Below are positions 1 through 64,000 of a stretch of DNA of 64,000 nucleotides, piece after piece. The translations under genes and the position numbers were made by a program. Numbering within the stretch: position 1 is the stretch's first letter; every line of letters starts with the position of its first letter. The notes below the pieces were generated by a model, which worked only from the letters and a program-made list of their open reading frames with translations, was not told the origin of the DNA and did not search any database. This DNA is from Microvenator marinus (GTDB lineage: Bacteria; Myxococcota_A; Bradymonadia; Bradymonadales; Bradymonadaceae), in contig NZ_CP042467.1 in the NCBI RefSeq assembly GCF_007993755.1, forward strand, positions 3,000,001 through 3,064,000, given 5' to 3'.

Positions 1-1
1 C

Positions 2-529
2 GAGGCCCTCAGGGCGGCAGAAAGGGCTGGAATCGAGGGTGATGGAAGTTCGTTTTTTGAAGCTGCCGATAAAGGCGTTAGCGCGAATCTGTGCGAAGCT
101 CTCGCTGGATTCGTCGATGGTGATGATATCACGGGGCTAGATGTCAGGTTCGGCTGGGCAGCGTCGCGAAGTGTATCGAGAGAAACTCCCACACAACTTC
201 ACCTCGGGGCTGATCTTTCACCTTACCTGCGTGAAGCGGCATCACGGTTGAGACAGCTAGCACCGACACCGGACTTCGAACTCTTTGGGGTGGTGACAAA
301 ACTTCAGAGCGAACAACCGTCCGAGGGAGGCAGTGTTGTGGTCACAGGGAGTGTCGACTCGCGGATGCGCAGAGTGATTGTAGAATTGGATGGAAATGCT
401 TACGAGCGCGCAATCCGTGCTCACGAGGAAGGTGCATTAGTGCGATGTGAAGGTGAATTGAGACAGGAACGAGGACGCTGGGAGCTCGCTCATTGTCGAT
501 CTATCTCGGTCGTGGCGGACCAAGAGTAG
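2..529 (+). CDS. C-terminal part of an unknown protein (5' end outside window)
   Basis: The reading frame is open from base 2 to the stop at 527-529, so this is the last 175 codons of a gene that begins before the window. The first Met in frame (codon at 248) lies in the middle of continuous coding sequence and is not a likely start. The last 90 residues look like a small beta-rich (OB-like) module with the pattern GSV-V-GSVDSRMRRV-VELDG, followed by a YERA-RAHEEGALVRCEGEL segment. I recognise no catalytic motif and cannot name a family. The next gene lies on the opposite strand and converges on it. Confidence 0.6.
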   Translation, partial: EALRAAERAGIEGDGSSFFEAADKGVSANLCEALAGFVDGDDITGLDVRFGWAASRSVSRETPTQLHLGADLSPYLREAASRLRQLAPTPDFELFGVVTKLQSEQPSEGGSVVVTGSVDSRMRRVIVELDGNAYERAIRAHEEGALVRCEGELRQERGRWELAHCRSISVVADQE

Positions 530-645
530 CGTCAACCGATCAAAGAGCAATACGACCTGTGGTCGACAGGTTGCGGATTGGTCGACTCGTTTTCAAAGCG
601 TTTTAGGAGCAATGGCCGAGAGAACAGCTAATCGTTTTCGCAGAG

Positions 646-1701
646 TCATCCCTTCAACGACGCCATATCGATCACAAACCGATACTTCACATCGCCAGCT
701 ACTGTGCGGTCGTATGCCGTGTTCACGTCCTGAATGTTGATTCTTTCGATATCGCACACGATGTTGTGTTTTCCACAGAAGTCCAACATCTCTTGAGTCT
801 CAGGAAGCCCGCCAATCAACGATCCGGCCATGTTTCGGCGTTTGAAAATGAAGGGAATTCCGCTGACGTGCTTTAACGACTCGACGGCGCCAACGATCAC
901 CATGGTGCCGTCGCGCTTGAGCAGATTCATGTACGGGTCCGTATCGTGCCCAACCGGGATCGTATTCAGCAGAAAATCAAAGCTGGTCCCAGCCGCTTTC
1001 ATCGCGTCTGAGTCCTTGGAGATCAACACGTCGTGCGCGCCAAGCCTCTGCGCATCCTGCGCTTTTTCCGGCGACGTTGTGATCATCACCACGTGTGCGC
1101 CCATCGCGTTGGCGAATTTCACGCCCATATGACCGAGTCCACCAAGGCCGATGACGCCGACTTTGTGGCCGGGTCCAACCTTCCAATGTTTGAGCGGCGA
1201 ATAGGTCGTGATACCTGCGCACAAAAGGGGCGCGGTCGCAGCAAGGTCGAGGTTTTCCGGGATACTCAGGACAAAGCGCTCATCCACCGTAATCGTGTTG
1301 GAGTACCCACCCATGGTGTACTTATGAGGTGTTCCCCCGATCTTGTCTTGGCCACCGTAGGTGCCAGTGAAGCCGTTGTCGCAGTACTGCTCCAGCCCGG
1401 AATCGCAAGATGGGCAAGATCGGCAGCTGTCTACCAGACATCCCACGCCCACCAGATCTCCCGCCTTGAATCGGGTGACCGAGCTTCCCACCGCGGACAC
1501 GCGACCCACGATTTCGTGCCCTGGCACAAACGGGTATTTGGTCCCGCCCCATTCGTTTCTGGCGGAGTGGATATCGGAGTGGCAGATGCCACAGAATAGA
1601 ATCTCAATGACCACGTCTTGGGCGCGAGCTTCTCGGCGCTCAAAGCTAAAGGGGACGAGAGCGTCTTCGGGCGAGTGATTGGCGTATGCGTAGGCTTTCA
1701 C
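646..1701 (-). CDS. yahK: Zinc-dependent alcohol dehydrogenase, YahK/CAD type
   Basis: A medium-chain NAD(P)-dependent alcohol/aldehyde reductase of 351 residues, the usual length for the YahK/cinnamyl-alcohol-dehydrogenase branch. The catalytic zinc site is visible as CGICHSDIH near residue 37 and the GHE motif near 61. The structural zinc lobe is the four-cysteine cluster CRSCPSC...YC near residues 93-107, and the nucleotide-binding loop is GLGGLGHMG near 186. Family knowledge: these soluble enzymes interconvert aldehydes and alcohols, usually with NADPH. Conservation with Escherichia coli YahK extends over the whole length, including the near-C-terminal GDVKYRFVID. It appears to be a single-gene unit; the natural substrate cannot be read from sequence. 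Confidence 0.9.
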   Translation of the reverse strand: MKAYAYANHSPEDALVPFSFERREARAQDVVIEILFCGICHSDIHSARNEWGGTKYPFVPGHEIVGRVSAVGSSVTRFKAGDLVGVGCLVDSCRSCPSCDSGLEQYCDNGFTGTYGGQDKIGGTPHKYTMGGYSNTITVDERFVLSIPENLDLAATAPLLCAGITTYSPLKHWKVGPGHKVGVIGLGGLGHMGVKFANAMGAHVVMITTSPEKAQDAQRLGAHDVLISKDSDAMKAAGTSFDFLLNTIPVGHDTDPYMNLLKRDGTMVIVGAVESLKHVSGIPFIFKRRNMAGSLIGGLPETQEMLDFCGKHNIVCDIERINIQDVNTAYDRTVAGDVKYRFVIDMASLKG

Positions 1702-1916
1702 GGGTTACCTCTTTGAACTTTGAATTGTGAGTTTAAGGCCCTTTCTAAGACCTCATCTTGGCCTTGACGAATTCCAGCGAGCGTTCGTTCGACCAAGACT
1801 ATTAGTTAGCTGACATATAAAGCCATTATGCACATCATATGATATTCAAATTAGGATTATCTGCCCATGAAGTGATAGGCAACGAACGTCAAAGGGTAAG
1901 TCCGAATTGAAAGTAG

Positions 1917-2579
1917 CTAAGGAGGCGGCTCCCCATAGCCGTCATGAGGACTAATCTCGATGCATACCTGTGGGCGAACCTCAATCGTCCTCAGGTCGCC
2001 TTGTACGGCCTGCCGGGGTACCCGTGCGTAGTGTTGCCACTCGACAGGCGAATCGTGGCCACAACCGTAGCGAGGGAATACTCCACACCCTGATATTTGC
2101 TTAAGCTCGCACTTTAAGTCCGGCACCAAAGTAAAAACGGTGAAGTTCTGGTCGATATAGTAGTTCGCAGCCGGTGGCGTGCAATTCCATGACGATAGAG
2201 CTAGCCAATGATCACCGTTTGTATCGATGATTCGGTCAGCACGCACTTCGGCTATGGATATTTCTGAAGCCCGATGTTTTTGATTGGACCGATCGAACCC
2301 GACCGATACAACCTCCAGACGCCGCCAACCTTTCTCCACTGCTTCGATGTAGGCCAGATAGTCGTGATATTCGGCGGCCTTGCTCTCGTACCGACGCGCA
2401 GCGCTATGGGTCACGCACTCGCCGGACAACTCGGGAGGCGCTGGCTCCTCGATCTGAGGTAGTTTGGCCTGGGCCACCGATTCTATGGAGGCATCCTGCT
2501 TGTTTGACGTCGAATGTTGGCAGGACGCCAAGACAACGGCGAAGAGCAAGACCAGAGCATTTTTGAAACTGATTGGCAT
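1917..2579 (-). CDS. Putative lipoprotein, unknown function
   Basis: The start was placed at the ATG at 2579, not the upstream in-frame Met at 2618. It follows a GGTGGG ribosome-binding-like motif and gives a clean lipoprotein signal: Met-Pro-Ile-Ser-Phe-Lys, a hydrophobic stretch, then a lipobox ending in Ala-Ser-Cys about 20 residues in. The mature part (about 200 residues) is hydrophilic and contains six or more cysteines, suggesting disulphides in the periplasm or on the outer membrane. No domain is recognised. It is divergent from the next gene, with the two starts about 53 bases apart. Confidence 0.65.
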   Translation of the reverse strand: MPISFKNALVLLFAVVLASCQHSTSNKQDASIESVAQAKLPQIEEPAPPELSGECVTHSAARRYESKAAEYHDYLAYIEAVEKGWRRLEVVSVGFDRSNQKHRASEISIAEVRADRIIDTNGDHWLALSSWNCTPPAANYYIDQNFTVFTLVPDLKCELKQISGCGVFPRYGCGHDSPVEWQHYARVPRQAVQGDLRTIEVRPQVCIEISPHDGYGEPPP

Positions 2580-2632
2580 AACCCACCGTCTAGATTCAGA
2601 CGAAACTCTAGACTCCATTGGAGCGTTTTTCC

Positions 2633-3211
2633 ATGAGCAAAAAGATTGCGATCATCATCGGGCACCCAGATAGGGAGAGCTTTAATTTTGCCCTGGCCCA
2701 GGCCTACAAGACTGGGGCTGAGCGCGCGGGTGCCGAGGTGCGCGAGATCGTGATTGCGGATCTTGAGTTCAACCCTAATCTGCAGTTTGGTTATCGAGCG
2801 CGCACCGAGCTCGAGCCCGACTTGATCGCAAGCCAGGAGACCTTGAAATGGGCGGACCACCTCGTCTGGGTCTATCCCGTCTGGTGGGGCGGGGTCCCCG
2901 GGATCATGAAAGGATTCCTGGATCGAGTGCTCCTTCCGGGTTTTGCGTTTAAGAAACGCGAAGGCTCACTCTGGTGGGACAAATTCTTCACGGGTAAGAC
3001 GGCGCGATTGATTACCACCATGGATCAGCCGCCCTGGTATTACTTTCTGGTCTATTGGGCGCCCACACATTTTGCGATGAAGCGGTTGACGCTCAATTTC
3101 ATTGGCGTGTCTGTGCGAAGCACTTCGATTGGGCCGATTCGTTTGTCCAAAGAGAGTTTCCGGACAAAGTGGCTTCAGAAAGTTGAACGCCTGGGCGAAA
3201 AATGCCGCTGA
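2633..3211 (+). CDS. NAD(P)H-dependent oxidoreductase, flavodoxin-like fold (KefG/MdaB/NQO type)
   Basis: 192 residues, starting at ATG 2633, which has GGAG about nine bases upstream; the ORF's earlier Met at 2618 lacks this. The N-terminus has the flavodoxin-like beta strand and FMN phosphate loop (KKIAIIIGHPDRESFN). The hallmark of the Flavodoxin_2 family follows around residues 78-100: WADHLVWVYPVWWGGVPGIMKGFLDRVLLPGFAF. Family knowledge: FMN or FAD enzymes that reduce quinones or other electrophiles with NAD(P)H, two electrons at a time; some relatives (KefF/KefG) regulate potassium efflux. No potassium channel gene lies nearby, so a stand-alone quinone reductase role is more likely. Confidence 0.88.
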   Translation: MSKKIAIIIGHPDRESFNFALAQAYKTGAERAGAEVREIVIADLEFNPNLQFGYRARTELEPDLIASQETLKWADHLVWVYPVWWGGVPGIMKGFLDRVLLPGFAFKKREGSLWWDKFFTGKTARLITTMDQPPWYYFLVYWAPTHFAMKRLTLNFIGVSVRSTSIGPIRLSKESFRTKWLQKVERLGEKCR

Positions 3212-3292
3212 GCGTCCGGGTACTGCCAGCCTGGGAGGTAGGCTCGCGGAACTTTCGAGGGTTATCGCTGTCCAATCGAGTGGAGGATGCAA

Positions 3293-4096
3293 ATGAGAAT
3301 AGTTCTGATGATAGTTTTGGCGCTCTATTCTTTGGGTGCTACGGCTCAAGATTCGTCTAAAGACTCACGCGCTCTATGCGAAAAAGGTGACCTCGAAGCG
3401 TGTATGAATCACGCGTACTACAGGGAGTTTGAAGCAGAACCAAAGCCGTTCCCAAAGAGCGGCCTTAAGCTGCTCAAATCTGCATGTAAGAAGGAGGACG
3501 CGCGCGCCTGTGTCGGGCTTGGTTCCGTGCTTCGACGCGGGTCTAAACCCGACTTGAAGTCAGCAAAAGAGGCCTTTCAGAAGGCGTGTGATATCGCCCA
3601 AAGCCCGAAGTCAAAATCAGAGCTCGGATCAGCGGTTGAATCGACTCTGACCGGCAAGTCGACACTACCGGGGGCTTGCGTTTCGGTCATGGAGGTGCGT
3701 TGCGAAATGGAAGGCAAGGACGCCTGTAATGCGTGGTACGCCGAAGCTATCAAATCGTGTCCGAGGCAATGCACGACGCCGTGTGACCATGTTGGGCTGG
3801 GTGGAAAACCCTGCTGCAAAGCCTGGTCAAGTGAATGTGAACGTTCAGGCGCCATTGTTGATGCGAAGCTCAAGAAGGTCGGAAAGTCCATTATGGACTC
3901 ATGTTTTGGAGACTCAGAAAAACGCCCTCGGGTCGTTCGGGTGGAGCTCTACGTCACTCAAAGCCGCGTGCTTTGGTCAGATCTCCGGCTCGGAGATGAG
4001 CATAAAAAAGAGGCTGCCTGCTTTCGTACAGAGTTCAAGAAATTGAGCCTCGGCAGGTTGCCTGCACCCACACAGACACGCTTTTTGATGAGGTAA
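3293..4096 (+). CDS. Exported Cys-rich protein with Sel1-like repeats
   Basis: 267 residues. The start at 3293 has GGAGG six bases upstream (3282-3286). A signal peptide of about 19 residues ends at Ala-Thr-Ala-Gln. The mature N-terminal half shows repeats of the pattern A-CE-GD-EAC-N-A and ARACVGLGSVLR-G, typical of Sel1/TPR-like helical repeats, with paired cysteines as in secreted Sel1-like cysteine-rich proteins. The middle part has a dense cysteine cluster (CPRQCTTPCDHVG...CCKAW) that I do not recognise. The protein is probably periplasmic or secreted and may be a protein-interaction scaffold (inference). There is no obvious operon partner. Confidence 0.7.
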   Translation: MRIVLMIVLALYSLGATAQDSSKDSRALCEKGDLEACMNHAYYREFEAEPKPFPKSGLKLLKSACKKEDARACVGLGSVLRRGSKPDLKSAKEAFQKACDIAQSPKSKSELGSAVESTLTGKSTLPGACVSVMEVRCEMEGKDACNAWYAEAIKSCPRQCTTPCDHVGLGGKPCCKAWSSECERSGAIVDAKLKKVGKSIMDSCFGDSEKRPRVVRVELYVTQSRVLWSDLRLGDEHKKEAACFRTEFKKLSLGRLPAPTQTRFLMR

Positions 4097-4152
4097 AGTC
4101 GCCTGTTTGAAGGTTCGGTTGAGCGCATTTTCAAGCAATGCTAGCGTGCCTC

Positions 4153-6288
4153 ATGATCCAAAATAAAATGATATTTCTAGTGGTACTGCTGGTTAGTTTG
4201 ACCAGTTGTAGCGATGACTCAAACACGCCGAACCCGAGCCCTGATGCTGGTCTCCCAGATATGGAGGTTCAAGACAGCGGTGCGGATATGGTCGAAGACT
4301 CCGGTGAAGATCTGGGAGATGACACCGGGTGGGACATGGCCACCGATGCTGCCGACATGGGTACCGATGCTGGCGTATGCGAGCTGCCTTGCGGCGAGCA
4401 ATGTTGTGGCGATGGGGAGTTCTGTAATTTTGGGAGCTGTGTAGCACCGGGGAGCTTCTGCCAGCGAAACGAAGATTGTGAAGACACCGACTACTGCGAA
4501 CTCACAGCACCCATCGAGCTCGGTACGCCTCCTGCCGATGGGCTGGCGTGTCCACCAGCTGGCGCATTGCCCTGGGGAACATGCGTCGCACGACCTTCGT
4601 TGGGGGCGTGTACACATCAGCCCGACGGGGGTCTTGCGGCTAGCGTCAGATATTCATGGGGCAATGAGTCCGCGACGAATGATCGCGTGATGATGACGCC
4701 GGTCGTCGTGCAACTCGACGACGACGATTGCGACGGCGATGCCGACCAAGACGATATCCCCGAGGTGGTCTTCTTAACCTTTGAGGGAAATGACTACAAT
4801 AACAACGCGGGCAACTCCGCTCGACTCATGGCCATCAGCGCAGTCGACGGCTCGGTGGTAGAAAAGCTCGGCTTGGACCAGACCGCTGACGAACCGATCG
4901 CCGGCATGGCCGCTGGGGATATCGACGGCGTTCCGGGCAACGAGGTCGTGGTCTGCAACTCGAACAACAGGGTTCAAGCTTATGACGCGCAAGGTGGTTC
5001 TTTGTGGTTGAGCGAGCCGCTCGGCACGTGCAGAACACTTGTGATCTCGGACGTCGACCAAGATGGAAGCGTCGAAGTCATCGCGGGTCAGGAGATTCTC
5101 AATGGTGCTACAGGGGCGACCAAAGTGAACCTGCCTGGTTTGTCACAGGAGTTCAGTGTCGTGGATGTCAACGGCGATGGTGCGTTGGACATCGTCGATC
5201 CCAGCAATGTCTACGATGCCAGCGGCGCCCTGATCGCGGCGGGCGACTTCCCGGCGACATCGGTAGCCGTTGGCCAGCTCGACGCAGCAGGACCTCCCGA
5301 GATCATCTCGGTCGACTTCGCTTCCCACACAATCACGATCTGGCGCGTTGACACCACCCTGCCCAACTCACGGGAGATCGTGCGCACAATCGACCTCTTC
5401 GAGTTAGCCGCATCTCCAAATCCGTGTTGTCAACTCAGTCCTTCGGCGCAGGGTTGTAACAGCGGTGGCGGTGCCCCTGTGGTAGCTGACTTCACGGGCG
5501 ACGGCGTGCTGGATGTGGGCGTTGCAACGGGCTTCAGCTTCCAGGTCTACGACGGTGCAAGGCTCATGGACTCAGCCGTGGCAACTGGCGACACCGTGGC
5601 ATGGAGCGTGCCGGCACAGGACTGTTCGTCCGCGCAGACCGGCGCCGCCGCATTTGACCTGGACAATGACGGAGCCGCTGAGGCGCTCTACGCAGACGAG
5701 GCCACGTTTAGAATCTACCGAGGCACCGATGGAGACGTGCAGTTTTCGACGTGTAACACGAGCGGCACGATCCGCGAGAAGCCCGTGGTTGCAGATGTGG
5801 ACGGCGACGGATTCGCTGAAATCGTTGTGGTCAGCAACAACTATTCTTCGATCAACTGTGGTGGGCAGAAGACGACCGGCGTCCGCGTGTTTGGGGCTGA
5901 AAACGGCCACTGGGCTCGTGCCGCACGAACATCCGGCGAGGATTTGCTTGGAGCTCCGAACGCCGCGCCAGATCTCACCCTTGAAGTATTTGTAGAGCGC
6001 GAGCCTGAACTCAAAGTTTCGGCGCGCGTGCGCAATCTCGGCGATGCACCAGTGCCCCCTGGAGTCACGGTAAGCTTCTATGACGGCAACCCAGAAGACT
6101 CGGGCACACCAATCGGGCAGACTCAAACCACACGAACCCTAGATGTGTTGGGGAGCACAATGGTCGAATTGAATCTTCAGACGGAGCCAAGCGAGTTGTA
6201 CGTGGTGGTCAATGATGACGAATCAGCGAATGCATGGAAGGAATGCCGAATGGACAACAACGTGGTGGGGCCTGTTGAACCCCTTTAA
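4153..6288 (+). CDS. Surface lipoprotein with FG-GAP/VCBS-type calcium repeats and CARDB-like C-terminus
   Basis: About 711 residues. The Met at 4153 was preferred because it keeps a Lys before the hydrophobic stretch; the lipobox is Leu-Thr-Ser-Cys. Order of parts: an Asp/Gly-rich linker (residues about 20-75), a Cys-rich knot (about 78-120), then at least seven calcium-binding DxDxDG-type loops (for example DVDQDGSVEV, DVNGDGALDI, DFTGDGVLDV, DVDGDGFAEI) as in FG-GAP/VCBS beta-propellers. The last 100 residues resemble a CARDB adhesion module (LKVSARVRNLGDAPVPPGVTVSFY). It is probably anchored in the outer membrane and displayed outward, possibly in adhesion (inference). Such proteins are common in Myxococcota and Bradymonadales. 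Confidence 0.85.
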   Translation: MIQNKMIFLVVLLVSLTSCSDDSNTPNPSPDAGLPDMEVQDSGADMVEDSGEDLGDDTGWDMATDAADMGTDAGVCELPCGEQCCGDGEFCNFGSCVAPGSFCQRNEDCEDTDYCELTAPIELGTPPADGLACPPAGALPWGTCVARPSLGACTHQPDGGLAASVRYSWGNESATNDRVMMTPVVVQLDDDDCDGDADQDDIPEVVFLTFEGNDYNNNAGNSARLMAISAVDGSVVEKLGLDQTADEPIAGMAAGDIDGVPGNEVVVCNSNNRVQAYDAQGGSLWLSEPLGTCRTLVISDVDQDGSVEVIAGQEILNGATGATKVNLPGLSQEFSVVDVNGDGALDIVDPSNVYDASGALIAAGDFPATSVAVGQLDAAGPPEIISVDFASHTITIWRVDTTLPNSREIVRTIDLFELAASPNPCCQLSPSAQGCNSGGGAPVVADFTGDGVLDVGVATGFSFQVYDGARLMDSAVATGDTVAWSVPAQDCSSAQTGAAAFDLDNDGAAEALYADEATFRIYRGTDGDVQFSTCNTSGTIREKPVVADVDGDGFAEIVVVSNNYSSINCGGQKTTGVRVFGAENGHWARAARTSGEDLLGAPNAAPDLTLEVFVEREPELKVSARVRNLGDAPVPPGVTVSFYDGNPEDSGTPIGQTQTTRTLDVLGSTMVELNLQTEPSELYVVVNDDESANAWKECRMDNNVVGPVEPL

Positions 6289-6329
6289 TGCGGGGTCCAC
6301 ATTTCATCGCTTCCGCAGTCTTGCGTTAT

Positions 6330-6344
6330 CTACTGAGGCTTCAT
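6330..6344 (-). pseudogene. Vestigial vapC start (four codons then stop)
   Basis: On the minus strand the VapB stop TGA (6341-6343) shares bases with an ATG (6342-6344), the usual translationally coupled VapC start. The frame then reads AAG CCT CAG TAG. No PIN-domain sequence follows in any frame before the next gene end at 6288. I read this as the stub left after deletion of the toxin gene. Confidence 0.4.
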
Positions 6345-6523
6345 GGCAGGCCGTCCTCTCCAAATCCCAGAATCTCGTCTGCTTCGCGTGGATCAAAAAG
6401 GTCTGAGGTGCCGTAATCATCTTGAATGCGGCGGATCTCATCGAAAAAGTTCTGAGTACTCGACTCGCCAAGCACCGCAAGCTCTTGAGCCAAAGGAACT
6501 GTTTCATCATTCTTGATATTCAT
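6341..6523 (-). CDS. Orphan VapB-type antitoxin (Rv0623/PSK family), shortened
   Basis: 60 residues from ATG 6523, which has an AGGTGG motif nine bases upstream. The N-terminus MNIKNDETVPLAQELA and the C-terminus DPREADEILGFGEDGLP match the two conserved ends of the VapB antitoxin family (Rv0623-like). Typical members are about 80 residues and carry a central TEAV-R-AL-ER-ER helix, which is largely missing here. The last codons overlap an ATG in the usual VapB-VapC ATGA arrangement, but that frame reads only Met-Lys-Pro-Gln-stop. The cognate toxin is therefore gone. This is either a decaying remnant or a solitary antitoxin. Confidence 0.6.
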   Translation of the reverse strand: MNIKNDETVPLAQELAVLGESSTQNFFDEIRRIQDDYGTSDLFDPREADEILGFGEDGLP

Positions 6524-6658
6524 TGCAATCACCCACCTTCTAGAATCACGATCTCAATTCTTGAACACTGGGTCAACAAGTCTGGAGTACTTAGGGAGAG
6601 CAAGAAGAGACCAAACCGGCTCTTGGAGATTGACCAAGCCACCCAGAATGCATCTACC

Positions 6659-6710
6659 CACCTATAGGTTTGCACACCTATAGGTTTATACACCTACAGA
6701 TTTGCTCACC
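6659..6710. repeat. Three and a quarter tandem 16-bp repeats containing CCTATAGG
   Basis: Units start at 6659, 6675 and 6691 with a partial fourth at 6707, exactly 16 bases apart. Each begins CACCTA; the first two read CACCTATAGGTTTG/T, and CCTATAGG is a perfect 8-bp palindrome. The third unit is CACCTACAGATTTG. A 16-base period is not a coding period. The block lies exactly at the truncated 5' edge of an ATPase remnant. Confidence 0.75.
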
Positions 6711-7387
6711 AGCTGAATGCAATCGGGTCCGGTAGATCCGAGCTTTCGCTGATCGCAGACAGGGTCGGACTCGACAAACATAATCTTGTTCGCGAAAAAG
6801 TCGAAACGCTTGAGGGGCTTGGTTGGGTTGAGCGTTCACGCAATTTCGGTGCGGGACCAACGAGTGCCTGGAGATATCGGATAGCCGATCCGGCGCTGCG
6901 TTTCTACTACACCTTCGTCACCAAGTATCATACGGCGCTCGGGCGAGAACCAGCGCTTGATATTTGGAAAAACCAAATCGAGGCAGAGATCGACGCGTAC
7001 ATGGGACACATCTTTGAACGAATTGTTCAAGAGGCCTACGTCCGTATATCCGATGAGCCAGCTCAGGAATGGAGCCGCTGGGAGGGCAAAGACCGAGAAC
7101 GTCAGAGCGTGGAAATCGATATTGTGTCGCGGCTACTGAACGGTAAGATGTTAACCGGCGCAATCAAGTGGAATGCCCGGCCAGTCGGACTAGAACTCCA
7201 CAAGAAGCACATGGACCAACTCAACCGGCTCGCCGCTTCAGGACAAGGCTGGGCGCGCGAGGCCCTGGAGCCCGATGCTCGCCTCATTTATGTGGCTTCA
7301 GGCGGATTTAAGAAGAATTTCGTGAAGGCTGTAGAAGAAGGTCTAGTCCCTGCGAAACTCTGGACCTTAGAGGATCTCTACTCGTAA
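6668..7387 (+). pseudogene. 3' fragment of an ATP-binding protein (archaeal-type AAA ATPase, DUF234 C-terminus)
   Basis: The frame is open from just after a TAG at 6665 to the stop at 7387. It encodes, with no plausible start, a winged-helix segment (about 6704-6850, LSLIADRVGLDKHNLVR...ETLEGLGWVER) and the RIADPALRFYYTFV linker typical of the DUF234 region. The PD-(D/E)XK-like C-terminal domain follows, with FERIVQEAY and a core EIDIVSRLLNG...IKWNARPVG. The Walker A and B ATPase domain that should precede (about 250 residues) is absent upstream in all frames. The first Met (7001) is internal. The 5' breakpoint coincides with the 16-bp tandem repeats. Confidence 0.75.
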
Positions 7388-7443
7388 GAACGAGCCAAAA
7401 CCCGCGACTCTTGACTAAATCCATCTCAGCGCTATCTTTTGTT

Positions 7444-7459
7444 GGTTGGTTGACCAACC
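7444..7459. promoter_or_regulatory. Inverted repeat just upstream of the 7476 gene
   Basis: GGTTGG-TTGA-CCAACC, a perfect 6-bp stem with a 4-base loop, ends seven bases before the AGGAGG ribosome-binding site at 7466-7471. It could be an operator or an mRNA hairpin in the leader. Nothing in the sequence decides between these. Confidence 0.4.
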
Positions 7460-7475
7460 TAGAAAAGGAGGCACG

Positions 7476-8531
7476 ATGTTTATCCAGCACCCACGCTCAT
7501 TTAAGGTAAAGACATGGAAGTCTGACGTTGTAGTTGTCACGGGACTCTACTGGGGCTGGACTGGTTTGGTCTTCCCGCTGATGTTGTTTCCCTTCTTCTT
7601 TACTAAGTGGATGGTCGTGCCCCTCGTACTGGGTTGGACCGTAGTGTTGGGATACCGATTCAGATTGCTGATTACGCGGCAGTCCATCGAGGTGCGCACC
7701 ACGTTCATGGGAGTTGGATTGTTGCGGGAGGTCTATGCCATGGACGAAGCGTGGGTCCAATACGGCTTTGATATGGACCGTCTCCTGCCGCCAGATGTTG
7801 AAATCGGGAGTCTTTCCATTGGTGATGAGACCAACGCCATACCACTTTTCAACACGATTAAGGCGGCGATTGCGCATGTCCAAGGCAAGACAGAGGTCGA
7901 ACTCGCCCATTGTCGTCTTGCATCTCCAGTGCGAGATGCGCCAGCCAAAACACCAGTTGAAGCTCGCGAGGCTGCAGCGGTCATTAAGCGATACAGGGCT
8001 TTAGGTCTTGAGGTGTTGATGGTGCGTGGTTGGAAGCTCGAAGAAGCTCAACGCGTCACGCTCTACGTGGTGTCTGAGGCCTGCATTCGCGTTTTCGACG
8101 CCTACATTCTCACCGAAGATATCCATGAGTTCGAGGCCCTGCGCCCCACCACAGCTTATGATGACGAGATGGCATTCACCATGCGGCGGCGTTTTGTGTG
8201 GACCGAGGCTCCGTTTCGCCTCTGGCATAGAGGTACCAAGGTTGCGAAGCTATACCCGGACTCGATTTGGACCGCGAAGCGAGAGATAAAGCGAGCCGAG
8301 ATTGTGAGCGTGCGCGGCTGGCTTTCAGAGAGTTGGGCCAAACTGGGGGTCGATTTGGAGACCACGGATGGCGAGAGAGTTGAGGTTGCGGTCGGACACA
8401 ACCCTGACTCGTATCTCAACCCTTTTTACGACGGTATCGACCTGATGTTTGACGTCGAATGGGTCGAATCGATCTCACGAATCCTCGCGCGTGAACTCGA
8501 TGTACCTTTGATAGACGACAACCTCACATAA
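7476..8531 (+). CDS. Membrane protein of unknown function
   Basis: 351 residues from ATG 7476, preceded by AGGAGG at 7466-7471; an in-frame TTG at 7446 overlaps the hairpin and is rejected. Two adjacent hydrophobic segments lie at about residues 22-62 (VVVVTGLYWGWTGLVFPLMLF and WMVVPLVLGWTVVLGY). The rest is soluble and probably cytoplasmic, beginning with a beta-rich stretch (RFRLLITRQSIEVRTTF) reminiscent of bacterial PH-like modules after a membrane hairpin. I recognise no family. It converges on hipA, leaving one base between the two stops. Confidence 0.6.
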   Translation: MFIQHPRSFKVKTWKSDVVVVTGLYWGWTGLVFPLMLFPFFFTKWMVVPLVLGWTVVLGYRFRLLITRQSIEVRTTFMGVGLLREVYAMDEAWVQYGFDMDRLLPPDVEIGSLSIGDETNAIPLFNTIKAAIAHVQGKTEVELAHCRLASPVRDAPAKTPVEAREAAAVIKRYRALGLEVLMVRGWKLEEAQRVTLYVVSEACIRVFDAYILTEDIHEFEALRPTTAYDDEMAFTMRRRFVWTEAPFRLWHRGTKVAKLYPDSIWTAKREIKRAEIVSVRGWLSESWAKLGVDLETTDGERVEVAVGHNPDSYLNPFYDGIDLMFDVEWVESISRILARELDVPLIDDNLT

Positions 8532-8532
8532 A

Positions 8533-9774
8533 CTATCTCAACGAATACGGGTTCAAGAATTGCCGCCCCCACAAGAGTCGCCTTTGAACTGAATCCAGCT
8601 CGGCTTCGTCACAAATCTCGTCCCATGCGTCATGGATGGCATCTATTTCTGCTTCGATGATTTGCCTGGCTTCGCGCTCATCCAGAAGGAAATGATGTGC
8701 GGCTTGAATGCAGGTGCTGACATTGCTTTCGCGGCTCTTTTCGGTGATCAACATGGCTTGACTGGCTTCGTTGCCGCTTCGGGGCTGCGGACAAAGATCA
8801 TATGCGGGTGTCAGGGCCAGCAACTCTCCGTCCCAGAACGCGGCGTGGTTTCGAGCATGGTCGTCAGTGTTGCCGCAAAGCACGTTAAAGACCATACGAG
8901 AGAAAAGCTCCCTAAGTGTCGATTCTGGCTCAAAAAATCCGTGCCTGATGCGCTCGGCCATGTCAGGATAGCTCGCATATCTCGCCATCATTTCATCGAG
9001 CCCCAGAATCGTCAGGGCCGAAACAACTTGCCGCCGTTGCCAACCATCTGCGCCCAGCTCCCGATCAAACCGTCGAATCAAAAGAACGTCCTTGCCCAAT
9101 GCGCGTTGGAGGGATACCTCGCTCACGTCGAGGCCCACGCGGAGTGCCAATCGCATCGTAAGATACTCAGCCTTAACCACATCGCGGGTATCTGAGGTTG
9201 ACGAGAATTTCGCAATGAATTTGGCGTCATCGGAATCCAGCAAAGCCTTTGGACGCGCCCCACCAATCGACGTTCCGTGCAAGAGGGCAGCATCGAGAGC
9301 CGGACTCAGCGGAACGCCCTCCTCCACTCGTTCCGCCGACTCGAGAAGCTCTTCCAATGTGGCTTTGGGGTATTCCCGTTCAACGTAGACGTCGGGTGAC
9401 TCTTGGAAGTCAAGGGCACCGATTCGGTCCGATCCCGAGTATAAGAGGTATTCTAACTCACCGAGATCCGAGGTCTCTGCGTCCGAGCCTCGCCTGTTTA
9501 GTCGCGCGTTCAGAATCACACGCCTTCCCCAAGCGTCGGGCGAACCATCTCGGATCACCCCCGGCATCAGAAGTCCATCGGGGTTCGGAATTCGACCTCT
9601 CTTGAGTGGCAGCTCCGGAGTGAAGAGGGATACGGCGCCTGCGGCTTCGAGGTAGTTCCGACCGTAAGTGAATATGAGCGATTCACCGACTGAATCCAGA
9701 CGACCCACAACGCGAGGTTCTACAGCCCCTGGCAACCAAAACCACACAAAGGCTGTGTTAGGCTTAGAAGTCAT
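8533..9774 (-). CDS. hipA: HipA-family serine/threonine kinase toxin
   Basis: 413 residues, the usual length of full HipA. The N-terminal HipA_N part has the signature LPPGV-like GVIRDGSPDAWGRR near 72-85. The kinase core shows the Gly-rich loop SIGGARPKA (169-177), the catalytic segment GNTDDHARNH (301-310) and the metal-binding YDLCPQ (Asp 326). Family knowledge: HipA phosphorylates glutamyl-tRNA synthetase or other targets and arrests translation, giving persistence; HipB binds HipA and represses the operon. The upstream hipB overlaps this start by 11 bases, so the pair is co-expressed. All key residues appear present, so it is probably active. Confidence 0.92.
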   Translation of the reverse strand: MTSKPNTAFVWFWLPGAVEPRVVGRLDSVGESLIFTYGRNYLEAAGAVSLFTPELPLKRGRIPNPDGLLMPGVIRDGSPDAWGRRVILNARLNRRGSDAETSDLGELEYLLYSGSDRIGALDFQESPDVYVEREYPKATLEELLESAERVEEGVPLSPALDAALLHGTSIGGARPKALLDSDDAKFIAKFSSTSDTRDVVKAEYLTMRLALRVGLDVSEVSLQRALGKDVLLIRRFDRELGADGWQRRQVVSALTILGLDEMMARYASYPDMAERIRHGFFEPESTLRELFSRMVFNVLCGNTDDHARNHAAFWDGELLALTPAYDLCPQPRSGNEASQAMLITEKSRESNVSTCIQAAHHFLLDEREARQIIEAEIDAIHDAWDEICDEAELDSVQRRLLWGRQFLNPYSLR

Positions 9775-10102
9775 CGTCTACCTCGGGGATGCGAATGCGC
9801 TGAGGAAGAAGGGCAATCTTGTCTTCTGCGTGCTGAAGTTGAGTTCGAATGGGCACCGGGTCATCAAAGAGTTTGATGCCGACCAGCGTGGCCACTTCAA
9901 AGACGAGTCCTAGAGCGCACCCGGGATCACCTTGTTCGATTTTTCGCAGCGTGGTCCTGGAAATCCCGGCGCGCTCAGCCGTCTCTTCTTCGGTCCACCC
10001 GCGCTCCTTTCGGCCAAGTTTGATTTGAGCGGCGAGCAGGTTGATAGCTTCCAGTGTATACTTTGAGTAGGCTCTTTTCTTCATGTACATCATAGTACAC
10101 AT
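9764..10102 (-). CDS. hipB: HipB-type antitoxin, Xre/Cro HTH regulator
   Basis: About 112 residues. The ATG at 10102 was chosen because AAGGG lies five bases upstream; other Mets follow at 10093, 10090 and 10084. A cro/C1-type helix-turn-helix runs IKLGRKERGWTEEETAERAGISRTTLRKIEQGDPGCALGLVFEVATLVGI. The C-terminal tail is acidic (EVDDDF), as expected for an antitoxin tail that is degraded or docks on HipA. It is translationally coupled to hipA, and a palindromic candidate operator sits at its own start. It should neutralise HipA and autoregulate. Confidence 0.88.
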   Translation of the reverse strand: MCTMMYMKKRAYSKYTLEAINLLAAQIKLGRKERGWTEEETAERAGISRTTLRKIEQGDPGCALGLVFEVATLVGIKLFDDPVPIRTQLQHAEDKIALLPQRIRIPEVDDDF

Positions 10103-10120
10103 TAAGACCCTTAAAGTACA
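10084..10120. promoter_or_regulatory. Candidate HipB operator with three TGTAC/GTACA half-sites
   Basis: The perfect inverted repeat TGTAC-ATCATA-GTACA occupies 10084-10099, over the hipB start codons. A third half-site GTACA lies at 10116-10120, 21 bases (two helical turns) from the second. This is a good arrangement for a dimeric HTH autorepressor covering the start of hipBA. The half-site sequence differs from the Escherichia coli HipB site. Assignment to HipB rests on position only. Confidence 0.5.
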
Positions 10121-10156
10121 GTATTCGATACACACGTGCGCGCTTGGAGAGATGAA

Positions 10157-10519
10157 ATGACATTCATCGATAGGAACTATCTCTCGGGGACTTATCCCGA
10201 GGACGCGGAGAACGGCTTGGTTGCTCGGTTCTACGCCGATGGCCACCTGGAGTTTTTGGGTTATTTCGAGTACGGCGAGTGCATCCGAAGCCTTGAACTA
10301 GACGGCAAAGGTGCGGGACGAGGGACCAACTATCGAGGCTCTGGCGGCAGTGCGGATTGGGTCAACTACTATGCCGACGGCACACGCGAATCATTCGATG
10401 CGTGGTCCGATAATGGTCGACCTCATCCGTATCCCTACAAGGCGTGGGTGAAAGAGTGGATCAAGTGGATCGAGGAGCTCGACCGCTACCAGGGTGGCCA
10501 CGGAAACCTACCGTACTAG
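10157..10519 (+). CDS. Small protein with MORN/YwqK-like repeats
   Basis: 120 residues from ATG 10157, with a GGAGAG motif upstream (10145-10150). It is divergent from hipBA. The pattern YADGHLEFLGYFEYGE and, further on, YYADGTRESFDAW resembles the MORN-2/YwqK repeat (Y--G-----G----G) found in many bacterial immunity-like proteins. The rest is aromatic and acidic. No signal peptide or membrane segment is seen. The accessory setting beside hipBA makes an immunity or antitoxin role conceivable, but nothing in the sequence proves it. Confidence 0.5.
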   Translation: MTFIDRNYLSGTYPEDAENGLVARFYADGHLEFLGYFEYGECIRSLELDGKGAGRGTNYRGSGGSADWVNYYADGTRESFDAWSDNGRPHPYPYKAWVKEWIKWIEELDRYQGGHGNLPY

Positions 10520-10562
10520 GGACCGCGCATGACACGCACCTCTCAGAGGGCGGCCACATCTA

Positions 10563-10847
10563 ATGGACATGCGCGTTTTCCTTTTTGTTATCATTCTCAT
10601 GTTCTCATTTGACGCCATGGCCGAGCCGCCCGACGACCTCAAGGCCCATCTCTGGTCAGACCGCGTGCTCATCCTCGCGGCCGAGCTCGCCAAAACCTGG
10701 GACGTCTCCGAGCCCTTTACCTTGATCCTGGTTGGGAAGGACGGCACCGAGAAGCTTCGGAGCCACAAGGCCGTTGCGGTCGAAATGCTATTCGAAACCA
10801 TCGACGCGATGCCAATGAGAATTCGGGAAATGAAATCCGACCCTTGA
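10563..10847 (+). CDS. Short exported DUF4174-like protein, internally shortened
   Basis: 94 residues with a signal peptide (MDMRVFLFVIILMFSFDAMA). The mature part matches the two conserved ends of DUF4174: an N-terminal L-WSDRVLILAA strand and the C-terminal block LVGKDGTEKLRSHKAV...LFETIDAMPMRIREMK. Normal members are about 110-130 residues with a central strand-helix segment; here about 30-40 residues between the two blocks are missing in frame. Family function is unknown; the fold is thought to be thioredoxin-like. It may be a degenerate copy. Confidence 0.6.
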   Translation: MDMRVFLFVIILMFSFDAMAEPPDDLKAHLWSDRVLILAAELAKTWDVSEPFTLILVGKDGTEKLRSHKAVAVEMLFETIDAMPMRIREMKSDP

Positions 10848-10883
10848 CCTTTTAGCGCGCACTATTGCTCGCCGAGCCGCATA

Positions 10884-10915
10884 GTGATATCGTATTCATG
10901 ACGTAGCGATATCAC
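10884..10915. promoter_or_regulatory. Inverted repeat, candidate VapB operator
   Basis: GTGATATCG (10884-10892) and its exact reverse complement CGATATCAC (10907-10915) are separated by 14 bases, with centres 23 bases apart. They lie 18 bases upstream of the GTG start of the antitoxin gene. Each arm itself contains the palindrome GATATC. This is the expected layout for a ribbon-helix-helix autorepressor. Confidence 0.65.
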
Positions 10916-10932
10916 ATGACGGAGAAAAAGAC

Positions 10933-11157
10933 GTGATTCGAACAGTAATAGCCCTAGAAGAGGAAGAGAAAGAATTCCTCGATCGCATGGCAAAAGCTGA
11001 GGGAGTATCCATGGCTTCGATCATTCGTCGAGCCGTTCGCGAACATATGGAAAGGGCTGCCGCGCAGAATACCTCGACGCTGTTGGACCAAACGTTTGGA
11101 ATTCGTGGGGGCGAGGATGCTTTAGCCTACGTAGACAGATTGAGAGATGAATGGTGA
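10933..11157 (+). CDS. vapB: Ribbon-helix-helix antitoxin (CopG/VapB-like)
   Basis: 74 residues from a GTG codon at 10933 with GGAG eight bases upstream. The N-terminal 45 residues are a ribbon-helix-helix motif (MIRTVIALEEEEKEFLDRMAKAEGV, then SMASIIRRAVREHME). The C-terminal 25 residues (GIRGGEDALAYVDRLRDEW) would form the toxin-binding tail. The stop overlaps the vapC start by seven bases, so the two are translationally coupled. A 9-bp inverted repeat upstream is the likely autoregulatory site. Family knowledge: the antitoxin masks the PIN-domain RNase and represses transcription as a complex. Confidence 0.85.
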   Translation: MIRTVIALEEEEKEFLDRMAKAEGVSMASIIRRAVREHMERAAAQNTSTLLDQTFGIRGGEDALAYVDRLRDEW

Positions 11158-11534
11158 AAGGTGTCTTGCTTGACTCTGTGGTCTTGATTGACCACCTCAA
11201 TGGAATTCAGGCCTCAGCCGACTACTTGGCAAGCCTACACCGTAACTCAACCCCGGTCTGGATCAGTGCCATCACAAGGGCGGAAGTACTCGCAGGAACC
11301 AAATCCCACTACGAATTTGGTCTTATCAGCAGACTTTTGGCGGAGTTCGAATTCGCACCATTGAGTTCAGAGGTCGCGGACTCCGCCGCAGAATTGCGCA
11401 GGACTCTCAGATTGCGCCTCCCAGATGCCTTTCAATTGGCCTGTGCTCTTAATCTTGATCTGAAACTCGCCACACGAAACACCCGGGACTTCAGCGAGAA
11501 TGACCCCCGCATCGAAGTACCATATACCCTGTAG
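11151..11534 (+). CDS. vapC: VapC-type PIN-domain ribonuclease toxin
   Basis: 127 residues, the usual VapC length. The acidic PIN residues are all visible: Asp 8 in LLDSVVLID, Glu 45 in ITRAEVLAG, Asp 92 in LPDAFQLACAL and Asp 113 in ATRNTRDF. The conserved Thr/Arg of LATRNTRDF is also present. Family knowledge: a magnesium-dependent endoribonuclease that cleaves tRNA or rRNA and stops growth when freed from the antitoxin. The start overlaps the antitoxin gene, and no residue loss suggests inactivity. Confidence 0.92.
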   Translation: MVKGVLLDSVVLIDHLNGIQASADYLASLHRNSTPVWISAITRAEVLAGTKSHYEFGLISRLLAEFEFAPLSSEVADSAAELRRTLRLRLPDAFQLACALNLDLKLATRNTRDFSENDPRIEVPYTL

Positions 11535-11538
11535 CTTG

Positions 11539-12615
11539 CTAGAGAGAGCGACCCGGGAAGATATCTTCTCCTACCAGAAAGAATTTTTTGGCGTCCGCTT
11601 TCTTACCACTAAAAACTTGCAGGGGGAGCCAGTAGACTCGGTAGGTAAACTGTTTTCCGTTGAGGTCTAAGTGGTAGTCGAGGCCCGGCATCTCCAAGCC
11701 ATGTTCGGAGGACGTGATGAATTTGAAGTCCACAAGTTTGGCTTTAGGCACGACTTCTCGGATTGCTTGTTCGTTACCAATGAGCTGGGTGGAAAAGAAT
11801 TGCTGGGCTTTCATGCCGGCGCGACGCGCTTTGTAGACTTTCTCAAAAGTCGCGGGGCCGTAGCGCTTCGAGATCTCTCGAACGCGGGTGTGATCAATGG
11901 ATTTGATGCGGGTGGTCAGGACCGGGAACTCGTCCGAAAACAACGTAACCTTGGTCGGGACGAAAAAATCCGTACCGCTGACATCAAAGATGCCCACGTC
12001 GACCCGTAGGAAACATCCATGCTCGGTAGTGTAGTCGTAGGTGAAATACCAATCACCTGGGCCAGGAATGCTTTGGAACATGCCATGATACTCTCGGCGA
12101 ACCAGTTTGCCGCACGACCCCAAGAACGCGAATGAAGCGGTCATTTCGATCGGTTCGCTATCGCTCCCAAGAATTCGGGCGAACTCCGCAGTCCTCCCGT
12201 CAACGAGGAGTGCTCCGGCGAGCAGGGCGCTCATTTCAGGATGTTTGCTGAAGATTTTGGCGTAAGGTGGGCTACCTGGAGTGACTGTGAGCCTTCGTTT
12301 GTACTCACCTTTGGCCTCTTGCGCACCAGGTGCCTTAAGCCGCGGCACCGCTGGGACTTTCCAGCCGTCTTGGCGAGCCTCCTTCCAGAACTTGTCGACG
12401 TCATATTTGACGCTGAGGAGCCCAACACGACTCTTCCCTTTCTCCTTGGGCGCATCCTTCTTAACCGTCTCGGACTTCTTGAGATCCCTTTGGACCTCGT
12501 TGACTACGGCTCCGGTCATGAAGACGTACGCGACTCCGCCCACGCAGCAAAGTGCCGAGAAAATCAGGCCGACGAGAACGACGCCAATCAGAATATTTCG
12601 AGTGCTATTTTCCAT
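11539..12615 (-). CDS. Membrane-anchored protein of unknown function
   Basis: 358 residues with a strong GGGGGGAG ribosome-binding site upstream of the start. One N-terminal transmembrane segment (about residues 8-33, ILIGVVLVGLIFSALCCVGGVAYVFM) is followed by a Lys/Glu-rich linker and a soluble domain of about 290 residues, presumably outside the inner membrane. The soluble part is mixed alpha/beta and contains two cysteines in FLGSCGKLVRREYHG and EHGCFLRVDVG. I do not recognise it. It converges on vapC, four bases away, and appears monocistronic. Confidence 0.6.
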   Translation of the reverse strand: MENSTRNILIGVVLVGLIFSALCCVGGVAYVFMTGAVVNEVQRDLKKSETVKKDAPKEKGKSRVGLLSVKYDVDKFWKEARQDGWKVPAVPRLKAPGAQEAKGEYKRRLTVTPGSPPYAKIFSKHPEMSALLAGALLVDGRTAEFARILGSDSEPIEMTASFAFLGSCGKLVRREYHGMFQSIPGPGDWYFTYDYTTEHGCFLRVDVGIFDVSGTDFFVPTKVTLFSDEFPVLTTRIKSIDHTRVREISKRYGPATFEKVYKARRAGMKAQQFFSTQLIGNEQAIREVVPKAKLVDFKFITSSEHGLEMPGLDYHLDLNGKQFTYRVYWLPLQVFSGKKADAKKFFLVGEDIFPGRSL

Positions 12616-12645
12616 GTGTTTCTCCCCCCTTTACTAGCGGGCTTG

Positions 12646-12662
12646 GTCCGCGGGTCGCGGAC
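12646..12662. promoter_or_regulatory. 17-bp inverted repeat upstream of the 12615 gene
   Basis: GTCCGC-GGGTC-GCGGAC is a perfect 6-bp inverted repeat with a 5-base centre, 31 bases upstream of the minus-strand start at 12615. It could be an operator or leader hairpin. No regulator gene is adjacent. The rest of the 230-base intergenic region to 12847 holds nothing else I can identify. Confidence 0.35.
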
Positions 12663-12846
12663 GATATAAAGGTTTGTCAGAATCTTAGATCAAGTTTGGG
12701 GTTCCTCGAAGTCAAAAATTGACGAAATCGAGCAAAATCGCGCAGTTTCCGCGCTTAGCCCTCCGATAGTTCGTTCCTCTGGCTTTCTAAGTTGCATCTA
12801 AACCGACTGAGATAGTGATTTGGATACCAATTTTTTAAGGAGATTT

Positions 12847-13854
12847 ATGCGCTCGAAACTATCGCTGGTCGTGGGTCTAATCGCTCTTTTGGCTCCTCTC
12901 ACAGCCTCGTCTTACACGTTGCTCGAGGACGGCGAACGAAAGCTCAGTGTTGAGGGGCTCGCGCGACTCGGTTGGGTGGTTCAAAGCGAGGACGGCGAGT
13001 TTACTCAGGAACCGTTTTTTCAATATGTACGTCTTGGTGGGGCGATGGAGAACTCCTGGGGTAAGGGTTATGTCCGTATTGAAGGAAACTCCGGTACGTT
13101 TGAGGTGGTGGACGTCTACGTTCTACTCAAGCCGCTAGATCTCTTGCACGTCAAAGCCGGATTTTACCGAAGGCCCACCACGGCTGAATATCTGGTTAGC
13201 GCCTCGAAGATTCCATTTGTGCAGCGCTCGATGTTGCGGGCGTTGAACGAAGAACGTCTGCCAGGTGTTGAGCTTTTGAGCACCATTCCGATCGGTACGA
13301 TGGACCTCGATTTGAGGCTCGGTTGGTTTGCGCCGGCTCCCGAGGAGATTGCGCTATTGCCTGAGGGTGAAGGAAATTACGTGAGCGGGCGCGTGGGCCT
13401 CAATTTTGAGAGTGGGCTCGCGTTCCACTTTGCGTATTTTGGACTCGTGCTGGCGGACAATGACCTGGTGGCGTCTCCTGACGATCCTATGGGCGCGCTT
13501 GTGCAACCGGCGCCCTACCCTCATACGCTCGACTTTGCGGTCTTGTACTGGACGGATCAGTGGAATATCCAGGCCGAGGTCTTGCTCTCGCCGAATTCCG
13601 AGTCCGAGGAGCTCAACTGGGGTGCTTATGTACACGGCCTCTACCGTTTCCCGATCTACAAAGAGGTGGAGCTTGGGCCTGGCGCACGTTATGGCATTTT
13701 GAACGATGGTGGCGTGACCACACATCGCGTCACGCTCGGCACCACGATCTTCTTTGACGACCACTACCTCAAGTTCATCCCAAACTACGACCTCACCGTC
13801 ACGGACGGAGACGTCGGCCACACAGGCTGGCTCACGTTCCACGGCGGCTTTTAG
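12847..13854 (+). CDS. Outer-membrane porin-like beta-barrel protein
   Basis: 335 residues from ATG 12847, with AAGGAG five bases upstream. A signal peptide (MRSKLSLVVGLIALLAPLTASS) is followed by alternating amphipathic strands typical of a porin, with features of the phosphate-selective porin O/P family (VKAGFYRRPTTAEYLVSASKIPFVQRSML, then LRLGWFAP and YFGLVLADND). The last residues (LTFHGGF) end in Phe, the C-terminal signature for BAM-dependent barrel insertion. It lies upstream of a tripartite exporter operon in the same direction and could supply or resemble its outer-membrane partner (inference). Confidence 0.75.
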   Translation: MRSKLSLVVGLIALLAPLTASSYTLLEDGERKLSVEGLARLGWVVQSEDGEFTQEPFFQYVRLGGAMENSWGKGYVRIEGNSGTFEVVDVYVLLKPLDLLHVKAGFYRRPTTAEYLVSASKIPFVQRSMLRALNEERLPGVELLSTIPIGTMDLDLRLGWFAPAPEEIALLPEGEGNYVSGRVGLNFESGLAFHFAYFGLVLADNDLVASPDDPMGALVQPAPYPHTLDFAVLYWTDQWNIQAEVLLSPNSESEELNWGAYVHGLYRFPIYKEVELGPGARYGILNDGGVTTHRVTLGTTIFFDDHYLKFIPNYDLTVTDGDVGHTGWLTFHGGF

Positions 13855-13953
13855 GCGTTCAACCCCTGTCATTGTGTTCTACTATCGGATCGCAAGGGCA
13901 TTTGGTATCTAGATAGTCCTGCGCATTTGAGGATATTTCTGAACTTTTGCGAT

Positions 13954-13985
13954 GCGCATCCAAGGAGGACGGAGCCCTCCTTTAC
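13954..13985 (+). repeat. 32-bp hairpin element, copy 1
   Basis: A GCGCATCC leader is followed by the stem AAGGAGG / CCTCCTT around a 7-base loop, then TAC. Thirty-one of 32 bases are identical to the element at 18246-18277; the only difference is in the loop. It ends 13 bases before the start of the 13999 gene. The left arm is a perfect Shine-Dalgarno core and the right arm its anti-sequence, so the stem would hide a ribosome-binding-like sequence. Confidence 0.75.
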
Positions 13986-13998
13986 GAACGGGACTTCG

Positions 13999-15210
13999 AT
14001 GAAGAAAAAGGCTGTCGGCGCAATTGTCACGATTTCAATTTTGGGTATCGGGGCTTGGTTTTGGCTCTCCGAACGAACCACGGAAGTTCAGGTTGTCCCG
14101 GTGCTATCGAAGGACGTCGTGGAGGTCTACGTAGCGACCGGCCGCCTCAACTCTCCGACCGTCAGCAACGTGGGAACAGAACTCGCCGGGCGCGTAGCCA
14201 CCGTTCACGTAGAGCGTGGAGCCCGCCCCAGAGCCGGTCAAGCGTTGGTCGACCTTCAGCCAATGGACGCAAAACTCTCGGTTCAACAGGCCGAAGCTCG
14301 ACTGGCAATCGCTGAACGGGAGCTTGCCCGCACCCGTACTGGGCCCACGCGGGCACAACTCGATGATGCCAAGGCTGCGTTGTCATCCGCCGAAGCAACG
14401 CTTGCGCAGACCAAGAGTGAGCTCGCGCGCAGCACGGCTATGGCGCGCGACGGTGTGCAAACTACGGCCGCTGTGGAGCGAGCCGGCACAGATGTCCGGC
14501 GCGCAGAGTCTCAAGTGGCGAGCGCGCAAGCGCGGATTGCAGAGCTCCGGGAACAACCCCGTGCCGAAGATATTCGAGTGGCACAGGCACGCGTCACCGA
14601 GGCTCAGGCAAACTTAGATCAGACCAAAGCTGCACTTGGCAAAACCACGATAACGGCGCCGTTTGACGGCCTTGTGACTAACGTTGAGGCTGATCCGGGA
14701 GAGAATGTGGCGCCAGGGCAAACTCTTCTGACCCTCGCAAAGACCGAAGGGATGGAGATTTTTGCGGAAGTGGACGAGGACTACTTCTTGCGGATAGCGC
14801 CGGGTCAGGGAGCGACTTTGGTGTTTCCTTCTCTCCCGGAAGAAAGGTTCGCCGCAAAGGTGATACGGGTAGGACCGGATGTAGACTCCGAGCGCGGCGT
14901 GGTGGGAATCTACCTCAAGCCAGACTCGGTTCCGGCACATATCGTACCGGGATTGACCGTGGATATTGCTATCGAGCTCAAACGCCTACCTGAGGCACGC
15001 GCCGTGCCGCGGTCGGCCGTGGTCTTCGAGGATTCAAAGGCATACGTCTACGTGGTGGAGGATGAACGAGCACGGCGCCGTGAAATCAAAGTCGTGGCTG
15101 AAGGTGAGGAAGACCTTGCGATCCAGGCGGAGTCACTGCCAATCAGCGTCATCAAGAACGCAGCCCCGATTACCGAAGGTGACGCGGTGCGCGCCAAAGA
15201 GGCGAAATGA
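13999..15210 (+). CDS. Periplasmic adaptor (membrane-fusion protein, HlyD/MacA-like) of an ABC exporter
   Basis: 403 residues, starting at the ATG that gives a Met-Lys-Lys-Lys signal anchor (KAVGAIVTISILGIGAWFWL). Order: membrane anchor, first half of the lipoyl domain (VGTELAGRVATVHVERGARPRAGQALVDL), a long coiled-coil hairpin (about residues 90-220, Ala/Glu/Arg-rich), second lipoyl half (TITAPFDGLVTNVEADPGENVAPGQ), then beta-barrel and membrane-proximal domains. Family knowledge: such adaptors bridge an inner-membrane transporter to an outer-membrane channel. The gene overlaps the following permease gene by four bases, so the two products almost certainly work together. Confidence 0.9.
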   Translation: MKKKAVGAIVTISILGIGAWFWLSERTTEVQVVPVLSKDVVEVYVATGRLNSPTVSNVGTELAGRVATVHVERGARPRAGQALVDLQPMDAKLSVQQAEARLAIAERELARTRTGPTRAQLDDAKAALSSAEATLAQTKSELARSTAMARDGVQTTAAVERAGTDVRRAESQVASAQARIAELREQPRAEDIRVAQARVTEAQANLDQTKAALGKTTITAPFDGLVTNVEADPGENVAPGQTLLTLAKTEGMEIFAEVDEDYFLRIAPGQGATLVFPSLPEERFAAKVIRVGPDVDSERGVVGIYLKPDSVPAHIVPGLTVDIAIELKRLPEARAVPRSAVVFEDSKAYVYVVEDERARRREIKVVAEGEEDLAIQAESLPISVIKNAAPITEGDAVRAKEAK

Positions 15211-16457
15211 TGCCGGACCGCTTAGCCTGGAGCTTCGCTTGGCGAAGCCTTTGGGGGTCGGGACGGCTGACTGCGCTGACCATGGTGGTAGTGGGTGTGA
15301 GCGTGATTCTGGTCATCTTCCTGACGGCGCTGATCGAGGGGCTGCGGGTGCAGCTCGTGCAGGAAACGACCGGCGCCATCGCACATATCCGAATCGAGCC
15401 AATTCCCCGCGAACCCATTAAACCGGACTCACTTTCGACGACAGACGAACACGTCATCGGGAAGCGCTCAACATGGACACGTGAGCAGATCACGATTGAG
15501 GATTGGCGCAAGTGGCAGGCTTACGCGCAGAAATTCGGGCCTCAGGTAGTTGCGGTGGCTCCGCTTGCCGAGGGAGCCGGCTTTGCTTCACGAGGTGGTC
15601 AGCGAAAATCGGTCAGGATTTTTGGAATTGAACCACGTGAATACGACCGTGTGGTGCCGATTCAGCCGAGCCTAGAGCGCGGGCGATTCTACAGAATGGG
15701 AGCGGGTGAGACGACCATCGGAGCCGACCTCGCCAAAGAGCTCGGGGTGGACCTCGGGGACCGAATTCGGATCACGAGCTCTGACGGGGCGGCCACCGAT
15801 AAGCGTGTGGTCGGCATCTTTCGAAGTGGTTTTTCGGGGCTCGATGAGGGTGCGGTCTTCATCCCGCGGGGCGACGCACAGGCGCTGCTCGGGCTTGGGT
15901 CAGCCGTGACCAGTATTGGCATCCGGGTCTCGGATGTGTTCGCTGCGCCCGAAATCGCGGCGCAAATGTCACGGCAGGTGCCCCATGAAGTCCGTGACTG
16001 GACGCAGGATAACGCGCGCCTGCTCGGAGCTCTGGAGGCGCAGAAACGCTCGAGCGATATGATTACCGGCTTTACGGGGCTCGCGGCGTCGTTCGCCATT
16101 GCGAGCATTCTGATCGTGCTCGTCACAAACAAGCTCAGTGAAATCGGGATTCTGAAGGCGATGGGGGCGAGACGAAGGCAGATTCGCGCGATTTTTGCGA
16201 TTCAGGGGGCGTTTCTAGGTGGGCTCGGATCCGTGGTGGGTTCGGTCTTCGGATCCGTTTTAGTCATGGGGCTTGCTAGTATTCGTGTGGCTCAGCCGGG
16301 CACCGGAAAGCTAGGCCCACTCTTCCCCTTTGCGCTCTCTGCCGACCTGATTGTGGTCACCATTATTGTGTCGACCGCACTCGGGCTTCTGGCGGCCATC
16401 ATCCCCGCACGGCGAGCGGCTAACGTCGACCCGATGGAGGTGATCCGTGGAGACTAG
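15207..16457 (+). CDS. ABC transporter permease, FtsX/LolC/MacB type
   Basis: 416 residues. The first transmembrane helix (about 18-42) is followed by a large periplasmic domain and three C-terminal helices of the FtsX domain (LAASFAIASILIVLVTNKLSEIGILKAMGARRRQIRAIFAIQGAFLGG and the Pro-Ala-Arg-Arg-Ala-Ala end). The KAMGA motif is the coupling region for the ATPase. Family knowledge: type VII ABC proteins act as mechanotransmitters in lipoprotein release (LolCE) or, with a MacA-like adaptor, in export. The start overlaps the adaptor stop (ATGA), and the 3' end contains the ribosome-binding site of the ATPase gene. Confidence 0.9.
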   Translation: MMPDRLAWSFAWRSLWGSGRLTALTMVVVGVSVILVIFLTALIEGLRVQLVQETTGAIAHIRIEPIPREPIKPDSLSTTDEHVIGKRSTWTREQITIEDWRKWQAYAQKFGPQVVAVAPLAEGAGFASRGGQRKSVRIFGIEPREYDRVVPIQPSLERGRFYRMGAGETTIGADLAKELGVDLGDRIRITSSDGAATDKRVVGIFRSGFSGLDEGAVFIPRGDAQALLGLGSAVTSIGIRVSDVFAAPEIAAQMSRQVPHEVRDWTQDNARLLGALEAQKRSSDMITGFTGLAASFAIASILIVLVTNKLSEIGILKAMGARRRQIRAIFAIQGAFLGGLGSVVGSVFGSVLVMGLASIRVAQPGTGKLGPLFPFALSADLIVVTIIVSTALGLLAAIIPARRAANVDPMEVIRGD

Positions 16458-17142
16458 TGAACCGGTTATCAAGATGGTTGGGGTCAATAAAGTGTACGAG
16501 GGCGTGGTCCCAACGCCCGTGCTCTTTGATATCGACCTCAACATCTACCCAGGCGATTTTGCGGTGATCCTTGGAAAGAGTGGTTCTGGGAAGACGACGT
16601 TGCTTAACATCGCGGGCCTCCTCGACAGCGCGACGTCTGGCCGAATCGAGGTTGAGGGACGCGCGGTGCACGAGATGGACGAGGACCAGCGCGCCGATCT
16701 TCGGCGAATGTTCTTCGGATTCATCTTCCAATTTCATCATCTTTTGCCTGATTTTGATGTGATGGAGAACGCGTTGATGCCGTGCAGAATTCGGGGCAAA
16801 TCGTTTGAGGACGAGGCCTTTGAACGTGTGGCGGAGATGCTGAGAATGGTGGAGCTCGGCGAGAAGCTCAAGAGCTATCCGTCGCAGCTCTCGGGCGGCC
16901 AGAGGCAACGAGTGGCGGTGGTTAGGGCTTTCGCCAACCAACCTCGTGTGGTGCTCGCCGATGAGCCGACAGGAAGCTTAGATTCAAAGACTACCGTGCA
17001 GGTCCTCGCCCTCATGAAGGACATCATGCAGAAGTTCGGGACTGCCTTCGTGATGGTTACCCACGACGAAGCCATGACGGATGTGGCGAACCGTGTCATC
17101 GAACTCAAGGACGGTCGTATCGTCCGTGATGAAAAAAAGTAA
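16447..17142 (+). CDS. ABC transporter ATPase, LolD/MacB-N type
   Basis: 231 residues starting at a GTG codon 16447. The sequence GGAGGTGATCC immediately before it is an almost full-length match to the 16S anti-Shine-Dalgarno and lies inside the end of the permease gene. Walker A is GKSGSGKTT (about 43-51), the Q-loop FQFHHLLPDF, the signature LSGGQRQRVAVVRA, Walker B VVLADEPTGSLD and the H-loop VMVTHDE. The LolD-family marker HHLLPDFD is clear. It powers the permease encoded just upstream; substrate could be lipoprotein or a small molecule. An intrinsic terminator follows at 17183. Confidence 0.93.
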   Translation: METSEPVIKMVGVNKVYEGVVPTPVLFDIDLNIYPGDFAVILGKSGSGKTTLLNIAGLLDSATSGRIEVEGRAVHEMDEDQRADLRRMFFGFIFQFHHLLPDFDVMENALMPCRIRGKSFEDEAFERVAEMLRMVELGEKLKSYPSQLSGGQRQRVAVVRAFANQPRVVLADEPTGSLDSKTTVQVLALMKDIMQKFGTAFVMVTHDEAMTDVANRVIELKDGRIVRDEKK

Positions 17143-17182
17143 AAAAATCCTCAACACTTCGCTTTTTCGTCCGAAAATATAG

Positions 17183-17210
17183 GTGGGAGCTTTTCCCACT
17201 TTTTTATTTT
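17183..17210 (+). terminator. Intrinsic terminator of the exporter operon
   Basis: GTGGGA (17183-17188), a 5-base loop, then TCCCAC (17194-17199) form a perfect 6-bp stem, immediately followed by a T-rich tract (TTTTTTATTTT). It is 40 bases after the ATPase stop codon. Confidence 0.85.
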
Positions 17211-17236
17211 CCCAACCTTTCTGGAGGGTAACTGAT

Positions 17237-18112
17237 ATGGACGAAAAAATACGATATCCGCACCAGGCTTGGTGTTTAGCAATCTTGAAGGCATTTGACC
17301 CGAACCTAAAAACCCTACGAACCCATAAACTGGAAGGATCTGTGGCGATCACAAAAGGGGCAGGACCTGCCCTTTGGGGTCCCTTGGCTCTCTATTTGTC
17401 CAACCGAATGGTGGCCATAGAACACTCGTCAGATTCTTTGAGTTTTAGAGATTTTGCTGGGTTTCGGATTCGGATTGCGAGGGCTTCGAGCCGCTACATT
17501 CGGGCAGGACAAGAGGGTTTGCATCCGGCATTGGTAGTGTTTTGCCATCGCTACCCGTCGACTTTGCTAAAGCTGAAGGAGGTTCTTGAGCCTTTCGGTC
17601 CTTGGGGAATTTGGAGATTTGGCCCCCTTGAAATGGGGCCGATCATCCTCATTTCGACCTCGACCTTGAAGTACACCCCGAGGAACGCGTGGCTGAAGCA
17701 CATGGCGCGCATCCCGAGTAACGGCGAGGATTTTATGGATTTTGTGGAGTTGATATTATCGGAGAATGCCCTTAGTTTAGAAGCCAAGGGTGTGTTGATG
17801 GAGGAAATCATGAGTATTGGACGTCAAGAAGGAAGAATCAGCGATGAGCGGATGGAGGCGTTTGGAAAGAAGGTCGATGAATGGATTCAGCGAGAGACCG
17901 AAGCCATTCGTCGAGAAGAACGTCTAAAGTTCGATAACGAAACGCGTGAACTGGTTCGAGCGTTGCAGGCCGAGAACGCGGCTCTTCGGGCCGAGAACGC
18001 GGCTCTTCGGGCCGAGAACGAAGCTCTCAAAGCTGAGGTCGCGGCTCTCAAAGCTGAGGTCGCGGCTCTTCGGGCCAAGGTCGCAGAACTTCAGGCAAGA
18101 CTCGGAGAATAG
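17237..18112 (+). CDS. Unknown protein with a C-terminal heptad-repeat coiled coil
   Basis: 291 residues from ATG 17237, with GGAGGG upstream; an earlier Met at 17183 lies in the terminator and is rejected. The first 190 residues form a soluble domain containing IRYPHQAWCLAILKAFDPN and a mid-region YTPRNAWLKHMARI. A Glu/Arg-rich helix follows. The last 47 residues are six perfect heptads of the A-E-N/V-A-A-L-R type with Leu at every seventh position and Asn or Val at the matching core place. This predicts an uninterrupted parallel coiled coil. Family not recognised; the N-terminal part vaguely resembles Rpn-type putative transposase/nuclease proteins, but I cannot confirm this. Confidence 0.65.
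   Translation: MDEKIRYPHQAWCLAILKAFDPNLKTLRTHKLEGSVAITKGAGPALWGPLALYLSNRMVAIEHSSDSLSFRDFAGFRIRIARASSRYIRAGQEGLHPALVVFCHRYPSTLLKLKEVLEPFGPWGIWRFGPLEMGPIILISTSTLKYTPRNAWLKHMARIPSNGEDFMDFVELILSENALSLEAKGVLMEEIMSIGRQEGRISDERMEAFGKKVDEWIQRETEAIRREERLKFDNETRELVRALQAENAALRAENAALRAENEALKAEVAALKAEVAALRAKVAELQARLGE
17969..18094 (+). repeat. Six 21-bp tandem coding repeats (heptads)
   Basis: Six units of exactly 21 bases encode seven-residue repeats (AENAALR twice, then AENEALK, AEVAALK, AEVAALR and AKVAELQ). The first two units are identical at DNA level and the others differ by a few bases, implying recent slippage or unequal exchange. Copy number may vary between strains. Confidence 0.9.
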
Positions 18113-18161
18113 TCCGAGACCTGAGCTGCCAATTCACTACACTATTCCCGAACAACAATGA

Positions 18162-18190
18162 CTGAAAGCTGGGGCTTTCAGAGTTTTGGG
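18162..18190 (+). terminator. Possible intrinsic terminator after the coiled-coil gene
   Basis: CTGAAAGC (18162-18169), a TGGG loop and GCTTTCAG (18174-18181) form a perfect 8-bp stem followed by AGTTTTGGG. The T-tract is interrupted, so the efficiency is uncertain. Confidence 0.5.
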
Positions 18191-18245
18191 CTTTTAGTCT
18201 TTACAAAGGCTCTTAGCCCATATGATTACTTCTGAGCTCTACAAC

Positions 18246-18277
18246 GCGCATCCAAGGAGGACTGAGCCCTCCTTTAC
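18246..18277 (+). repeat. 32-bp hairpin element, copy 2
   Basis: Same element as at 13954-13985, with one loop base different. Here it ends 17 bases before the carboxyltransferase start at 18295, and a separate GAGG ribosome-binding site (18284-18287) lies between. The element is therefore not needed as the ribosome-binding site and is probably a leader or regulatory hairpin. Confidence 0.75.
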
Positions 18278-18294
18278 AATCATGAGGTTTATTG

Positions 18295-19827
18295 ATGAGT
18301 CAGCACGATGAGATTTTACGTGAGCGGGAGGCAGAGGTCCTCAAAGGCGGCAAAGAGAAGTACCACGCGAAGAATTCCGTACAAGGAAAGCTCTTTTGCC
18401 GCGAGCGCCTAAACCTTCTCCTCGATGATGGGCTTGAGATCGAAGACGGCAAGTTTGCCAATATCAATGCGGGCGACCTACCGGCCGACGGCGTCATCAC
18501 GGGCGTTGGCAAAATTCAGGGGCGCCGAGTGGCCGTCATGGCCAACGACTCCACCGTCAAGGCTGGCTCGTGGGGCTGGCGCACGGTTGAAAAGATCATC
18601 CGCATCCAGGAAACCGCAGAGCGGCTCAAGATCCCGATGCTCTACCTCGTAGATTCCGCGGGCGCGCGCATCACCGACCAGATCGAGATGTTCCCTGGTC
18701 GACGCGGTGCCGGTAAGATCTTCTACAACCAGGTTCGCTTGAGCGGCTTTGTGCCTCAGATTTGCTTGCTCTTTGGCCCCTCGGCCGCGGGGGGAGCCTA
18801 CATCCCCGCGTTCTGCGACGTCGTGGTCATGGTCAACGGCAACGCGAGCATGTACCTCGGCTCGCCGCGAATGGCCGAGATGGTTATCGGGGAGAAAGTG
18901 ACGCTCGAAGAAATGGGTGGTGCAGACATGCATTGCCGCGTCTCGGGCTGCGGCGATGTGCTTGTTGACACCGAACAAGAGGCGATCGAGTTCTGCAAGG
19001 ACTACCTCTCTTATCTTCCGTCGAACTGCCACGAAGAGCCGCCTTTCATGGAGCCCAAAGCTCCGCAAGAGCAGAAGAAGTCGCTCGACGAGCTCATCCC
19101 CGAGAACCAGAACAAGGCCTTCGACATGAAGAAGGTCATCAAGCATTTGGTGGACGACTCGGAGTTCTTGGAGATCAAAAAACTCTTCGCTCAAGAGCTC
19201 ATCACCGCATTCGCCCGCATCGACGGGCGCTCCGTGGGAATTGTGGCGAGTCAGCCCAAACACCTCGGCGGTGTACTCTTTGTGAACTCAGCCGATAAGG
19301 CTGCGCGCTTCATCAACCTCTGCGACGCTTTCGGTGTGCCGCTCATCTTCCTGGCCGATGTACCGGGCTTCATGATCGGCACCAAAGTCGAGCGCGAAGG
19401 CATCATCCGCCACGGCGCAAAGATGATTTCGGCAGTCAGCGAAGCGACCGTCCCTAAGCTATCGGTGGTGGTCCGCAAAGCCTATGGCGCAGGTCTCTAC
19501 GCGATGTGCGGCCCGGGATTCGAGCCCGATGTGAGCATCGCACTTCCAGAAGCCATGATCGCGGTCATGGGCCCAGAAGCCGCGGTCAACGCCGTGTTCG
19601 CGAACAAGATCGAGGCGATGCCCGAAGACAAACGTCCCGCCTATGTGGAAGAGCTTCGCGAAGAGTTTAAGAAGGATATTGATATCTTCCGACTCGCGAG
19701 CGAGATGGTGGTGGACCATATCGTGCCCAAAGAACACCTTCGCGACGAACTCAAGGCCCGCCTCAACGTTTACGAGACCAAAGAGAAAGACTGGCCGCTC
19801 AAGAAGCGCGCCGTCACCCCAGTTTAA
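18295..19827 (+). CDS. Acyl-CoA carboxylase carboxyltransferase (beta) subunit
   Basis: 510 residues from ATG 18295 (a TTG precedes it in frame). This is a complete carboxyltransferase with two crotonase-like halves: N-terminal DSAGARI and GPSAAGGAYIPAFCDVVVMV, and C-terminal ADVPGFMIGTKVEREGIIRHGAKMISAVSEATVPKLSVVVRKAYGAG. Family knowledge: the beta subunit of propionyl-, methylcrotonyl- or related acyl-CoA carboxylases transfers CO2 from carboxybiotin to the acyl-CoA. The biotin carboxylase/carrier subunit is not in the window. It converges on an acyl-CoA dehydrogenase with three bases between the stops, so both may serve acyl-CoA breakdown. Substrate cannot be fixed from sequence. Confidence 0.9.
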   Translation: MSQHDEILREREAEVLKGGKEKYHAKNSVQGKLFCRERLNLLLDDGLEIEDGKFANINAGDLPADGVITGVGKIQGRRVAVMANDSTVKAGSWGWRTVEKIIRIQETAERLKIPMLYLVDSAGARITDQIEMFPGRRGAGKIFYNQVRLSGFVPQICLLFGPSAAGGAYIPAFCDVVVMVNGNASMYLGSPRMAEMVIGEKVTLEEMGGADMHCRVSGCGDVLVDTEQEAIEFCKDYLSYLPSNCHEEPPFMEPKAPQEQKKSLDELIPENQNKAFDMKKVIKHLVDDSEFLEIKKLFAQELITAFARIDGRSVGIVASQPKHLGGVLFVNSADKAARFINLCDAFGVPLIFLADVPGFMIGTKVEREGIIRHGAKMISAVSEATVPKLSVVVRKAYGAGLYAMCGPGFEPDVSIALPEAMIAVMGPEAAVNAVFANKIEAMPEDKRPAYVEELREEFKKDIDIFRLASEMVVDHIVPKEHLRDELKARLNVYETKEKDWPLKKRAVTPV

Positions 19828-19830
19828 ACC

Positions 19831-21618
19831 TCAGAACGGGTACTTCTCTTTCTCGACCACAGCGTCAGCCACCACACGTCGCATGCCGATTTGGTCCACG
19901 CGGGAGCGCGGCGCAAGGCGAGCGATATTGTCCAGATGGGCGTGTAGCTTCTCGCCATGAGTCAGGTGGGCCATGAGATTCTCAGCCAGTCCGACCGTCT
20001 TCTGATACGCCTGGGAGACGGCGAGCCGGCACGCAGCGCGGTGTGGCGCACTTGCGCCCGCACCTTTTAGGCGAACCACCTCTTGTGTGCGTGCCACGGT
20101 AGAATCCGCCAGGTAGACCTGAATAATCATATCGGCCAGATCCATCAAGATCTCCTGCTGCTCACGCAGGTCCGCCATATGCTTTTGAATAGCCTGGTTC
20201 GCGGCGTAGACCGCTACACGCTTGGCTTGTTCGGTCTGAAAGATCTCGAGCGCGAGCCCGGGGTCGTCCTCTTGCCCAGGCGCGGTGGCGTGTTTGGAGC
20301 TCCCAAGCTCCGCCTCCACCTTCTGAATCATCTCGAAGAGATTCAACTCGCCTTTCATCGTGCGCTTTAGGATGGTGCCCGGGATCAACATCCGGTTGAT
20401 CTCGTTCGTACCCTCGAAAATACGGTTGATGCGTGCGTCGCGATAGAGCCGTTCGACCTCGTACTCTTGCGAATACCCGTAGCCACCGTGGATTTGAACG
20501 GCTTCATCCACCACAAAATCCAAAACTTCGGAGCCCACGATTTTCATGATCGAATCCTCGACCGCGTACTCTTCAATGGCGTCCATCATCTTTTGGATAT
20601 AGTCCGGGGCCTTGGTGTCGAGCGCGCCGAGGCTCTCGTCCATATAGCCAGCCACGCGGTAGGCCATGGATTCGAGCGCGTAAATCTGGGTCGCCATATC
20701 GCCAAGCTTGGCACGTATCGCGCCGAACTCACTCAACGACTGGCCAAATTGCTGGCGCTCTTCGGCGTACTTTGCGGCGAGCCCCACGGCGCGTTTTGCA
20801 GCGCCGGCAACGCCTACACCGAGCTTGAAACGCCCGATATTCAGAATATTAAACGCAATCTTATGCCCTTTTCCGATTTCACCGAGCAAATTTTCTTTCG
20901 GGACACGCACGTCTTCTAGAATTAGCTGGCGCGTGGACGAGCCTTTGATGCCCATCTTCTTTTCTTCGGCCCCAACGTCTACGCCCGCGCGGTCCCGCTC
21001 CACCAAAAATGCCGTGAATTTGGTGCCGTCCACCTGACAAAACACGGTGAAAAGGTCCGCAAAACCCGCGTTGGTGATCCACATTTTGGTGCCATTGAGC
21101 ACGTAATGCTCACCGTCTTCGTCTAGAACGGCCTTGGTTTTGGCGGCCATGGCGTCCGAGCCGCTCCCCGGCTCAGTCAGAGCATAAGCGGCAATGAGTT
21201 CACCGGTGGCCAGTTTTGGCAGCCATTTGGTCTTCTGTTCGTGATTTCCAAAGAGTAGGAGCGGCAGGGTCCCGATTCCAGTGTGCGCGCCGAAAGTCAC
21301 GGAGAACGCCGCGTATTGTGAGATGTACTCGGTGACGATGAAGCTCGTGGACTTATCTACACCTAGGCCGCCGTATTCCTCGGGGATATCCATCATCAGG
21401 AATCCGGCTTCCGCTGATTTCTTGAGGAGTTCGACCATCTTGTCGAAGTCGCCGTGCTCCATGGCTTCCACATGAGGGAGAACCTCGCGCTCCATGAAGT
21501 CCCGCGCGGTCTGCGCGAACATATGTTGTTCCTCTGAGAATTTTTCCGGGCAAAAAATCTCCTCATTTCCAACGTCTTGGATGAGGAACGAACAACCTTT
21601 GGGCGCTGCCTGACTCAT
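19831..21618 (-). CDS. fadE: Acyl-CoA dehydrogenase, long FadE/VLCAD-like form
   Basis: 595 residues, close to Bacillus FadE and mitochondrial VLCAD in length. The normal dehydrogenase core contains AYALTEPGSGSDA (FAD/substrate loop), WITNAGFADLFTVF, QIHGGYGYSQEYEVERLYRDARI and the catalytic-Glu segment IFEGTNEI, followed by a 150-residue helical C-terminal extension as in VLCAD types. Family knowledge: FAD-dependent alpha,beta-desaturation of fatty acyl-CoA, the first step of beta-oxidation, with electrons passed to ETF. A good sigma-70 promoter and an 18-bp FadR-like palindrome lie directly upstream, so expression should be fatty-acid inducible. Confidence 0.93.
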   Translation of the reverse strand: MSQAAPKGCSFLIQDVGNEEIFCPEKFSEEQHMFAQTARDFMEREVLPHVEAMEHGDFDKMVELLKKSAEAGFLMMDIPEEYGGLGVDKSTSFIVTEYISQYAAFSVTFGAHTGIGTLPLLLFGNHEQKTKWLPKLATGELIAAYALTEPGSGSDAMAAKTKAVLDEDGEHYVLNGTKMWITNAGFADLFTVFCQVDGTKFTAFLVERDRAGVDVGAEEKKMGIKGSSTRQLILEDVRVPKENLLGEIGKGHKIAFNILNIGRFKLGVGVAGAAKRAVGLAAKYAEERQQFGQSLSEFGAIRAKLGDMATQIYALESMAYRVAGYMDESLGALDTKAPDYIQKMMDAIEEYAVEDSIMKIVGSEVLDFVVDEAVQIHGGYGYSQEYEVERLYRDARINRIFEGTNEINRMLIPGTILKRTMKGELNLFEMIQKVEAELGSSKHATAPGQEDDPGLALEIFQTEQAKRVAVYAANQAIQKHMADLREQQEILMDLADMIIQVYLADSTVARTQEVVRLKGAGASAPHRAACRLAVSQAYQKTVGLAENLMAHLTHGEKLHAHLDNIARLAPRSRVDQIGMRRVVADAVVEKEKYPF

Positions 21619-21633
21619 GATCTACTCCATAAA

Positions 21634-21651
21634 TGAATGACCGCTCATTCA
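21634..21651. promoter_or_regulatory. FadR(TetR)-like operator of the acyl-CoA dehydrogenase gene
   Basis: TGAATGA-CCGC-TCATTCA is an 18-bp site with perfect 7-base arms. These are the arms of the Bacillus FadR (TetR family) consensus TGAATGANTANTCATTCA for beta-oxidation genes. It sits eight bases downstream of the -10 box, over the expected transcription start, and 15 bases upstream of the start codon. A repressor here would block transcription until acyl-CoA releases it. Confidence 0.75.
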
Positions 21652-21659
21652 CGTTTTGA

Positions 21660-21688
21660 ATACTAACCGCCGGCTTGCCTCAAGTCAA
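21660..21688 (-). promoter_or_regulatory. Sigma-70 promoter of the acyl-CoA dehydrogenase gene
   Basis: On the minus strand TTGACT (21683-21688), a 17-base spacer, then TAGTAT (21660-21665). Five of six bases match in the -35 and four of six in the -10. It lies immediately upstream of the FadR-like palindrome. Confidence 0.7.
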
Positions 21689-21708
21689 CGGATCAAGGTG
21701 GTCGGACC

Positions 21709-21767
21709 TTGACAATCGCCTGATTTCTTGGGATGAAACTAGGGCCGGGCTCTCCGGGGAGGAGAGC
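21709..21767 (+). promoter_or_regulatory. Possible kamA promoter and leader hairpin
   Basis: TTGACA at 21709-21714 is a perfect -35 box. With a 17-base spacer the -10 would be GATGAA (21732-21737), which is weak. Downstream, GCTCTCC (21749-21755) and GGAGAGC (21761-21767) form a perfect 7-bp hairpin in the leader. Confidence 0.35.
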
Positions 21768-21818
21768 GTGGACTCGGTATGCGGTTACGGCCCGCCGCGC
21801 CAAATTCCAACTCACGAT

Positions 21819-21834
21819 ACGAACGTTTGTTCGT
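21819..21834. promoter_or_regulatory. Inverted repeat upstream of kamA
   Basis: ACGAAC-GTTT-GTTCGT, a perfect 6-base inverted repeat of 16 bp, ends 40 bases before the kamA start. It has the look of a TetR-type operator. No regulator gene is adjacent, so the binding protein is unknown. Confidence 0.4.
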
Positions 21835-21874
21835 GACGAGCCGTGAGAGAAGAACTTGGTGTCAAAGGAGAGCT

Positions 21875-23260
21875 ATGAGCACCGCTGAAGAAACTATTGT
21901 ACCCGAGAAATTTCACGCCGCGCCGCCCGAGCAGCGCAAAACCAAACCACCCGTGGATCCCGCGTCTTTAACGCACCGCAACCTGCTTGACGGGGAGTTC
22001 TGGCGCCCGATGTTTGACGTCGACCGCGAGACCTTCCTCGATTTCAAATGGCAGATGAAGAACTCTCTTTATCAAGAGAAGAAGCTCATCGAGATGCTTG
22101 AAGGCACCGCGCCTCAGGAGTTCATCGAGGACGCAAAACGCGGCTTCCACCTGGCCCCAATGGCCGTGCGCGTCACCCCGTACTTGCTGAGTCTGATCGA
22201 CTGGCAGGACCCTTGGAATGACCCGATTCGCACACAATTTATCCCGCTAGCTTCGCGTCTCTACGAAGACCACCCGATGCTGACGCTCGACTCCTTGCAC
22301 GAGCAAGAAGACGCGCCGGTACCCGGTCTGACGCATCGATACTTTGATAAGGCTTTGTTCCTGCCGCTCAACACCTGCCCGGTTTACTGTCGCTTCTGTA
22401 CCCGCAGCTACGCCATCGGCGTGGACACAGACACGGTTGAAAAGGTGGACCTCAAGGTGGACCCTAAGCGTTGGGAGCAGGCGTTTGCGTATATCGAGTC
22501 GCGCCCTGAGCTTGAGGATATCGTCATCTCCGGCGGAGACGCGTTCAACCTGCCCGCGAAGTACATCCAGATGATCGGCGAGCGACTGCTCAACATGCCG
22601 AATATCCGGAGAATTCGTTTTGCGACGAAGGGGCCGGCAGTCATGCCGATGAAAGTTCTCTCGGACACTGATTGGGTGGACGCACTGACCGCCGTAAACG
22701 ACCTTGGCCGAAAGCTCCACAAGCACGTCTGCTTGCACACGCACTTCAACACGCCGAACGAGATCACCGAGATCACGCGCGAAGCGATGAACGTGCTCTT
22801 CGAGCGCGGCATCACGCTCAGAAACCAGTCTGTGCTTCAGGCGGGCGTCAATGACACCACCGAGGTCATGCAGGAGCTCGTCAGAAGGCTTAGCGAGATC
22901 AACGTGCACCCTTATTACGTCTACCAGCACGATATGGTGCGAGGCGTAGAGGACTTGCGCACATCGCTCAAGACCAATATCGACATCGAGAAGTTCATCC
23001 GCGGAAGCGTCGCGGGCTTCAACTCGCCGGTATTCGTGGTGGACGCGCCGGGCGGCGGCGGAAAGCGCGTGGCTCACTCGTTTGAGCACTACAACACCGA
23101 GACCGGCGTGAGCGTCTTCACGGCGCCGAGCGTCAAGCCGGGCCAGAAGTTCCTCTACTTCGACCCGTTGCACAGCCTCACCGAGGACATGCGAGAGCGT
23201 TGGAGAGACCCCGTGGAACGCCGCATCATGGTAGACGAAGCGCTCAACGCGTGCCGCTAA
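21875..23260 (+). CDS. kamA: KamA-family radical SAM aminomutase (lysine 2,3-aminomutase type)
   Basis: 461 residues from ATG 21875, with AAAGGAG upstream. The iron-sulphur cysteine triad is Cys 168, 172 and 175 in LNTCPVYCRFCTR, the CxxxCxxC of radical SAM enzymes. The Gly-rich DAPGGGGK near the C-terminus carries the PLP-binding lysine. The body has the KamA signatures ISGGDAF, THFNTPNEITEITREAM and LQAGVNDT. Family knowledge: converts L-lysine to beta-lysine using SAM, PLP and a 4Fe-4S cluster. The beta-lysine acetyltransferase (ablB) that would make an osmolyte is not adjacent. A glycosyltransferase starts one base after the stop. Confidence 0.9.
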   Translation: MSTAEETIVPEKFHAAPPEQRKTKPPVDPASLTHRNLLDGEFWRPMFDVDRETFLDFKWQMKNSLYQEKKLIEMLEGTAPQEFIEDAKRGFHLAPMAVRVTPYLLSLIDWQDPWNDPIRTQFIPLASRLYEDHPMLTLDSLHEQEDAPVPGLTHRYFDKALFLPLNTCPVYCRFCTRSYAIGVDTDTVEKVDLKVDPKRWEQAFAYIESRPELEDIVISGGDAFNLPAKYIQMIGERLLNMPNIRRIRFATKGPAVMPMKVLSDTDWVDALTAVNDLGRKLHKHVCLHTHFNTPNEITEITREAMNVLFERGITLRNQSVLQAGVNDTTEVMQELVRRLSEINVHPYYVYQHDMVRGVEDLRTSLKTNIDIEKFIRGSVAGFNSPVFVVDAPGGGGKRVAHSFEHYNTETGVSVFTAPSVKPGQKFLYFDPLHSLTEDMRERWRDPVERRIMVDEALNACR

Positions 23261-23261
23261 C

Positions 23262-24392
23262 GTGAGGGTCGTCCACGTCACAACGGTTCCGACTTCGCTG
23301 ATTTTTATCGCGGGGCAGATCGACTGGATGCGCGAGCGTGGCGTGGACGTTCACGTGATTTCATCGCCTGGGGCGGAGCTCGATGCGTTTGGTGCGGCAC
23401 ATAGCGTGCCGGTCTACGGCGTAGAAATGCCGCGTGCCATCACACCTCTGGAGGACCTCAAAGCCGTGCGTGCGCTCGCCCGCGTCATCCGCGGCATCCG
23501 GCCAGATATCGTGCACGCACACACACCCAAAGGTGGGCTCCTGGGCATGATGGCCGCCACGGCCGCGTGTGTACCCTACAAGATTTATCATATGCGGGGC
23601 CTGCTTACGCTCACAGCCAAGGGCGCGCGGCGCCGGCTACTGGCCGCGGCCGAATCCACGAGTACTGAGCTCGCAGACCTGGTCATCTGTCAGAGCCATT
23701 CCCTCAGGGCTGAAGCCCTAAAGCAGGGCCTCATTACTACTGAGCGCTCCACTGTGCTCGTCCAGGGCTCAAACGGGGTCAACACTCAGAGATTCGCACC
23801 AAACGCGAATCTGGGCCAAATGGCGAGGTCTGAGCTAGGCATTCCACAAGATGCGCGTGTGGTGGGTTTTGTAGGGAGGCTTGTGGGGGACAAGGGTGTG
23901 CGGGAGTTGGCTACGGCCTGGCGAGAGATTGGCGAAGATCCTAGGAACCATCTGCTGATTGTGGGCGATTACGAGCCTCGAGATCCGGTGCCTGAGTCGA
24001 CCCGTGAATTCTTAAGCCATGCGCCGAATGTTCATATCGTGGGGTGGCAAACGGACACACCTAGATTCTACGCGGCGATGGACCTACTGGTGCTCCCCAC
24101 GTACCGAGAGGGTTTTCCGAACGTGCCTCTGGAGGCCGCAGCGATGGGCCTTCCGGTGGTCGCGACCGAGGTTGTAGGTTGTGTGGACGCAGTGGCAGAC
24201 GGGGTGACAGGCACGTTGGTTCCGGCACGCAATGTGCCGCGGCTACGCGAAGCCATCGAGCGTTATCTAGAAAGCCCTGAGCTCGCAAGAAGACACGGCG
24301 AGTCAGGGCGCAGGCGCATGGTCACCGAGTTCGACCCCGAAGTGATTTATGAGGCCCTCTACCACGTGTACTGCCATGCGTCTGGTCATTGA
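23262..24392 (+). CDS. Glycosyltransferase family 4
   Basis: 376 residues from a GTG start one base after kamA, so probably co-transcribed. It is a GT-B fold: the N-terminal Rossmann domain has DIVHAHTPKGGLLGMMAA (typical of group 1 transferases acting on undecaprenyl-linked sugars). The C-terminal nucleotide-sugar domain has GRLVGDKGVRELATAW and the retaining-GT4 motif PTYREGFPNVPLEAAAMGLPVVATEVVGC, with the E-x7-E pattern. It probably adds a sugar to a cell-surface polysaccharide at the inner membrane. The following gene overlaps its end by 17 bases. Confidence 0.9.
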   Translation: MRVVHVTTVPTSLIFIAGQIDWMRERGVDVHVISSPGAELDAFGAAHSVPVYGVEMPRAITPLEDLKAVRALARVIRGIRPDIVHAHTPKGGLLGMMAATAACVPYKIYHMRGLLTLTAKGARRRLLAAAESTSTELADLVICQSHSLRAEALKQGLITTERSTVLVQGSNGVNTQRFAPNANLGQMARSELGIPQDARVVGFVGRLVGDKGVRELATAWREIGEDPRNHLLIVGDYEPRDPVPESTREFLSHAPNVHIVGWQTDTPRFYAAMDLLVLPTYREGFPNVPLEAAAMGLPVVATEVVGCVDAVADGVTGTLVPARNVPRLREAIERYLESPELARRHGESGRRRMVTEFDPEVIYEALYHVYCHASGH

Positions 24393-25266
24393 AGCCCCTG
24401 GAATTGGGTCGCGCGGCGGCCGCGCGGTGCTCGACGCGTATATCGCCAAAATGTGGGATGCCGGAGCTGAGCAAATCACCGTCTATACGCTGGTAGACGA
24501 CCCGCTAATCCCTGGGGTTGCGCAGGTTCGGTGCATCGCGAACACGTATGCGGCTCGCACCGCCTGGGCCACTTTTGGTTGGTCCGAAACGTGCCAACGC
24601 TACAGCCAGTCCATCTCCTTTACAGGGTTTGCACGCCCGCCTCGGGACGCGGATCCTGAGCGCCATCAAATCCTGATCCATAACGCGCTCTATTACGAGC
24701 CGGCGCGCCGCCTCTTCTCCAAGCCCGCACAAATACGGCTTCAACTTCTGAAAGAGCTCACGCATCTGAGCGCCCAGAGCGCGGGTACGGTCTGGGTGCA
24801 AACCCCTCATATGGTGGATCACGTGAAGGCTCATCATGGAGTGACGGCCAGGCTCTTGAAGGTGATTCCCAAGTTGCCGCCGCCGGTTGACGGCCCCGTC
24901 CTAGCACCTGCGGCCCACCGCGTGCTCTGGGTTGGAAACGATGCGCCGCATAAACGGTTTGACCGCCTTGTGGAGTGGGCTGAGGCGCATCCTGAGTCGG
25001 CGTGTTCGGCGGTAGGGCTTGAGGGGGCGCACCCAAAAATCCAGTTCTACCCAGACTTGAGTCGGGCGGAGATTCACCGCGCTATGATTGAGGCAGACCT
25101 TCTGCTCATGACTTCGGAGGCGGAGAGCCTTGGGCTGCCGCTCTACGAGGCTATGGAGGTAGGGCTTTCGGTGATTGCGCCCGACCTTCCTTATGTCCAC
25201 GCAGCAGGCGTACTTCCGAAGAATTCCGCGACCAAACCAGCCACCTCTTGCGGGGCGTCCTCTTGA
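24376..25266 (+). CDS. Glycosyltransferase (GT-B, group 1), C-terminally truncated
   Basis: 296 residues from ATG 24376, overlapping the previous gene. The N-terminal acceptor domain is followed by a nucleotide-sugar domain with VLWVGNDAPHKRFDRLVEW and the motif TSEAESLGLPLYEAMEVGLSVIAPDLPYVHAAGV. Family members normally continue for another 40-60 residues after this PYV-A-G motif. Here the homology stops near 25210 and the last 17 residues (KNSATKPATSCGASS region) are the antisense of an alpha/beta-hydrolase fragment. The gene is therefore cut by a rearrangement. It may retain the core active site but lacks the final helices; activity is doubtful. Confidence 0.75.
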   Translation: MRLVIEAPGIGSRGGRAVLDAYIAKMWDAGAEQITVYTLVDDPLIPGVAQVRCIANTYAARTAWATFGWSETCQRYSQSISFTGFARPPRDADPERHQILIHNALYYEPARRLFSKPAQIRLQLLKELTHLSAQSAGTVWVQTPHMVDHVKAHHGVTARLLKVIPKLPPPVDGPVLAPAAHRVLWVGNDAPHKRFDRLVEWAEAHPESACSAVGLEGAHPKIQFYPDLSRAEIHRAMIEADLLLMTSEAESLGLPLYEAMEVGLSVIAPDLPYVHAAGVLPKNSATKPATSCGASS

Positions 25267-25331
25267 AGAAAGTGACCGAGCTTCGAAAGCCGACCCGAGG
25301 ATAAAGAGGCTCTACTTAGACACGCCGACAT
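25191..25331 (-). pseudogene. C-terminal fragment of an alpha/beta hydrolase (haloalkane-dehalogenase-like)
   Basis: A 46-codon open frame on the minus strand overlapping the end of the truncated glycosyltransferase. From 25289 to about 25217 it encodes LSKLGHFLQEDAPQEVAGLVAEF. The G-H-F-L-Q-E-D-A-P-E/Q-E-V-A pattern is the catalytic-His segment and last helix of haloalkane-dehalogenase/epoxide-hydrolase-type proteins. The frame then runs Phe-Gly-Ser-Thr-Pro-Ala-Ala-Trp-Thr-stop, and upstream the similarity ends. The remaining 250 residues of such an enzyme are absent. It is a relic, too short to function. Confidence 0.6.
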
Positions 25332-25520
25332 GGTGGTGCGTGGCGCACGCGAAGGCCTTCCGGAAATCGAAGACAGGCAGCAAGTTGAAGCCCGACGCCT
25401 CTTACTTTAGAATGCGTATCTGGCACGTTACGTACCGAGTTTTCGAATTTTAACTCAACGCAATTGACGACCTTGGCCGAGGCGAGAGAGTGTGTACGAG
25501 GGCATAGCGAGGTATGAATT

Positions 25521-25997
25521 GTGGAATACATAGAGTTGCGAGCACCTGGCGAAGATCGAACTCCGGCACCTTGGTACTGCGAGCCAGACTTTGTGGGCGC
25601 ATGGTGCTGGCCGACGTATAGGAGCAATTTGCGGGACCAAGGTTACTCCGAGACGCAGATCGCGTTGATTGATTCTCAGACCACAAAGCTCATCCAGAGC
25701 TTTGAGCCGCCTACAAGGCCGAGTTTCTTCCTAGAGTTGGTCCCCGACTGGTGTTTAGGAATTAGAATGGCCTGTATGGCGGGCGTTATCGCCAAAGCGA
25801 TTGACGTGGGATACTCGACGATTCTTGTGGTTGACGAGGACGGCGAGCTTGACCACGAACTGGAGAAAAATGAGTTCTCCAGCGTACGTCTTCTTAAGCG
25901 TAAAGACGTTCCAGAGCATCGGTTTGGTTCCAATGCAGGCTTGATATTGAATGTTTCAACTGGCTCGGTCATTCTTGGACGAAACCCACAGATCTAA
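25521..25997 (+). CDS. Hypothetical protein
   Basis: 158 residues from a GTG codon at 25521, with GAGG about eight bases upstream. It is a soluble protein with many Trp and Cys residues in the N-terminal half (WYCEPDFVGAWCWP). The C-terminal half ends in GLILNVSTGSVILGR and contains a predicted strand-helix pair (YSTILVVDEDGELDHELE). No family recognised. It follows the relic junction and may belong to the same inserted segment. The next gene starts 64 bases after its stop. Confidence 0.45.
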   Translation: MEYIELRAPGEDRTPAPWYCEPDFVGAWCWPTYRSNLRDQGYSETQIALIDSQTTKLIQSFEPPTRPSFFLELVPDWCLGIRMACMAGVIAKAIDVGYSTILVVDEDGELDHELEKNEFSSVRLLKRKDVPEHRFGSNAGLILNVSTGSVILGRNPQI

Positions 25998-26061
25998 AAA
26001 GCCCACCGTAGCCTCATCGGAATCTGTGCTAGAACAACGGCTGGATTCGAGGTGGGCTTAC

Positions 26062-26961
26062 ATGAGTAAATCAAAGAGATACGTGAAGTTGGGTATGGGT
26101 ACCGCGGCCATTGTCGGCGTGGTCTTCGTGTGCGCCTCAATGTGGATTCACTCAGATGCGGGCCATGCATACATTTCCAAGAGAATTCAGAGCTACGCGA
26201 CCGAAGGCATGGCCGGGTCTTTGGAGATTGGCTCGCTCTATGAAATCGACTTCTTTCAAGGCTTGACCGGAGTGCGGGTGTTAGCAGGTGACGTGAGGTT
26301 TCGGGCACCTGATGGGCGCGAGACGATTCATGTGGGTGATGCTGATGCCACGCTGGATTTGGCGGCGTTTTTAGGGGGGACAATCGCGATTCGAGAGGCC
26401 GTGGCGCGGCTTGGGACGGTGACCATCGAAATGGGTGAAGGCGACAAACTCACCATCGAAGAGACCTTCGCCAGCCCAGAGGGCACCGATAACAAAGATG
26501 GGTCCGATGCTAAGGCTTCTGATTCGGCCGGCCTCGAGCTGCGCCATCTGAACGCCCGTGAGATGCGTGTGGTCTTGCGCCCTGATTCCGAGACCACCTA
26601 CACGGTCAACAATGCGAGGGGCAGCGTGTTTGTTACGCGTCCCGAAGGCGGCGAATTTGTTCGCACGGAGCTTGTAGAGGTCAGCGGCACGTTTGAAGAA
26701 CCCAAGTTCCTCGGCGATTCCTTCAGCTTCTCAAAGCTTGACGGACGTATCGCTGGCAATGAAAAGCCCATGGTCGAAATGACCTTAGAGCTGAAGTTGG
26801 ACGAAGGTACGATTGACACTCGGCTGGGCGTGGAACCGGGCGGCGATCCCCCAATCAAGCTACATTTGTCCCCCAGAGGCGACACTGAGGTTAAATTTCT
26901 AACTGGAGCTGCCCAGGTTGTGACTTTCTTTGGCTCCGACGTCGAGATTCAAACCGATTGA
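26062..26961 (+). CDS. AsmA/TamB-like membrane-anchored protein, short
   Basis: 299 residues from ATG 26062, with AGGTGGG upstream; the longer frame from 25951 overlaps the previous gene and lacks such a site. There is an N-terminal membrane anchor (about 9-31), then SDAGHAYISKRIQSYATEGMAGSLEIGSLYEIDFFQGLTGVRVLAGDVRFRAPDG. This is the usual N-terminal pattern of AsmA/TamB-type proteins: anchor, helix, then repeating strand pairs. It is much shorter than TamB and could be a minimal lipid-transfer-like or structural periplasmic protein (inference). An acidic Gly/Asp/Lys linker near residue 150 splits two beta-rich halves. Confidence 0.55.
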   Translation: MSKSKRYVKLGMGTAAIVGVVFVCASMWIHSDAGHAYISKRIQSYATEGMAGSLEIGSLYEIDFFQGLTGVRVLAGDVRFRAPDGRETIHVGDADATLDLAAFLGGTIAIREAVARLGTVTIEMGEGDKLTIEETFASPEGTDNKDGSDAKASDSAGLELRHLNAREMRVVLRPDSETTYTVNNARGSVFVTRPEGGEFVRTELVEVSGTFEEPKFLGDSFSFSKLDGRIAGNEKPMVEMTLELKLDEGTIDTRLGVEPGGDPPIKLHLSPRGDTEVKFLTGAAQVVTFFGSDVEIQTD

Positions 26962-26974
26962 CACCAATCGCAGC

Positions 26975-29900
26975 TTAGCACTCGTCTAACTCATCTTTGG
27001 CAGCGAGATCGGCCTCACCCAGCAAACTGTAGACAGCGGGCAACACCACCAGGGTAAGCAGCGTAGCAGTTATAAGTCCACCAATCACCACAGTGGCCAA
27101 GGGACGTTGGACCTCGGCACCTGCCGTGCTTGAAATTGCCATCGGTAGGAACCCAATTCCGTCGGTCAGGGCTGTCATCAAGACGGCCCTAAGTCTTAAG
27201 CTCGCTCCCTTCTTGGTAGCATCAAAGAGCGCAAGTCCCTCTCGTTGGAGTTCCCGAATGTAGGTGATCATTACTACGCCATTGAGTACTGCAATTCCCG
27301 AAAGTGCAATAAACCCGATAGCAGCCGAAATCGAAAAAGGCATATCCCGCATCCACAGCGCAAACACTCCACCAACAGCCGCCATGGGGATGTTAAGGAA
27401 AATGATAAAGGCCGGACGTGCAGAGCCAAACATTGTGAAGAGCAAGATAAATATCAGCATCAGTGCGGCTGGAACGGCAATAGCGAGGCGTGCGCTGGCC
27501 GCTTGCAGATTTTCGAACTGTCCTCCCCAGGTCACAAAGTACCCCGGCACAAGCTTTCCCTCCGCTCGGATCTTTTCCTGAGCCTCCGCAACGAATCCAG
27601 CGAGATCGCGGTCTCTTACATTGACCTGTATGGTCATTCGTCGTTGTGCGCTTTCTCGACTCACAACCGCGGGGCCCTCATCCAGTCTGACGTCGGCTAC
27701 CTGGCCGAGCGGAACTTGGGCACCGTCTGGGGTGGTGATTAGAAGTCTTCGTAGCACATCCGGGCTTGAGCGTGCGTGTTCTGCCAGGCGTACCTGAAGC
27801 GCAAATCTTCGCTGCCCTTCAAACACCACACCAACTTCTTTTCCTCCGACCGCGGATACCACGTCGAGCACGTCGGATGCGTTGAGATCGTAGCGTCCCA
27901 GTGCATCTCGGTTCACGATCACCCTTAGCAGTGGAAGTCCGGCCACTTGGTCAGAGTTGACGTCAGCTGCACCTTCGATTTGCGACAAGATCTGTGAGAT
28001 TCGATCACCGGTGCGTTCGAGTTCAGCGAAATCAGGACCGTAGAGGTTCACGGCTACATCAGAGCGAACCCCGCTGATCAACTCGTTGGTACGCAATTCA
28101 ATCGGCTGAGAGAAGGAGTAGTTCTGACCTGGGACCTTCTCGAGTTCCTTTTCTATAGCGCGCACTAGTTCGGATTTCTTTTCGGCGCGTTTCCAATCCT
28201 CGACAGGATTCAACATGACGTAGATATCTGAGATTTCTACCCCCATAGGATCGGTCGCTATCTCGGCTCTTCCGGTTCGCGAGATAATGGTTTCGATCTC
28301 GTCAGGAAAAGCCTCCAGGAGTGTTCGTTCGATGCGACCAGTTGCTCTGACCGACTCTTCGAGCGAGACCGAGGGAGGGCGGACTGCTTGCATAGCAATC
28401 GCGCCTTCATCGAGAGTTGGAATGAATTCGGCGCCCATATTGAATGCCATGGTTACACCTCCCAACATAACCACGATGGCACCACCAATGATGAACCCCC
28501 GAAAACGAAGGGCGAATTCAAGTACTGGTTCGTAGAGTAACCGCGCGCCACGAGCTAGAAACGGCTCCTTTTCAACAAGTCCGTTTCGAAAGATCCAGGT
28601 GGAAGCAGCCGGGACCAATGTAACGGCTAAGATGAGTGCTGCGGCGAGCGCCGAGAGGACCGTAATAGCCATTGGGCGGAACATTTTCCCTTCAATTCCT
28701 TGAAAAGAGAGGATGGGAACATAGACGATCATGATGATGGCTGTTCCGAAAAGCACTGGCCTGAGAACTTGAAGGGTAGCGAGTCGGACCTCTCGCCGCA
28801 CACCATCCCCTTTTGCGCCTGATTCCGAGAGCCTTCGAGAAACGTTTTCGATGACAACGATTGCGCCATCGATGATGAGCCCAAAGTCTAGCGCACCAAG
28901 ACTCATAAGGTTGCCAGATACTCCGAAGAACGACATTGAGATGAACGTGAAAAGTAGGGAGAGTGGAATCAAGGCCGCCACGAGAAGTCCCCCTCGAAGA
29001 TTTCCAAGCATCAGAAGCAAAACAACGATAACGAGAACGCCACCTTCAATTAGGTTTGTGGCCACAGTTCGGATGGTTCTCTCCACTAGGACTGAGCGGT
29101 CATAGTAGGTTTCGATCGTTACGCCATCGGGCAAACTCGATTCGATCTCAGCTAGCCTGATCCGTACAGATTCAGCGACTTCCCCGGAGTTTTCCCCCAT
29201 CAACATCATAACAGAAGCACTGACAATCTCCCCACGTCCGTCACGTGTAACCGCGCCTTGTCGAATGACGGGAGCGAACTCAACGTTGGCGACATCACGA
29301 ACAAAAATGGGAGTACCGTGCCTCGTAGTGATGCGAACATTGCGAACGTCGTCGAGGCTTGAAATCAGTCCTTCTCCACGAATGACACGTTGCTCACCGG
29401 CTCTTACGATGTATCCTCCGCCCTCGTTGGCGTTGTTTTCCTCTAACGCTTCAAATACGTCTCTGAGACTTAGACCGAGAGCGGTCAGCCTCTCAGGGTC
29501 AACCTGCACCTCGTAAGTTTTTAACTCACCGCCAAACTGGTTGATCTCAACCACGCCGGCAATGGGGCGCAGTTGGAACGTCACAAACCAATCGAGCAGA
29601 GTCCGCAACTCCATGAGAGTGTAGCACTGGTCCGTGTCCGGCCCTTCTGGGGCACACATGGGCTCTCCACGGACCTCAAACTGGTAGATTTCACCTAATC
29701 CCGTGGAAATCGGTCCCATTTCTGGGGATCCATATCCGTCGGGAATGGACTCACGTGCCTCGGTGAGTCGTTCTGAAACCAGTTGTCGCGCGAAATAGGT
29801 GTCTGTCCCTTCTTCAAAAACCACCGTCACGGCCGAGAGTCCGAATCTGGAGAGACTACGAACCTCCTCGACCTTCGGGAGTCCACTCATCACCGTTTCA

Positions 29901-30106
29901 ACCGGCATGGTGACGTATTGCTCGACCTCGACCGGACCAAGTGAGGGTGCGTTGGTGAGAATTTGGACTTGGACGTTGGTTACGTCGGGCACCGCGTCGA
30001 TCGGCAAATGTTGTGCGGCGCGAACACCGATAGCCCCGATCAAGAGCACAACAAAGATCACGAGGAAGCGATTTCGCAAACAGAATAAAACGAAACTATT
30101 CATCAT
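26975..30106 (-). CDS. czcA: CzcA-type heavy-metal efflux RND pump
   Basis: 1043 residues, the full length of the HME-RND family, with 12 predicted membrane helices and two large periplasmic domains. Helix 4 carries DFGLIIDGAIVVIEN, the proton-relay motif of CzcA-type (Zn/Co/Cd, HME1/2) pumps; CusA-type Cu/Ag pumps differ at this site. Family knowledge: a homotrimer exchanges protons for divalent metal and pumps it to the outside with the adaptor and outer-membrane channel encoded upstream. It is the last gene of a five-gene minus-strand cluster, starting six bases after the adaptor gene. The metal cannot be fixed exactly from sequence. Confidence 0.92.
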   Translation of the reverse strand: MMNSFVLFCLRNRFLVIFVVLLIGAIGVRAAQHLPIDAVPDVTNVQVQILTNAPSLGPVEVEQYVTMPVETVMSGLPKVEEVRSLSRFGLSAVTVVFEEGTDTYFARQLVSERLTEARESIPDGYGSPEMGPISTGLGEIYQFEVRGEPMCAPEGPDTDQCYTLMELRTLLDWFVTFQLRPIAGVVEINQFGGELKTYEVQVDPERLTALGLSLRDVFEALEENNANEGGGYIVRAGEQRVIRGEGLISSLDDVRNVRITTRHGTPIFVRDVANVEFAPVIRQGAVTRDGRGEIVSASVMMLMGENSGEVAESVRIRLAEIESSLPDGVTIETYYDRSVLVERTIRTVATNLIEGGVLVIVVLLLMLGNLRGGLLVAALIPLSLLFTFISMSFFGVSGNLMSLGALDFGLIIDGAIVVIENVSRRLSESGAKGDGVRREVRLATLQVLRPVLFGTAIIMIVYVPILSFQGIEGKMFRPMAITVLSALAAALILAVTLVPAASTWIFRNGLVEKEPFLARGARLLYEPVLEFALRFRGFIIGGAIVVMLGGVTMAFNMGAEFIPTLDEGAIAMQAVRPPSVSLEESVRATGRIERTLLEAFPDEIETIISRTGRAEIATDPMGVEISDIYVMLNPVEDWKRAEKKSELVRAIEKELEKVPGQNYSFSQPIELRTNELISGVRSDVAVNLYGPDFAELERTGDRISQILSQIEGAADVNSDQVAGLPLLRVIVNRDALGRYDLNASDVLDVVSAVGGKEVGVVFEGQRRFALQVRLAEHARSSPDVLRRLLITTPDGAQVPLGQVADVRLDEGPAVVSRESAQRRMTIQVNVRDRDLAGFVAEAQEKIRAEGKLVPGYFVTWGGQFENLQAASARLAIAVPAALMLIFILLFTMFGSARPAFIIFLNIPMAAVGGVFALWMRDMPFSISAAIGFIALSGIAVLNGVVMITYIRELQREGLALFDATKKGASLRLRAVLMTALTDGIGFLPMAISSTAGAEVQRPLATVVIGGLITATLLTLVVLPAVYSLLGEADLAAKDELDEC

Positions 30107-30112
30107 GACCCT

Positions 30113-31342
30113 TCAATGTGCGTGACCGTGGCCGAGTTGACCACGAATCATTTCAGACTTGAGTAGGAACGCCCCTTCGACCACCACCTTGGAGTCGGCA
30201 CTGAGGCCGTCGATCACTTCTACGAAGTCTTTACTCTCCGCTCCGAGCGAGACGGGCTGAGCCTTGAATGTTCCAGATTCATCTTCGGAAACGAACACAA
30301 CCTTCTTGTCGTCGAGAGTCTGAATCGCCACAAGTGGCACCAAAAGCGTGGTGCCTTGTGTCCCTGTTTCAGACAAAGACAAACTACCAAAGAAGCCTGG
30401 ACGAAGAAGACCATCGGGATTATCGACTTCAACCCGAATTGGAAGTGAGCGCGTCGATTCTTCCAAAACAGAGCCCACGTAGTCCACTTTTCCAGTCCAT
30501 GTACGCCCCGGAAAGGCACCGAGACTCAGAGTCGCCGGCATTCCAACGCTTACCCCAGAGACTGTTCGCTCTGGTACCTGACCCACAATCCATAGTGTTG
30601 AGAGGTCCGCCACAATGAAGAGGGTGTCGCTCGACGTTGCACTTTCTCCGCGCGTTGCGTGTCGAGCAATAATGGTTCCATCGATGGGTGACACGATTGT
30701 CATATCTGGACCGTTTCCACCGTTCAAACCGAAGACAAGGAGCCTTGACCTCGCGGCCTCGAGCTCAGCATTTGCTTGGTCAAAAGCGAGTTCGGACTCG
30801 AGCAGGCTACGCTCAGAACTGATCCCTTCCTTTCGAAGTTGCCTTTGGCGCTGCTGATTTCGCTCGGCCACGTCCTTCATGGCTCTGGCACGCCTTAGTT
30901 CTGCGCGCGCTTCACCAAGCTCCACGCTTCTGAGCTCGACAAGCTTATCACCGGCCTTCACAACGTCGCCTTTCTGGACGTCCACACTCAGCACCTTGCT
31001 CGCCACCAGCGGACTGATGTGAGCGACACGGTCCGGGTTAAGCTCCACCTCTGCCGAGATTTCAAGACGCTGTGAGAGAGTACCTTGTTGTGGCGTCTGC
31101 AGACGAATTTCGGCGCGTTTCATAGCCTCACTGGTCAAACGCAGTGCATCTTCACGGATTTCACCGTCACCCTCGTCGTGCGCATGCCCGTCACCCTCGT
31201 GCGCATGCCCGTCACCCTCGTCGTGCTTGTGTTCCTCCTCGGCTTGTTCCTCCTCCTTTGAGTGTCCCTTTCCGGAGTCACAACTCTGAAGCAGTACGAC
31301 CAAGGTCAGCCACAATCCGATTCTCTTGCTGATATGAGTCAT
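30113..31342 (-). CDS. czcB: CzcB-type efflux adaptor lipoprotein with His-rich metal-binding head
   Basis: 409 residues. ATG 31342 was chosen (GGAGG seven bases upstream) and gives a lipoprotein signal with Leu-Gln-Ser-Cys. Directly after it lies a Glu/His/Asp-rich tract (about residues 27-58) with the repeated unit HAHDEGDG, a likely metal-capture sequence. The membrane-fusion parts follow: a barrel start, lipoyl half (PLVASKVLSVDVQKGDVVKAGDKLVEL), coiled-coil hairpin, second lipoyl half (TIVSPIDGTIIARHATRGES) and a C-terminal domain. It ends in Gly-His-Gly-His-Ala-His. It overlaps czcC by four bases and should link CzcA to CzcC. Confidence 0.9.
   Translation of the reverse strand: MTHISKRIGLWLTLVVLLQSCDSGKGHSKEEEQAEEEHKHDEGDGHAHEGDGHAHDEGDGEIREDALRLTSEAMKRAEIRLQTPQQGTLSQRLEISAEVELNPDRVAHISPLVASKVLSVDVQKGDVVKAGDKLVELRSVELGEARAELRRARAMKDVAERNQQRQRQLRKEGISSERSLLESELAFDQANAELEAARSRLLVFGLNGGNGPDMTIVSPIDGTIIARHATRGESATSSDTLFIVADLSTLWIVGQVPERTVSGVSVGMPATLSLGAFPGRTWTGKVDYVGSVLEESTRSLPIRVEVDNPDGLLRPGFFGSLSLSETGTQGTTLLVPLVAIQTLDDKKVVFVSEDESGTFKAQPVSLGAESKDFVEVIDGLSADSKVVVEGAFLLKSEMIRGQLGHGHAH
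31165..31225 (-). repeat. Tandem repeats encoding the His/Asp-rich head of CzcB
   Basis: A short unit of about 18-21 bases (GTCACCCTCGTCGTGCGCAT and a variant lacking one CGT) recurs three times, encoding the GDGHAHDE-type repeats. Unit number may vary by slippage, altering the number of metal-binding histidines. Confidence 0.7.
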
Positions 31343-32613
31343 TTGTCCTCCGAAACTATCCAAAGTTCTTGTCCGGCTAGCCCCTCAAGTTCGGCCGCCG
31401 TTTCGTAGTAGGCTGTAAGCGCGTCCATATGTTGGTCCGACGCCTCCAAGAGGCGTTCGCGCATCTGTGAGACTTGATGGATGTCGACCTCTCCAAGGTC
31501 CCAAGAGCGTTGCAAAAGACTCAGGTTCTTTTCGATCTGTGGGATGACACCTGCTTCGTAAATCGCCACGCGTTCAACGGCTGCATTCAGCGCGCTCACC
31601 TTCTCTCGAAGCTCAGCCTTGAGCTTTAGATGGGTAGCCATCTGCTCTTGATTTGCGATTTCAAGCTCGGCAGCAGCCATCGCCCGACCTTCTTCATTCA
31701 GGTTGAAACTGGGCAGTGGAACGGAGAGGCTGAGCATCCAGATATGCGCAGGATCTTCAGGTGCTGCGGCAGCCTCTCTCGCGTAGCTGACCCCAAGAGT
31801 TGGATCCGGCCATAGAGCTCGTTCTTCGAATTCAAGCTTTGTTCTGCTCGCGTCGAGCGCTTCGTTACTTGCGCGCACCGACGGGTGATTTTCTGACATT
31901 GAGGCAATCAGTTCATCGACGGCTGGAGCCGGTCGAACCTCGGGAAGGTTTCCAGAAATCGTTGGAAGGTCGGAGCTTTCCCAGCCCATTGTGGTTGCGA
32001 GTTGCACCCGCAGCGAGTCTTCGAGTTGTCTTGCACCAACTTCAAGCTCGCGTGCCCTTGCGAGATCCGCCTCGGCAACCAGTAGTGCCAAAGGCGACTC
32101 CTCACCCACATCAATCTGTTTGCGTACAATATCGCGCACCGAAAGCGCATAGGAAACAAAACGCTCCGCTTGTTCAATTCGCTTTCGAGCGAGAAGTATA
32201 TCGACATAGAGTCGATGCACTTCGACGTGTACCTTCCACTGCGACTCGGCTAGCTCAGCTTGGGATCTAGAGATGTGTCGCGCGGCGAGCTTCCGCCGAA
32301 GTGTGGCCTTACCTCCGATTTCAAACTCTTGCTGCAGACCAACTTCAAACTCGAGCCCAGTTCCACGAGGCAACGTCCGCCCTCCTGCAGAAATTGACAG
32401 CTCGGGATTCTTCTGGAGCGAGTTTTCTGCGCCTAACTTCTGAGCACGGGCAAGACCGACCTCGCCTTCGGCCCTTTTGATATAAGGTGAATTCGAGTGC
32501 GCAAAGCTCAATAGCTCAGGTAGCGATAGCGCCTCGGCGCTCGCGCTCGACACGAAAATACTATTAACGATAGTAATTACGAGCCAAATTTTAATGTAAG
32601 ACAGAAGACCCAA
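31339..32613 (-). CDS. czcC: CzcC/TolC-family outer-membrane efflux channel
   Basis: 424 residues from a TTG codon at 32613 with AGGAG upstream. The signal peptide ends Ala-Ser-Ala-Glu-Ala. The outer-membrane efflux protein repeats are visible: two halves of long Ala/Glu/Arg-rich helices and short strands (SPYIKRAEGEVGLARAQKLGAENSLQKNPELSISAGG near the start, and a second PDPTLGVSYARE in the middle). Family knowledge: trimeric channel that docks on the CzcAB complex. It is the first of the three pump genes and overlaps czcB by four bases, with the repressor/protease genes just upstream. Confidence 0.9.
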   Translation of the reverse strand: MGLLSYIKIWLVITIVNSIFVSSASAEALSLPELLSFAHSNSPYIKRAEGEVGLARAQKLGAENSLQKNPELSISAGGRTLPRGTGLEFEVGLQQEFEIGGKATLRRKLAARHISRSQAELAESQWKVHVEVHRLYVDILLARKRIEQAERFVSYALSVRDIVRKQIDVGEESPLALLVAEADLARARELEVGARQLEDSLRVQLATTMGWESSDLPTISGNLPEVRPAPAVDELIASMSENHPSVRASNEALDASRTKLEFEERALWPDPTLGVSYAREAAAAPEDPAHIWMLSLSVPLPSFNLNEEGRAMAAAELEIANQEQMATHLKLKAELREKVSALNAAVERVAIYEAGVIPQIEKNLSLLQRSWDLGEVDIHQVSQMRERLLEASDQHMDALTAYYETAAELEGLAGQELWIVSEDK

Positions 32614-32628
32614 GTGAACTCCTAGCTT

Positions 32629-33618
32629 TTAGAGGTGAAGAAGTTGCTCAACTGATACGTGTACGTAGTCGAGCACGCCCAGGTTATCAACATGAGGGAT
32701 ACACATCGCAAGGAGCGCTAAGATCAAGCAGGCCCTATAGCCCGGCCCTGAAGAAAGTCGCTCGTCGCCATGTAAGAGAAGAGCCAAACGAAGCTTGAGT
32801 GCCGAGCCAGCGCCCGTCAGTGCGACCAAAGATGGTTCAGGATTCTCGCAGCGAAATCGCGCCGCATTCAGAATTCCCTCAGCTAGAGCCAGCGGGTCGC
32901 CTCCGTGATGAACTGCCTCTCTGTCGCAAACCGCCTCTCGAGCCGTTCTCCATAGCTCGAACTCACGTCGCAGATATTTCCCAAGTGGACTAATCGCGAG
33001 AGTGAGGCGCACCAAAAAGTTTCGGAAGGTGTCCCGGCTCTTGATGTGAGCGTGCTCATGAAGAAGGGCAGCACGAAGCATCGCATCGTCAGCATGGCAC
33101 ACAAAACACGCATCGATCACGACTCGTGGTTTAAGAAACCCATAGGTATAGACTGGTTCTGGTGAGTGATGCACCACATCTACTTTCAAAGTTCTCAAAC
33201 GCTCGTCTGCAGAGATTATGCTCTGGACTCTACGAAGAGCAAGGTCACCAGGATCCAGAACTTCGTAGTTTGGCCGTGGCATTTCCCTCCAAAGCCTGTA
33301 CCCGACCAGTCCAACTATGCCCGCAACGAGAAACCCAACTAGCAACATTGAATCCGTGCACCCTTCGATGCCGTGATCAACCAAACACAAATCGACAAAT
33401 TCTCGGGGTTCAATTTGATGAATCGCAGAAGATACCAACCAAGTAAGCGGTATCAAGGTTGGCGCCACGAGCCAAGCAAAGGTCGTTTCAGAGCCAAAGC
33501 CAGTTAGCGACCCTTTTTGGCGCTTGTTTTTCAGTACGGCCAGACTGAGCGCGCTAGAGACAACGACAATCAAGAGAGTCAGGAATATCGCCGCAATTGG
33601 AAAAAGCAATTCACCCAT
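32629..33618 (-). CDS. M56-family (BlaR1-like) membrane metallopeptidase
   Basis: 329 residues from ATG 33618, with GAGG eight bases upstream; it overlaps the repressor stop by eight bases. Several membrane helices precede and follow the zinc site HEHAH (about residues 188-192, in LLHEHAHIKSRDTFRNFLVR), which matches the HExxH of BlaR1/MecR1-type proteins. The large C-terminal penicillin-binding sensor of BlaR1 is missing; only a final hydrophobic segment remains. Family knowledge: a signal switches on the protease, which leads to cleavage of the BlaI-type repressor. It probably relays metal or envelope stress to the efflux operon (inference). Confidence 0.88.
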   Translation of the reverse strand: MGELLFPIAAIFLTLLIVVVSSALSLAVLKNKRQKGSLTGFGSETTFAWLVAPTLIPLTWLVSSAIHQIEPREFVDLCLVDHGIEGCTDSMLLVGFLVAGIVGLVGYRLWREMPRPNYEVLDPGDLALRRVQSIISADERLRTLKVDVVHHSPEPVYTYGFLKPRVVIDACFVCHADDAMLRAALLHEHAHIKSRDTFRNFLVRLTLAISPLGKYLRREFELWRTAREAVCDREAVHHGGDPLALAEGILNAARFRCENPEPSLVALTGAGSALKLRLALLLHGDERLSSGPGYRACLILALLAMCIPHVDNLGVLDYVHVSVEQLLHL

Positions 33619-34033
33619 CGCCACGCCTCTTTCGCCGAATCATTTCCTCCAAAAAGTCGAGTTCCCCCTCGTCAGCTTCCGCGACTCTTTCAACAAGTAG
33701 CGCAACGGCGGCCTCACGACCAACCGGTGGAAGACTCTCCATGACTTCCCGAGTCATAGCCTCAATGAACTCACCATTACTCATCGCTGGTTGATAGATG
33801 AACCTACGTCCGTCTTTGTGTCGCGTGAGCAACCCTTTGTCGAATAAGCGACTCACCGTCGTCATAACCGTGGTGTACGCAATCTCTCGGCGCTTTTCGA
33901 GGAGTTGATGAACGTCGGAAACGCTAAAGTCAGCCCATCCCCGTTCCCAGACAGCTTCCATGATTTCGGCCTCGAGTTCAAAAAGTGTGGTCCGAAGTCC
34001 ATCCTGCTCTGGTCGAATGCGAATACCTTTCAT
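33611..34033 (-). CDS. BlaI/MecI/CopY-family transcriptional repressor
   Basis: 140 residues. The N-terminal winged helix is typical (LTTLELEIMEAVWERGWADF-like start, with a DVHQLLEKRREIAYTTVMTTVSRLFDKGLLTRHKDGRRFIY recognition region). The C-terminal part is the helical dimerisation domain. Family knowledge: the dimer represses its own operon and is removed by a partner M56 protease. It is the first gene of the minus-strand cluster repressor - protease - czcC - czcB - czcA, so it very likely controls the pump. The protease gene overlaps its stop. Confidence 0.9.
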   Translation of the reverse strand: MKGIRIRPEQDGLRTTLFELEAEIMEAVWERGWADFSVSDVHQLLEKRREIAYTTVMTTVSRLFDKGLLTRHKDGRRFIYQPAMSNGEFIEAMTREVMESLPPVGREAAVALLVERVAEADEGELDFLEEMIRRKRRGDG

Positions 34034-34069
34034 AGCTATCTCCGAGTGATGCTAAGCTCACTTGTGAAG

Positions 34070-34098
34070 AAACTACGACCACCAATAGTAGATGTCAA
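34070..34098 (-). promoter_or_regulatory. Promoter of the repressor-protease-czcCBA operon
   Basis: On the minus strand TTGACA (34093-34098, perfect -35), a 17-base spacer and TAGTTT (34070-34075). The spacer and -10 contain CTAC (minus-strand) and its complement with an 11-base gap. This is only a weak resemblance to BlaI boxes (TACTAC...GTAGTA) but is well placed for a repressor site. Confidence 0.6.
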
Positions 34099-34196
34099 GT
34101 CCCCTGAATGTTCATTGTTCTTCAGACTCTTTCAGATGCTTTTCGCGTTACGGCGGTCATACTTGGCTCCAAGTTAGACAAGACTAGGAGACCCCA

Positions 34197-34490
34197 ATGA
34201 AAAATCTGCTTTTCGCAATCATCGCCATCATCAGCACAACGGTCTTTGTACCGAGCAAAGTTGAAGCCAAATGCTATCGGTTCTCGGACGCGCCATCGGA
34301 CGTGTTCGTATGCGTGGGTAAGAACGGCTCGGATTCGTTTGACGACCGCAAGGCAGCTAAGAAGATTTGTGATGAGAAGGCTGGCAAGAATTGCGGCAAC
34401 GTAGGGAGTCACTCGTCAAGTTGCCACTCCAATTCCAACCTCTGCTACGACGAGACCGGCAAGGCTCATCGCAGCCTCAAAGACTACTAG
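34197..34490 (+). CDS. Small secreted cysteine-rich protein
   Basis: 97 residues from ATG 34197, with AGGAG seven bases upstream. A signal peptide of about 24 residues ends at Val-Glu-Ala. The mature 73 residues contain six cysteines (in KCYRF, VCVGK, ICDEK, NCGNV, SCHSN and LCYDE), suggesting three disulphides, and are rich in Lys, Ser and Asp. No family recognised. It is divergent from the metal-resistance operon, with starts 163 bases apart, and its stop overlaps that of the convergent RCC1 gene by four bases. A role in metal or envelope stress is only a guess from position. Confidence 0.65.
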   Translation: MKNLLFAIIAIISTTVFVPSKVEAKCYRFSDAPSDVFVCVGKNGSDSFDDRKAAKKICDEKAGKNCGNVGSHSSSCHSNSNLCYDETGKAHRSLKDY

Positions 34491-35659
34491 TCTCGAGCGC
34501 TCGCTGAATGCGACCACGGACCATCTATAACGGTCGGAACAGTTGAGTCCACCAACCGGCCCCAACATTTGACCTGGTCATCCTCAGTGATTGCGCAGGA
34601 AGTCGAGGCGCCGGCCGCAATGCGTGTTGCTCCGCCAATCCCCTCGACCCTTATCGGCGTGGGTTCACACGCTCCACCAGGACAAAGCCCGCTCGGTGGT
34701 TGATAGGAGTCGGGGTCGGTCATCTCGACACCACCGCTGGCAAGTATGGGAGCGACTCCGATTTGTCCTGAGGTGCTTTGCCCCCAACAATGTACGTCTC
34801 CGGTGCCTGAGAGCGCGCAATAATGAGTCCCTCCGGACACTACTTGAACGGCCGAGGGCACAGGCGATGTTGACTCCCAGGGGTTCACGATATCGGTATG
34901 TCCGGCGCCCAACTCACCAAGAGAATTACTGCTGCCCCAACACTTCAAAGCGCGGGAAGAATTGATCGTGCAGACAGTCGTTCCGTTGCCAAGGGCGAAC
35001 GATTCGATGGAGCCTATAGATTCAACAACGCCGTACTCATCCACCGACGGTCTTTTGTCGCATCTCAACTTCCCCAGGCTAGTCAGCCCGCAGGCGGATT
35101 CCCAGTTCATTCCTATGGAATTCAGGCCATTCATTTTATCAAATCTATAGTTGGAGTTGCCGCGACACGTGGTGTCCGTTCCGGAGCCCACACAGGTTGC
35201 CTCTCCGCCAGCACTCAACCAGTTTTGTTTGCCAAGCCCCAAACTCGTGGCGGCCGGTTGGCAGGCCACATCAAAGTTTCCGATATGAGTGGCGGAGCCT
35301 TCACACGCATCGGGAATGCTCACACCGATTTGCCCTTGCTCATCCGAGCCCCAGCACAACACATCGTCTGGCGTCAGCACACAGGCGTGTGAATCGCCCA
35401 CGGAAAGCTCAATAGCGTCTTGCGTTCCCGCCACAAGTACGGGTGTAACACTTTCTCTCACGCCGCTCTCTAACCCAAATTTTGGTGGTGTTTGGGCAAG
35501 CTGTCCATGGCTATTGGATCCCCAACAAAAGACCCCTTGACCAGGATCGAGTACACAGCCAAAGTCGCCCCCAAGCTTTACGTCTAGAGCACCGTCAGGG
35601 CTAGTCTGGCCGCAACTTAGGGCAAGGATAGAGAGACCAATCAGGTATTTCCAATTCAT
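34487..35659 (-). CDS. RCC1-repeat surface lipoprotein
   Basis: 390 residues. The lipoprotein signal (MNWKYLIGLSILALSCG) is followed by about six RCC1-type blades: CWGSNSHGQLAQ, CWGSDEQGQIGV, CRGNSNYRF, CWGSSNSLGELGAG, CWGQSTSGQIGVAP and a final CWGRLVD. The CWG core with disulphide-forming Cys is the form common in secreted RCC1 proteins of Myxococcota. The fold would be a seven-bladed propeller on the outer surface; function is unknown, perhaps binding or adhesion. Confidence 0.88.
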   Translation of the reverse strand: MNWKYLIGLSILALSCGQTSPDGALDVKLGGDFGCVLDPGQGVFCWGSNSHGQLAQTPPKFGLESGVRESVTPVLVAGTQDAIELSVGDSHACVLTPDDVLCWGSDEQGQIGVSIPDACEGSATHIGNFDVACQPAATSLGLGKQNWLSAGGEATCVGSGTDTTCRGNSNYRFDKMNGLNSIGMNWESACGLTSLGKLRCDKRPSVDEYGVVESIGSIESFALGNGTTVCTINSSRALKCWGSSNSLGELGAGHTDIVNPWESTSPVPSAVQVVSGGTHYCALSGTGDVHCWGQSTSGQIGVAPILASGGVEMTDPDSYQPPSGLCPGGACEPTPIRVEGIGGATRIAAGASTSCAITEDDQVKCWGRLVDSTVPTVIDGPWSHSASARD

Positions 35660-35740
35660 GTTTTCCTTTCAGTTTCTTCGACAACAAAAGTGAGCCTGAC
35701 GAAGTTCGATACCTAAGTCAAACGTAGGCACGATCAAGAT

Positions 35741-35782
35741 CATTGAAATCTCGGAGTTTGATTCCGGATTTTCAGGGATAAT
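35741..35782. repeat. 42-bp palindromic element, copy 1, upstream of the 35858 ATPase
   Basis: It begins CATTGAAATCTCGGAGTT and ends GGGATAAT. It carries the CGGAGTT...ATTCCGG inverted repeat, less perfect than copy 2. Copy 2 starts 74 bases later, so both lie on the same face of the helix (seven turns). Confidence 0.7.
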
Positions 35783-35814
35783 TTGCATATTCTCGGACAT
35801 TGAGGGATATTTAT

Positions 35815-35856
35815 CATTGAAATCTCGGAGTTCAACTCCGAATTTTCGAGGATAAT
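35815..35856. repeat. 42-bp palindromic element, copy 2, overlapping the ATPase ribosome-binding site
   Basis: TCGGAGTT-C-AACTCCGA is a perfect 8-bp inverted repeat, extended by AAAT/ATTT after one bulged base. The GAGG at 35848-35851, inside the element, is the ribosome-binding site for the ATG at 35858. A bound protein or a folded mRNA would directly block translation or transcription of the ATPase gene. Confidence 0.75.
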
Positions 35857-35857
35857 C

Positions 35858-37000
35858 ATGAAACTAGCTAGACAGAACGCAAAATCACGCGTGCATACTC
35901 TAATGCAAAACTTCCCAGTCGTGGCCATCATCGGTCCTCGACAGGTCGGAAAGACAACCCTTGCCCGTGAAATCGCAAAAGACTTCGATGGCGAAGTTTC
36001 TATGTTTGACCTTGAAGATCCATCCGATTTGGCGCGCCTTCAAGATGCGGGGCTCACACTCAAGCCACTAAGAGGATTGGTGATCATTGATGAGATCCAA
36101 CTTCGCCCAGATCTATTCTCCTTGCTTAGACCGCTCGCTGACCGCGAAGAATTACCGTGCCGATTCCTGATCCTCGGGAGCGCCTCTCCCGAACTCATGA
36201 CCGGGAGCGCACAGTCACTCGCCGGCCGCATCGCATACTTCGAATTGGAAAGTCTAAATCTAGCAGAGGTTGGAGAAGATAAGATGGAAGATCTCTGGGT
36301 TCGAGGAGGCTTTCCGCGGTCGTTCCTAAGTTCGAACATGGCGATGAGTTATGAGTGGAGAGAGCAGTTCATAACAACGTTTTTGGAACGCGATATCCCA
36401 CAGCTTGGCATCAACGTGCCGGCCCGGCTGATGCGGCGGTTTTGGACGATGCTCGCGCACTATCATGGGCAAACTCTGAACGCATCAGAGCTCGGCCGCT
36501 CTCTAAATGTGACCGACAAGACCGTAAGGAGCTACCTGGATATTTTGGTGTCGACATTCGTGGTTCGCGAGCTCCAACCCTATTTTGTAAACGTCTCAAA
36601 ACGGCAGGTGAAGTCGCCGAAAATCTACATTCGAGATACGGGAATCTTGCACACTTTGCTTGGCCTGGGCACCAAGGTTGCGGTTGAGCGGCACCCAAAG
36701 CTCGGTGCATCGTGGGAGTCCTTCGCAATGAACCAGGTGATTGCACAAAAGGCCGCGCGAGCCCATGAATGCTTCTTTTGGGGAACTCACTCCGGCGCCG
36801 AACTCGACCTATTGATCGTCCGAGGCGAGGAAAGGCTCGGATATGAGTTCAAGAGGACGGAGTCCCCGAGGACCACAAAATCGATGCACTCCGCCATTCA
36901 AACCTTGGAGCTGACCTCGATGTGCGTGGTTCACGCTGGACCAAAGAGTTTTCAGATGACCGAATCTATCGATGCCCTCTCAATCCACGACATCTTTTGA
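35858..37000 (+). CDS. AAA-type ATPase with DUF4143 nuclease-like C-terminus (first of two)
   Basis: 380 residues. Walker A is IIGPRQVGKTTLA (about 25-37) and Walker B LVIIDEIQ (about 73-80). A GSASPELM sensor-like loop, a helical part (TFLERDIPQL) and a winged helix (NASELGRSLNVTDKTVRSYLDIL) follow. The C-terminal DUF4143 domain has a PD-(D/E)XK-like core: SGAELDLLIV...LGYEFKRTESP. Family knowledge: widespread AAA_14/DUF4143 proteins, often mobile and of unknown role; DNA repair or defence have been proposed. The start is embedded in a palindromic element. The whole gene is intact. Confidence 0.9.
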   Translation: MKLARQNAKSRVHTLMQNFPVVAIIGPRQVGKTTLAREIAKDFDGEVSMFDLEDPSDLARLQDAGLTLKPLRGLVIIDEIQLRPDLFSLLRPLADREELPCRFLILGSASPELMTGSAQSLAGRIAYFELESLNLAEVGEDKMEDLWVRGGFPRSFLSSNMAMSYEWREQFITTFLERDIPQLGINVPARLMRRFWTMLAHYHGQTLNASELGRSLNVTDKTVRSYLDILVSTFVVRELQPYFVNVSKRQVKSPKIYIRDTGILHTLLGLGTKVAVERHPKLGASWESFAMNQVIAQKAARAHECFFWGTHSGAELDLLIVRGEERLGYEFKRTESPRTTKSMHSAIQTLELTSMCVVHAGPKSFQMTESIDALSIHDIF

Positions 37001-37041
37001 GCATTTTCACAGCGTGTGCCGTGGCTTGACTTTTTTCGACT

Positions 37042-37075
37042 CCATCGTAAATTGGTCATGACTTTTTTACGATGG
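37042..37075. promoter_or_regulatory. Inverted repeat covering the start region of the second DUF4143 ATPase
   Basis: CCATCGTAAA (37042-37051) and its exact complement TTTACGATGG (37066-37075) form a 10-bp inverted repeat with a 14-base centre. The right arm contains the possible ATG at 37072. The centre carries TTGGTCATGAC, echoed as ATGGTCAAG at the second ATG (37084). Confidence 0.7.
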
Positions 37076-37083
37076 ACCTTAAA

Positions 37084-38289
37084 ATGGTCAAGCCTCGGAT
37101 CTATGAAAATCTGCTCCTAGACCACTTTAGAAACCACCGTCAGATGGCGTTTTTGAGCGGTCCAAGGCAAGTCGGCAAGACGACCCTTTGCAAGGCCTTG
37201 ATGACCAAGGCGACGCATGCGACCTATTTGAACTGGGATATTCCCAAAGACAGGACGGCCATTCTAGGTGGTACTTCGGCAATCGCCGAGCAAGCCGGCC
37301 TAAACGAATTGAGAGCCGGACAGACCTTCGTCGGTCTCGACGAACTTCATAAGTTTGAAGGGTGGAAGAATATGCTCAAAGGGCTCTTTGACGCTTATGG
37401 AGAGCACACCCAGATACTGGTGACGGGTAGCGGCAATCTCGAGACGTTTCGCAGTGGGGGCGAAAGCCTGATGGGGCGCTATCTGCCTTATCGAATGCAC
37501 CCACTTTCGGTGGCTGAACTCAACGGCCCGCACCTTCAAGGGGAATTGATTCGTCCACCAGAGAAGCCCGAAGTTTGGGAGGAGTTGCTTGAGCTCGGAG
37601 GGTTTCCTGAGCCCTTGTTCAAAGGCGATAAGGCTTTTCATCGACGCTGGTCTAAGTTGCGCTCGCAGCAGCTTGTTCACGAAGACGTAAGGAGCCTGAC
37701 AGACATCAAAGAACTGGATCGACTCGAAGTCTTGGCCGAGCTGGTCCGCCAGCAAAGTGGACAACTTATGAACTTTAGCTCCCTCTCGAGAGATCTAAAG
37801 GTGTCACCAGACACGGTCATTCGTTGGCTCGCCACTCTTCGCTCGCTCTTCTATTGTTTTGAAGTCCCTCCGTGGCACAAGAACATCGCGCGAGCTTTAC
37901 GCAAGCAGCCTAAGTACTACCTTTGGGATTGGTCGATTGTGCGCGATAGCGGCGCCAGAAATGAAAATCTTGTGGCATCGGCTCTACTCAAAGCCACCCA
38001 CACATGGACCGATCTTGGGCTCGGAGATTTTGGATTGCACTTCATTCGGGACAAAGAGCAAAACGAGGTCGATTTTCTGGTAACGCGGGATGATGCGCCG
38101 TGGTTTCTAGTGGAGGTGAAGACCTCGAAGGGCCGTCTGGCTCCCGGACTGCTGCGATATCATGAGGCCTTAGGCACGCTTCATGCCTTTCAAGTGACGT
38201 TTGAAATGGACTATGTAGATAGAAGCGCCTTTGATGGTAACAAGCCAATCATTGTCCCGGCAAAGACATTCCTCTCCCAACTGGTATAG
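37084..38289 (+). CDS. AAA-type ATPase with DUF4143 nuclease-like C-terminus (second)
   Basis: 401 residues from ATG 37084; an alternative ATG at 37072 lies in the palindrome and adds four residues. Walker A is LSGPRQVGKTTLC near residues 25-37, and Walker B is FVGLDELHK. The middle helical part has LVHEDVRSLTDIKELDRLEVLAELV. A winged helix (NFSSLSRDLKVSPDTVIRWLATL) precedes the nuclease-like core NEVDFLVTRDDAPWFLVEVKTSKGR. It is a different subfamily from the preceding gene: identity is low outside the motifs. The same arrangement of a palindrome at the start suggests similar control. Function unknown. Confidence 0.9.
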   Translation: MVKPRIYENLLLDHFRNHRQMAFLSGPRQVGKTTLCKALMTKATHATYLNWDIPKDRTAILGGTSAIAEQAGLNELRAGQTFVGLDELHKFEGWKNMLKGLFDAYGEHTQILVTGSGNLETFRSGGESLMGRYLPYRMHPLSVAELNGPHLQGELIRPPEKPEVWEELLELGGFPEPLFKGDKAFHRRWSKLRSQQLVHEDVRSLTDIKELDRLEVLAELVRQQSGQLMNFSSLSRDLKVSPDTVIRWLATLRSLFYCFEVPPWHKNIARALRKQPKYYLWDWSIVRDSGARNENLVASALLKATHTWTDLGLGDFGLHFIRDKEQNEVDFLVTRDDAPWFLVEVKTSKGRLAPGLLRYHEALGTLHAFQVTFEMDYVDRSAFDGNKPIIVPAKTFLSQLV

Positions 38290-38318
38290 GACTTCCCTTA
38301 TGCCCCATTGGTCATTTT

Positions 38319-38731
38319 ATGAATACTGAGCTCACATGCACCTGCGGCGAAGTCCGCCTAAGAGTTGATGGCAAACCAATCCTAGCGGCTGAATGCCATT
38401 GCAACTCGTGTCGCGAAGCGGGCGCGCGCCTGGGGGCTTTGCCCAACGCTCCGACGCTCTTGTCGCCAAGTGCTGCAATACGCCGGTCTTCTTGGAGTTT
38501 AAAGGAGGACACTGGATGAGTGTCTATTCGGTCGTGTGGCCCGCCAGTACCTTGCCTCCTATGGAGTTGCGGACCATGACCAGCGACCTACCCGACTCAA
38601 CTCTGCTCGATGAGACAATTCCAAACAAGAAACACCAATCGATTGCGTTCTTCGCCAAATTGTTGTGGGCGTGGGCAGCCATGGGTTTCAGGGCGCCTGA
38701 CGTGGATGTGAACGGCGAGATCACGGCCTGA
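38319..38731 (+). pseudogene. Broken GFA/CENP-V-family gene (internal deletion with frameshift)
   Basis: From ATG 38319 the frame encodes a GFA zinc-site start (CTCGEVRLRVDGKPILAAECHCNSCREAGARLGALPNAP) typical of glutathione-dependent formaldehyde-activating-like proteins. In a different frame downstream (to stop 38731) comes the family's C-terminal half, DALVAKCCNTPVFLEFKGGHWMSVYSVVWP. The two halves join near 38458, and about 30 residues that normally lie between (ending in TRRVVA-like sequence) are missing. The deletion shifts the frame, so the first frame stops at 38519. Both halves are well preserved, suggesting a recent event or a sequencing error of unusual size. Confidence 0.7.
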
Positions 38732-38735
38732 AGGT

Positions 38736-39227
38736 TTAGAGTAGTGAGCGTGTACCGGTGACGTGCGCCTGCCATACCTTCCATTTCCCACTGACTTTCT
38801 TTAGCCGGAACTCAAAGTAGTAAGGGTCGCCAAACTTGTCGCGCATGGCGTCAGCCCAGGCCTTCGGGTCGGCCGTGTCCTCCTGAGCATCCTGACCTTC
38901 TTGGACGTCTTGAGTCTTCGCGAGCAAGATGGGCACCTTCACGGTGGCCGTGCGACCGTCGGCTGAAATCTCCGGATGGATGTCTGGATACTTCACCTGA
39001 AAGGTACCCAGGCGCCTCATCATGATGAAGAGCACTGGTCTGACTTCGTCTTGAGTTTGAGCCCCCGGATGCGCCGCGAAGTCCTTAGTCGCGTGGTCAA
39101 ACATGCCTGAGATATCGTGTTTCTGCGCGGATTCGGCAACTTCGGCAAAGAGGGCACGAATTTGGGTCGTATCGTCGGACTTTTGGCAACCGACTAGAAA
39201 CACCAACGCGATCAGTAACATCTTCAT
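38736..39227 (-). CDS. Small lipoprotein, NTF2-like or unknown
   Basis: 163 residues with a short lipoprotein signal (MKMLLIALVFLVGCQ). The mature part begins with IRALFAEVAESAQKHDISGMFDHAT, as in NTF2-like stress proteins, and ends with YYFEFRLKKVSGKWKVWQAHVTG, the typical last strands of such folds. Between them lies a charged insertion (TQDVQEGQDAQEDTADP). It overlaps the preceding SnoaL-like gene by four bases, so the two NTF2-type proteins form one unit. Function unknown. Confidence 0.65.
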   Translation of the reverse strand: MKMLLIALVFLVGCQKSDDTTQIRALFAEVAESAQKHDISGMFDHATKDFAAHPGAQTQDEVRPVLFIMMRRLGTFQVKYPDIHPEISADGRTATVKVPILLAKTQDVQEGQDAQEDTADPKAWADAMRDKFGDPYYFEFRLKKVSGKWKVWQAHVTGTRSLL

Positions 39228-39559
39228 TTGATAAACCAGACCTTTTGAATGAGCTCCTCTCGCACCTCATAGATAGCTACAGCAAAGAGCTCGCCGCCCT
39301 TTGCGAAGCCCGTGACGTGTTCGTGGTCGATGGCAAAGTCGCCCTGAATTGTGCGGTTTAGGAGCGCGGCGTGGAGATTGGGGTTCGCCTCAAAATAGGG
39401 ACCGTATTGCGCGCGCAAGGCATCTCGGCCGCGGTAGAGCAATTCTCCGCCGAGCATGTAGACTTCCACGTCGGCGGCATAGCATGCTGCAAAGGCGTCA
39501 ATATCGCCAGCATTGTAGGCGTCGAGCTGAGCTTGGGCGAGTCGTTCGGTGGTGTTCAT
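39224..39559 (-). CDS. SnoaL-like (NTF2 fold) protein
   Basis: 111 residues from ATG 39559; earlier in-frame Met codons lie in the neighbouring lipoprotein gene. It starts ERLAQAQLDAYNAGDIDAFAACYAADVEVYMLGGELLYRGRDALRAQYGPYFEANPNLHA, the pattern of steroid-isomerase/SnoaL-like proteins that form a cone-shaped pocket. The remaining strands include AIDHEHVTGFAKGGELFAVAIYEVREELIQKVWFIK. Family knowledge: small enzymes or ligand-binding proteins. It is co-transcribed with the lipoprotein gene by an ATGA overlap. Ligand unknown. Confidence 0.8.
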   Translation of the reverse strand: MNTTERLAQAQLDAYNAGDIDAFAACYAADVEVYMLGGELLYRGRDALRAQYGPYFEANPNLHAALLNRTIQGDFAIDHEHVTGFAKGGELFAVAIYEVREELIQKVWFIK

Positions 39560-39567
39560 CGGTATCT

Positions 39568-41130
39568 CTAGGGGCAGTCGATGTTCGCGGTGCCAGGCGT
39601 GCCGAAGTCGGTGCCGAGGGCGGTGGTTGAGTCGCACCAGTTGGCGGCATCACCGTTGTCCGCGGGCGCATGCTGCGCGCCGAAATTCATAGAGGCACCG
39701 TTGCCGGCGGGCCATGTGGTGGCGCTATCCCAACTCAGGGTGTCGATGACGGTAGCGCCCACGCGGAGTTCAAGGGTGTCTGTGGGGCCCAGCACGAGGT
39801 CTGTGTACGCAGCGTCCACGCTCACACCGTTGTTGGTCGCCATATCCGAGTTGATACCGAAGACGAAGAGCTCGCCCGGATCAAGGAGGTTTAGGCCGCC
39901 AAACTGCGCAGTGTAGGCGGGCTCGCCGCCACTTTCGAGGATGAGACCATCCAGATTCAGCGGGCGCGCCGAGACATTCTTGATCTCAAACCACTCGCCG
40001 GCAGCGTCTGCCACCGCCAACGGGGTGTGCATGACCTCCTGAATGATGAGTTCGCCGGCAGCTGGTGTGACGTCCAGGCAAGCCGCGTCAACGCAGGTTA
40101 AGGCGTTGCAGGGTGTGACCACTTCAACCGCGCTATAATCGCACATCCCGTCAGCCGGGTCGCACACGCCCTCGCCGGAATAGACTTTGGCCTCGTTTCC
40201 ATCGCAAATGTCTGCGGGCTGAGGGCAGGTCACGCCATCACACGGGTCGTTGACACACATACCCTGGGCGCAGAGTTGGCCGCCGGTTGCGCAATCAGTC
40301 ATGACTTCGGTGCCACTATAGTCGCAGACGCCGTCGGCTGGATTACATGTGCCAGCACCGGAATAGGTCACGGCCACGGTGCCCTGACACGAGGCCGCCG
40401 GAGGGTCATCGCACGTCACGCCCGCACAGAGGTCCGAGACACAGGAGCCATTTCGGCAAACTCGGTCCATTTCGGTACAGTCCGTTCTAGTCTCAGCGTA
40501 CGAGCAGCTCGCATCGTCTGGATTACACGTGCCGTTTCCGAAGGTCACGGCGACCTGCCCATCACAGCTTGCGGCGGGCGGGTCGTTGCAGTCCACGCCC
40601 ACGCAGGCGCCGTAGCAGCCGTCGATCAGGCACTCAGCACCAATGGTCGTACAATCGAATCGCGTCTCAAAGTCCTGGCAGGTTCCGGCGGGTAACTGAC
40701 ATGAGCTCGGGCGCTCGTAGAAGACTTCGGTATTGCCCTCGCAACGAGAGCGCGGGGTCTCACATTCGACGTCCGTGCAAGCGTTGTCCACGCACGCCCC
40801 GTCTTCGCAATCCTGAGTATTGGCGGCGCAATCCACACGTTCGGTCACGAGGAAGAAGTTGCAGATTCCGGTTTCCGAGCTGCACAAGCCGTTCCCCGTA
40901 TAGGACACAGCCACGCTACCCTGGCAGGTGGCGGCGGGCGGGGTACACTCGCTCGAATCGGTACATTCCACGCCAATAATCGTATTATTGGCCGGAATCG
41001 TGTTGTTATTGGAATCGGAGTTATTGGTCTCGGGGCCGTCCACGTTGTTCGTGATCAACGTCTCGTCTTCGCACGCCGTCAGCCCCAGAGCCAGAGCTCC
41101 GATCAAGAGTACCCATGTGTTTCGCGCCAT
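39568..41130 (-). CDS. Cys-rich repeat lipoprotein with C-terminal lamin-tail domain
   Basis: 520 residues from ATG 41130 (GAGGTGAT upstream). The lipobox is Leu-Thr-Ala-Cys, followed by an Asn-rich linker typical of Bradymonadales. Five or six repeats of about 55 residues follow, each with the pattern C-G-VAV-Y-G-G-C-----G-C-Y, forming a disulphide-rich stalk. The C-terminal 165 residues are a lamin-tail domain (LIIQEVMHTPLAVADAAGEWFEIKNVSARPLNLDGLIL ... LSWDSATTWPAGNGASMNFG). Family knowledge: bacterial lamin-tail domains occur in secreted surface or nuclease proteins. It is probably an outer-surface structural or adhesive protein. Confidence 0.82.
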   Translation of the reverse strand: MARNTWVLLIGALALGLTACEDETLITNNVDGPETNNSDSNNNTIPANNTIIGVECTDSSECTPPAATCQGSVAVSYTGNGLCSSETGICNFFLVTERVDCAANTQDCEDGACVDNACTDVECETPRSRCEGNTEVFYERPSSCQLPAGTCQDFETRFDCTTIGAECLIDGCYGACVGVDCNDPPAASCDGQVAVTFGNGTCNPDDASCSYAETRTDCTEMDRVCRNGSCVSDLCAGVTCDDPPAASCQGTVAVTYSGAGTCNPADGVCDYSGTEVMTDCATGGQLCAQGMCVNDPCDGVTCPQPADICDGNEAKVYSGEGVCDPADGMCDYSAVEVVTPCNALTCVDAACLDVTPAAGELIIQEVMHTPLAVADAAGEWFEIKNVSARPLNLDGLILESGGEPAYTAQFGGLNLLDPGELFVFGINSDMATNNGVSVDAAYTDLVLGPTDTLELRVGATVIDTLSWDSATTWPAGNGASMNFGAQHAPADNGDAANWCDSTTALGTDFGTPGTANIDCP

Positions 41131-41167
41131 CCCATCACCTCGTAAACAACATGAGTATTCACGGGAT

Positions 41168-41977
41168 TTAAGGCACGTGCAAGACAACTCGACGCGCGAC
41201 CTGTTTTGGGGATTCCGCCAAGAGATCAGACACTTGTTCCGCGGCTGCCTCGGCCATGGTCTGAATGCGCTCGCGAATCGCCTCGCGCCATGATTCGGCT
41301 TCGGGGATGTGTTCGTGCAGATGATCGCTCAGGACCATGAGGTCTGTGACCTGGCCGAGTGCCTTTGCGGCGGCGGCGAGGTCGTTTTGAAATTCCGTGA
41401 GCCATGCATCGGGTGAGACGCGGGGCTCGGAGAAAAGTTCGACCTGGTATCGAAGCTCTTTGATGCGTTTTCTAAGGTCGTGGAATCCTTCGTCGTCCCC
41501 AACCCTCTGGAACGTCTTCAGCCTTGACTTCGCACGCTTATAGCTCGTCTTGAGCCCTCGGCGCATATGCTTCTTTTTGAACGATTTTGGCCACGAATGC
41601 GCGAGGTGCTCGCGGGCTTGTTCGAGCCAGACGGACTGCTCTGCCAAGACTTTGAGGGCGTCGGCGTCGTCAGGCGGGGTGCCGGCTAGAAGGGGCGCGA
41701 CGAACTCGAAGAGCTCGGGCGTAGTCAGGTCTTTTGCGCCTTCGGCAATCCCTTCCAGAACGTGGCCGTCTCGCAAGGAGTTGGTTGCCTGGAATGCCGT
41801 CCTCAAGGCCTGCGAGGCGCGACGTCCGGAGAACTCGGGGTGTCCATCAGCCGCAAACTTAATGAGCGAGCGCGCACGGCGCACGGCTTTTCGGTACTCG
41901 TGCACGCCCTTTTCGGCGCCGAGCTCAGGCGCAGCTTGGGCAAAATCCAGAATTGCGTTGATCTCTTCAAGAACCAT
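41168..41977 (-). CDS. CHAD-domain protein (polyphosphate-binding)
   Basis: 269 residues from ATG 41977; a GTG at 41986 would overlap the upstream stop and is also possible. The conserved histidine/basic helices of CHAD are seen: VHEYRKAVRRARSLIKFA near the start and FHDLRKRIKELRYQVELF later, each with the H-x2-R-K/R pattern. Family knowledge: CHAD domains bind inorganic polyphosphate through these basic residues, and associate with granules. It is encoded immediately after the HEAT-like gene (six bases or an overlap, depending on the start), suggesting the two products act together. Confidence 0.85.
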   Translation of the reverse strand: MVLEEINAILDFAQAAPELGAEKGVHEYRKAVRRARSLIKFAADGHPEFSGRRASQALRTAFQATNSLRDGHVLEGIAEGAKDLTTPELFEFVAPLLAGTPPDDADALKVLAEQSVWLEQAREHLAHSWPKSFKKKHMRRGLKTSYKRAKSRLKTFQRVGDDEGFHDLRKRIKELRYQVELFSEPRVSPDAWLTEFQNDLAAAAKALGQVTDLMVLSDHLHEHIPEAESWREAIRERIQTMAEAAAEQVSDLLAESPKQVARRVVLHVP

Positions 41978-41982
41978 GTCGT

Positions 41983-43443
41983 TCACTTGTGTGCGGCAGA
42001 TACGACGTCGATCAACCCGTCCAAAATCAGGCGTCGAATCGAGTCCGAGCGCAATACTGGAGCGTCCATCCACGCGTTCAGCACAGCCTGAAGCCCTTCG
42101 GTGGACCGAAGGTCCAACAATTGTTGGATGGCGCTAAGTGCCGCCACACCTTCGCCACGTGCAAGCACCTCGAGCCCAGCGATATCGCCCTCCGCAACCA
42201 ACGCCTTAAGCCCTGGCTTGAAGTCCGGCAGCTCGGGATTTGCGCCCACTGTGTTGAGAAAAAGGTACGCAGCAGCACGGGGTGCCGCTGGGCCTTTGCT
42301 CTTTAGCAGTTTGGCTGCCTCAGCCTGCAAAGGCTGCACAAAATCTGGCTCATCAAGGCCCCAGAGCGTAGCGTCCAGAAGGTTTCGGACCACAGCCACG
42401 CGTTTGACCGGGTCATCGGCACCATCTTCCAGATACTCACTCAGCTGGGTTGCAACCTCCGCAACATCTTCCTCGGTTGGATTGCTCGACGAGAGCGGGA
42501 GGCCCGGCACGCCAGGCGTAGGCTCCTCAGAGGTCAACCAGCATTCATGCGCCACCGCGTGATAGAGGAGGTCCAAGATCTCTTCGTCCGGCGCAAGTCC
42601 AGCGGCCACCGCAAAGCGCACATCGGTCTGGAATTCTTCCAATGACTCGGGCGCTGAAACTTCGTCGTCCTCTTCGAGGCCGAGCGTCAACGAAGACACC
42701 GCGGCACCGATCAGACCGGCAAACGAAAACGCGTCCAGGTCCCCAGCAGCCTCGAGGAGCGCGAGGGTTTCAACCCACGAGTTCGGGCCGCAGAGCGCGA
42801 ACACATCGCCCATCAGTCTTGGGTAAGCAGTCCAATCACTCTCGATATCCCCGTTCATGAGCAGGCGCCCATAACCCTCGGGCTCCACCATTCCAAGCAG
42901 GCTCGCGTCCAAAATGGCGCGCTCTTCGGATTCATCGTCGGTCTCTTCGCGCACGGCGAGAAGCTGCTCAACAAAAGGCGCACCGAGCAGGCTGAACGCT
43001 CGGAAGATTTCGGGGTCAACCTCTTCTTCCATCCACGCCATCACGGGCTCGGGTGTGTCCTGCTCCACGAGCGCGATCGCCGCGGCGTGGCGCGTATCGT
43101 CATTTCCGAGCGCGTTCACCATATTGGGGTGTTCCCATGGCAGGCCCAGTCGAACGAGGTCGTTCAGGACCTGGAAGTCACCGCGTGCCAGTCGGGCATC
43201 GATATTATCGGCAACCTCGTCTCGGTCCACGAGGAGCGAGATATAGGCCTCAAGCCGAGTCGCATCCCCTTTGGCCATCAGGCGAGCATACCAGGCCATC
43301 AGAAGCTCAGCGTCGGCGGCCACGGCGAGGGCTGCAAGACCGGTGGCATCCAGGCCGCTCAAGTCCCCGAATTCATCGTGGTTGAACGGAATCTGGCGCA
43401 ATGCCTGGTCTAGAATACGTTGGTTAATATTGGTGTTCAGCAC
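41983..43443 (-). CDS. HEAT-like repeat protein of unknown function
   Basis: About 486 residues. A GTG at 43443 is preferred because AGGA lies eight bases upstream; an ATG at 43461 would add six residues without a ribosome-binding site. The protein is almost all helical, acidic and without signal or membrane segments. Helix pairs recur at roughly 35-50 residues (for example DDTRHAAAIALVEQD and GVAALSAIQQLLDLRSTEG), as in HEAT/PBS-lyase-type repeat proteins. No family name recognised. It sits directly upstream of the CHAD gene. A scaffold role on polyphosphate granules is an inference. Confidence 0.6.
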   Translation of the reverse strand: MLNTNINQRILDQALRQIPFNHDEFGDLSGLDATGLAALAVAADAELLMAWYARLMAKGDATRLEAYISLLVDRDEVADNIDARLARGDFQVLNDLVRLGLPWEHPNMVNALGNDDTRHAAAIALVEQDTPEPVMAWMEEEVDPEIFRAFSLLGAPFVEQLLAVREETDDESEERAILDASLLGMVEPEGYGRLLMNGDIESDWTAYPRLMGDVFALCGPNSWVETLALLEAAGDLDAFSFAGLIGAAVSSLTLGLEEDDEVSAPESLEEFQTDVRFAVAAGLAPDEEILDLLYHAVAHECWLTSEEPTPGVPGLPLSSSNPTEEDVAEVATQLSEYLEDGADDPVKRVAVVRNLLDATLWGLDEPDFVQPLQAEAAKLLKSKGPAAPRAAAYLFLNTVGANPELPDFKPGLKALVAEGDIAGLEVLARGEGVAALSAIQQLLDLRSTEGLQAVLNAWMDAPVLRSDSIRRLILDGLIDVVSAAHK

Positions 43444-43521
43444 GGTTTGGGTCCTACACATTTATAGATGAATTCTGGGTTTTTATGTCTACGTGGGCTC
43501 TGTAGACAGATCCCGCATGTA

Positions 43522-44847
43522 CTATCCAAAGTAGAATAGTAACGCCAGAATAATCGCGCCGATTGCGACACCGCCGAAGACTTCCATCCACGGGAAACCG
43601 CCCTCTTCTTCAGGCGCTGTGGGCCGCGGACGCATATGCGAATGCTCAGCGCCGAGATCGAGTTCGTCCGAAATCGCGCTTATGGTGGGCGAGGTATCGA
43701 CGCGTTTTCCGCCGCGCGACGTGACTTTTGCCACAGGCTCCGTCTCGCGTTTCGGCCTGTATCCATGCGAGGTGTCGGCAGGAATCAGGTTCGCCGAATC
43801 CGTAGTATCGACGTCAAGATCATCCAAAGGCCCAAGCTCAAAATCCGGGCCGAGTTCGCGGTCGATATCGTCCAAAGACGGCATGCCAGAGGTGCGCGGA
43901 ACCGTCATGTCATCGGCCGAACTCCCGTCCGCCACAAACTCGCCGCTCCTCGCGTAGGCCCGCACAGCCTCGCGCTGCGGGACCAGCGGCACAAACTCTT
44001 CGCCCACAACTTCGTAGAGCGCGCGCGCCATCTCTTCGGCGGTTTTGTATCGGTCGCCGAGCGCCTTCGCCACGGCCTTCTGAACCACCGGGCCGAGCGG
44101 ATGCTCGAGCACCTCTTTCGGCAGCTTGATGGGTTTGCCAGACGCCTGGAAAAGAATCGTGTCGTAGACGCTCTCTATTGTGATGATCTTCTGGCCGGTG
44201 ATCATCTCGGCCATGATGAGCCCGAGAGCATAGATGTCCGAAGCAGGGCCCACAGACTTCTTATGCACGAGCTCCGGCGACATATAGGCGGGCGTGCCGA
44301 CCAGCGTTCCCACGTTCGTGATTTCGCCAGACTGGCTCTCGTCCTCTAGCGCTTTTGCGAACCCAAAGTCGAGCACCTTGACATGCCCACGCGCGCCATC
44401 ATTGACGAGGAAGATGTTCGCAGGCTTGAGGTCACGATGAATGATGCCGAGCTCATGGGCCGAATTCAGCGCCGACAAAGCCTCGATAGTGATGCGTTTG
44501 ATTAGCTTGGGGTTGAGCGGCCCGTTGTGCAGAAGCAGCGAGCGAAGGTCAGTCCCGGTGAGGAACTCCATCGCCATGTACGGAAGTCCACTTCTCAGGT
44601 GGCCGTAATAGTGGACTTTGACAACGTGCGGATGGTCGAGCGAGTACACAAGTCGCGCCTCACGTTCGAAACGCTTTCTGAGCTCATCCTCGTCGTGTGG
44701 GCCGGGGCGCAGGACTTTAAGGGCGAGCGTGCGCTTCTCGAGTAGGTCCTCGACCTTGAAAATCGAGCCAAAATTACCGCTGTCGATCTCGGATTCCACC
44801 CGAAACACATCGTCGATAATCTCCCCGACTTCCGGCATCCTCGCCAT
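43522..44847 (-). CDS. Hanks-type serine/threonine protein kinase with C-terminal membrane anchor
   Basis: 441 residues. The kinase domain is complete: ATP loop IDSGNFGSIFKV, lysine in LALKVLRP, catalytic HRDLKPANIFLV, DFGFAKAL, and the activation loop to GTPAYMSPE. A disordered acidic linker with SPTISAISDELDLG follows, then one transmembrane helix at the extreme C-terminus (VFGGVAIGAIILALLFYFG). Family knowledge: bacterial eukaryotic-type kinases phosphorylate Ser/Thr on regulatory proteins; a C-terminal tail anchor without an extracellular sensor is usual in Myxococcota. It is a separate, catalytically normal kinase, unlike the cluster at 57-63 kb. It appears monocistronic. Confidence 0.92.
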   Translation of the reverse strand: MARMPEVGEIIDDVFRVESEIDSGNFGSIFKVEDLLEKRTLALKVLRPGPHDEDELRKRFEREARLVYSLDHPHVVKVHYYGHLRSGLPYMAMEFLTGTDLRSLLLHNGPLNPKLIKRITIEALSALNSAHELGIIHRDLKPANIFLVNDGARGHVKVLDFGFAKALEDESQSGEITNVGTLVGTPAYMSPELVHKKSVGPASDIYALGLIMAEMITGQKIITIESVYDTILFQASGKPIKLPKEVLEHPLGPVVQKAVAKALGDRYKTAEEMARALYEVVGEEFVPLVPQREAVRAYARSGEFVADGSSADDMTVPRTSGMPSLDDIDRELGPDFELGPLDDLDVDTTDSANLIPADTSHGYRPKRETEPVAKVTSRGGKRVDTSPTISAISDELDLGAEHSHMRPRPTAPEEEGGFPWMEVFGGVAIGAIILALLFYFG

Positions 44848-44991
44848 TCGCACTAACCTGCAACTGATACGGGCGCGAAGCTTACTCCAACATCGCCAGA
44901 AACGCTAGTCTCTCAAGATCGTGAGTCTTCGGCTTAACAAGCGCATCCAATAACGTTATGAACACCGCCGGCTGACGGGAGAAAACCAACC

Positions 44992-45921
44992 ATGATTTTA
45001 TTGTCCAAAGCACCTCACGACTTCTTTCTCGCTCTCGATGTGGAGGAGTATTTCCTGCGCGAGCACGACCCTGAAGAGATCTACGAGGGTGGCTTCGCGA
45101 GGCCGCTAAATCTCGCTGAGCGCGATGTGCTGGCGGTTTGCCGGTTCAACGAGGATGTTGAAGCGCCGGCCTTTGAGGTCACGTTTCCGAACCAAGAGCC
45201 GCTGAGTGCTGACGAGGAGGCCGAAGCCGCGCGTCTGCTGCAGCGGATTTTCGGCACCGAGATCGACCTCGCCGCGCTCTACGTGCAAGCTGAGCACGAC
45301 GCGCTTTTGGGGCCGATGATTCAGGAATACTACGGGTTTAAGCGCATCAGCGGCGCCTCGATTTATGAAGATGCGTTCCGGGATATCATCAAATCGAGAA
45401 TTTCACACAAACCCACGGCCAAGCGCATGGAACAAGACGTTCGGCGCACTTGGGGCACGCGGTTTGAATGGCGCGGACGTGATTATTATTCGTTTCCGCG
45501 GCCGGAACGCCTTGTGGGCGTGGCCCCAACCGAATGGCGAGAGTTCGGAATTTCCGGGCGCAAAGCAGAGTATATCATCGGGATGGCCGAGGGGATTGTG
45601 GACGGCAGTCTGGACCTCGACCTTTTGGAGAATATGGCGCCGGATTCGTTCTATGAGGCAGTCCAAAAGATTCGCGGCATCGGGCCGAGCACCGCACAAA
45701 CACTGATGCTCAGCCGCGGCAGGACGGACGCGGTCTTCCCGACACACCTCGTCAAAGGCGAAGAAAAAGGCATGAAACGCTGGATTTGCCGAAGCTATGG
45801 GGTTTCGCCGGAGATCGACGACGAGGAGTTCAAGGCTCTGACGGTGGCATGGTCAGGGTTTGAGGCGCCTGCTCTCGAGATGCTATATTATCGATACGTG
45901 ATGTCACAGCTGAAGAAATGA
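44992..45921 (+). CDS. HhH-GPD DNA-glycosylase-like protein lacking the catalytic Asp
   Basis: 309 residues, with a GGGAG motif 10 bases upstream. The arrangement is that of AlkA/OGG-type glycosylases: an N-terminal beta domain, then helices, then the helix-hairpin-helix IRGIGPSTAQTLMLSRGRTDAVFPTHLV (near residues 230-257). In active enzymes an Asp follows this hairpin (D-T/V-H in EndoIII and OGG1, LPDD in AlkA); here the sequence reads FPTHL. The GPD aspartate is therefore missing and activity may be lost or moved. The gene is directly upstream of uvrC (one base), so both may act in DNA repair. Confidence 0.75.
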   Translation: MILLSKAPHDFFLALDVEEYFLREHDPEEIYEGGFARPLNLAERDVLAVCRFNEDVEAPAFEVTFPNQEPLSADEEAEAARLLQRIFGTEIDLAALYVQAEHDALLGPMIQEYYGFKRISGASIYEDAFRDIIKSRISHKPTAKRMEQDVRRTWGTRFEWRGRDYYSFPRPERLVGVAPTEWREFGISGRKAEYIIGMAEGIVDGSLDLDLLENMAPDSFYEAVQKIRGIGPSTAQTLMLSRGRTDAVFPTHLVKGEEKGMKRWICRSYGVSPEIDDEEFKALTVAWSGFEAPALEMLYYRYVMSQLKK

Positions 45922-45922
45922 T

Positions 45923-47773
45923 ATGGCCGAGCTCTTTGACGCCGCGTCGAAAATTGCCCTGATTCCGCACAAGCCGGGCTGCTACATCATGCGCGACAAG
46001 CGCGGGCGAATCGTCTACGTGGGCAAGGCCAAGGACCTCAAGAACCGCGTCCGAAACTACTTTCAGTCGTCTGGAGATCCACGCCTTTTTGTGGCCAGGC
46101 TCCCGAAAATCTTGGGTGATATCGAGGTCATCATCACCGCCAACGAAAAGGAGGCGATGATCCTCGAGAACACGTTGATCAAGGCGCATAAGCCCCGTTA
46201 CAACGTTCAGCTCAAGGACGATAAGAACTACCTTTCGCTGAGGATCAATACGCGCCACGAGTGGCCGCGCGTGGACGTGGTACGCCACCAAAAGAAGGAC
46301 GGTGCCCGCTATTTTGGGCCTTATCATTCGGCCAAAGCGATTCGGCAGACGCTCAATATTCTCAACAAGTATTTTCAGCTTCGCACGTGTACGGACTCGG
46401 TGCTCAATCACCGTGTCCGCCCCTGTCTTCAATACCAGATCAAGCGATGCCCGGCGCCGTGTGTCTTCGAGGTAGACAAGGAGGCGTATGACCAACACGT
46501 GCGCGAGGCGATCTTGTTTTTGGAGGGGCGAGGAGACGAGCTTTTGGATTCGTTGAAGGCTCGCATGTACCAGGCCTCCGAGGATATGGAGTTCGAGCGC
46601 GCGGCGAATTTCAGGGACCAGATTATTAGTATTCAGCGGGCGCTCGAGCGGCAAATGGCCGTGACGGCGGAGCGCGTGGATCGTGATGTGATCGGCTATT
46701 GGCGAGAGGGTGAGAGGCTTACGATTCAGCTCCTATTTGTGCGCGCTGGGAAGCTCGAGGGCACGCGCGCTTTCTCGTACAAGCAGCAGGAGTTCCCGGA
46801 CCACGAGCTCATCTCGAGCTTCTTGAACCTCTACTACGCGGCGGGCAATTTCATCCCGAAGGAGATCCTGGTGCCAGTGGAGCTCGAGGAGTCTGAACTT
46901 GCTGCCTACGAAGAGCTTTTGAGCGAGTTGAAAGGCCAGAAGGTCAGCGTGATTCACCCGCAGCGCGGGGCGAAACGCGCCTTGATTTCAATGGCCACAG
47001 AGAACGCGAAGAGCTCGTTTGAGTCGGAGCACGATAAGGAAGAGCGCACTCAGGACCTTTTGGAGTCCCTGCAGGAAAGGTTAGGACTTTCGCATTATCC
47101 CGAGCGCATCGAGTGTTTTGATATCTCGAACTTTCAGGGCAAACAGATCGTGGCGTCGATGGTGGTCTTTGAGGGCGGTGTGCCTAATAAGAACGAATAC
47201 CGGCGTTACAAGATGCGTGAGGTGACCTCTCAGGATGACTTCGCGAGCATGCACGAGGTTCTGACGCGGCGATTCTCAAAGGTGGCAAGCGGCGAGGACG
47301 CGGCACCAGACCTCGTGGTGATCGATGGCGGCAAGGGCCAACTCGCCCAGGCCGTGGCGGTTGTGCAGGATTTGGGCATCCACGACGTGGACGTGATCGG
47401 TTTGGCAAAAAGCCGTGTGGATAAGGTGGGTTTTGGAGACGATGAAGTCACTCGATCACCCGAGCGCGTCTTCCTGCCCGGGCGCAAGAATCCGGTGGTG
47501 CTCAAGCAAAATAGCGCTGAGATTTTCCTCTTGGAGCGAATCCGAGACGAAGCCCACCGCTTTGCGATTACGTTCCATCAGGAGCTGAGAAGGAAGGAAA
47601 CTCTAAAGTCTTCGCTGGACGATATCCCAGGCGTGGGACCGGCCACTCGCAAAGACTTGCTGCGTCATTTCGGAAGTTTGCGCAAGATTAAGACCGCCAC
47701 GCTCGAGGAACTCAAGGATGTCCCCGGCGTGGGGCCTAAGATGGCAGAAACCATCTTTGGATGGTTCAGGTAG
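45923..47773 (+). CDS. uvrC: UvrC, excinuclease ABC subunit C
   Basis: 616 residues, normal for UvrC. The N-terminal GIY-YIG nuclease is seen as KPGCYIMRDKRGRIVYVGKAKDLKNRVRNYF (the tyrosines and Gly-Lys of the 3'-incision site). The central Cys/UVR interaction region follows (SEDMEFERAANFRDQIISIQRALERQ near 200-228). The RNase H-like 5'-incision domain has ERIECFDISNFQGKQIVASMVVFE with DGGKGQL. Two C-terminal helix-hairpin-helix units (IPGVGPATRKDLLRHFG and VPGVGPKMAETI) bind DNA. It makes both cuts around lesions in nucleotide-excision repair. Co-transcribed with the glycosylase-like gene. Confidence 0.97.
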   Translation: MAELFDAASKIALIPHKPGCYIMRDKRGRIVYVGKAKDLKNRVRNYFQSSGDPRLFVARLPKILGDIEVIITANEKEAMILENTLIKAHKPRYNVQLKDDKNYLSLRINTRHEWPRVDVVRHQKKDGARYFGPYHSAKAIRQTLNILNKYFQLRTCTDSVLNHRVRPCLQYQIKRCPAPCVFEVDKEAYDQHVREAILFLEGRGDELLDSLKARMYQASEDMEFERAANFRDQIISIQRALERQMAVTAERVDRDVIGYWREGERLTIQLLFVRAGKLEGTRAFSYKQQEFPDHELISSFLNLYYAAGNFIPKEILVPVELEESELAAYEELLSELKGQKVSVIHPQRGAKRALISMATENAKSSFESEHDKEERTQDLLESLQERLGLSHYPERIECFDISNFQGKQIVASMVVFEGGVPNKNEYRRYKMREVTSQDDFASMHEVLTRRFSKVASGEDAAPDLVVIDGGKGQLAQAVAVVQDLGIHDVDVIGLAKSRVDKVGFGDDEVTRSPERVFLPGRKNPVVLKQNSAEIFLLERIRDEAHRFAITFHQELRRKETLKSSLDDIPGVGPATRKDLLRHFGSLRKIKTATLEELKDVPGVGPKMAETIFGWFR

Positions 47774-47778
47774 CGCGA

Positions 47779-49488
47779 TTACTCGACGCCGCCAGAGGCG
47801 CAATCGAGCGTGTTCCCGGCGGCATAATCGGTGGTGTCGTCATTTGCCTTTGAGATACAGAAACCACTGGAGTTCTCGATGGTGTTGCCGGTGATATCAG
47901 CACCTTCTGTTTTCTGAATTCGAAGCGCCGGGTCACCAGCGTCCGAAATCGTAGAATTGCGAAGGAAGGATGCGCTTGAAACGGTGTTATTCCATCGAAG
48001 GCCCTGCCAATCTCCTGCGTTTCCGGCTTGTCCGACCAATTCAATTCCGTCGGCACTGAAGGTGATCGCGTTTCCTGCCCAACCAAGTTCGAAGTAGGTA
48101 TCGGAGGAGAAAACCAACTTCGTGCCGGTCTCGATTTCGTACTCGATATCAGCGTTGTTGTAGAGCGAGTCTGCGACTCGGTACGGGACGTTCAGGTTCG
48201 GAAGTGTACCATTGTTGGAGAGCCTCCCGTCGACAAGCTCGACCATCGCGTCTCCCGTTCCCCAGGAACCATCTGCCGGAAGCGTATGGGCAGCAGCGGA
48301 GTGAATCTCAGCGGCGATACCGGTATCTGTGTTCACGTTGATATTGCTTGACCCGTCACGCAGGCCTTGCTCGCCAAGGGAGAGTGCAGGCAGCGCGTTT
48401 TCTGCAAAGGTGAGGCTGTTCACCGTGATTTCAGACTGAATACGCGCAGGATATCGGTCCCCAGAACCCGCGTGCCAGATCTCCATGTTTGAGATTGTGG
48501 AGTCCGTGGTGACCGTGCCGTTGATGCGAACACCATACCAGTGTCCAGCCTCTTGGGTGGATCCTCTGAACACCACCGGTGCGTCTTCAGTTCCGTTGAC
48601 ATTGAGCGTCATTTCGTTTCCGGCCCAGCCAAACTCAACCTGCTGATCGACGCGGAACTCCATTTCAACACCAGCCTCGAAGGTCACATCTACGTCTGCA
48701 GAGTTATATAGCCCGTTGATGTTGTAGTAGGGGATTCCAGGGTTCTGGAACGTCACCGAGTCAGTGATATTGTCAAACTCGACTGCGACACGGTTATCTT
48801 CGACGTTTTCATACGTCCCACCGAGCGGGAAGTTCGTGACCGCAAGCGCGTGGTCTAGAATAGCCACTGGTCCTACCGAGTCTTTCACGTTCAGATTCGA
48901 AGACCCGCTCTTGAAGGATTTCGAAGCGATACCAGCACTTGCCGATTGCTCGATCGTGACGTCCTTGAAGAGCAGCGAACGCTCATTATTGTTCACGATT
49001 GCCGCGCGGTCGGAGCCGGCGTGACGCACGATGACGTGCTCGAACACGGAATCACTGGTAACCGTGTTATTGATGGTGATCTCTTCCCAGTGACCTGCAT
49101 TCGGCGAGGTACCTTCAAAGACGATCGGATTGGCGGCCGTACCCTGTGCGATCACGGTGGCTTCGTTTCCTGCCCAACCAAACTCGACGGATTGGTCCAC
49201 GCTCATGATAAAGCGGGTGCCTGGGCGAATCGTAATCTTAGAAGCACCACCCGTGTTATAGATATCGTCGAGCACGTTCACGGTGCCACAGAAGGTGATA
49301 TCACCCTCGATCTTTCCGTCGAAATCACCACCCACGTCTCCGGTCTGACAATCAGCCGAAGGGGGGTTGTTTTCGTTGTTTGGCTCAACGTTATTTTCTT
49401 CATTGTTGTCGCTGCCAGAGGTCGACGTGATACACCCGGATCCGGCAATAATTGTGGCAAATGCAATTCCAAGAAATTTCTTCTTCAT
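47779..49488 (-). CDS. Surface lipoprotein with three parallel beta-helix modules
   Basis: 569 residues. The lipoprotein signal (MKKKFLGIAFATIIAGSGC) and an Asn/Glu-rich linker are followed by three homologous modules of about 165 residues. Each contains the phrase VEFGWAGNE or LGWAGN (near residues 102, 287 and 463), GHW/GDW, then TV-S/T-S/D and further short strands. This is the repeat style of right-handed beta-helix proteins, similar to secreted polysaccharide-binding or adhesion proteins. No catalytic residues are recognised. It converges on uvrC with five bases between the stops. Probably on the cell surface. Confidence 0.75.
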   Translation of the reverse strand: MKKKFLGIAFATIIAGSGCITSTSGSDNNEENNVEPNNENNPPSADCQTGDVGGDFDGKIEGDITFCGTVNVLDDIYNTGGASKITIRPGTRFIMSVDQSVEFGWAGNEATVIAQGTAANPIVFEGTSPNAGHWEEITINNTVTSDSVFEHVIVRHAGSDRAAIVNNNERSLLFKDVTIEQSASAGIASKSFKSGSSNLNVKDSVGPVAILDHALAVTNFPLGGTYENVEDNRVAVEFDNITDSVTFQNPGIPYYNINGLYNSADVDVTFEAGVEMEFRVDQQVEFGWAGNEMTLNVNGTEDAPVVFRGSTQEAGHWYGVRINGTVTTDSTISNMEIWHAGSGDRYPARIQSEITVNSLTFAENALPALSLGEQGLRDGSSNINVNTDTGIAAEIHSAAAHTLPADGSWGTGDAMVELVDGRLSNNGTLPNLNVPYRVADSLYNNADIEYEIETGTKLVFSSDTYFELGWAGNAITFSADGIELVGQAGNAGDWQGLRWNNTVSSASFLRNSTISDAGDPALRIQKTEGADITGNTIENSSGFCISKANDDTTDYAAGNTLDCASGGVE

Positions 49489-49533
49489 TTTTTTCCCTTT
49501 GTTCTGGGGTATGGTTGTCCCTTTGTGACGGCA

Positions 49534-49562
49534 CTTATCACAGAGTATTCATTTTGGGTCAA
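49534..49562 (-). promoter_or_regulatory. Candidate promoter of the beta-helix lipoprotein gene
   Basis: Minus-strand TTGACC (49557-49562), a 17-base spacer, then GATAAG (49534-49539). It lies about 45 bases upstream of the start at 49488, and an AAGGG ribosome-binding site precedes that ATG. Confidence 0.4.
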
Positions 49563-49638
49563 GGTTTTCGCCCAAAGCGTGCTGTTAAGCCCTTGAACTT
49601 GGTGTAATGTGCGGCCGAAACTTTTTTGGGAGATGATG

Positions 49639-49851
49639 ATGACGGATAGACAAGAACTTAAAGATATTTTTGGTCATTTTGACGGTGATCATAACGGTCG
49701 CATCGACTGCGAAGAGTTCAAGCGGCTGATGAAAGCTTTGGACGCGGACCTGAGTGGAGAAGAGCTCGATATCGGGTTCGACATTATCGACTCCGATGAT
49801 AACGGAACTATCGATTTTGAGGAGTTCATTCAGTGGTGGACGAATAGGTAA
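49639..49851 (+). CDS. EF-hand calcium-binding protein, calmodulin-like
   Basis: 70 residues from ATG 49639 (GGGAG at 49628-49632; other Mets at 49633 and 49636). It consists almost entirely of two EF-hands, each with a perfect 12-residue loop: DGDHNGRIDCEE and DSDDNGTIDFEE, flanked by the expected helices (LKDIFGHFD, FKRLMKALDADLSGEELDIGFDIID, FIQWWTNR). All calcium ligands (positions 1, 3, 5, 7, 12) are present. Family knowledge: a two-hand protein usually folds as a pair and changes shape on calcium binding. The stop is three bases before parC, so the two genes are probably in one operon. Confidence 0.92.
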   Translation: MTDRQELKDIFGHFDGDHNGRIDCEEFKRLMKALDADLSGEELDIGFDIIDSDDNGTIDFEEFIQWWTNR

Positions 49852-49854
49852 TTT

Positions 49855-52206
<2,352 letters not shown>

Positions 52207-52209
52207 ACC

Positions 52210-53895
52210 ATGATTCTAGACATCCAACCCACCCCGGAAGGCGTGCTCGCCGCGTGCAAGCATACGCGCCCCGACTTTAGACTCGCCTTCCAGGACCTCG
52301 GTGCACCGTGGCAGAATTTTGTGATTTCGCCGTACGCCGCACGCGCCACCGTGCTGGGGGCGTCATGCGGCAAGCGATTCTATCCGCACGAGCTCAGGGT
52401 GCGCATCCCGATGATGCAGGAACTCAATCCCGAAACGGCTGTTTGGGAAGGTGGCACCGTGCCCATGTGGGACCAGGGTGTGTTGGAGGAGCCGAAGTAT
52501 TTTAGCTTCTTTCAGGACCAGCCCCACGCGGCGTTCAACCCGAATCATCGGGCACAATGGCGCGCCCACGAACTACTTCACGGTGCGGTAGGGTTCTTCT
52601 GGCACCCCGAGATGACGCGCTTTGAATTCTACGTCACGGCCCGAATCAACGAGATGTTGCCGGTGGTGCACTGGTACGGCTTTGACGAGGCGGGAAAGGC
52701 GCGCTGTGACGCGCACCGAAACCAGACGTTTATCCGAGAGTATTGCCCGGAGTGCGAGAGTTTGGCCGTGCCCTATTGGGAGCAAGACGCGAGCAAGCGC
52801 AACCAAACCGACATCTTCCTGGAGCTGGCCGAAGAGATGATGCACGCCGAGTCAGGGGCGTGTCTTCAGGAGATTGAGTCAGGGCGTATGGTTCAGCGCC
52901 GGCAGGCACATCTGGACCCGTCGAGCGATGCGATTGGCTACCTGAGAGGGCATTGGCCGCGCGTGACCGCGTGGAGCTTTGGGGCTTGGGTTGAGCGCTT
53001 TTTAACACCTCGGGATTACGTTCAGGATGCCTCCGAACTTCTGGCCCGAAGTCAGGCCGTCTACGAGATGTTGCGGGCGGGCGAGCTGAGGTTCGATGCC
53101 GATTCAGCTGGGGTATTGGCGGAGAAGAGGCGCGCCCAGGACCTCGCATACCGCCTACTACTGACCTTGGAATGGGTCACTCCGGGCCAGGAGGCCGAGG
53201 CCGAAGACGCCGCCGAAGCTGTGTTTGCGCACCTCGAAGACGTGGTCCATGCCGAGTCTGGACTAGACCTCGGACATTTTGAAGCGCTGGAGGATTTGAA
53301 AGCGTTTGTGCCTGCCGAGCTCGTGGACATGGTCTTGAGCGACGGGTTCATCCCGAACGGCCCGGCCGTGCAGCAGGTTCGCGCAGGCGTTTTGAGCGCC
53401 TATCAGGTGCCCCACGAGGTCAAGGACGAGGAATGTGAGGAATTCGTAGCGTCTGAGGAGTTTGGGGCTGAAGGGCGGCTCGACGCACGATTCGCAAAGT
53501 TCTCCGGCCTGGAGTTCCTTGAATTTCAAGCGTGGCTCAACTCTGAGCCGAGACAGGACGTGGAGTCCGACGAGTTCAGCATCCTCCCCGAGGACGTCTC
53601 CGAGCTGCAGCTGGGAGACGTGCGACCACACCAAACCTTGCTGCTTCGTGAATTCCACAGCGCCGCAATCAGCCGCGTCTTGGAAGGCTTTGATGAGCTC
53701 GAGGAGGGCCAGTACTGGGTGGCGCGCGTAGTGGTCCGTGGGGATGTGCGTGTGATGCTCCTCGACGAGACTCTGCACCACATCCTGACCCACACCTTCA
53801 CCGACGACTTTTTGGAGTTTGAGGACGAGTTGATGGAACTTCTGGACGAAGGCTTCCTCGTCTACACGCGTCCGGTCTTCCCCAATCCTCAATAG
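52210..53895 (+). CDS. Unrecognised protein with HExxH motif (possible zinc metallopeptidase)
   Basis: 561 residues. Residues 120-124 read HELLH in WRAHELLHGAVGFFW, and 24 residues later comes INEML (Glu 148). This spacing is similar to gluzincin metallopeptidases (HExxH then NE 18-25 residues on). A Cys/His set (RCDAHRNQ...YCPECE) near 165-188 might bind a second zinc. The rest is acidic and helical with no signal peptide. The gene begins three bases after parC, so it belongs to the EF-hand/parC operon. I know no family with this layout; the peptidase assignment is an inference from the motifs. Confidence 0.55.
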   Translation: MILDIQPTPEGVLAACKHTRPDFRLAFQDLGAPWQNFVISPYAARATVLGASCGKRFYPHELRVRIPMMQELNPETAVWEGGTVPMWDQGVLEEPKYFSFFQDQPHAAFNPNHRAQWRAHELLHGAVGFFWHPEMTRFEFYVTARINEMLPVVHWYGFDEAGKARCDAHRNQTFIREYCPECESLAVPYWEQDASKRNQTDIFLELAEEMMHAESGACLQEIESGRMVQRRQAHLDPSSDAIGYLRGHWPRVTAWSFGAWVERFLTPRDYVQDASELLARSQAVYEMLRAGELRFDADSAGVLAEKRRAQDLAYRLLLTLEWVTPGQEAEAEDAAEAVFAHLEDVVHAESGLDLGHFEALEDLKAFVPAELVDMVLSDGFIPNGPAVQQVRAGVLSAYQVPHEVKDEECEEFVASEEFGAEGRLDARFAKFSGLEFLEFQAWLNSEPRQDVESDEFSILPEDVSELQLGDVRPHQTLLLREFHSAAISRVLEGFDELEEGQYWVARVVVRGDVRVMLLDETLHHILTHTFTDDFLEFEDELMELLDEGFLVYTRPVFPNPQ

Positions 53896-53898
53896 CCC

Positions 53899-55197
53899 TC
53901 AATCAATGCAAGGCCCGTTTTGAGGATCGCAGCGGTCACTATCGTCTCTGAAGCTTGAAACGGAGATCATGTTCGAGTGTCTGCTGTCGGGTACACCCAC
54001 CCCGTAGAAGATGTCTCCGTCCAGGTTTCTGCTGGGCATAAACGGGTCTGGAAACACAGCGACCATCACATCCTTCTTTTCTCTGCCTTCAAGATCGACC
54101 CAAAACGAACCTCGGTCGTCCACCGTTTCCAATGTCTCATTGACGCCATCGTCCCCGCCTGACCAAGTAAAGATCGGCTCTGCAACCGGTCTGGAGTCCA
54201 CCAAAGGCACGATGGCCAACATCTGCCTCCTCTCAAACCAAAACCGAAAGAGTGTCCAATCGATCCAGACTCCGCCGTCCGGGTGTGAAAGAGCGTAGCG
54301 CATCCCGAGCGTGTCTCTTTCAAAGGCACCAATCTGTCTCTTCGTGTTACGACCCATGACGCGTTCAAATTCGGAAACCGGCTCCGCTAGTGGGCTCCTC
54401 ACGCAAACGCTCTGTTTCATGGTGTAGTCCCCATAAAGAACGGTGTACCGGCGTGTATCAAACGTATGGACCCAGTGATCGACCTGATGAGTTATCAACA
54501 CAGTAATAGTGTAGGCTCCTGGTTCCTTGAAGGCGCTGGCTGGAATCTTCAGATCTACAATATGGATGTTTGAGCGACGTCTGAACGTCCATCCTGAATC
54601 TTGCACCTCAGCCAGGATCTCGCTTCGACCGTGGTCCCAGAGGCGATAGGTGGAATCCACGTTTTGGTAGTTTACAAGAACGGTGTAGCCCAGATCTCCC
54701 AGTTTTCCGTTGTACGTTGATGCCCAGTGGTAGGTTGCTATCTCAACGTCATCTCCCATATTGGCGAAAAACAACTCAGTCTGAAAAACGCCGTCGCTAG
54801 CCAATCCCGCCTGATGTTTGGGGTGAGGGTACGCCAACGTCACCTGAGCGATACTAGAATTCAAGGGTGGAGCGTCACCCATAAACTCGGCCGCTGTCAT
54901 ATGCGCCCGTTCGGACAGCCTTTCCACAATCTCGAAGGGGCCCTGCTTCATTGTCCAAGTGATTGTCTCAGGTTGGCAGTCTCGCTCTGTTACCCAGAGC
55001 TTTGTATCCGGTACATCGTCGTCTGATTTGAATTGAGGTTTCAGCGCCGTCTCAGAATCGACGATGATATCGATATAGGGGTCATAGTCGACAGGCTCTT
55101 GAATCTGAATGGGATTCTCAGAATCCGCGCAGCCTACCAAGCTGATCAAGAGCGTCAAAGCAAGACACTGCCAATCTGTTTTATTCAGAATCGACAT
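53899..55197 (-). CDS. Putative lipoprotein, unknown function
   Basis: 432 residues with a lipobox Leu-Val-Gly-Cys after a hydrophobic stretch (residues 12-23). The mature protein is acidic at first, then mostly beta-rich, with pairs of cysteines (DCQPET..., VCVRS, and two near the C-terminus in RCDPQNGPC). No domain recognised. It overlaps the upstream exported gene by 13 bases, so both are in one minus-strand unit. It is probably in the outer membrane or periplasm. Confidence 0.6.
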   Translation of the reverse strand: MSILNKTDWQCLALTLLISLVGCADSENPIQIQEPVDYDPYIDIIVDSETALKPQFKSDDDVPDTKLWVTERDCQPETITWTMKQGPFEIVERLSERAHMTAAEFMGDAPPLNSSIAQVTLAYPHPKHQAGLASDGVFQTELFFANMGDDVEIATYHWASTYNGKLGDLGYTVLVNYQNVDSTYRLWDHGRSEILAEVQDSGWTFRRRSNIHIVDLKIPASAFKEPGAYTITVLITHQVDHWVHTFDTRRYTVLYGDYTMKQSVCVRSPLAEPVSEFERVMGRNTKRQIGAFERDTLGMRYALSHPDGGVWIDWTLFRFWFERRQMLAIVPLVDSRPVAEPIFTWSGGDDGVNETLETVDDRGSFWVDLEGREKKDVMVAVFPDPFMPSRNLDGDIFYGVGVPDSRHSNMISVSSFRDDSDRCDPQNGPCID

Positions 55198-56282
55198 AGC
55201 TCTTCGTTCGTGTTGTAGGCTCCATCACGTGTGTTTGGATTCACTTCAAAGCCGAGATATCGAGCTTCAGAATTCGTGCAAACACCGCTGTCCAGGGTGC
55301 TCATTTGCACGTACTCGTATTCATTGTACTCGATGAGAAACCAATCATCCAAAGCGTAGAAGAAAAAGCTGTCCATGATGATCCTCTCCATGGGTACCCG
55401 CGGACGGATGACAGTCCCCATAGAAAAGTCACAGTATTCTAGAGTCGAAGGCCAGTTAGATGGCCAAATCCCACTACATTGAACAGCAACGGGTACCGGG
55501 AAATCGGTGTCCATGGTCTCAATACTTGTTTGGGCATATCGAGTCAGATAGATACATCCAAAACGATCCAAGCCTAAGTCCGCACAAGGCCCGGGTCCGC
55601 TCGAAGACGTGCCGTCACCTACAAGGTTCTGCTCCACTCGCGCTACAGAGCATTGTGCAGCCAAGAGAGGGCCGTCCTGTTGTTCGTCATAAGATTTCGG
55701 ATCCGAACCAGCACAGTTGATTTCAGCGGAAAACACTTGAAGTTGCTCACCATCAATCGTGACGCTGCCATCCGGGGCGAGCATCATGTCAAAGATGAGG
55801 TTGCGTGTTTGCAGATTATCCCATCGCTCAGTCGTTTCATTAAGCCTGTGTGACACTCCATTCTGCTCCAGAATGATGGGCGGGAACAGTGTTCCGTCTA
55901 CAGATAGCTGGTTTGGCATCGTGGCGCCCAAAAGTGTGCTCATAAAACCGTAGAACGCATTAGCGCTTGGATAAATTCCTGTGTTTGACGTCACCCGGAT
56001 TACGCCTGTCTTCATGGCCGTGACATCCGCCTCCACGCGCCACGCCTGTTCAGCCGAATCCCAGTTCGTCGTCAGATTACTCTGTTGGCGAACGAGCACC
56101 GGATCATCGGTAGTCAATAAATCAGAGATGAGCTGGCTCGTGCACTCACTAGTCGGACATTCACAGTCGTCCGGATCTGTCGCAGGATCGCAATACGTGC
56201 GATCAAACGCGAGTGCATTTCCGCCGCCAACGAGTAAAAATAAAATGACGCCTAAACTTCCCTTCCAAGTCAAACCACCCAT
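55185..56282 (-). CDS. Exported protein, unknown function
   Basis: 365 residues with AAGGAG upstream of the start. The signal peptide (MGGLTWKGSLGVILFLLVGGGNALA) is followed by a mature part with a Cys-rich start (CDPATDPDDCECPTSEC) and further cysteines throughout, suggesting several disulphides. The pattern DWFLIEYNEYEYVQMSTLDSGVC near the C-terminus is not recognised. Its 3' end overlaps the next lipoprotein gene by 13 bases, and the two may form a surface complex. A 14-base A-run lies upstream, about 45 bases before the start, in the transcription leader. Confidence 0.6.
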   Translation of the reverse strand: MGGLTWKGSLGVILFLLVGGGNALAFDRTYCDPATDPDDCECPTSECTSQLISDLLTTDDPVLVRQQSNLTTNWDSAEQAWRVEADVTAMKTGVIRVTSNTGIYPSANAFYGFMSTLLGATMPNQLSVDGTLFPPIILEQNGVSHRLNETTERWDNLQTRNLIFDMMLAPDGSVTIDGEQLQVFSAEINCAGSDPKSYDEQQDGPLLAAQCSVARVEQNLVGDGTSSSGPGPCADLGLDRFGCIYLTRYAQTSIETMDTDFPVPVAVQCSGIWPSNWPSTLEYCDFSMGTVIRPRVPMERIIMDSFFFYALDDWFLIEYNEYEYVQMSTLDSGVCTNSEARYLGFEVNPNTRDGAYNTNEELCRF

Positions 56283-56403
56283 GATGTCTCCTTTCTAAGT
56301 GGGTTTCTGTTGTGGAAGGCAGTCTAACCAAAAAAAAAAAAACAATTTCAAATGGTTTCTTGAAGAAAAACACAAGAGTCACATCTTCGGGAAGATCGAG
56401 CAG

Positions 56404-57108
56404 TTACCCATTCAAAACGAGGGCGCATTCTTTAGCGTGAGTAATCGGCGCCATATGGCCTCCAGGCACTCGTATAATCTTGGCTGAGAGGAGTTTTGCT
56501 GCGGCTTGACCCATCTCTGCCGCCGCATCTATGGCGCCTTCGCTCAAGATGATTGTGGCGGGCACACCGAGCTTGCTGATCGCATCTCTGTCTAAAGCGC
56601 GAGGGGCATCCGTGACCTCCGCCCCAATCTTTGTCGCAACCCCAATTAGAGCGCTCTTGACGACCTCGGAGAGATGGTCCCAGGCACCCTGGCCATTCCA
56701 AAATTCAACAAGGCCCTTAACAGCTTGCTCTGGCACTCCTGCCTGGTCCGCCTTCGCGAACTCATGAATCAAATGCTCCATTTCGTACCGAGCCTTATCC
56801 GAAAGGAAGTCTATGAGGAGGGGTTCGATCAAGGTCAGTTGGCTGACTCGGTCTGACTCGAGTGCCGCCAAAAGAGCGATCAATCCACCATAAGAATGCC
56901 CCACAAGATGCACACTTTTTAACGGTTCTTGTTGCAGCGCAGCAATCACGACCGCAACATCTTGCTGCACCGCGGAAAGACTCGCATCAAAGGGCGTCTC
57001 GCCATACCCTGACAGTGAAATGGCGTGATAGATCTGCGAGGCATCGAGCGCCATCAAACGTCGCCATTGTTGCGGCCCAAGCCCCGAACTATGTACTAAA
57101 ACTCTCAT
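56404..57108 (-). CDS. Alpha/beta hydrolase at the end of the kinase cluster
   Basis: 234 residues. The nucleophile elbow GHSYGGLIAL (Ser about 73) and the C-terminal catalytic His in PGGHMAPITHAKECA are clear, with a likely acid in the strand before it. It is a short member of the alpha/beta-hydrolase superfamily (esterase, lactonase or similar); the substrate is unknown. It begins four bases before the end of the first pseudokinase gene (ATGA overlap) and closes a chain of seven overlapping genes, so it is probably part of the same system. Confidence 0.88.
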   Translation of the reverse strand: MRVLVHSSGLGPQQWRRLMALDASQIYHAISLSGYGETPFDASLSAVQQDVAVVIAALQQEPLKSVHLVGHSYGGLIALLAALESDRVSQLTLIEPLLIDFLSDKARYEMEHLIHEFAKADQAGVPEQAVKGLVEFWNGQGAWDHLSEVVKSALIGVATKIGAEVTDAPRALDRDAISKLGVPATIILSEGAIDAAAEMGQAAAKLLSAKIIRVPGGHMAPITHAKECALVLNG

Positions 57109-58352
57109 AGGTGCTTCCTCTTGAAATGTTGGATATGAACGTTGAGCGCGGCTAGCTCCCTCGGGTCGACTTCGGCGTTCGTCCTTAAATTGCTGCGCGC
57201 CTTACGCTCCAAAGTCAGTACGTGTTGGCCCTCAACCTTCTTGGCTGCGAGGCCCTTTAGTTCGGCGAGCTCACCCTCTGCAATGAGTTTGCCTCCCTCT
57301 CTTAGAATCCAGCCTTCGGGATCAATCGTTACCTCAAGACTTGAACCGATCCCACGAATCCATTGCACTACCGAATAAAGAATTCCAGCGACCATGATTA
57401 GTTCGACCACGGGCGCAAGGTTATGAAGGTAGATGGCGGCGCCGAGGAATGCTCCGATTGTCACCATCACCCAGAAATCGGTTGAAAAAACCCCTTTGCT
57501 TTTAAAGAAGTTCCCTGGCCGCGGGCGCAAGACCAATCGTTCTGACCCTTCTTCCAAGACAAGAAGACCCTTATCAAAGAACTCGACGAGGGCTTCGTTC
57601 CAGCCCTCTTGGAGGGCGGCATGGGCATGCCCCGCACTTGCGAAACGTGCCTCAGGGTTCGCATCCACGCACCTTTCAATCCAAAGCTGAAGACCTGGTG
57701 AGATAGCTACTTTGGCATCTTCTACCCAACGAATTCGCCTCGACTTTGGGTCTTGGAACGGATCCTCACCGGTCGCAAGAAAGACCATCAGTGCTCCAAG
57801 TGCGTAAACATCGTCCTTCATGTGGTGCCTGAAATACCTCGTCTTGGGATCGAAGTGGCCAGATTGTGTGGAATCTAGCAGTCCGAAGTTGATGAGTTTC
57901 AAGCCCTCGGATGTCTGAATAATGTTGGCTGGCTTGAGGTTGCGATGCTCGATAGCTGGCCGAGCCTGATGGAGTTCTTTGAGTATAATGCAGAGCTCCT
58001 CCGCGATACTCCAGAGTTGTTCTTCTTCGCGCGGCACCCAGTACTCAAGGCTATCTCCCTCAAAATGCTCAAGCAAAAGGTAGATGTCGAGCTCCTTTTC
58101 TCCCTCGACTTCATGGTGCTTGTAGACCCTTGGCAGGGCTCGATGCCCGGACTTGGCAAAGGCGTTCAAAGCAGCCCTGAAGCCATCTATCCCGCAAGCC
58201 TGATCCCCTAGCTTGAACACCTTCAAGATTACTGGTTTTTTGAGATCATTGTCCCAGGCGGCCCAGGTTTCCTCGATGCCATGCGTGAGCTTGGAATTTA
58301 GCTCAAGCTGAGGAAAGTGCCGCTCAATAGTTGGTTCGGTCGTTGGGTTCAT
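57105..58352 (-). CDS. Pseudokinase 4 with membrane hairpin and C-terminal module
   Basis: 415 residues. Kinase-like domain: Lys 44 (VILKVF) is kept, but the catalytic loop is EHRNLKPANI (Asn 138 in place of Asp) and DFG is NFG (Asn 155 in INFGLLD). The Gly-rich loop is replaced by LTHGIEETW, and the alpha-C Glu is not evident. Two hydrophobic helices lie at about 300-345 (VMVTIGAFLGAAIYLHNLAPVVELIMVAGILYSVV), followed by a 65-residue strand-rich module containing EVTIDPEGWILREGGKLIAEGELAELKGL. It is full length and not decayed. It overlaps both neighbours by four bases. Confidence 0.85.
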   Translation of the reverse strand: MNPTTEPTIERHFPQLELNSKLTHGIEETWAAWDNDLKKPVILKVFKLGDQACGIDGFRAALNAFAKSGHRALPRVYKHHEVEGEKELDIYLLLEHFEGDSLEYWVPREEEQLWSIAEELCIILKELHQARPAIEHRNLKPANIIQTSEGLKLINFGLLDSTQSGHFDPKTRYFRHHMKDDVYALGALMVFLATGEDPFQDPKSRRIRWVEDAKVAISPGLQLWIERCVDANPEARFASAGHAHAALQEGWNEALVEFFDKGLLVLEEGSERLVLRPRPGNFFKSKGVFSTDFWVMVTIGAFLGAAIYLHNLAPVVELIMVAGILYSVVQWIRGIGSSLEVTIDPEGWILREGGKLIAEGELAELKGLAAKKVEGQHVLTLERKARSNLRTNAEVDPRELAALNVHIQHFKRKHL

Positions 58353-59668
58353 CGTACACTCGACTTGAACCGACGCACGAGCCGGTTGAGCTTTGCGACT
58401 TCAGGTTCTGCAACCTCAATAGACGTCTCGAACTTCTCACCATCAACAAGCTCAAGGACAAGCCTCGGAATATCGTGGTGCCCAATCGCGGTCTCAGCGC
58501 GAACGCCGTTTAGTTCTTCCAGGCATCCCCGCCTCACCTCTTCACCATTGAGGGTCAAGGTCCAGCTGGAAGTGTCGATATTCAGCTCCAGTCGTCCACT
58601 AACTCTGCGCACCACGTAAAAGAACGTCAGAAAGGTAAACGATGTGAATGCTATGCCAACGCCAAGGCCTATCTCAATCAACGCTATCCCAAGAGCGATC
58701 AGTCCAATAAAGAGAAGTAAGAGCAGCTCGCCTGAAATGGTGAACTTCGTCCGGGTTGACCAAAGCCATTTTAGCATCGATCCGTTCGTCCTAACGATAA
58801 GTCCATCCGGTCTTGTCTCCACCTCAAGAAATCTACTCACCGCCGCCATGTTGATGCCCGAATCCCAACTTTTCATCAGGGCCACTTGCGCTTGAAACGG
58901 CGAGGAGAATGACTTATCTGAGCGATTCAGGCATCTTTCAATCCACGCACGAAAATCTGGCGAAAGCTCAACCTTCGAATTCTCCTCCCACTCAATTTTG
59001 CCATTGATTCCCAGCACATCTGAGAGCTTCTCGCCGCACGCGAGGTAGACCATCGTCGCGCCAAGACCATAGATGTCGGCCTGAACGGGGTTCGAGAATC
59101 GATCCGAGTGTGGGTAGCCGGCTTCCCGAACTTCAGACCAGACCCTCTGGGCGTTAGCTTCCTTTGGATTAAGTAGATAAACGAATCCAAAGTTGACCAA
59201 CTTGAGCCCGTCAGTGGTTTGAATGATATTGGAAGGACGAAGGTTTCGGTGCAACAAAGGGGGCTGGAAGTCGTGAAGGTCTTTTAGGATTTCGGAAAGT
59301 TCGGTCGCAATAGCCTTAAGGTCTTCTTCGCTACGGGGCTGCCAATACTCAAGGCTTTCGCCTTCAACGCCCTCCATCACGAGATAGAAATCGAGCCCAT
59401 CGACCTTCGACTCGCGGTACCTTTGCACGGCTGGTAGTGCTGGATGACTCGTCTTGACGAAGGCCTCAATCTCTCGCTTAAATGGCTTGATATTCTTCCA
59501 TTCTCTTGGGTCCTCCAACCTAAATACCTTGATGGTCAGAGGCTTATTGAGCTCGTTATCCCAGGCGGCCCATGTCTCTTCGATGCCATGCGTAAGCCGG
59601 TTTTCAACCTTCAGGGTCGGAAAAAGTGTCTCAAAGTGTTGGGCCTCAAGTATCGGCAACCCACTCAT
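58349..59668 (-). CDS. Pseudokinase 3 with membrane hairpin and C-terminal module
   Basis: 439 residues. Lys 47 (TIKVF) and a Glu in FKREIEAF are kept. The catalytic motif is LLHRNLRPSNI (Asn 142) and the metal motif LVNFGFV (Asn 159). No Gly-rich loop: the position reads LTHGIEETW as in its neighbours. The middle contains the APE-lobe-like ADIYGLGATMVYLACG. Two helices (about 313-352) precede the C-terminal module LELNIDTSSWTLTLNGEEVRRGCLEELNGV. It overlaps the gene before and after by four bases (ATGA). It is the most divergent sequence of the four. Confidence 0.85.
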   Translation of the reverse strand: MSGLPILEAQHFETLFPTLKVENRLTHGIEETWAAWDNELNKPLTIKVFRLEDPREWKNIKPFKREIEAFVKTSHPALPAVQRYRESKVDGLDFYLVMEGVEGESLEYWQPRSEEDLKAIATELSEILKDLHDFQPPLLHRNLRPSNIIQTTDGLKLVNFGFVYLLNPKEANAQRVWSEVREAGYPHSDRFSNPVQADIYGLGATMVYLACGEKLSDVLGINGKIEWEENSKVELSPDFRAWIERCLNRSDKSFSSPFQAQVALMKSWDSGINMAAVSRFLEVETRPDGLIVRTNGSMLKWLWSTRTKFTISGELLLLLFIGLIALGIALIEIGLGVGIAFTSFTFLTFFYVVRRVSGRLELNIDTSSWTLTLNGEEVRRGCLEELNGVRAETAIGHHDIPRLVLELVDGEKFETSIEVAEPEVAKLNRLVRRFKSSVR

Positions 59669-60939
59669 CTCAAACTCTTTTTAAACTGTTCTATCAGCTG
59701 ATTAATGCCTTCCACTTCCAGCTCATCTACCTCGACCTCTGAAACCAATTCTCGGCCACTGATCTCTTTGATGGCCAACATCGTACCTCGGTCGGTATAG
59801 CGCCCTCTCAGGCCTTCGAGGCGCTCCAGCGGGCCATTGCCAATGTTCTTACCATTGACCGTGAGCACCCAGCCACCGCGACCTATCACAAGCGTCATAT
59901 CCTTTCTGAAGAGGTCCACCCCCGTCCAGATCAACGACACGATTGCGATCGCAAAACATGAGAGACTTACGAGCCAGTTGATGGTCCAAAACCAGATACC
60001 GACTAGACCGCCGGCCACGAAGAACCCGATTTGCATGGCGTACGTCTCAGGTCGTACACTTTTAGACCGAATGATGAGCTGTGACGGGGGTGTTTCGACC
60101 TTTAGTAAACCGCGGTCGTAGAGCTTGACCATTCCATCGGTCCAGTGCTTGCGAAGTGCGGCGATCGCGTGTGACGTATCGAAGAATCTCTTGTCGAGGT
60201 CGGCCTCCAGGCATCGGTTGACCCAGAATTTGAGGTGTGCTGATACCTCAATTTTGCTGTGTTCTTCCCATTGGATCCTGTCGTGTTTGAACTCCAAATC
60301 GGATGGGTTTTCTCCGGTCAAAAGAAAGACCATCGTCAGGCCCAGTCCGTAGAAATCGCTCCTTGGCGAGGACCTCACGTGTTCGTCACCTGAGTACCAT
60401 TGTGAGGCCATGAATTGCTGCCAGATGAGCTCGGATTCGGGCGTTCGTGGCCTTAAGAGATGTAGGGCTCCAAAGTTGACAAGCTTTAGCCCCTCCTCGG
60501 TCTGAACGATGTTTGCCGGAGTGATGTTTCGGTGAACCAGCGGAGTTTGACCGGCGTGCATTTCGTGCAGAATCAGCAGGACTTCCTCGGCGATTGTCTC
60601 TATCTCCGACTCAGTTCGAGCCTGCCAATACTCGAGCGACGGCCCCTCAAAGTGCTCAAGGACCATGTAGAGATTGTACCCATCGATCTCCGACTCACGC
60701 TCTTCGAAGACCGTTGGAACGGCGGGATGTTTGAACTTCGAAAGCGCCCAAATGTCGGACCGCAATTTCCCGAGCTCTTCCCAGTAGTCTTGATGTCCTA
60801 GCCTGTAAACTTTCAAGGCCACCGGTCGCTCCAGTCGCGGCTCCCAGGCGGACCAGGTTTCTTCGAGCCCGTTGGAAATCCGGTTCTCAACCTTCAGGGT
60901 CGGAAATAGTCTTGCGAAGTGCTCCGGCCCAGTTCTCAT
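59665..60939 (-). CDS. Pseudokinase 2 with membrane hairpin and C-terminal module
   Basis: 424 residues. Lys 43 (ALKVY) is kept. The catalytic loop is LVHRNITPANI (Asn 138) and the metal motif LVNFGAL (Asn 155). The segment EIDGYNLYMVLEHFEGPSLEYWQ is nearly identical in pattern to pseudokinase 1, and SSPRSDFYGLGLTMVFLLTG replaces the usual sensor. Helices at about 308-350 are followed by LVIGRGGWVLTVNGKNIGNGPLERLEGL and an end INQLIEQFKKSLR. It overlaps its neighbours by four bases. Similarity to the next upstream copy is highest, suggesting recent duplication. Confidence 0.85.
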   Translation of the reverse strand: MRTGPEHFARLFPTLKVENRISNGLEETWSAWEPRLERPVALKVYRLGHQDYWEELGKLRSDIWALSKFKHPAVPTVFEERESEIDGYNLYMVLEHFEGPSLEYWQARTESEIETIAEEVLLILHEMHAGQTPLVHRNITPANIVQTEEGLKLVNFGALHLLRPRTPESELIWQQFMASQWYSGDEHVRSSPRSDFYGLGLTMVFLLTGENPSDLEFKHDRIQWEEHSKIEVSAHLKFWVNRCLEADLDKRFFDTSHAIAALRKHWTDGMVKLYDRGLLKVETPPSQLIIRSKSVRPETYAMQIGFFVAGGLVGIWFWTINWLVSLSCFAIAIVSLIWTGVDLFRKDMTLVIGRGGWVLTVNGKNIGNGPLERLEGLRGRYTDRGTMLAIKEISGRELVSEVEVDELEVEGINQLIEQFKKSLR

Positions 60940-62213
60940 CTCAAACTCGTCTTGAATTGCCTTATGAGAGTGTTTACGGCTTCGAGCTCACGGACATCGA
61001 TATCCACGTTTGTGAAGAGTTCGGGGCGATCACTCTTTTGAATGGTTAGCATCGTGCCCTCCCTCGTGCGGCGATATCCGAGACCTTCAAGACTTGAGAC
61101 CTGACCGTGGTCAACAGTCTTTCCGTTGATGGTCAATTTCCAGCCGGTACTGTCGATGACTAGGACCATCTTTTTACCAAATAGGTCCATGACGTTCCAA
61201 ACTGCGCCAATGAGTGCGACAGCAAAGAGTGTGTGACTCACAAACTGGCTGATGCCCCAAAACCAGACACCCATCACCCCCGCGACCACTGAAAGGGAAA
61301 CCTGCAAGGTATAGTCTTGGAAAGTAGGTGATTTTGAACTGATGATGAGTTGAGATGGAGGGGTTTCGATCTGGAGACGTCCACCGTCATAGATTTTGAC
61401 AAGTCCATCTGTCCAGTGCTTTCGGAGTGCGGCGAGAGCATGCGAAGCGTCGAGAAACCTCTTTTCCGAATCCGGCTCAAACATGCGGTTGATCCAATCT
61501 CGAAACTCACTGGTTAGTCCAATTGTGTCGTGCACCTCCCAGTCTAGCTTTCCGTCTTCACGTACCATATCCATTGGGATCTTGCCGGTAGCTAGAAAGA
61601 TCAATGTGATTCCAAGCCCATAGAGGTCAATGCGAGGCAAGCTCCGATCCATGTCCGCTGAAAGGAATCTTTCAGACTCATGCGTCGAGGCCCAGAGCTG
61701 CCTTGCTTCGGCTGTGCGCGGCCTGATGCTATGAATCGACCCAAAATTAATGAGCTTGAGACCATCTTTAGAAACCACAATATTAGCAGGAGTGAGATTG
61801 CGGTGAACCAGTGGGGTCTCGGCGTTGTGGATTTCGTTTAGGATGAGCAGGATCTCTTGAGCGATACTCAGAACGTCGTCTTCATTACGCTCTTGCCAGT
61901 ATTCGAGCGTGTTACCTTCAAAGGTCTCGAGGACGACGTAGATATTGTATCCATCAATCTCCGATTCGCGATCTTCGAACACTTTTGGTGTTGCTGGATG
62001 CTTGCTCTGTGAAAGAGCCCAGATTTCGGCCCTAAGTTGGACAAGACCGTCCCAGTTCTCTTGATTGCCGAGCCTGTACACTTTCAGAGTCACCGGTCGA
62101 CCGAGTCTTTCTTCCCACGCTGACCATGTCTCCTCGAGGCCATGAGACAACCGGTTCTGCACCCTGAGCATTGGAAAGATCTTGGCGAAATGTTCCTGAT
62201 CGAGTTCACTCAT
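60936..62213 (-). CDS. Pseudokinase 1 with membrane hairpin and C-terminal module
   Basis: About 425 residues from ATG 62213 (a GTG at 62228 and ATG at 62219 are alternatives). This start gives an N-terminus MSELDQEHFAKIFPML like its paralogues and overlaps the active kinase stop by eight bases. The catalytic loop is LVHRNLTPANI and the metal motif LINFGSI, with a retained Lys in TLKVYRL. Membrane helices lie near 305-350. The C-terminal module LVIDSTGWKLTINGKTVDHGQVSSLEGL ends with LNTLIRQFKTSLR-like sequence. All four copies share this HRN/NFG pair. Confidence 0.85.
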   Translation of the reverse strand: MSELDQEHFAKIFPMLRVQNRLSHGLEETWSAWEERLGRPVTLKVYRLGNQENWDGLVQLRAEIWALSQSKHPATPKVFEDRESEIDGYNIYVVLETFEGNTLEYWQERNEDDVLSIAQEILLILNEIHNAETPLVHRNLTPANIVVSKDGLKLINFGSIHSIRPRTAEARQLWASTHESERFLSADMDRSLPRIDLYGLGITLIFLATGKIPMDMVREDGKLDWEVHDTIGLTSEFRDWINRMFEPDSEKRFLDASHALAALRKHWTDGLVKIYDGGRLQIETPPSQLIISSKSPTFQDYTLQVSLSVVAGVMGVWFWGISQFVSHTLFAVALIGAVWNVMDLFGKKMVLVIDSTGWKLTINGKTVDHGQVSSLEGLGYRRTREGTMLTIQKSDRPELFTNVDIDVRELEAVNTLIRQFKTSLR

Positions 62214-63459
62214 CGCCATCGTGTTCACTCACAAAATTGTTTATGGTCGCGTTCAGCCAATCGATCTCTTCAACGCTAACCTTTACGCTCAGCCTATGAC
62301 TGTCCTTCGTTGTAATGGCGGCAGGGACTTTTTCCTGGCCATGTGAGATCAACTCAAACTTTACAAAATTATTTATGGGACCAGAATCAATTATACCCTT
62401 GGGCGATTTAATGGTGTAGCGCTTGGGGTAAATGGTGATTTCGTTGGGGCGGGTGTAGTGGTCCCAAAAGAGTATGGGTAGAAAGACCAGTCCTGCGAGC
62501 ACCGGAATCGTCTTTGCTCCCCCAAAGATGGCGATGAAGAGAAGAACGATTGTGATGATCGACGCAAATGCGATCAGTCGCCCCGATTGGCTTGGAGGCT
62601 TGATCCTTAACGCGCCGGGGCTAGTCTCAAGGATGAGTTTGGTTTCTATGGGGCGGCGCGCGAGGCGAGTTTCTCCAGAGCCTTCGTTGAGGAGTTTCAG
62701 AGCGCTCGAGGCGTCTTGGACGCGATCGTCTACAATGGGCTCGATGAGCTTTGAGATGAATCCCTTGAACGCCGGGCGCAGCGTCAGCACGAGCTGATTC
62801 TCCCAGAGCGTCTTCATCTTGTGGACCGGCAACGTATCGGGCGCGCGCCCTGTAGCCAATCGCACCAAAGTCATCCCCAATGCATAGAGGTCACTCGCCG
62901 GTACGGCGCGGCCCATCAACTGCTCGTACGGCATAAACCCTGTGGTTCCCACAATGGTGGAGCCGCCCTCATCCGAGGGTGTCACCAACTGCACCGCACC
63001 GAAGTCGATGAGGAAGACATCGGGTGCACGATACAAGATGTTCGAGGGCTTGATATCCCTGTGTACAAGCGGCGGAGAGAAGGACTGTAGGTAGAACAAA
63101 ATCTCCAGAACACCGCGCGCAATTTGCTCCAGATCGGCGGGCGCTGCACGCAGCTTCTCGAGCGAAGGGGCGTCTACAAACTCCTGAATCAGATAGATTC
63201 TCAGGCCGTCATCCTCGATCTCCACGTGCCGGATATACTTCGGAATACCTGGGTGATTGAGGCCTTTGAGAACAGTGATTTCGCGGCGAAAGAGGTCGAT
63301 CCCCTTCCATTCGTCGAGCTCCTCGAATTCGAAGATTTTGACGATCACCTCTTGGTCACGGTCCCGAGCACGCCACGTTTTTGCTTGTCCTTGGCCGAGG
63401 TATTCCAGCCATTCCAAGCCGGGGAGCGCATCGCGATGTTTGGACTCGATTTCAGTCAT
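62206..63459 (-). CDS. Active-looking Ser/Thr kinase of the cluster, with membrane hairpin and C-terminal module
   Basis: 417 residues. All catalytic features are present: Gly-rich loop LGQGQAKTW (21-29), Lys 41 in VIVKIF, Glu 60 in FRREI, HRDIKPSN (Asp 135) and DFG (Asp 152), with the GTTGFMPYEQ activation/APE segment. Two hydrophobic helices follow at about 296-340, then the C-terminal module NEITIYPKRYTIKSPKGIIDSGPINNFVKFEL. It is therefore the probable active enzyme beside four pseudokinases. It overlaps the preceding membrane gene by eight bases and the first pseudokinase by eight bases. Target proteins are unknown. Confidence 0.9.
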   Translation of the reverse strand: MTEIESKHRDALPGLEWLEYLGQGQAKTWRARDRDQEVIVKIFEFEELDEWKGIDLFRREITVLKGLNHPGIPKYIRHVEIEDDGLRIYLIQEFVDAPSLEKLRAAPADLEQIARGVLEILFYLQSFSPPLVHRDIKPSNILYRAPDVFLIDFGAVQLVTPSDEGGSTIVGTTGFMPYEQLMGRAVPASDLYALGMTLVRLATGRAPDTLPVHKMKTLWENQLVLTLRPAFKGFISKLIEPIVDDRVQDASSALKLLNEGSGETRLARRPIETKLILETSPGALRIKPPSQSGRLIAFASIITIVLLFIAIFGGAKTIPVLAGLVFLPILFWDHYTRPNEITIYPKRYTIKSPKGIIDSGPINNFVKFELISHGQEKVPAAITTKDSHRLSVKVSVEEIDWLNATINNFVSEHDGDE

Positions 63460-64000
63460 CGGCGTTCTCCAGGATCCAGAGTCGAATCTCGTGAACGATG
63501 CGTTCCGCCTCCTTGGTGGTCACGGTGCGAGAAAGCTGAAGTTTGTTGTTCGGCTTGACGTTGATCATTGGCACTCCCGCTTCACCTTTGCTCGCTAATT
63601 TTACGTAAGGCTCTTCGAGATCGCGCAAAGGTACTATCGTTCGGTCTTGGCGCTCCTGCCAAATCAGCCCCTTTTCTTTTGAAAAACGCAGCGAAAATCG
63701 CTTAGAGCCCTCGAGTAATGACCAAAATGCGATCCCAAAAAAAACAAGCGGGAGAAAGAAAAGCGGCCATAGTCCAAGCCGCATGGGGATCAAGAGAAAC
63801 ACAATGCCTAAGACCGAGAAGATGTACCCACCTATGGTATGTGAATGATACTCGTCTTCATCAAAGACCAGAAGGTCACCGTCATTTCGATAGTAGGTCA
63901 GCCGTTTGATGCGTTGAGGGTTCGTGTTGAGCTGGATGCTGCGCTCGCGGCGTTTGACGGGGACCAAGTCCGCTGTGCTCGGGATCGCGAGGGCATTCTC
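63452..64000 (-). CDS. Membrane protein with PH-like module, first visible gene of the kinase cluster (5' end cut)
   Basis: The frame is open to base 64000, so the N-terminus lies outside the window; 182 codons are visible. A TTG at 63967 is a possible but unproven start. Two hydrophobic stretches (IGGYIFSVLGIVFLLIPM and LWPLFFLPLVFFGIAFWSLL) are followed by a strand-rich part (RFSLRFSKEKGLIWQERQDRTIVPLRDLEEPYVKL) and a final helix (EAERIVHEIRLWILENADD). This is the same order (hairpin then beta module then helix) as the C-terminal halves of the five kinase-like genes that follow, without a kinase domain. It overlaps the active kinase gene by eight bases. Confidence 0.75.
   Translation of the reverse strand, partial: ENALAIPSTADLVPVKRRERSIQLNTNPQRIKRLTYYRNDGDLLVFDEDEYHSHTIGGYIFSVLGIVFLLIPMRLGLWPLFFLPLVFFGIAFWSLLEGSKRFSLRFSKEKGLIWQERQDRTIVPLRDLEEPYVKLASKGEAGVPMINVKPNNKLQLSRTVTTKEAERIVHEIRLWILENADD

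What the first reader, a model, noticed from the sequence alone, without database searches (positions are those of the whole stretch)
35741..37084. Two unrelated DUF4143 ATPase genes each begin inside a palindrome
The 35858 gene has a 42-bp palindromic element twice, the second copy containing its ribosome-binding site. The 37084 gene has a 10-bp inverted repeat over its start, with one possible ATG in the right arm. The sequences differ, but the architecture is the same. This suggests autoregulation by the ATPase's own winged helix or a recognition/insertion site for a mobile gene family.
Basis: partly seen in the sequence, partly recalled or inferred. Interest (0 to 1): 0.65.

Follow-up and report, generated by a model that had tools for sequence, protein, structure and literature searches.

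The report
ATPase-nucleases that read their own promoter
A very common but uncharacterised bacterial ATPase-nuclease gene (a candidate phage-defence gene) carries a palindrome at its own start whose bases change hand in hand with amino acids in two parts of the protein, so the protein almost certainly binds, and probably switches off, its own promoter.

Summary
The palindromes are real. Gene 1 (35858-37000) has two copies of a 37-bp element (35741-35777, 35815-35851); gene 2 (start 37084) has two tandem 32-bp palindromic units (37027-37090). The genes are distant paralogues (27% identical), not unrelated. In 219 clusters of DUF4143 genes (<70% identity) a strong palindrome lies within 60 bp of the start in 108/217, against about 1-3% in most other positions. 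113 of 272 genes carry a version of gene 1's element, CCNTGNAA-N21-TTNCANGG.

Scanning half-site bases against protein columns gave two couplings. Bases 3 and 6 follow residues 312 and 311, a loop of the C-terminal nuclease-like domain. Bases 12-14 follow residues 219-221, the start of the winged-helix recognition helix. The pairings follow amino acid-base chemistry (Gln/Asn-A, His-G, Asp-C, Ala/Val-T; Lys-GG, Pro-AA). They exceed tree-based simulations, and four of five predict held-out genes well above guessing. So the protein recognises its own promoter element; autorepression is the likely purpose (inferred).

Both proteins match PDC-S01, an abundant, unvalidated phage-defence candidate. 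No binding experiment exists.

The parts
35741..35777 (+). 37-bp palindromic element, copy 1 of gene 1 (CATTGAAATCTCGGAGTTTGATTCCGGATTTTCAGGG)
   Evidence: no-mismatch match to the genome pattern
35815..35851 (+). 37-bp palindromic element, copy 2 of gene 1 (CATTGAAATCTCGGAGTTCAACTCCGAATTTTCGAGG); extended arms 35811-35855; contains the GAGG ribosome-binding site
35858..37000 (+). gene 1: AAA_14 (STAND-type) ATPase + winged helix + PD-(D/E)XK-like domain (DUF4143), 380 aa
36512..36520 (+). codons 219-221 (T D K), start of the winged-helix recognition helix; coupled to half-site bases 12-14
36788..36793 (+). codons 311-312 (H S), loop of the nuclease-like domain; coupled to half-site bases 6 and 3
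36716..36853 (+). stretch with the PD-(D/E)XK-like catalytic residues E287, D317, E330, K332, all present
37027..37058 (+). gene 2 unit A, 32-bp imperfect palindrome TGAC...GGTCA; overlaps promoter-like TTGACT-16-TAAATT (37026-37053)
37059..37090 (+). gene 2 unit B, 32-bp imperfect palindrome TGAC...GGTCA; covers the start codon 37084
37084..38289 (+). gene 2: AAA_14 ATPase + winged helix + DUF4143 (alternative upstream ATG 37072)

Best explanation
Each DUF4143 protein is a sequence-specific DNA-binding protein whose target is a repeat element built into its own promoter. Shown by co-variation: in the gene 1 family each half-site of a 37-bp palindrome is read twice, by a loop of the PD-(D/E)XK-like C-terminal domain (residues 311-312, bases 6 and 3) and by the start of the winged-helix recognition helix (residues 219-221, bases 12-14). 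Inferred: two protomers sit on the two half-sites, and because the element covers the promoter, the start codon or the ribosome-binding site, binding blocks expression, so the ATPase-nuclease keeps itself at a low level (autorepression). Inferred further: in the STAND-type cycle, nucleotide exchange or a sensed signal releases the protein, which derepresses the gene and frees the nuclease-like domain. Gene 2's branch appears to use the same principle with a tandem 32-bp palindromic unit; its contacts were not analysed.
For: Palindromes pile up at the start of DUF4143 genes: 108/217 clusters in the last 60 bp against about 1-3% in most other bins; 114 observed against 6-10 in shuffles. 113/272 genes share the 37-bp element, free base 3 symmetric in 105/113. 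Scan of half-site positions against 375 protein columns: base 3-residue 312 z 10.4, base 6-311 z 6.5, bases 12-14-residues 220/221/219 z 5.7-7.7. Code: Q/N312-A 22/22, D-C 10/12, H-G 3/3; K221-G13 52/56, P221-A14 75/78, D/E220-C12 16/16. Tree simulations never reach the observed values. Held-out genes: base 3 51/56 against 37/56 for guessing, base 6 39/54 against 17/54, base 13 38/54 against 17/54, base 14 42/54 against 25/54. In the genomes searched the element occurs only at these genes or their remnants. In 48 genes with the element at the ATG none has GGAG/GAGG and a -10-like hexamer lies in the right arm.
Against: No binding, footprint or expression data. Autorepression rather than activation is inferred from overlap with promoter and start only. 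Coupling 220-base 12 predicted poorly in held-out genes (27/50 against 23/50). 56 of 216 clusters show no strong repeat by these scores. The winged helix of STAND proteins is often structural, not DNA-binding (own knowledge). Model coordinates were not at hand, so whether loop and helix can face the same DNA was not checked. Gene 2's branch was described but not tested for coupling.
Confidence: 0.82

Rival explanations
1. The palindrome works as an mRNA hairpin that hides the start or ribosome-binding site (translational control), with no protein recognition needed.
For: The gene 1 palindrome holds the ribosome-binding site; symmetric base changes at base 3 would also keep a stem paired.
Against: Base identity follows specific residues of the protein, which a plain stem does not predict. 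In the abutting group the element appears to lie upstream of a leaderless transcript. Some paralogues have direct repeats instead of palindromes.
Confidence: 0.04
2. The element is the recognition or insertion site of a mobile gene family.
For: Patchy distribution and 0-19 copies per genome; relatives on plasmids and in viral contigs; decayed copies keep the element.
Against: No matching copy on the 3' side was seen in the window; the element overlaps promoter and start; no empty site was found: in 190 genomes all four sites had a gene or remnant.
Confidence: 0.04
3. The element is a substrate of the protein's own nuclease domain (cut on activation), and regulation is secondary.
For: The strongest base coupling lies in a loop of the nuclease-like domain next to the conserved E-x-D strand; the catalytic motif is kept in 214/219 clusters.
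Against: Constant cutting of its own promoter would harm the host; the overlap with promoter and start is explained by regulation alone; no cleavage data exist.
Confidence: 0.1

Closest known systems
PDC-S01 (PADLOC phage-defence candidate, single gene)
   Same: Both window proteins match PDC-S01 models (E 1e-82 and 4e-50); described as an ATPase domain fused to a PD-(D/E)XK superfamily member (PMC12988326).
   Different: No operator or own-promoter recognition is mentioned in the passages read; validation of most PDCs is reported as pending.
STAND ATPases: archaeal 2qen and 2fna, then NLRs, CED-4, Avs5
   Same: Same ATPase plus winged-helix core by fold (Z 17.3 and 16.5 for 2qen and 2fna; 13-15 for NLRs, CED-4 and Avs5).
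   Different: Here the winged helix appears to read DNA and a PD-(D/E)XK-like domain follows it; in NLRs the winged helix is structural (own knowledge).
PD-(D/E)XK nucleases (Can2/Card1, McrC, Hjc, FokI)
   Same: The C-terminal domain alone matches them best (Z up to 7.4) and keeps E...E-x-D...E-x-K.
   Different: Its base-specific loop points to the gene's own promoter element; no activity has been shown.
Self-repressing regulators with palindromic operators; RptR, a repressor of a defence island (PMC12255303)
   Same: Works like them in principle: a palindromic operator at the promoter of a defence-associated gene (RptR known here from its abstract and term counts only).
   Different: RptR is a dedicated repressor of other genes; here the effector itself carries the reading heads.

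Membership tests
PDC-S01 | match to the PADLOC profile models | tested here: met
   E 1e-82 and 4e-50 for the two window proteins
PDC-S01 | anti-phage activity | not testable with these tools
   no experiment; [quoted passage not shown]
AAA_14 + DUF4143 (Pfam) | both domains above the curated cut-off | tested here: met
   gene 1: 83.4 and 147.6 bits; gene 2: 86.8 and 96.7 bits
STAND ATPase | P-loop and ATPase plus winged-helix core fold | tested here: met
   Walker A in 219/219 clusters, required by the way genes were picked; 2qen Z 17.3 over 247 residues
PD-(D/E)XK nuclease superfamily | catalytic motif E-x-D...[ED]-x-K | tested here: met
   214/219 clusters; E287 and K332 invariant, D317 and E330 at least 90%
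PD-(D/E)XK nuclease superfamily | fold of the C-terminal domain | tested here: inconclusive
   best matches are mostly such nucleases, but Z is only up to 7.4
PD-(D/E)XK nuclease superfamily | DNA cleavage | not testable with these tools
   no experiment
autoregulated DNA-binding protein | the protein recognises an element in its own promoter | tested here: met
   residue-base co-variation, tree-simulation control and held-out prediction; no direct binding data
autoregulated DNA-binding protein | binding lowers own expression | not testable with these tools
   inferred from overlap with promoter and start

The most novel reading that the evidence does not exclude
The nuclease-like domain docks on the promoter palindrome with its catalytic face, so that one binding event both represses the gene and stores the nuclease in an inactive state; a phage or nucleotide signal releases both together (a one-gene sensor, repressor and effector). 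A stronger form is that the protein can also cut its own element once triggered.
Probability: 0.25. Interest if true: 0.9.

Novelty: new variant of a known kind. Interest (0 to 1): 0.8.

Why it matters
PDC-S01/DUF4143 is reported as one of the most abundant candidate defence families in prokaryotes, yet nothing found here describes what it recognises. The co-variation gives a concrete DNA target for each protein of the gene 1 family, names the residues that read it, and suggests that a PD-(D/E)XK-like domain serves as a base-reading head. That makes regulation, induction and nuclease control directly testable with single-residue swaps, and gives a sequence signature for true gene starts and for decayed copies.

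Tried and rejected
Literature: DUF4143 occurs in one held paper, COG1373 in seven whose titles and abstracts show no functional work on it, AAA_14 is swamped by unrelated hits; no own-operator report was found. PDB sequence search with the three-row profile: nothing at E 0.01. NCBIfam: no family. RNA hairpin as main explanation: set aside. Insertion site: set aside. Winged helix as the only reader: rejected, the outer half-site follows residues 311-312. Wing residues 236-258 showed no outstanding coupling. The gene 2 family was only described, not tested for residue-base coupling. Linking Thermus TT_P0211 to the DUF4143 gene TT_RS11170 could not be settled.

Full report
1. What is in the window. 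The window is G000:C1:3000001-3064000, in a 5.85-Mb single-contig genome. Gene 1 (35858-37000) and gene 2 (37072 or 37084 to 38289) both encode AAA_14 + DUF4143 and are 27% identical. Upstream of gene 1 a 44-nt element occurs twice, 74 nt apart, and each copy is palindromic. Around the start of gene 2 lies a 40+40 nt inverted repeat that also reads as two tandem 32-nt copies. Every one of the six DUF4143 genes of this genome has repeats directly upstream: two palindromes each for gene 1 and its 59-61% identical relatives L001 and L002 (identities), the 32-bp pair for gene 2, and four tandem units of about 22 and 23 bp for L004 and L005.

2. More than chance. Homologues were collected from other genomes: 272 genes, 219 clusters below 70% identity. 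Palindromes of score 9 or more are centred in the 60 bp before the start in 108 of 217 clusters, against roughly 1-3% in most bins further away or inside the gene; at score 11 or more it is 80 of 217 against almost none. The next two bins upstream (starting at -120 and -180) are also raised, and direct repeats are enriched from -180 to 0. Shuffled sequences give 6-10 where 114 are seen. Counting both kinds, 160 of 216 clusters have a repeat, against about 8% at -600 and -400 and 1-3% inside the gene; the count for the real starts includes the 37-bp template, which the controls did not get.

3. The shared element. In 113 of 272 genes, including gene 1, the palindrome fits CCNTGNAA-N21-TTNCANGG, exactly 37 bp in 100 of them. 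The search template fixed those letters, so their conservation is partly imposed. Base 3 was left free and is symmetric in 105 of 113 (T/T 66, A/A 25, C/C 11, G/G 3). In 44 genes the element starts 37 bp before the start codon, so that it ends exactly there. Of the 48 non-redundant genes whose element abuts or nearly abuts the ATG, none has GGAG or GAGG before the start, and the best -10-like hexamer peaks 13-12 nt before the ATG, inside the right arm. This fits a leaderless transcript whose promoter is the palindrome itself (inferred).

4. Two reading heads. For each of 24 positions in and around the half-site, mutual information with 375 protein columns was computed in 102 genes below 85% identity. 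The strong outliers are base 3 with residue 312 (z 10.4), base 6 with 311 (6.5), base 12 with 220 (7.6), base 13 with 221 (7.7), base 14 with 221 and 219 (7.4, 5.7), and base 11 with 210 (5.7); other columns stay below z 5. In the AlphaFold model (pLDDT 94.8) residues 220-232 are a helix of the winged helix and 311-312 lie in a loop before the strand that carries E315 and D317. The pairings read like textbook amino acid-base contacts: Gln or Asn 312 with A (22/22), His with G (3/3), Asp with C (10/12), Ala or Val with T; Lys 221 with GG, Pro 221 with AA, Asp or Glu 220 with C (16/16), His 220 with G (10/10). Gene 1 fits: S312/T3, H311/A6, D220/C12, K221/G13G14. Its relatives L001 and L002 have Asn 221 and GA instead of GG at bases 13-14, as expected if each protein recognises mainly its own operator.

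5. Controls. A tree was built without the columns in question and base labels were simulated along it at matched rates. The observed values (1.31, 0.90, 1.12, 1.09, 1.07 bits) exceed the highest of 200 simulations each (0.49, 0.56, 0.79, 0.63, 0.49), and also the highest value over all columns in 60 of those simulations (0.71-0.85), the base 6 pairing by the smallest margin (0.90 against 0.77). Close pairs change together: L055 (Q312, A) and L034 (H312, G) at 82.7% identity; L028 (H, G) and L029 (Q, A) at 74.7%. In 28 new genes below 85% identity to the earlier set, mostly from the class of G151, the table predicted base 3 in 51/56 half-sites, base 6 in 39/54, base 13 in 38/54 and base 14 in 42/54, against 37, 17, 17 and 25 for guessing the commonest base; base 12 gave 27/50 against 23/50 and is therefore weak. 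Two plasmid genes looked at afterwards fit where they can be read (Runella L384, Thermus L383).

6. Exclusivity. A generalised element pattern matches without mismatch in this genome only at DUF4143 promoters (5 places). A stricter pattern over 190 genomes of the class of an Ensifer strain finds four sites and none with the reversed pattern. Two precede intact DUF4143 genes, one a frameshifted copy, and one a short ATGATT... remnant whose descent from such a gene is a judgement from its first codons.

7. Gene 2. Its relatives (38-62% identical) often carry repeats with a 32-bp period before the start, for example L306, L323 and L327. In the window the two units coincide with two promoter-like sites, TTGACT-16-TAAATT and ATGACT-16-TAAAAT; two such sites in this stretch are not more than shuffles give. 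Residue-base coupling was not tested for this branch.

8. What the protein is. The ATPase and winged-helix core matches archaeal STAND-type ATPases, then plant NLRs, CED-4 and Avs5. The C-terminal domain alone matches mostly PD-(D/E)XK nucleases at modest Z, up to 7.4, and the catalytic motif is kept in 214 of 219 clusters. Both window proteins match PADLOC PDC-S01, reported as the fourth most common defence across prokaryotes, with validation pending for most such candidates (PMC12988326). One Thermus DUF4143 gene, TT_P0211, is listed with a 6.6-fold expression change in cells carrying a plasmid (PMC4406477), which hints at induction.

9. Verdict. Shown by co-variation: the gene 1 protein family recognises its own promoter element, with two domains. 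Inferred: dimer binding, repression, release by the ATPase cycle. Open: whether the nuclease-like domain can cut the element, and whether gene 2's branch works by the same contacts.

Noticed in passing
L004 (G000:C1:5548317-5551805) and L005 (G000:C1:2562833-2566324): Two further DUF4143 genes of this genome have four tandem 22- and 23-bp direct repeats ending at the promoter instead of palindromes; DNA contacts of this branch are unknown.
   Followed up: partly
G141:C1:3576798-3576834 and G164:C5:327-363: Decayed DUF4143 copies keep an almost perfect promoter palindrome although the coding part is frameshifted or reduced to a remnant.
   Followed up: partly
34487-35659: An RCC1-repeat protein gene is divergent to gene 1; on Thermus thermophilus HB27 pTT27 an RCC1-domain fragment also lies next to a DUF4143 gene (TT_RS11165/TT_RS11170). 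Possibly coincidence.
   Followed up: no
26975-34033: By eye, a heavy-metal efflux set (three genes on the minus strand) followed by what look like an M56-type membrane peptidase and a BlaI-type repressor (32629-34033), an unusual pairing if real.
   Followed up: no
38320-38731: By eye, a GFA/CENP-V-like reading frame (MNTELTCTCGEVRL...) after gene 2 seems to be broken by a frameshift near 38430; the full stretch did not translate openly.
   Followed up: no
L036, L058, L064, L110: DUF4143 genes often stand in clusters of two or more divergent copies, as in the window.
   Followed up: no
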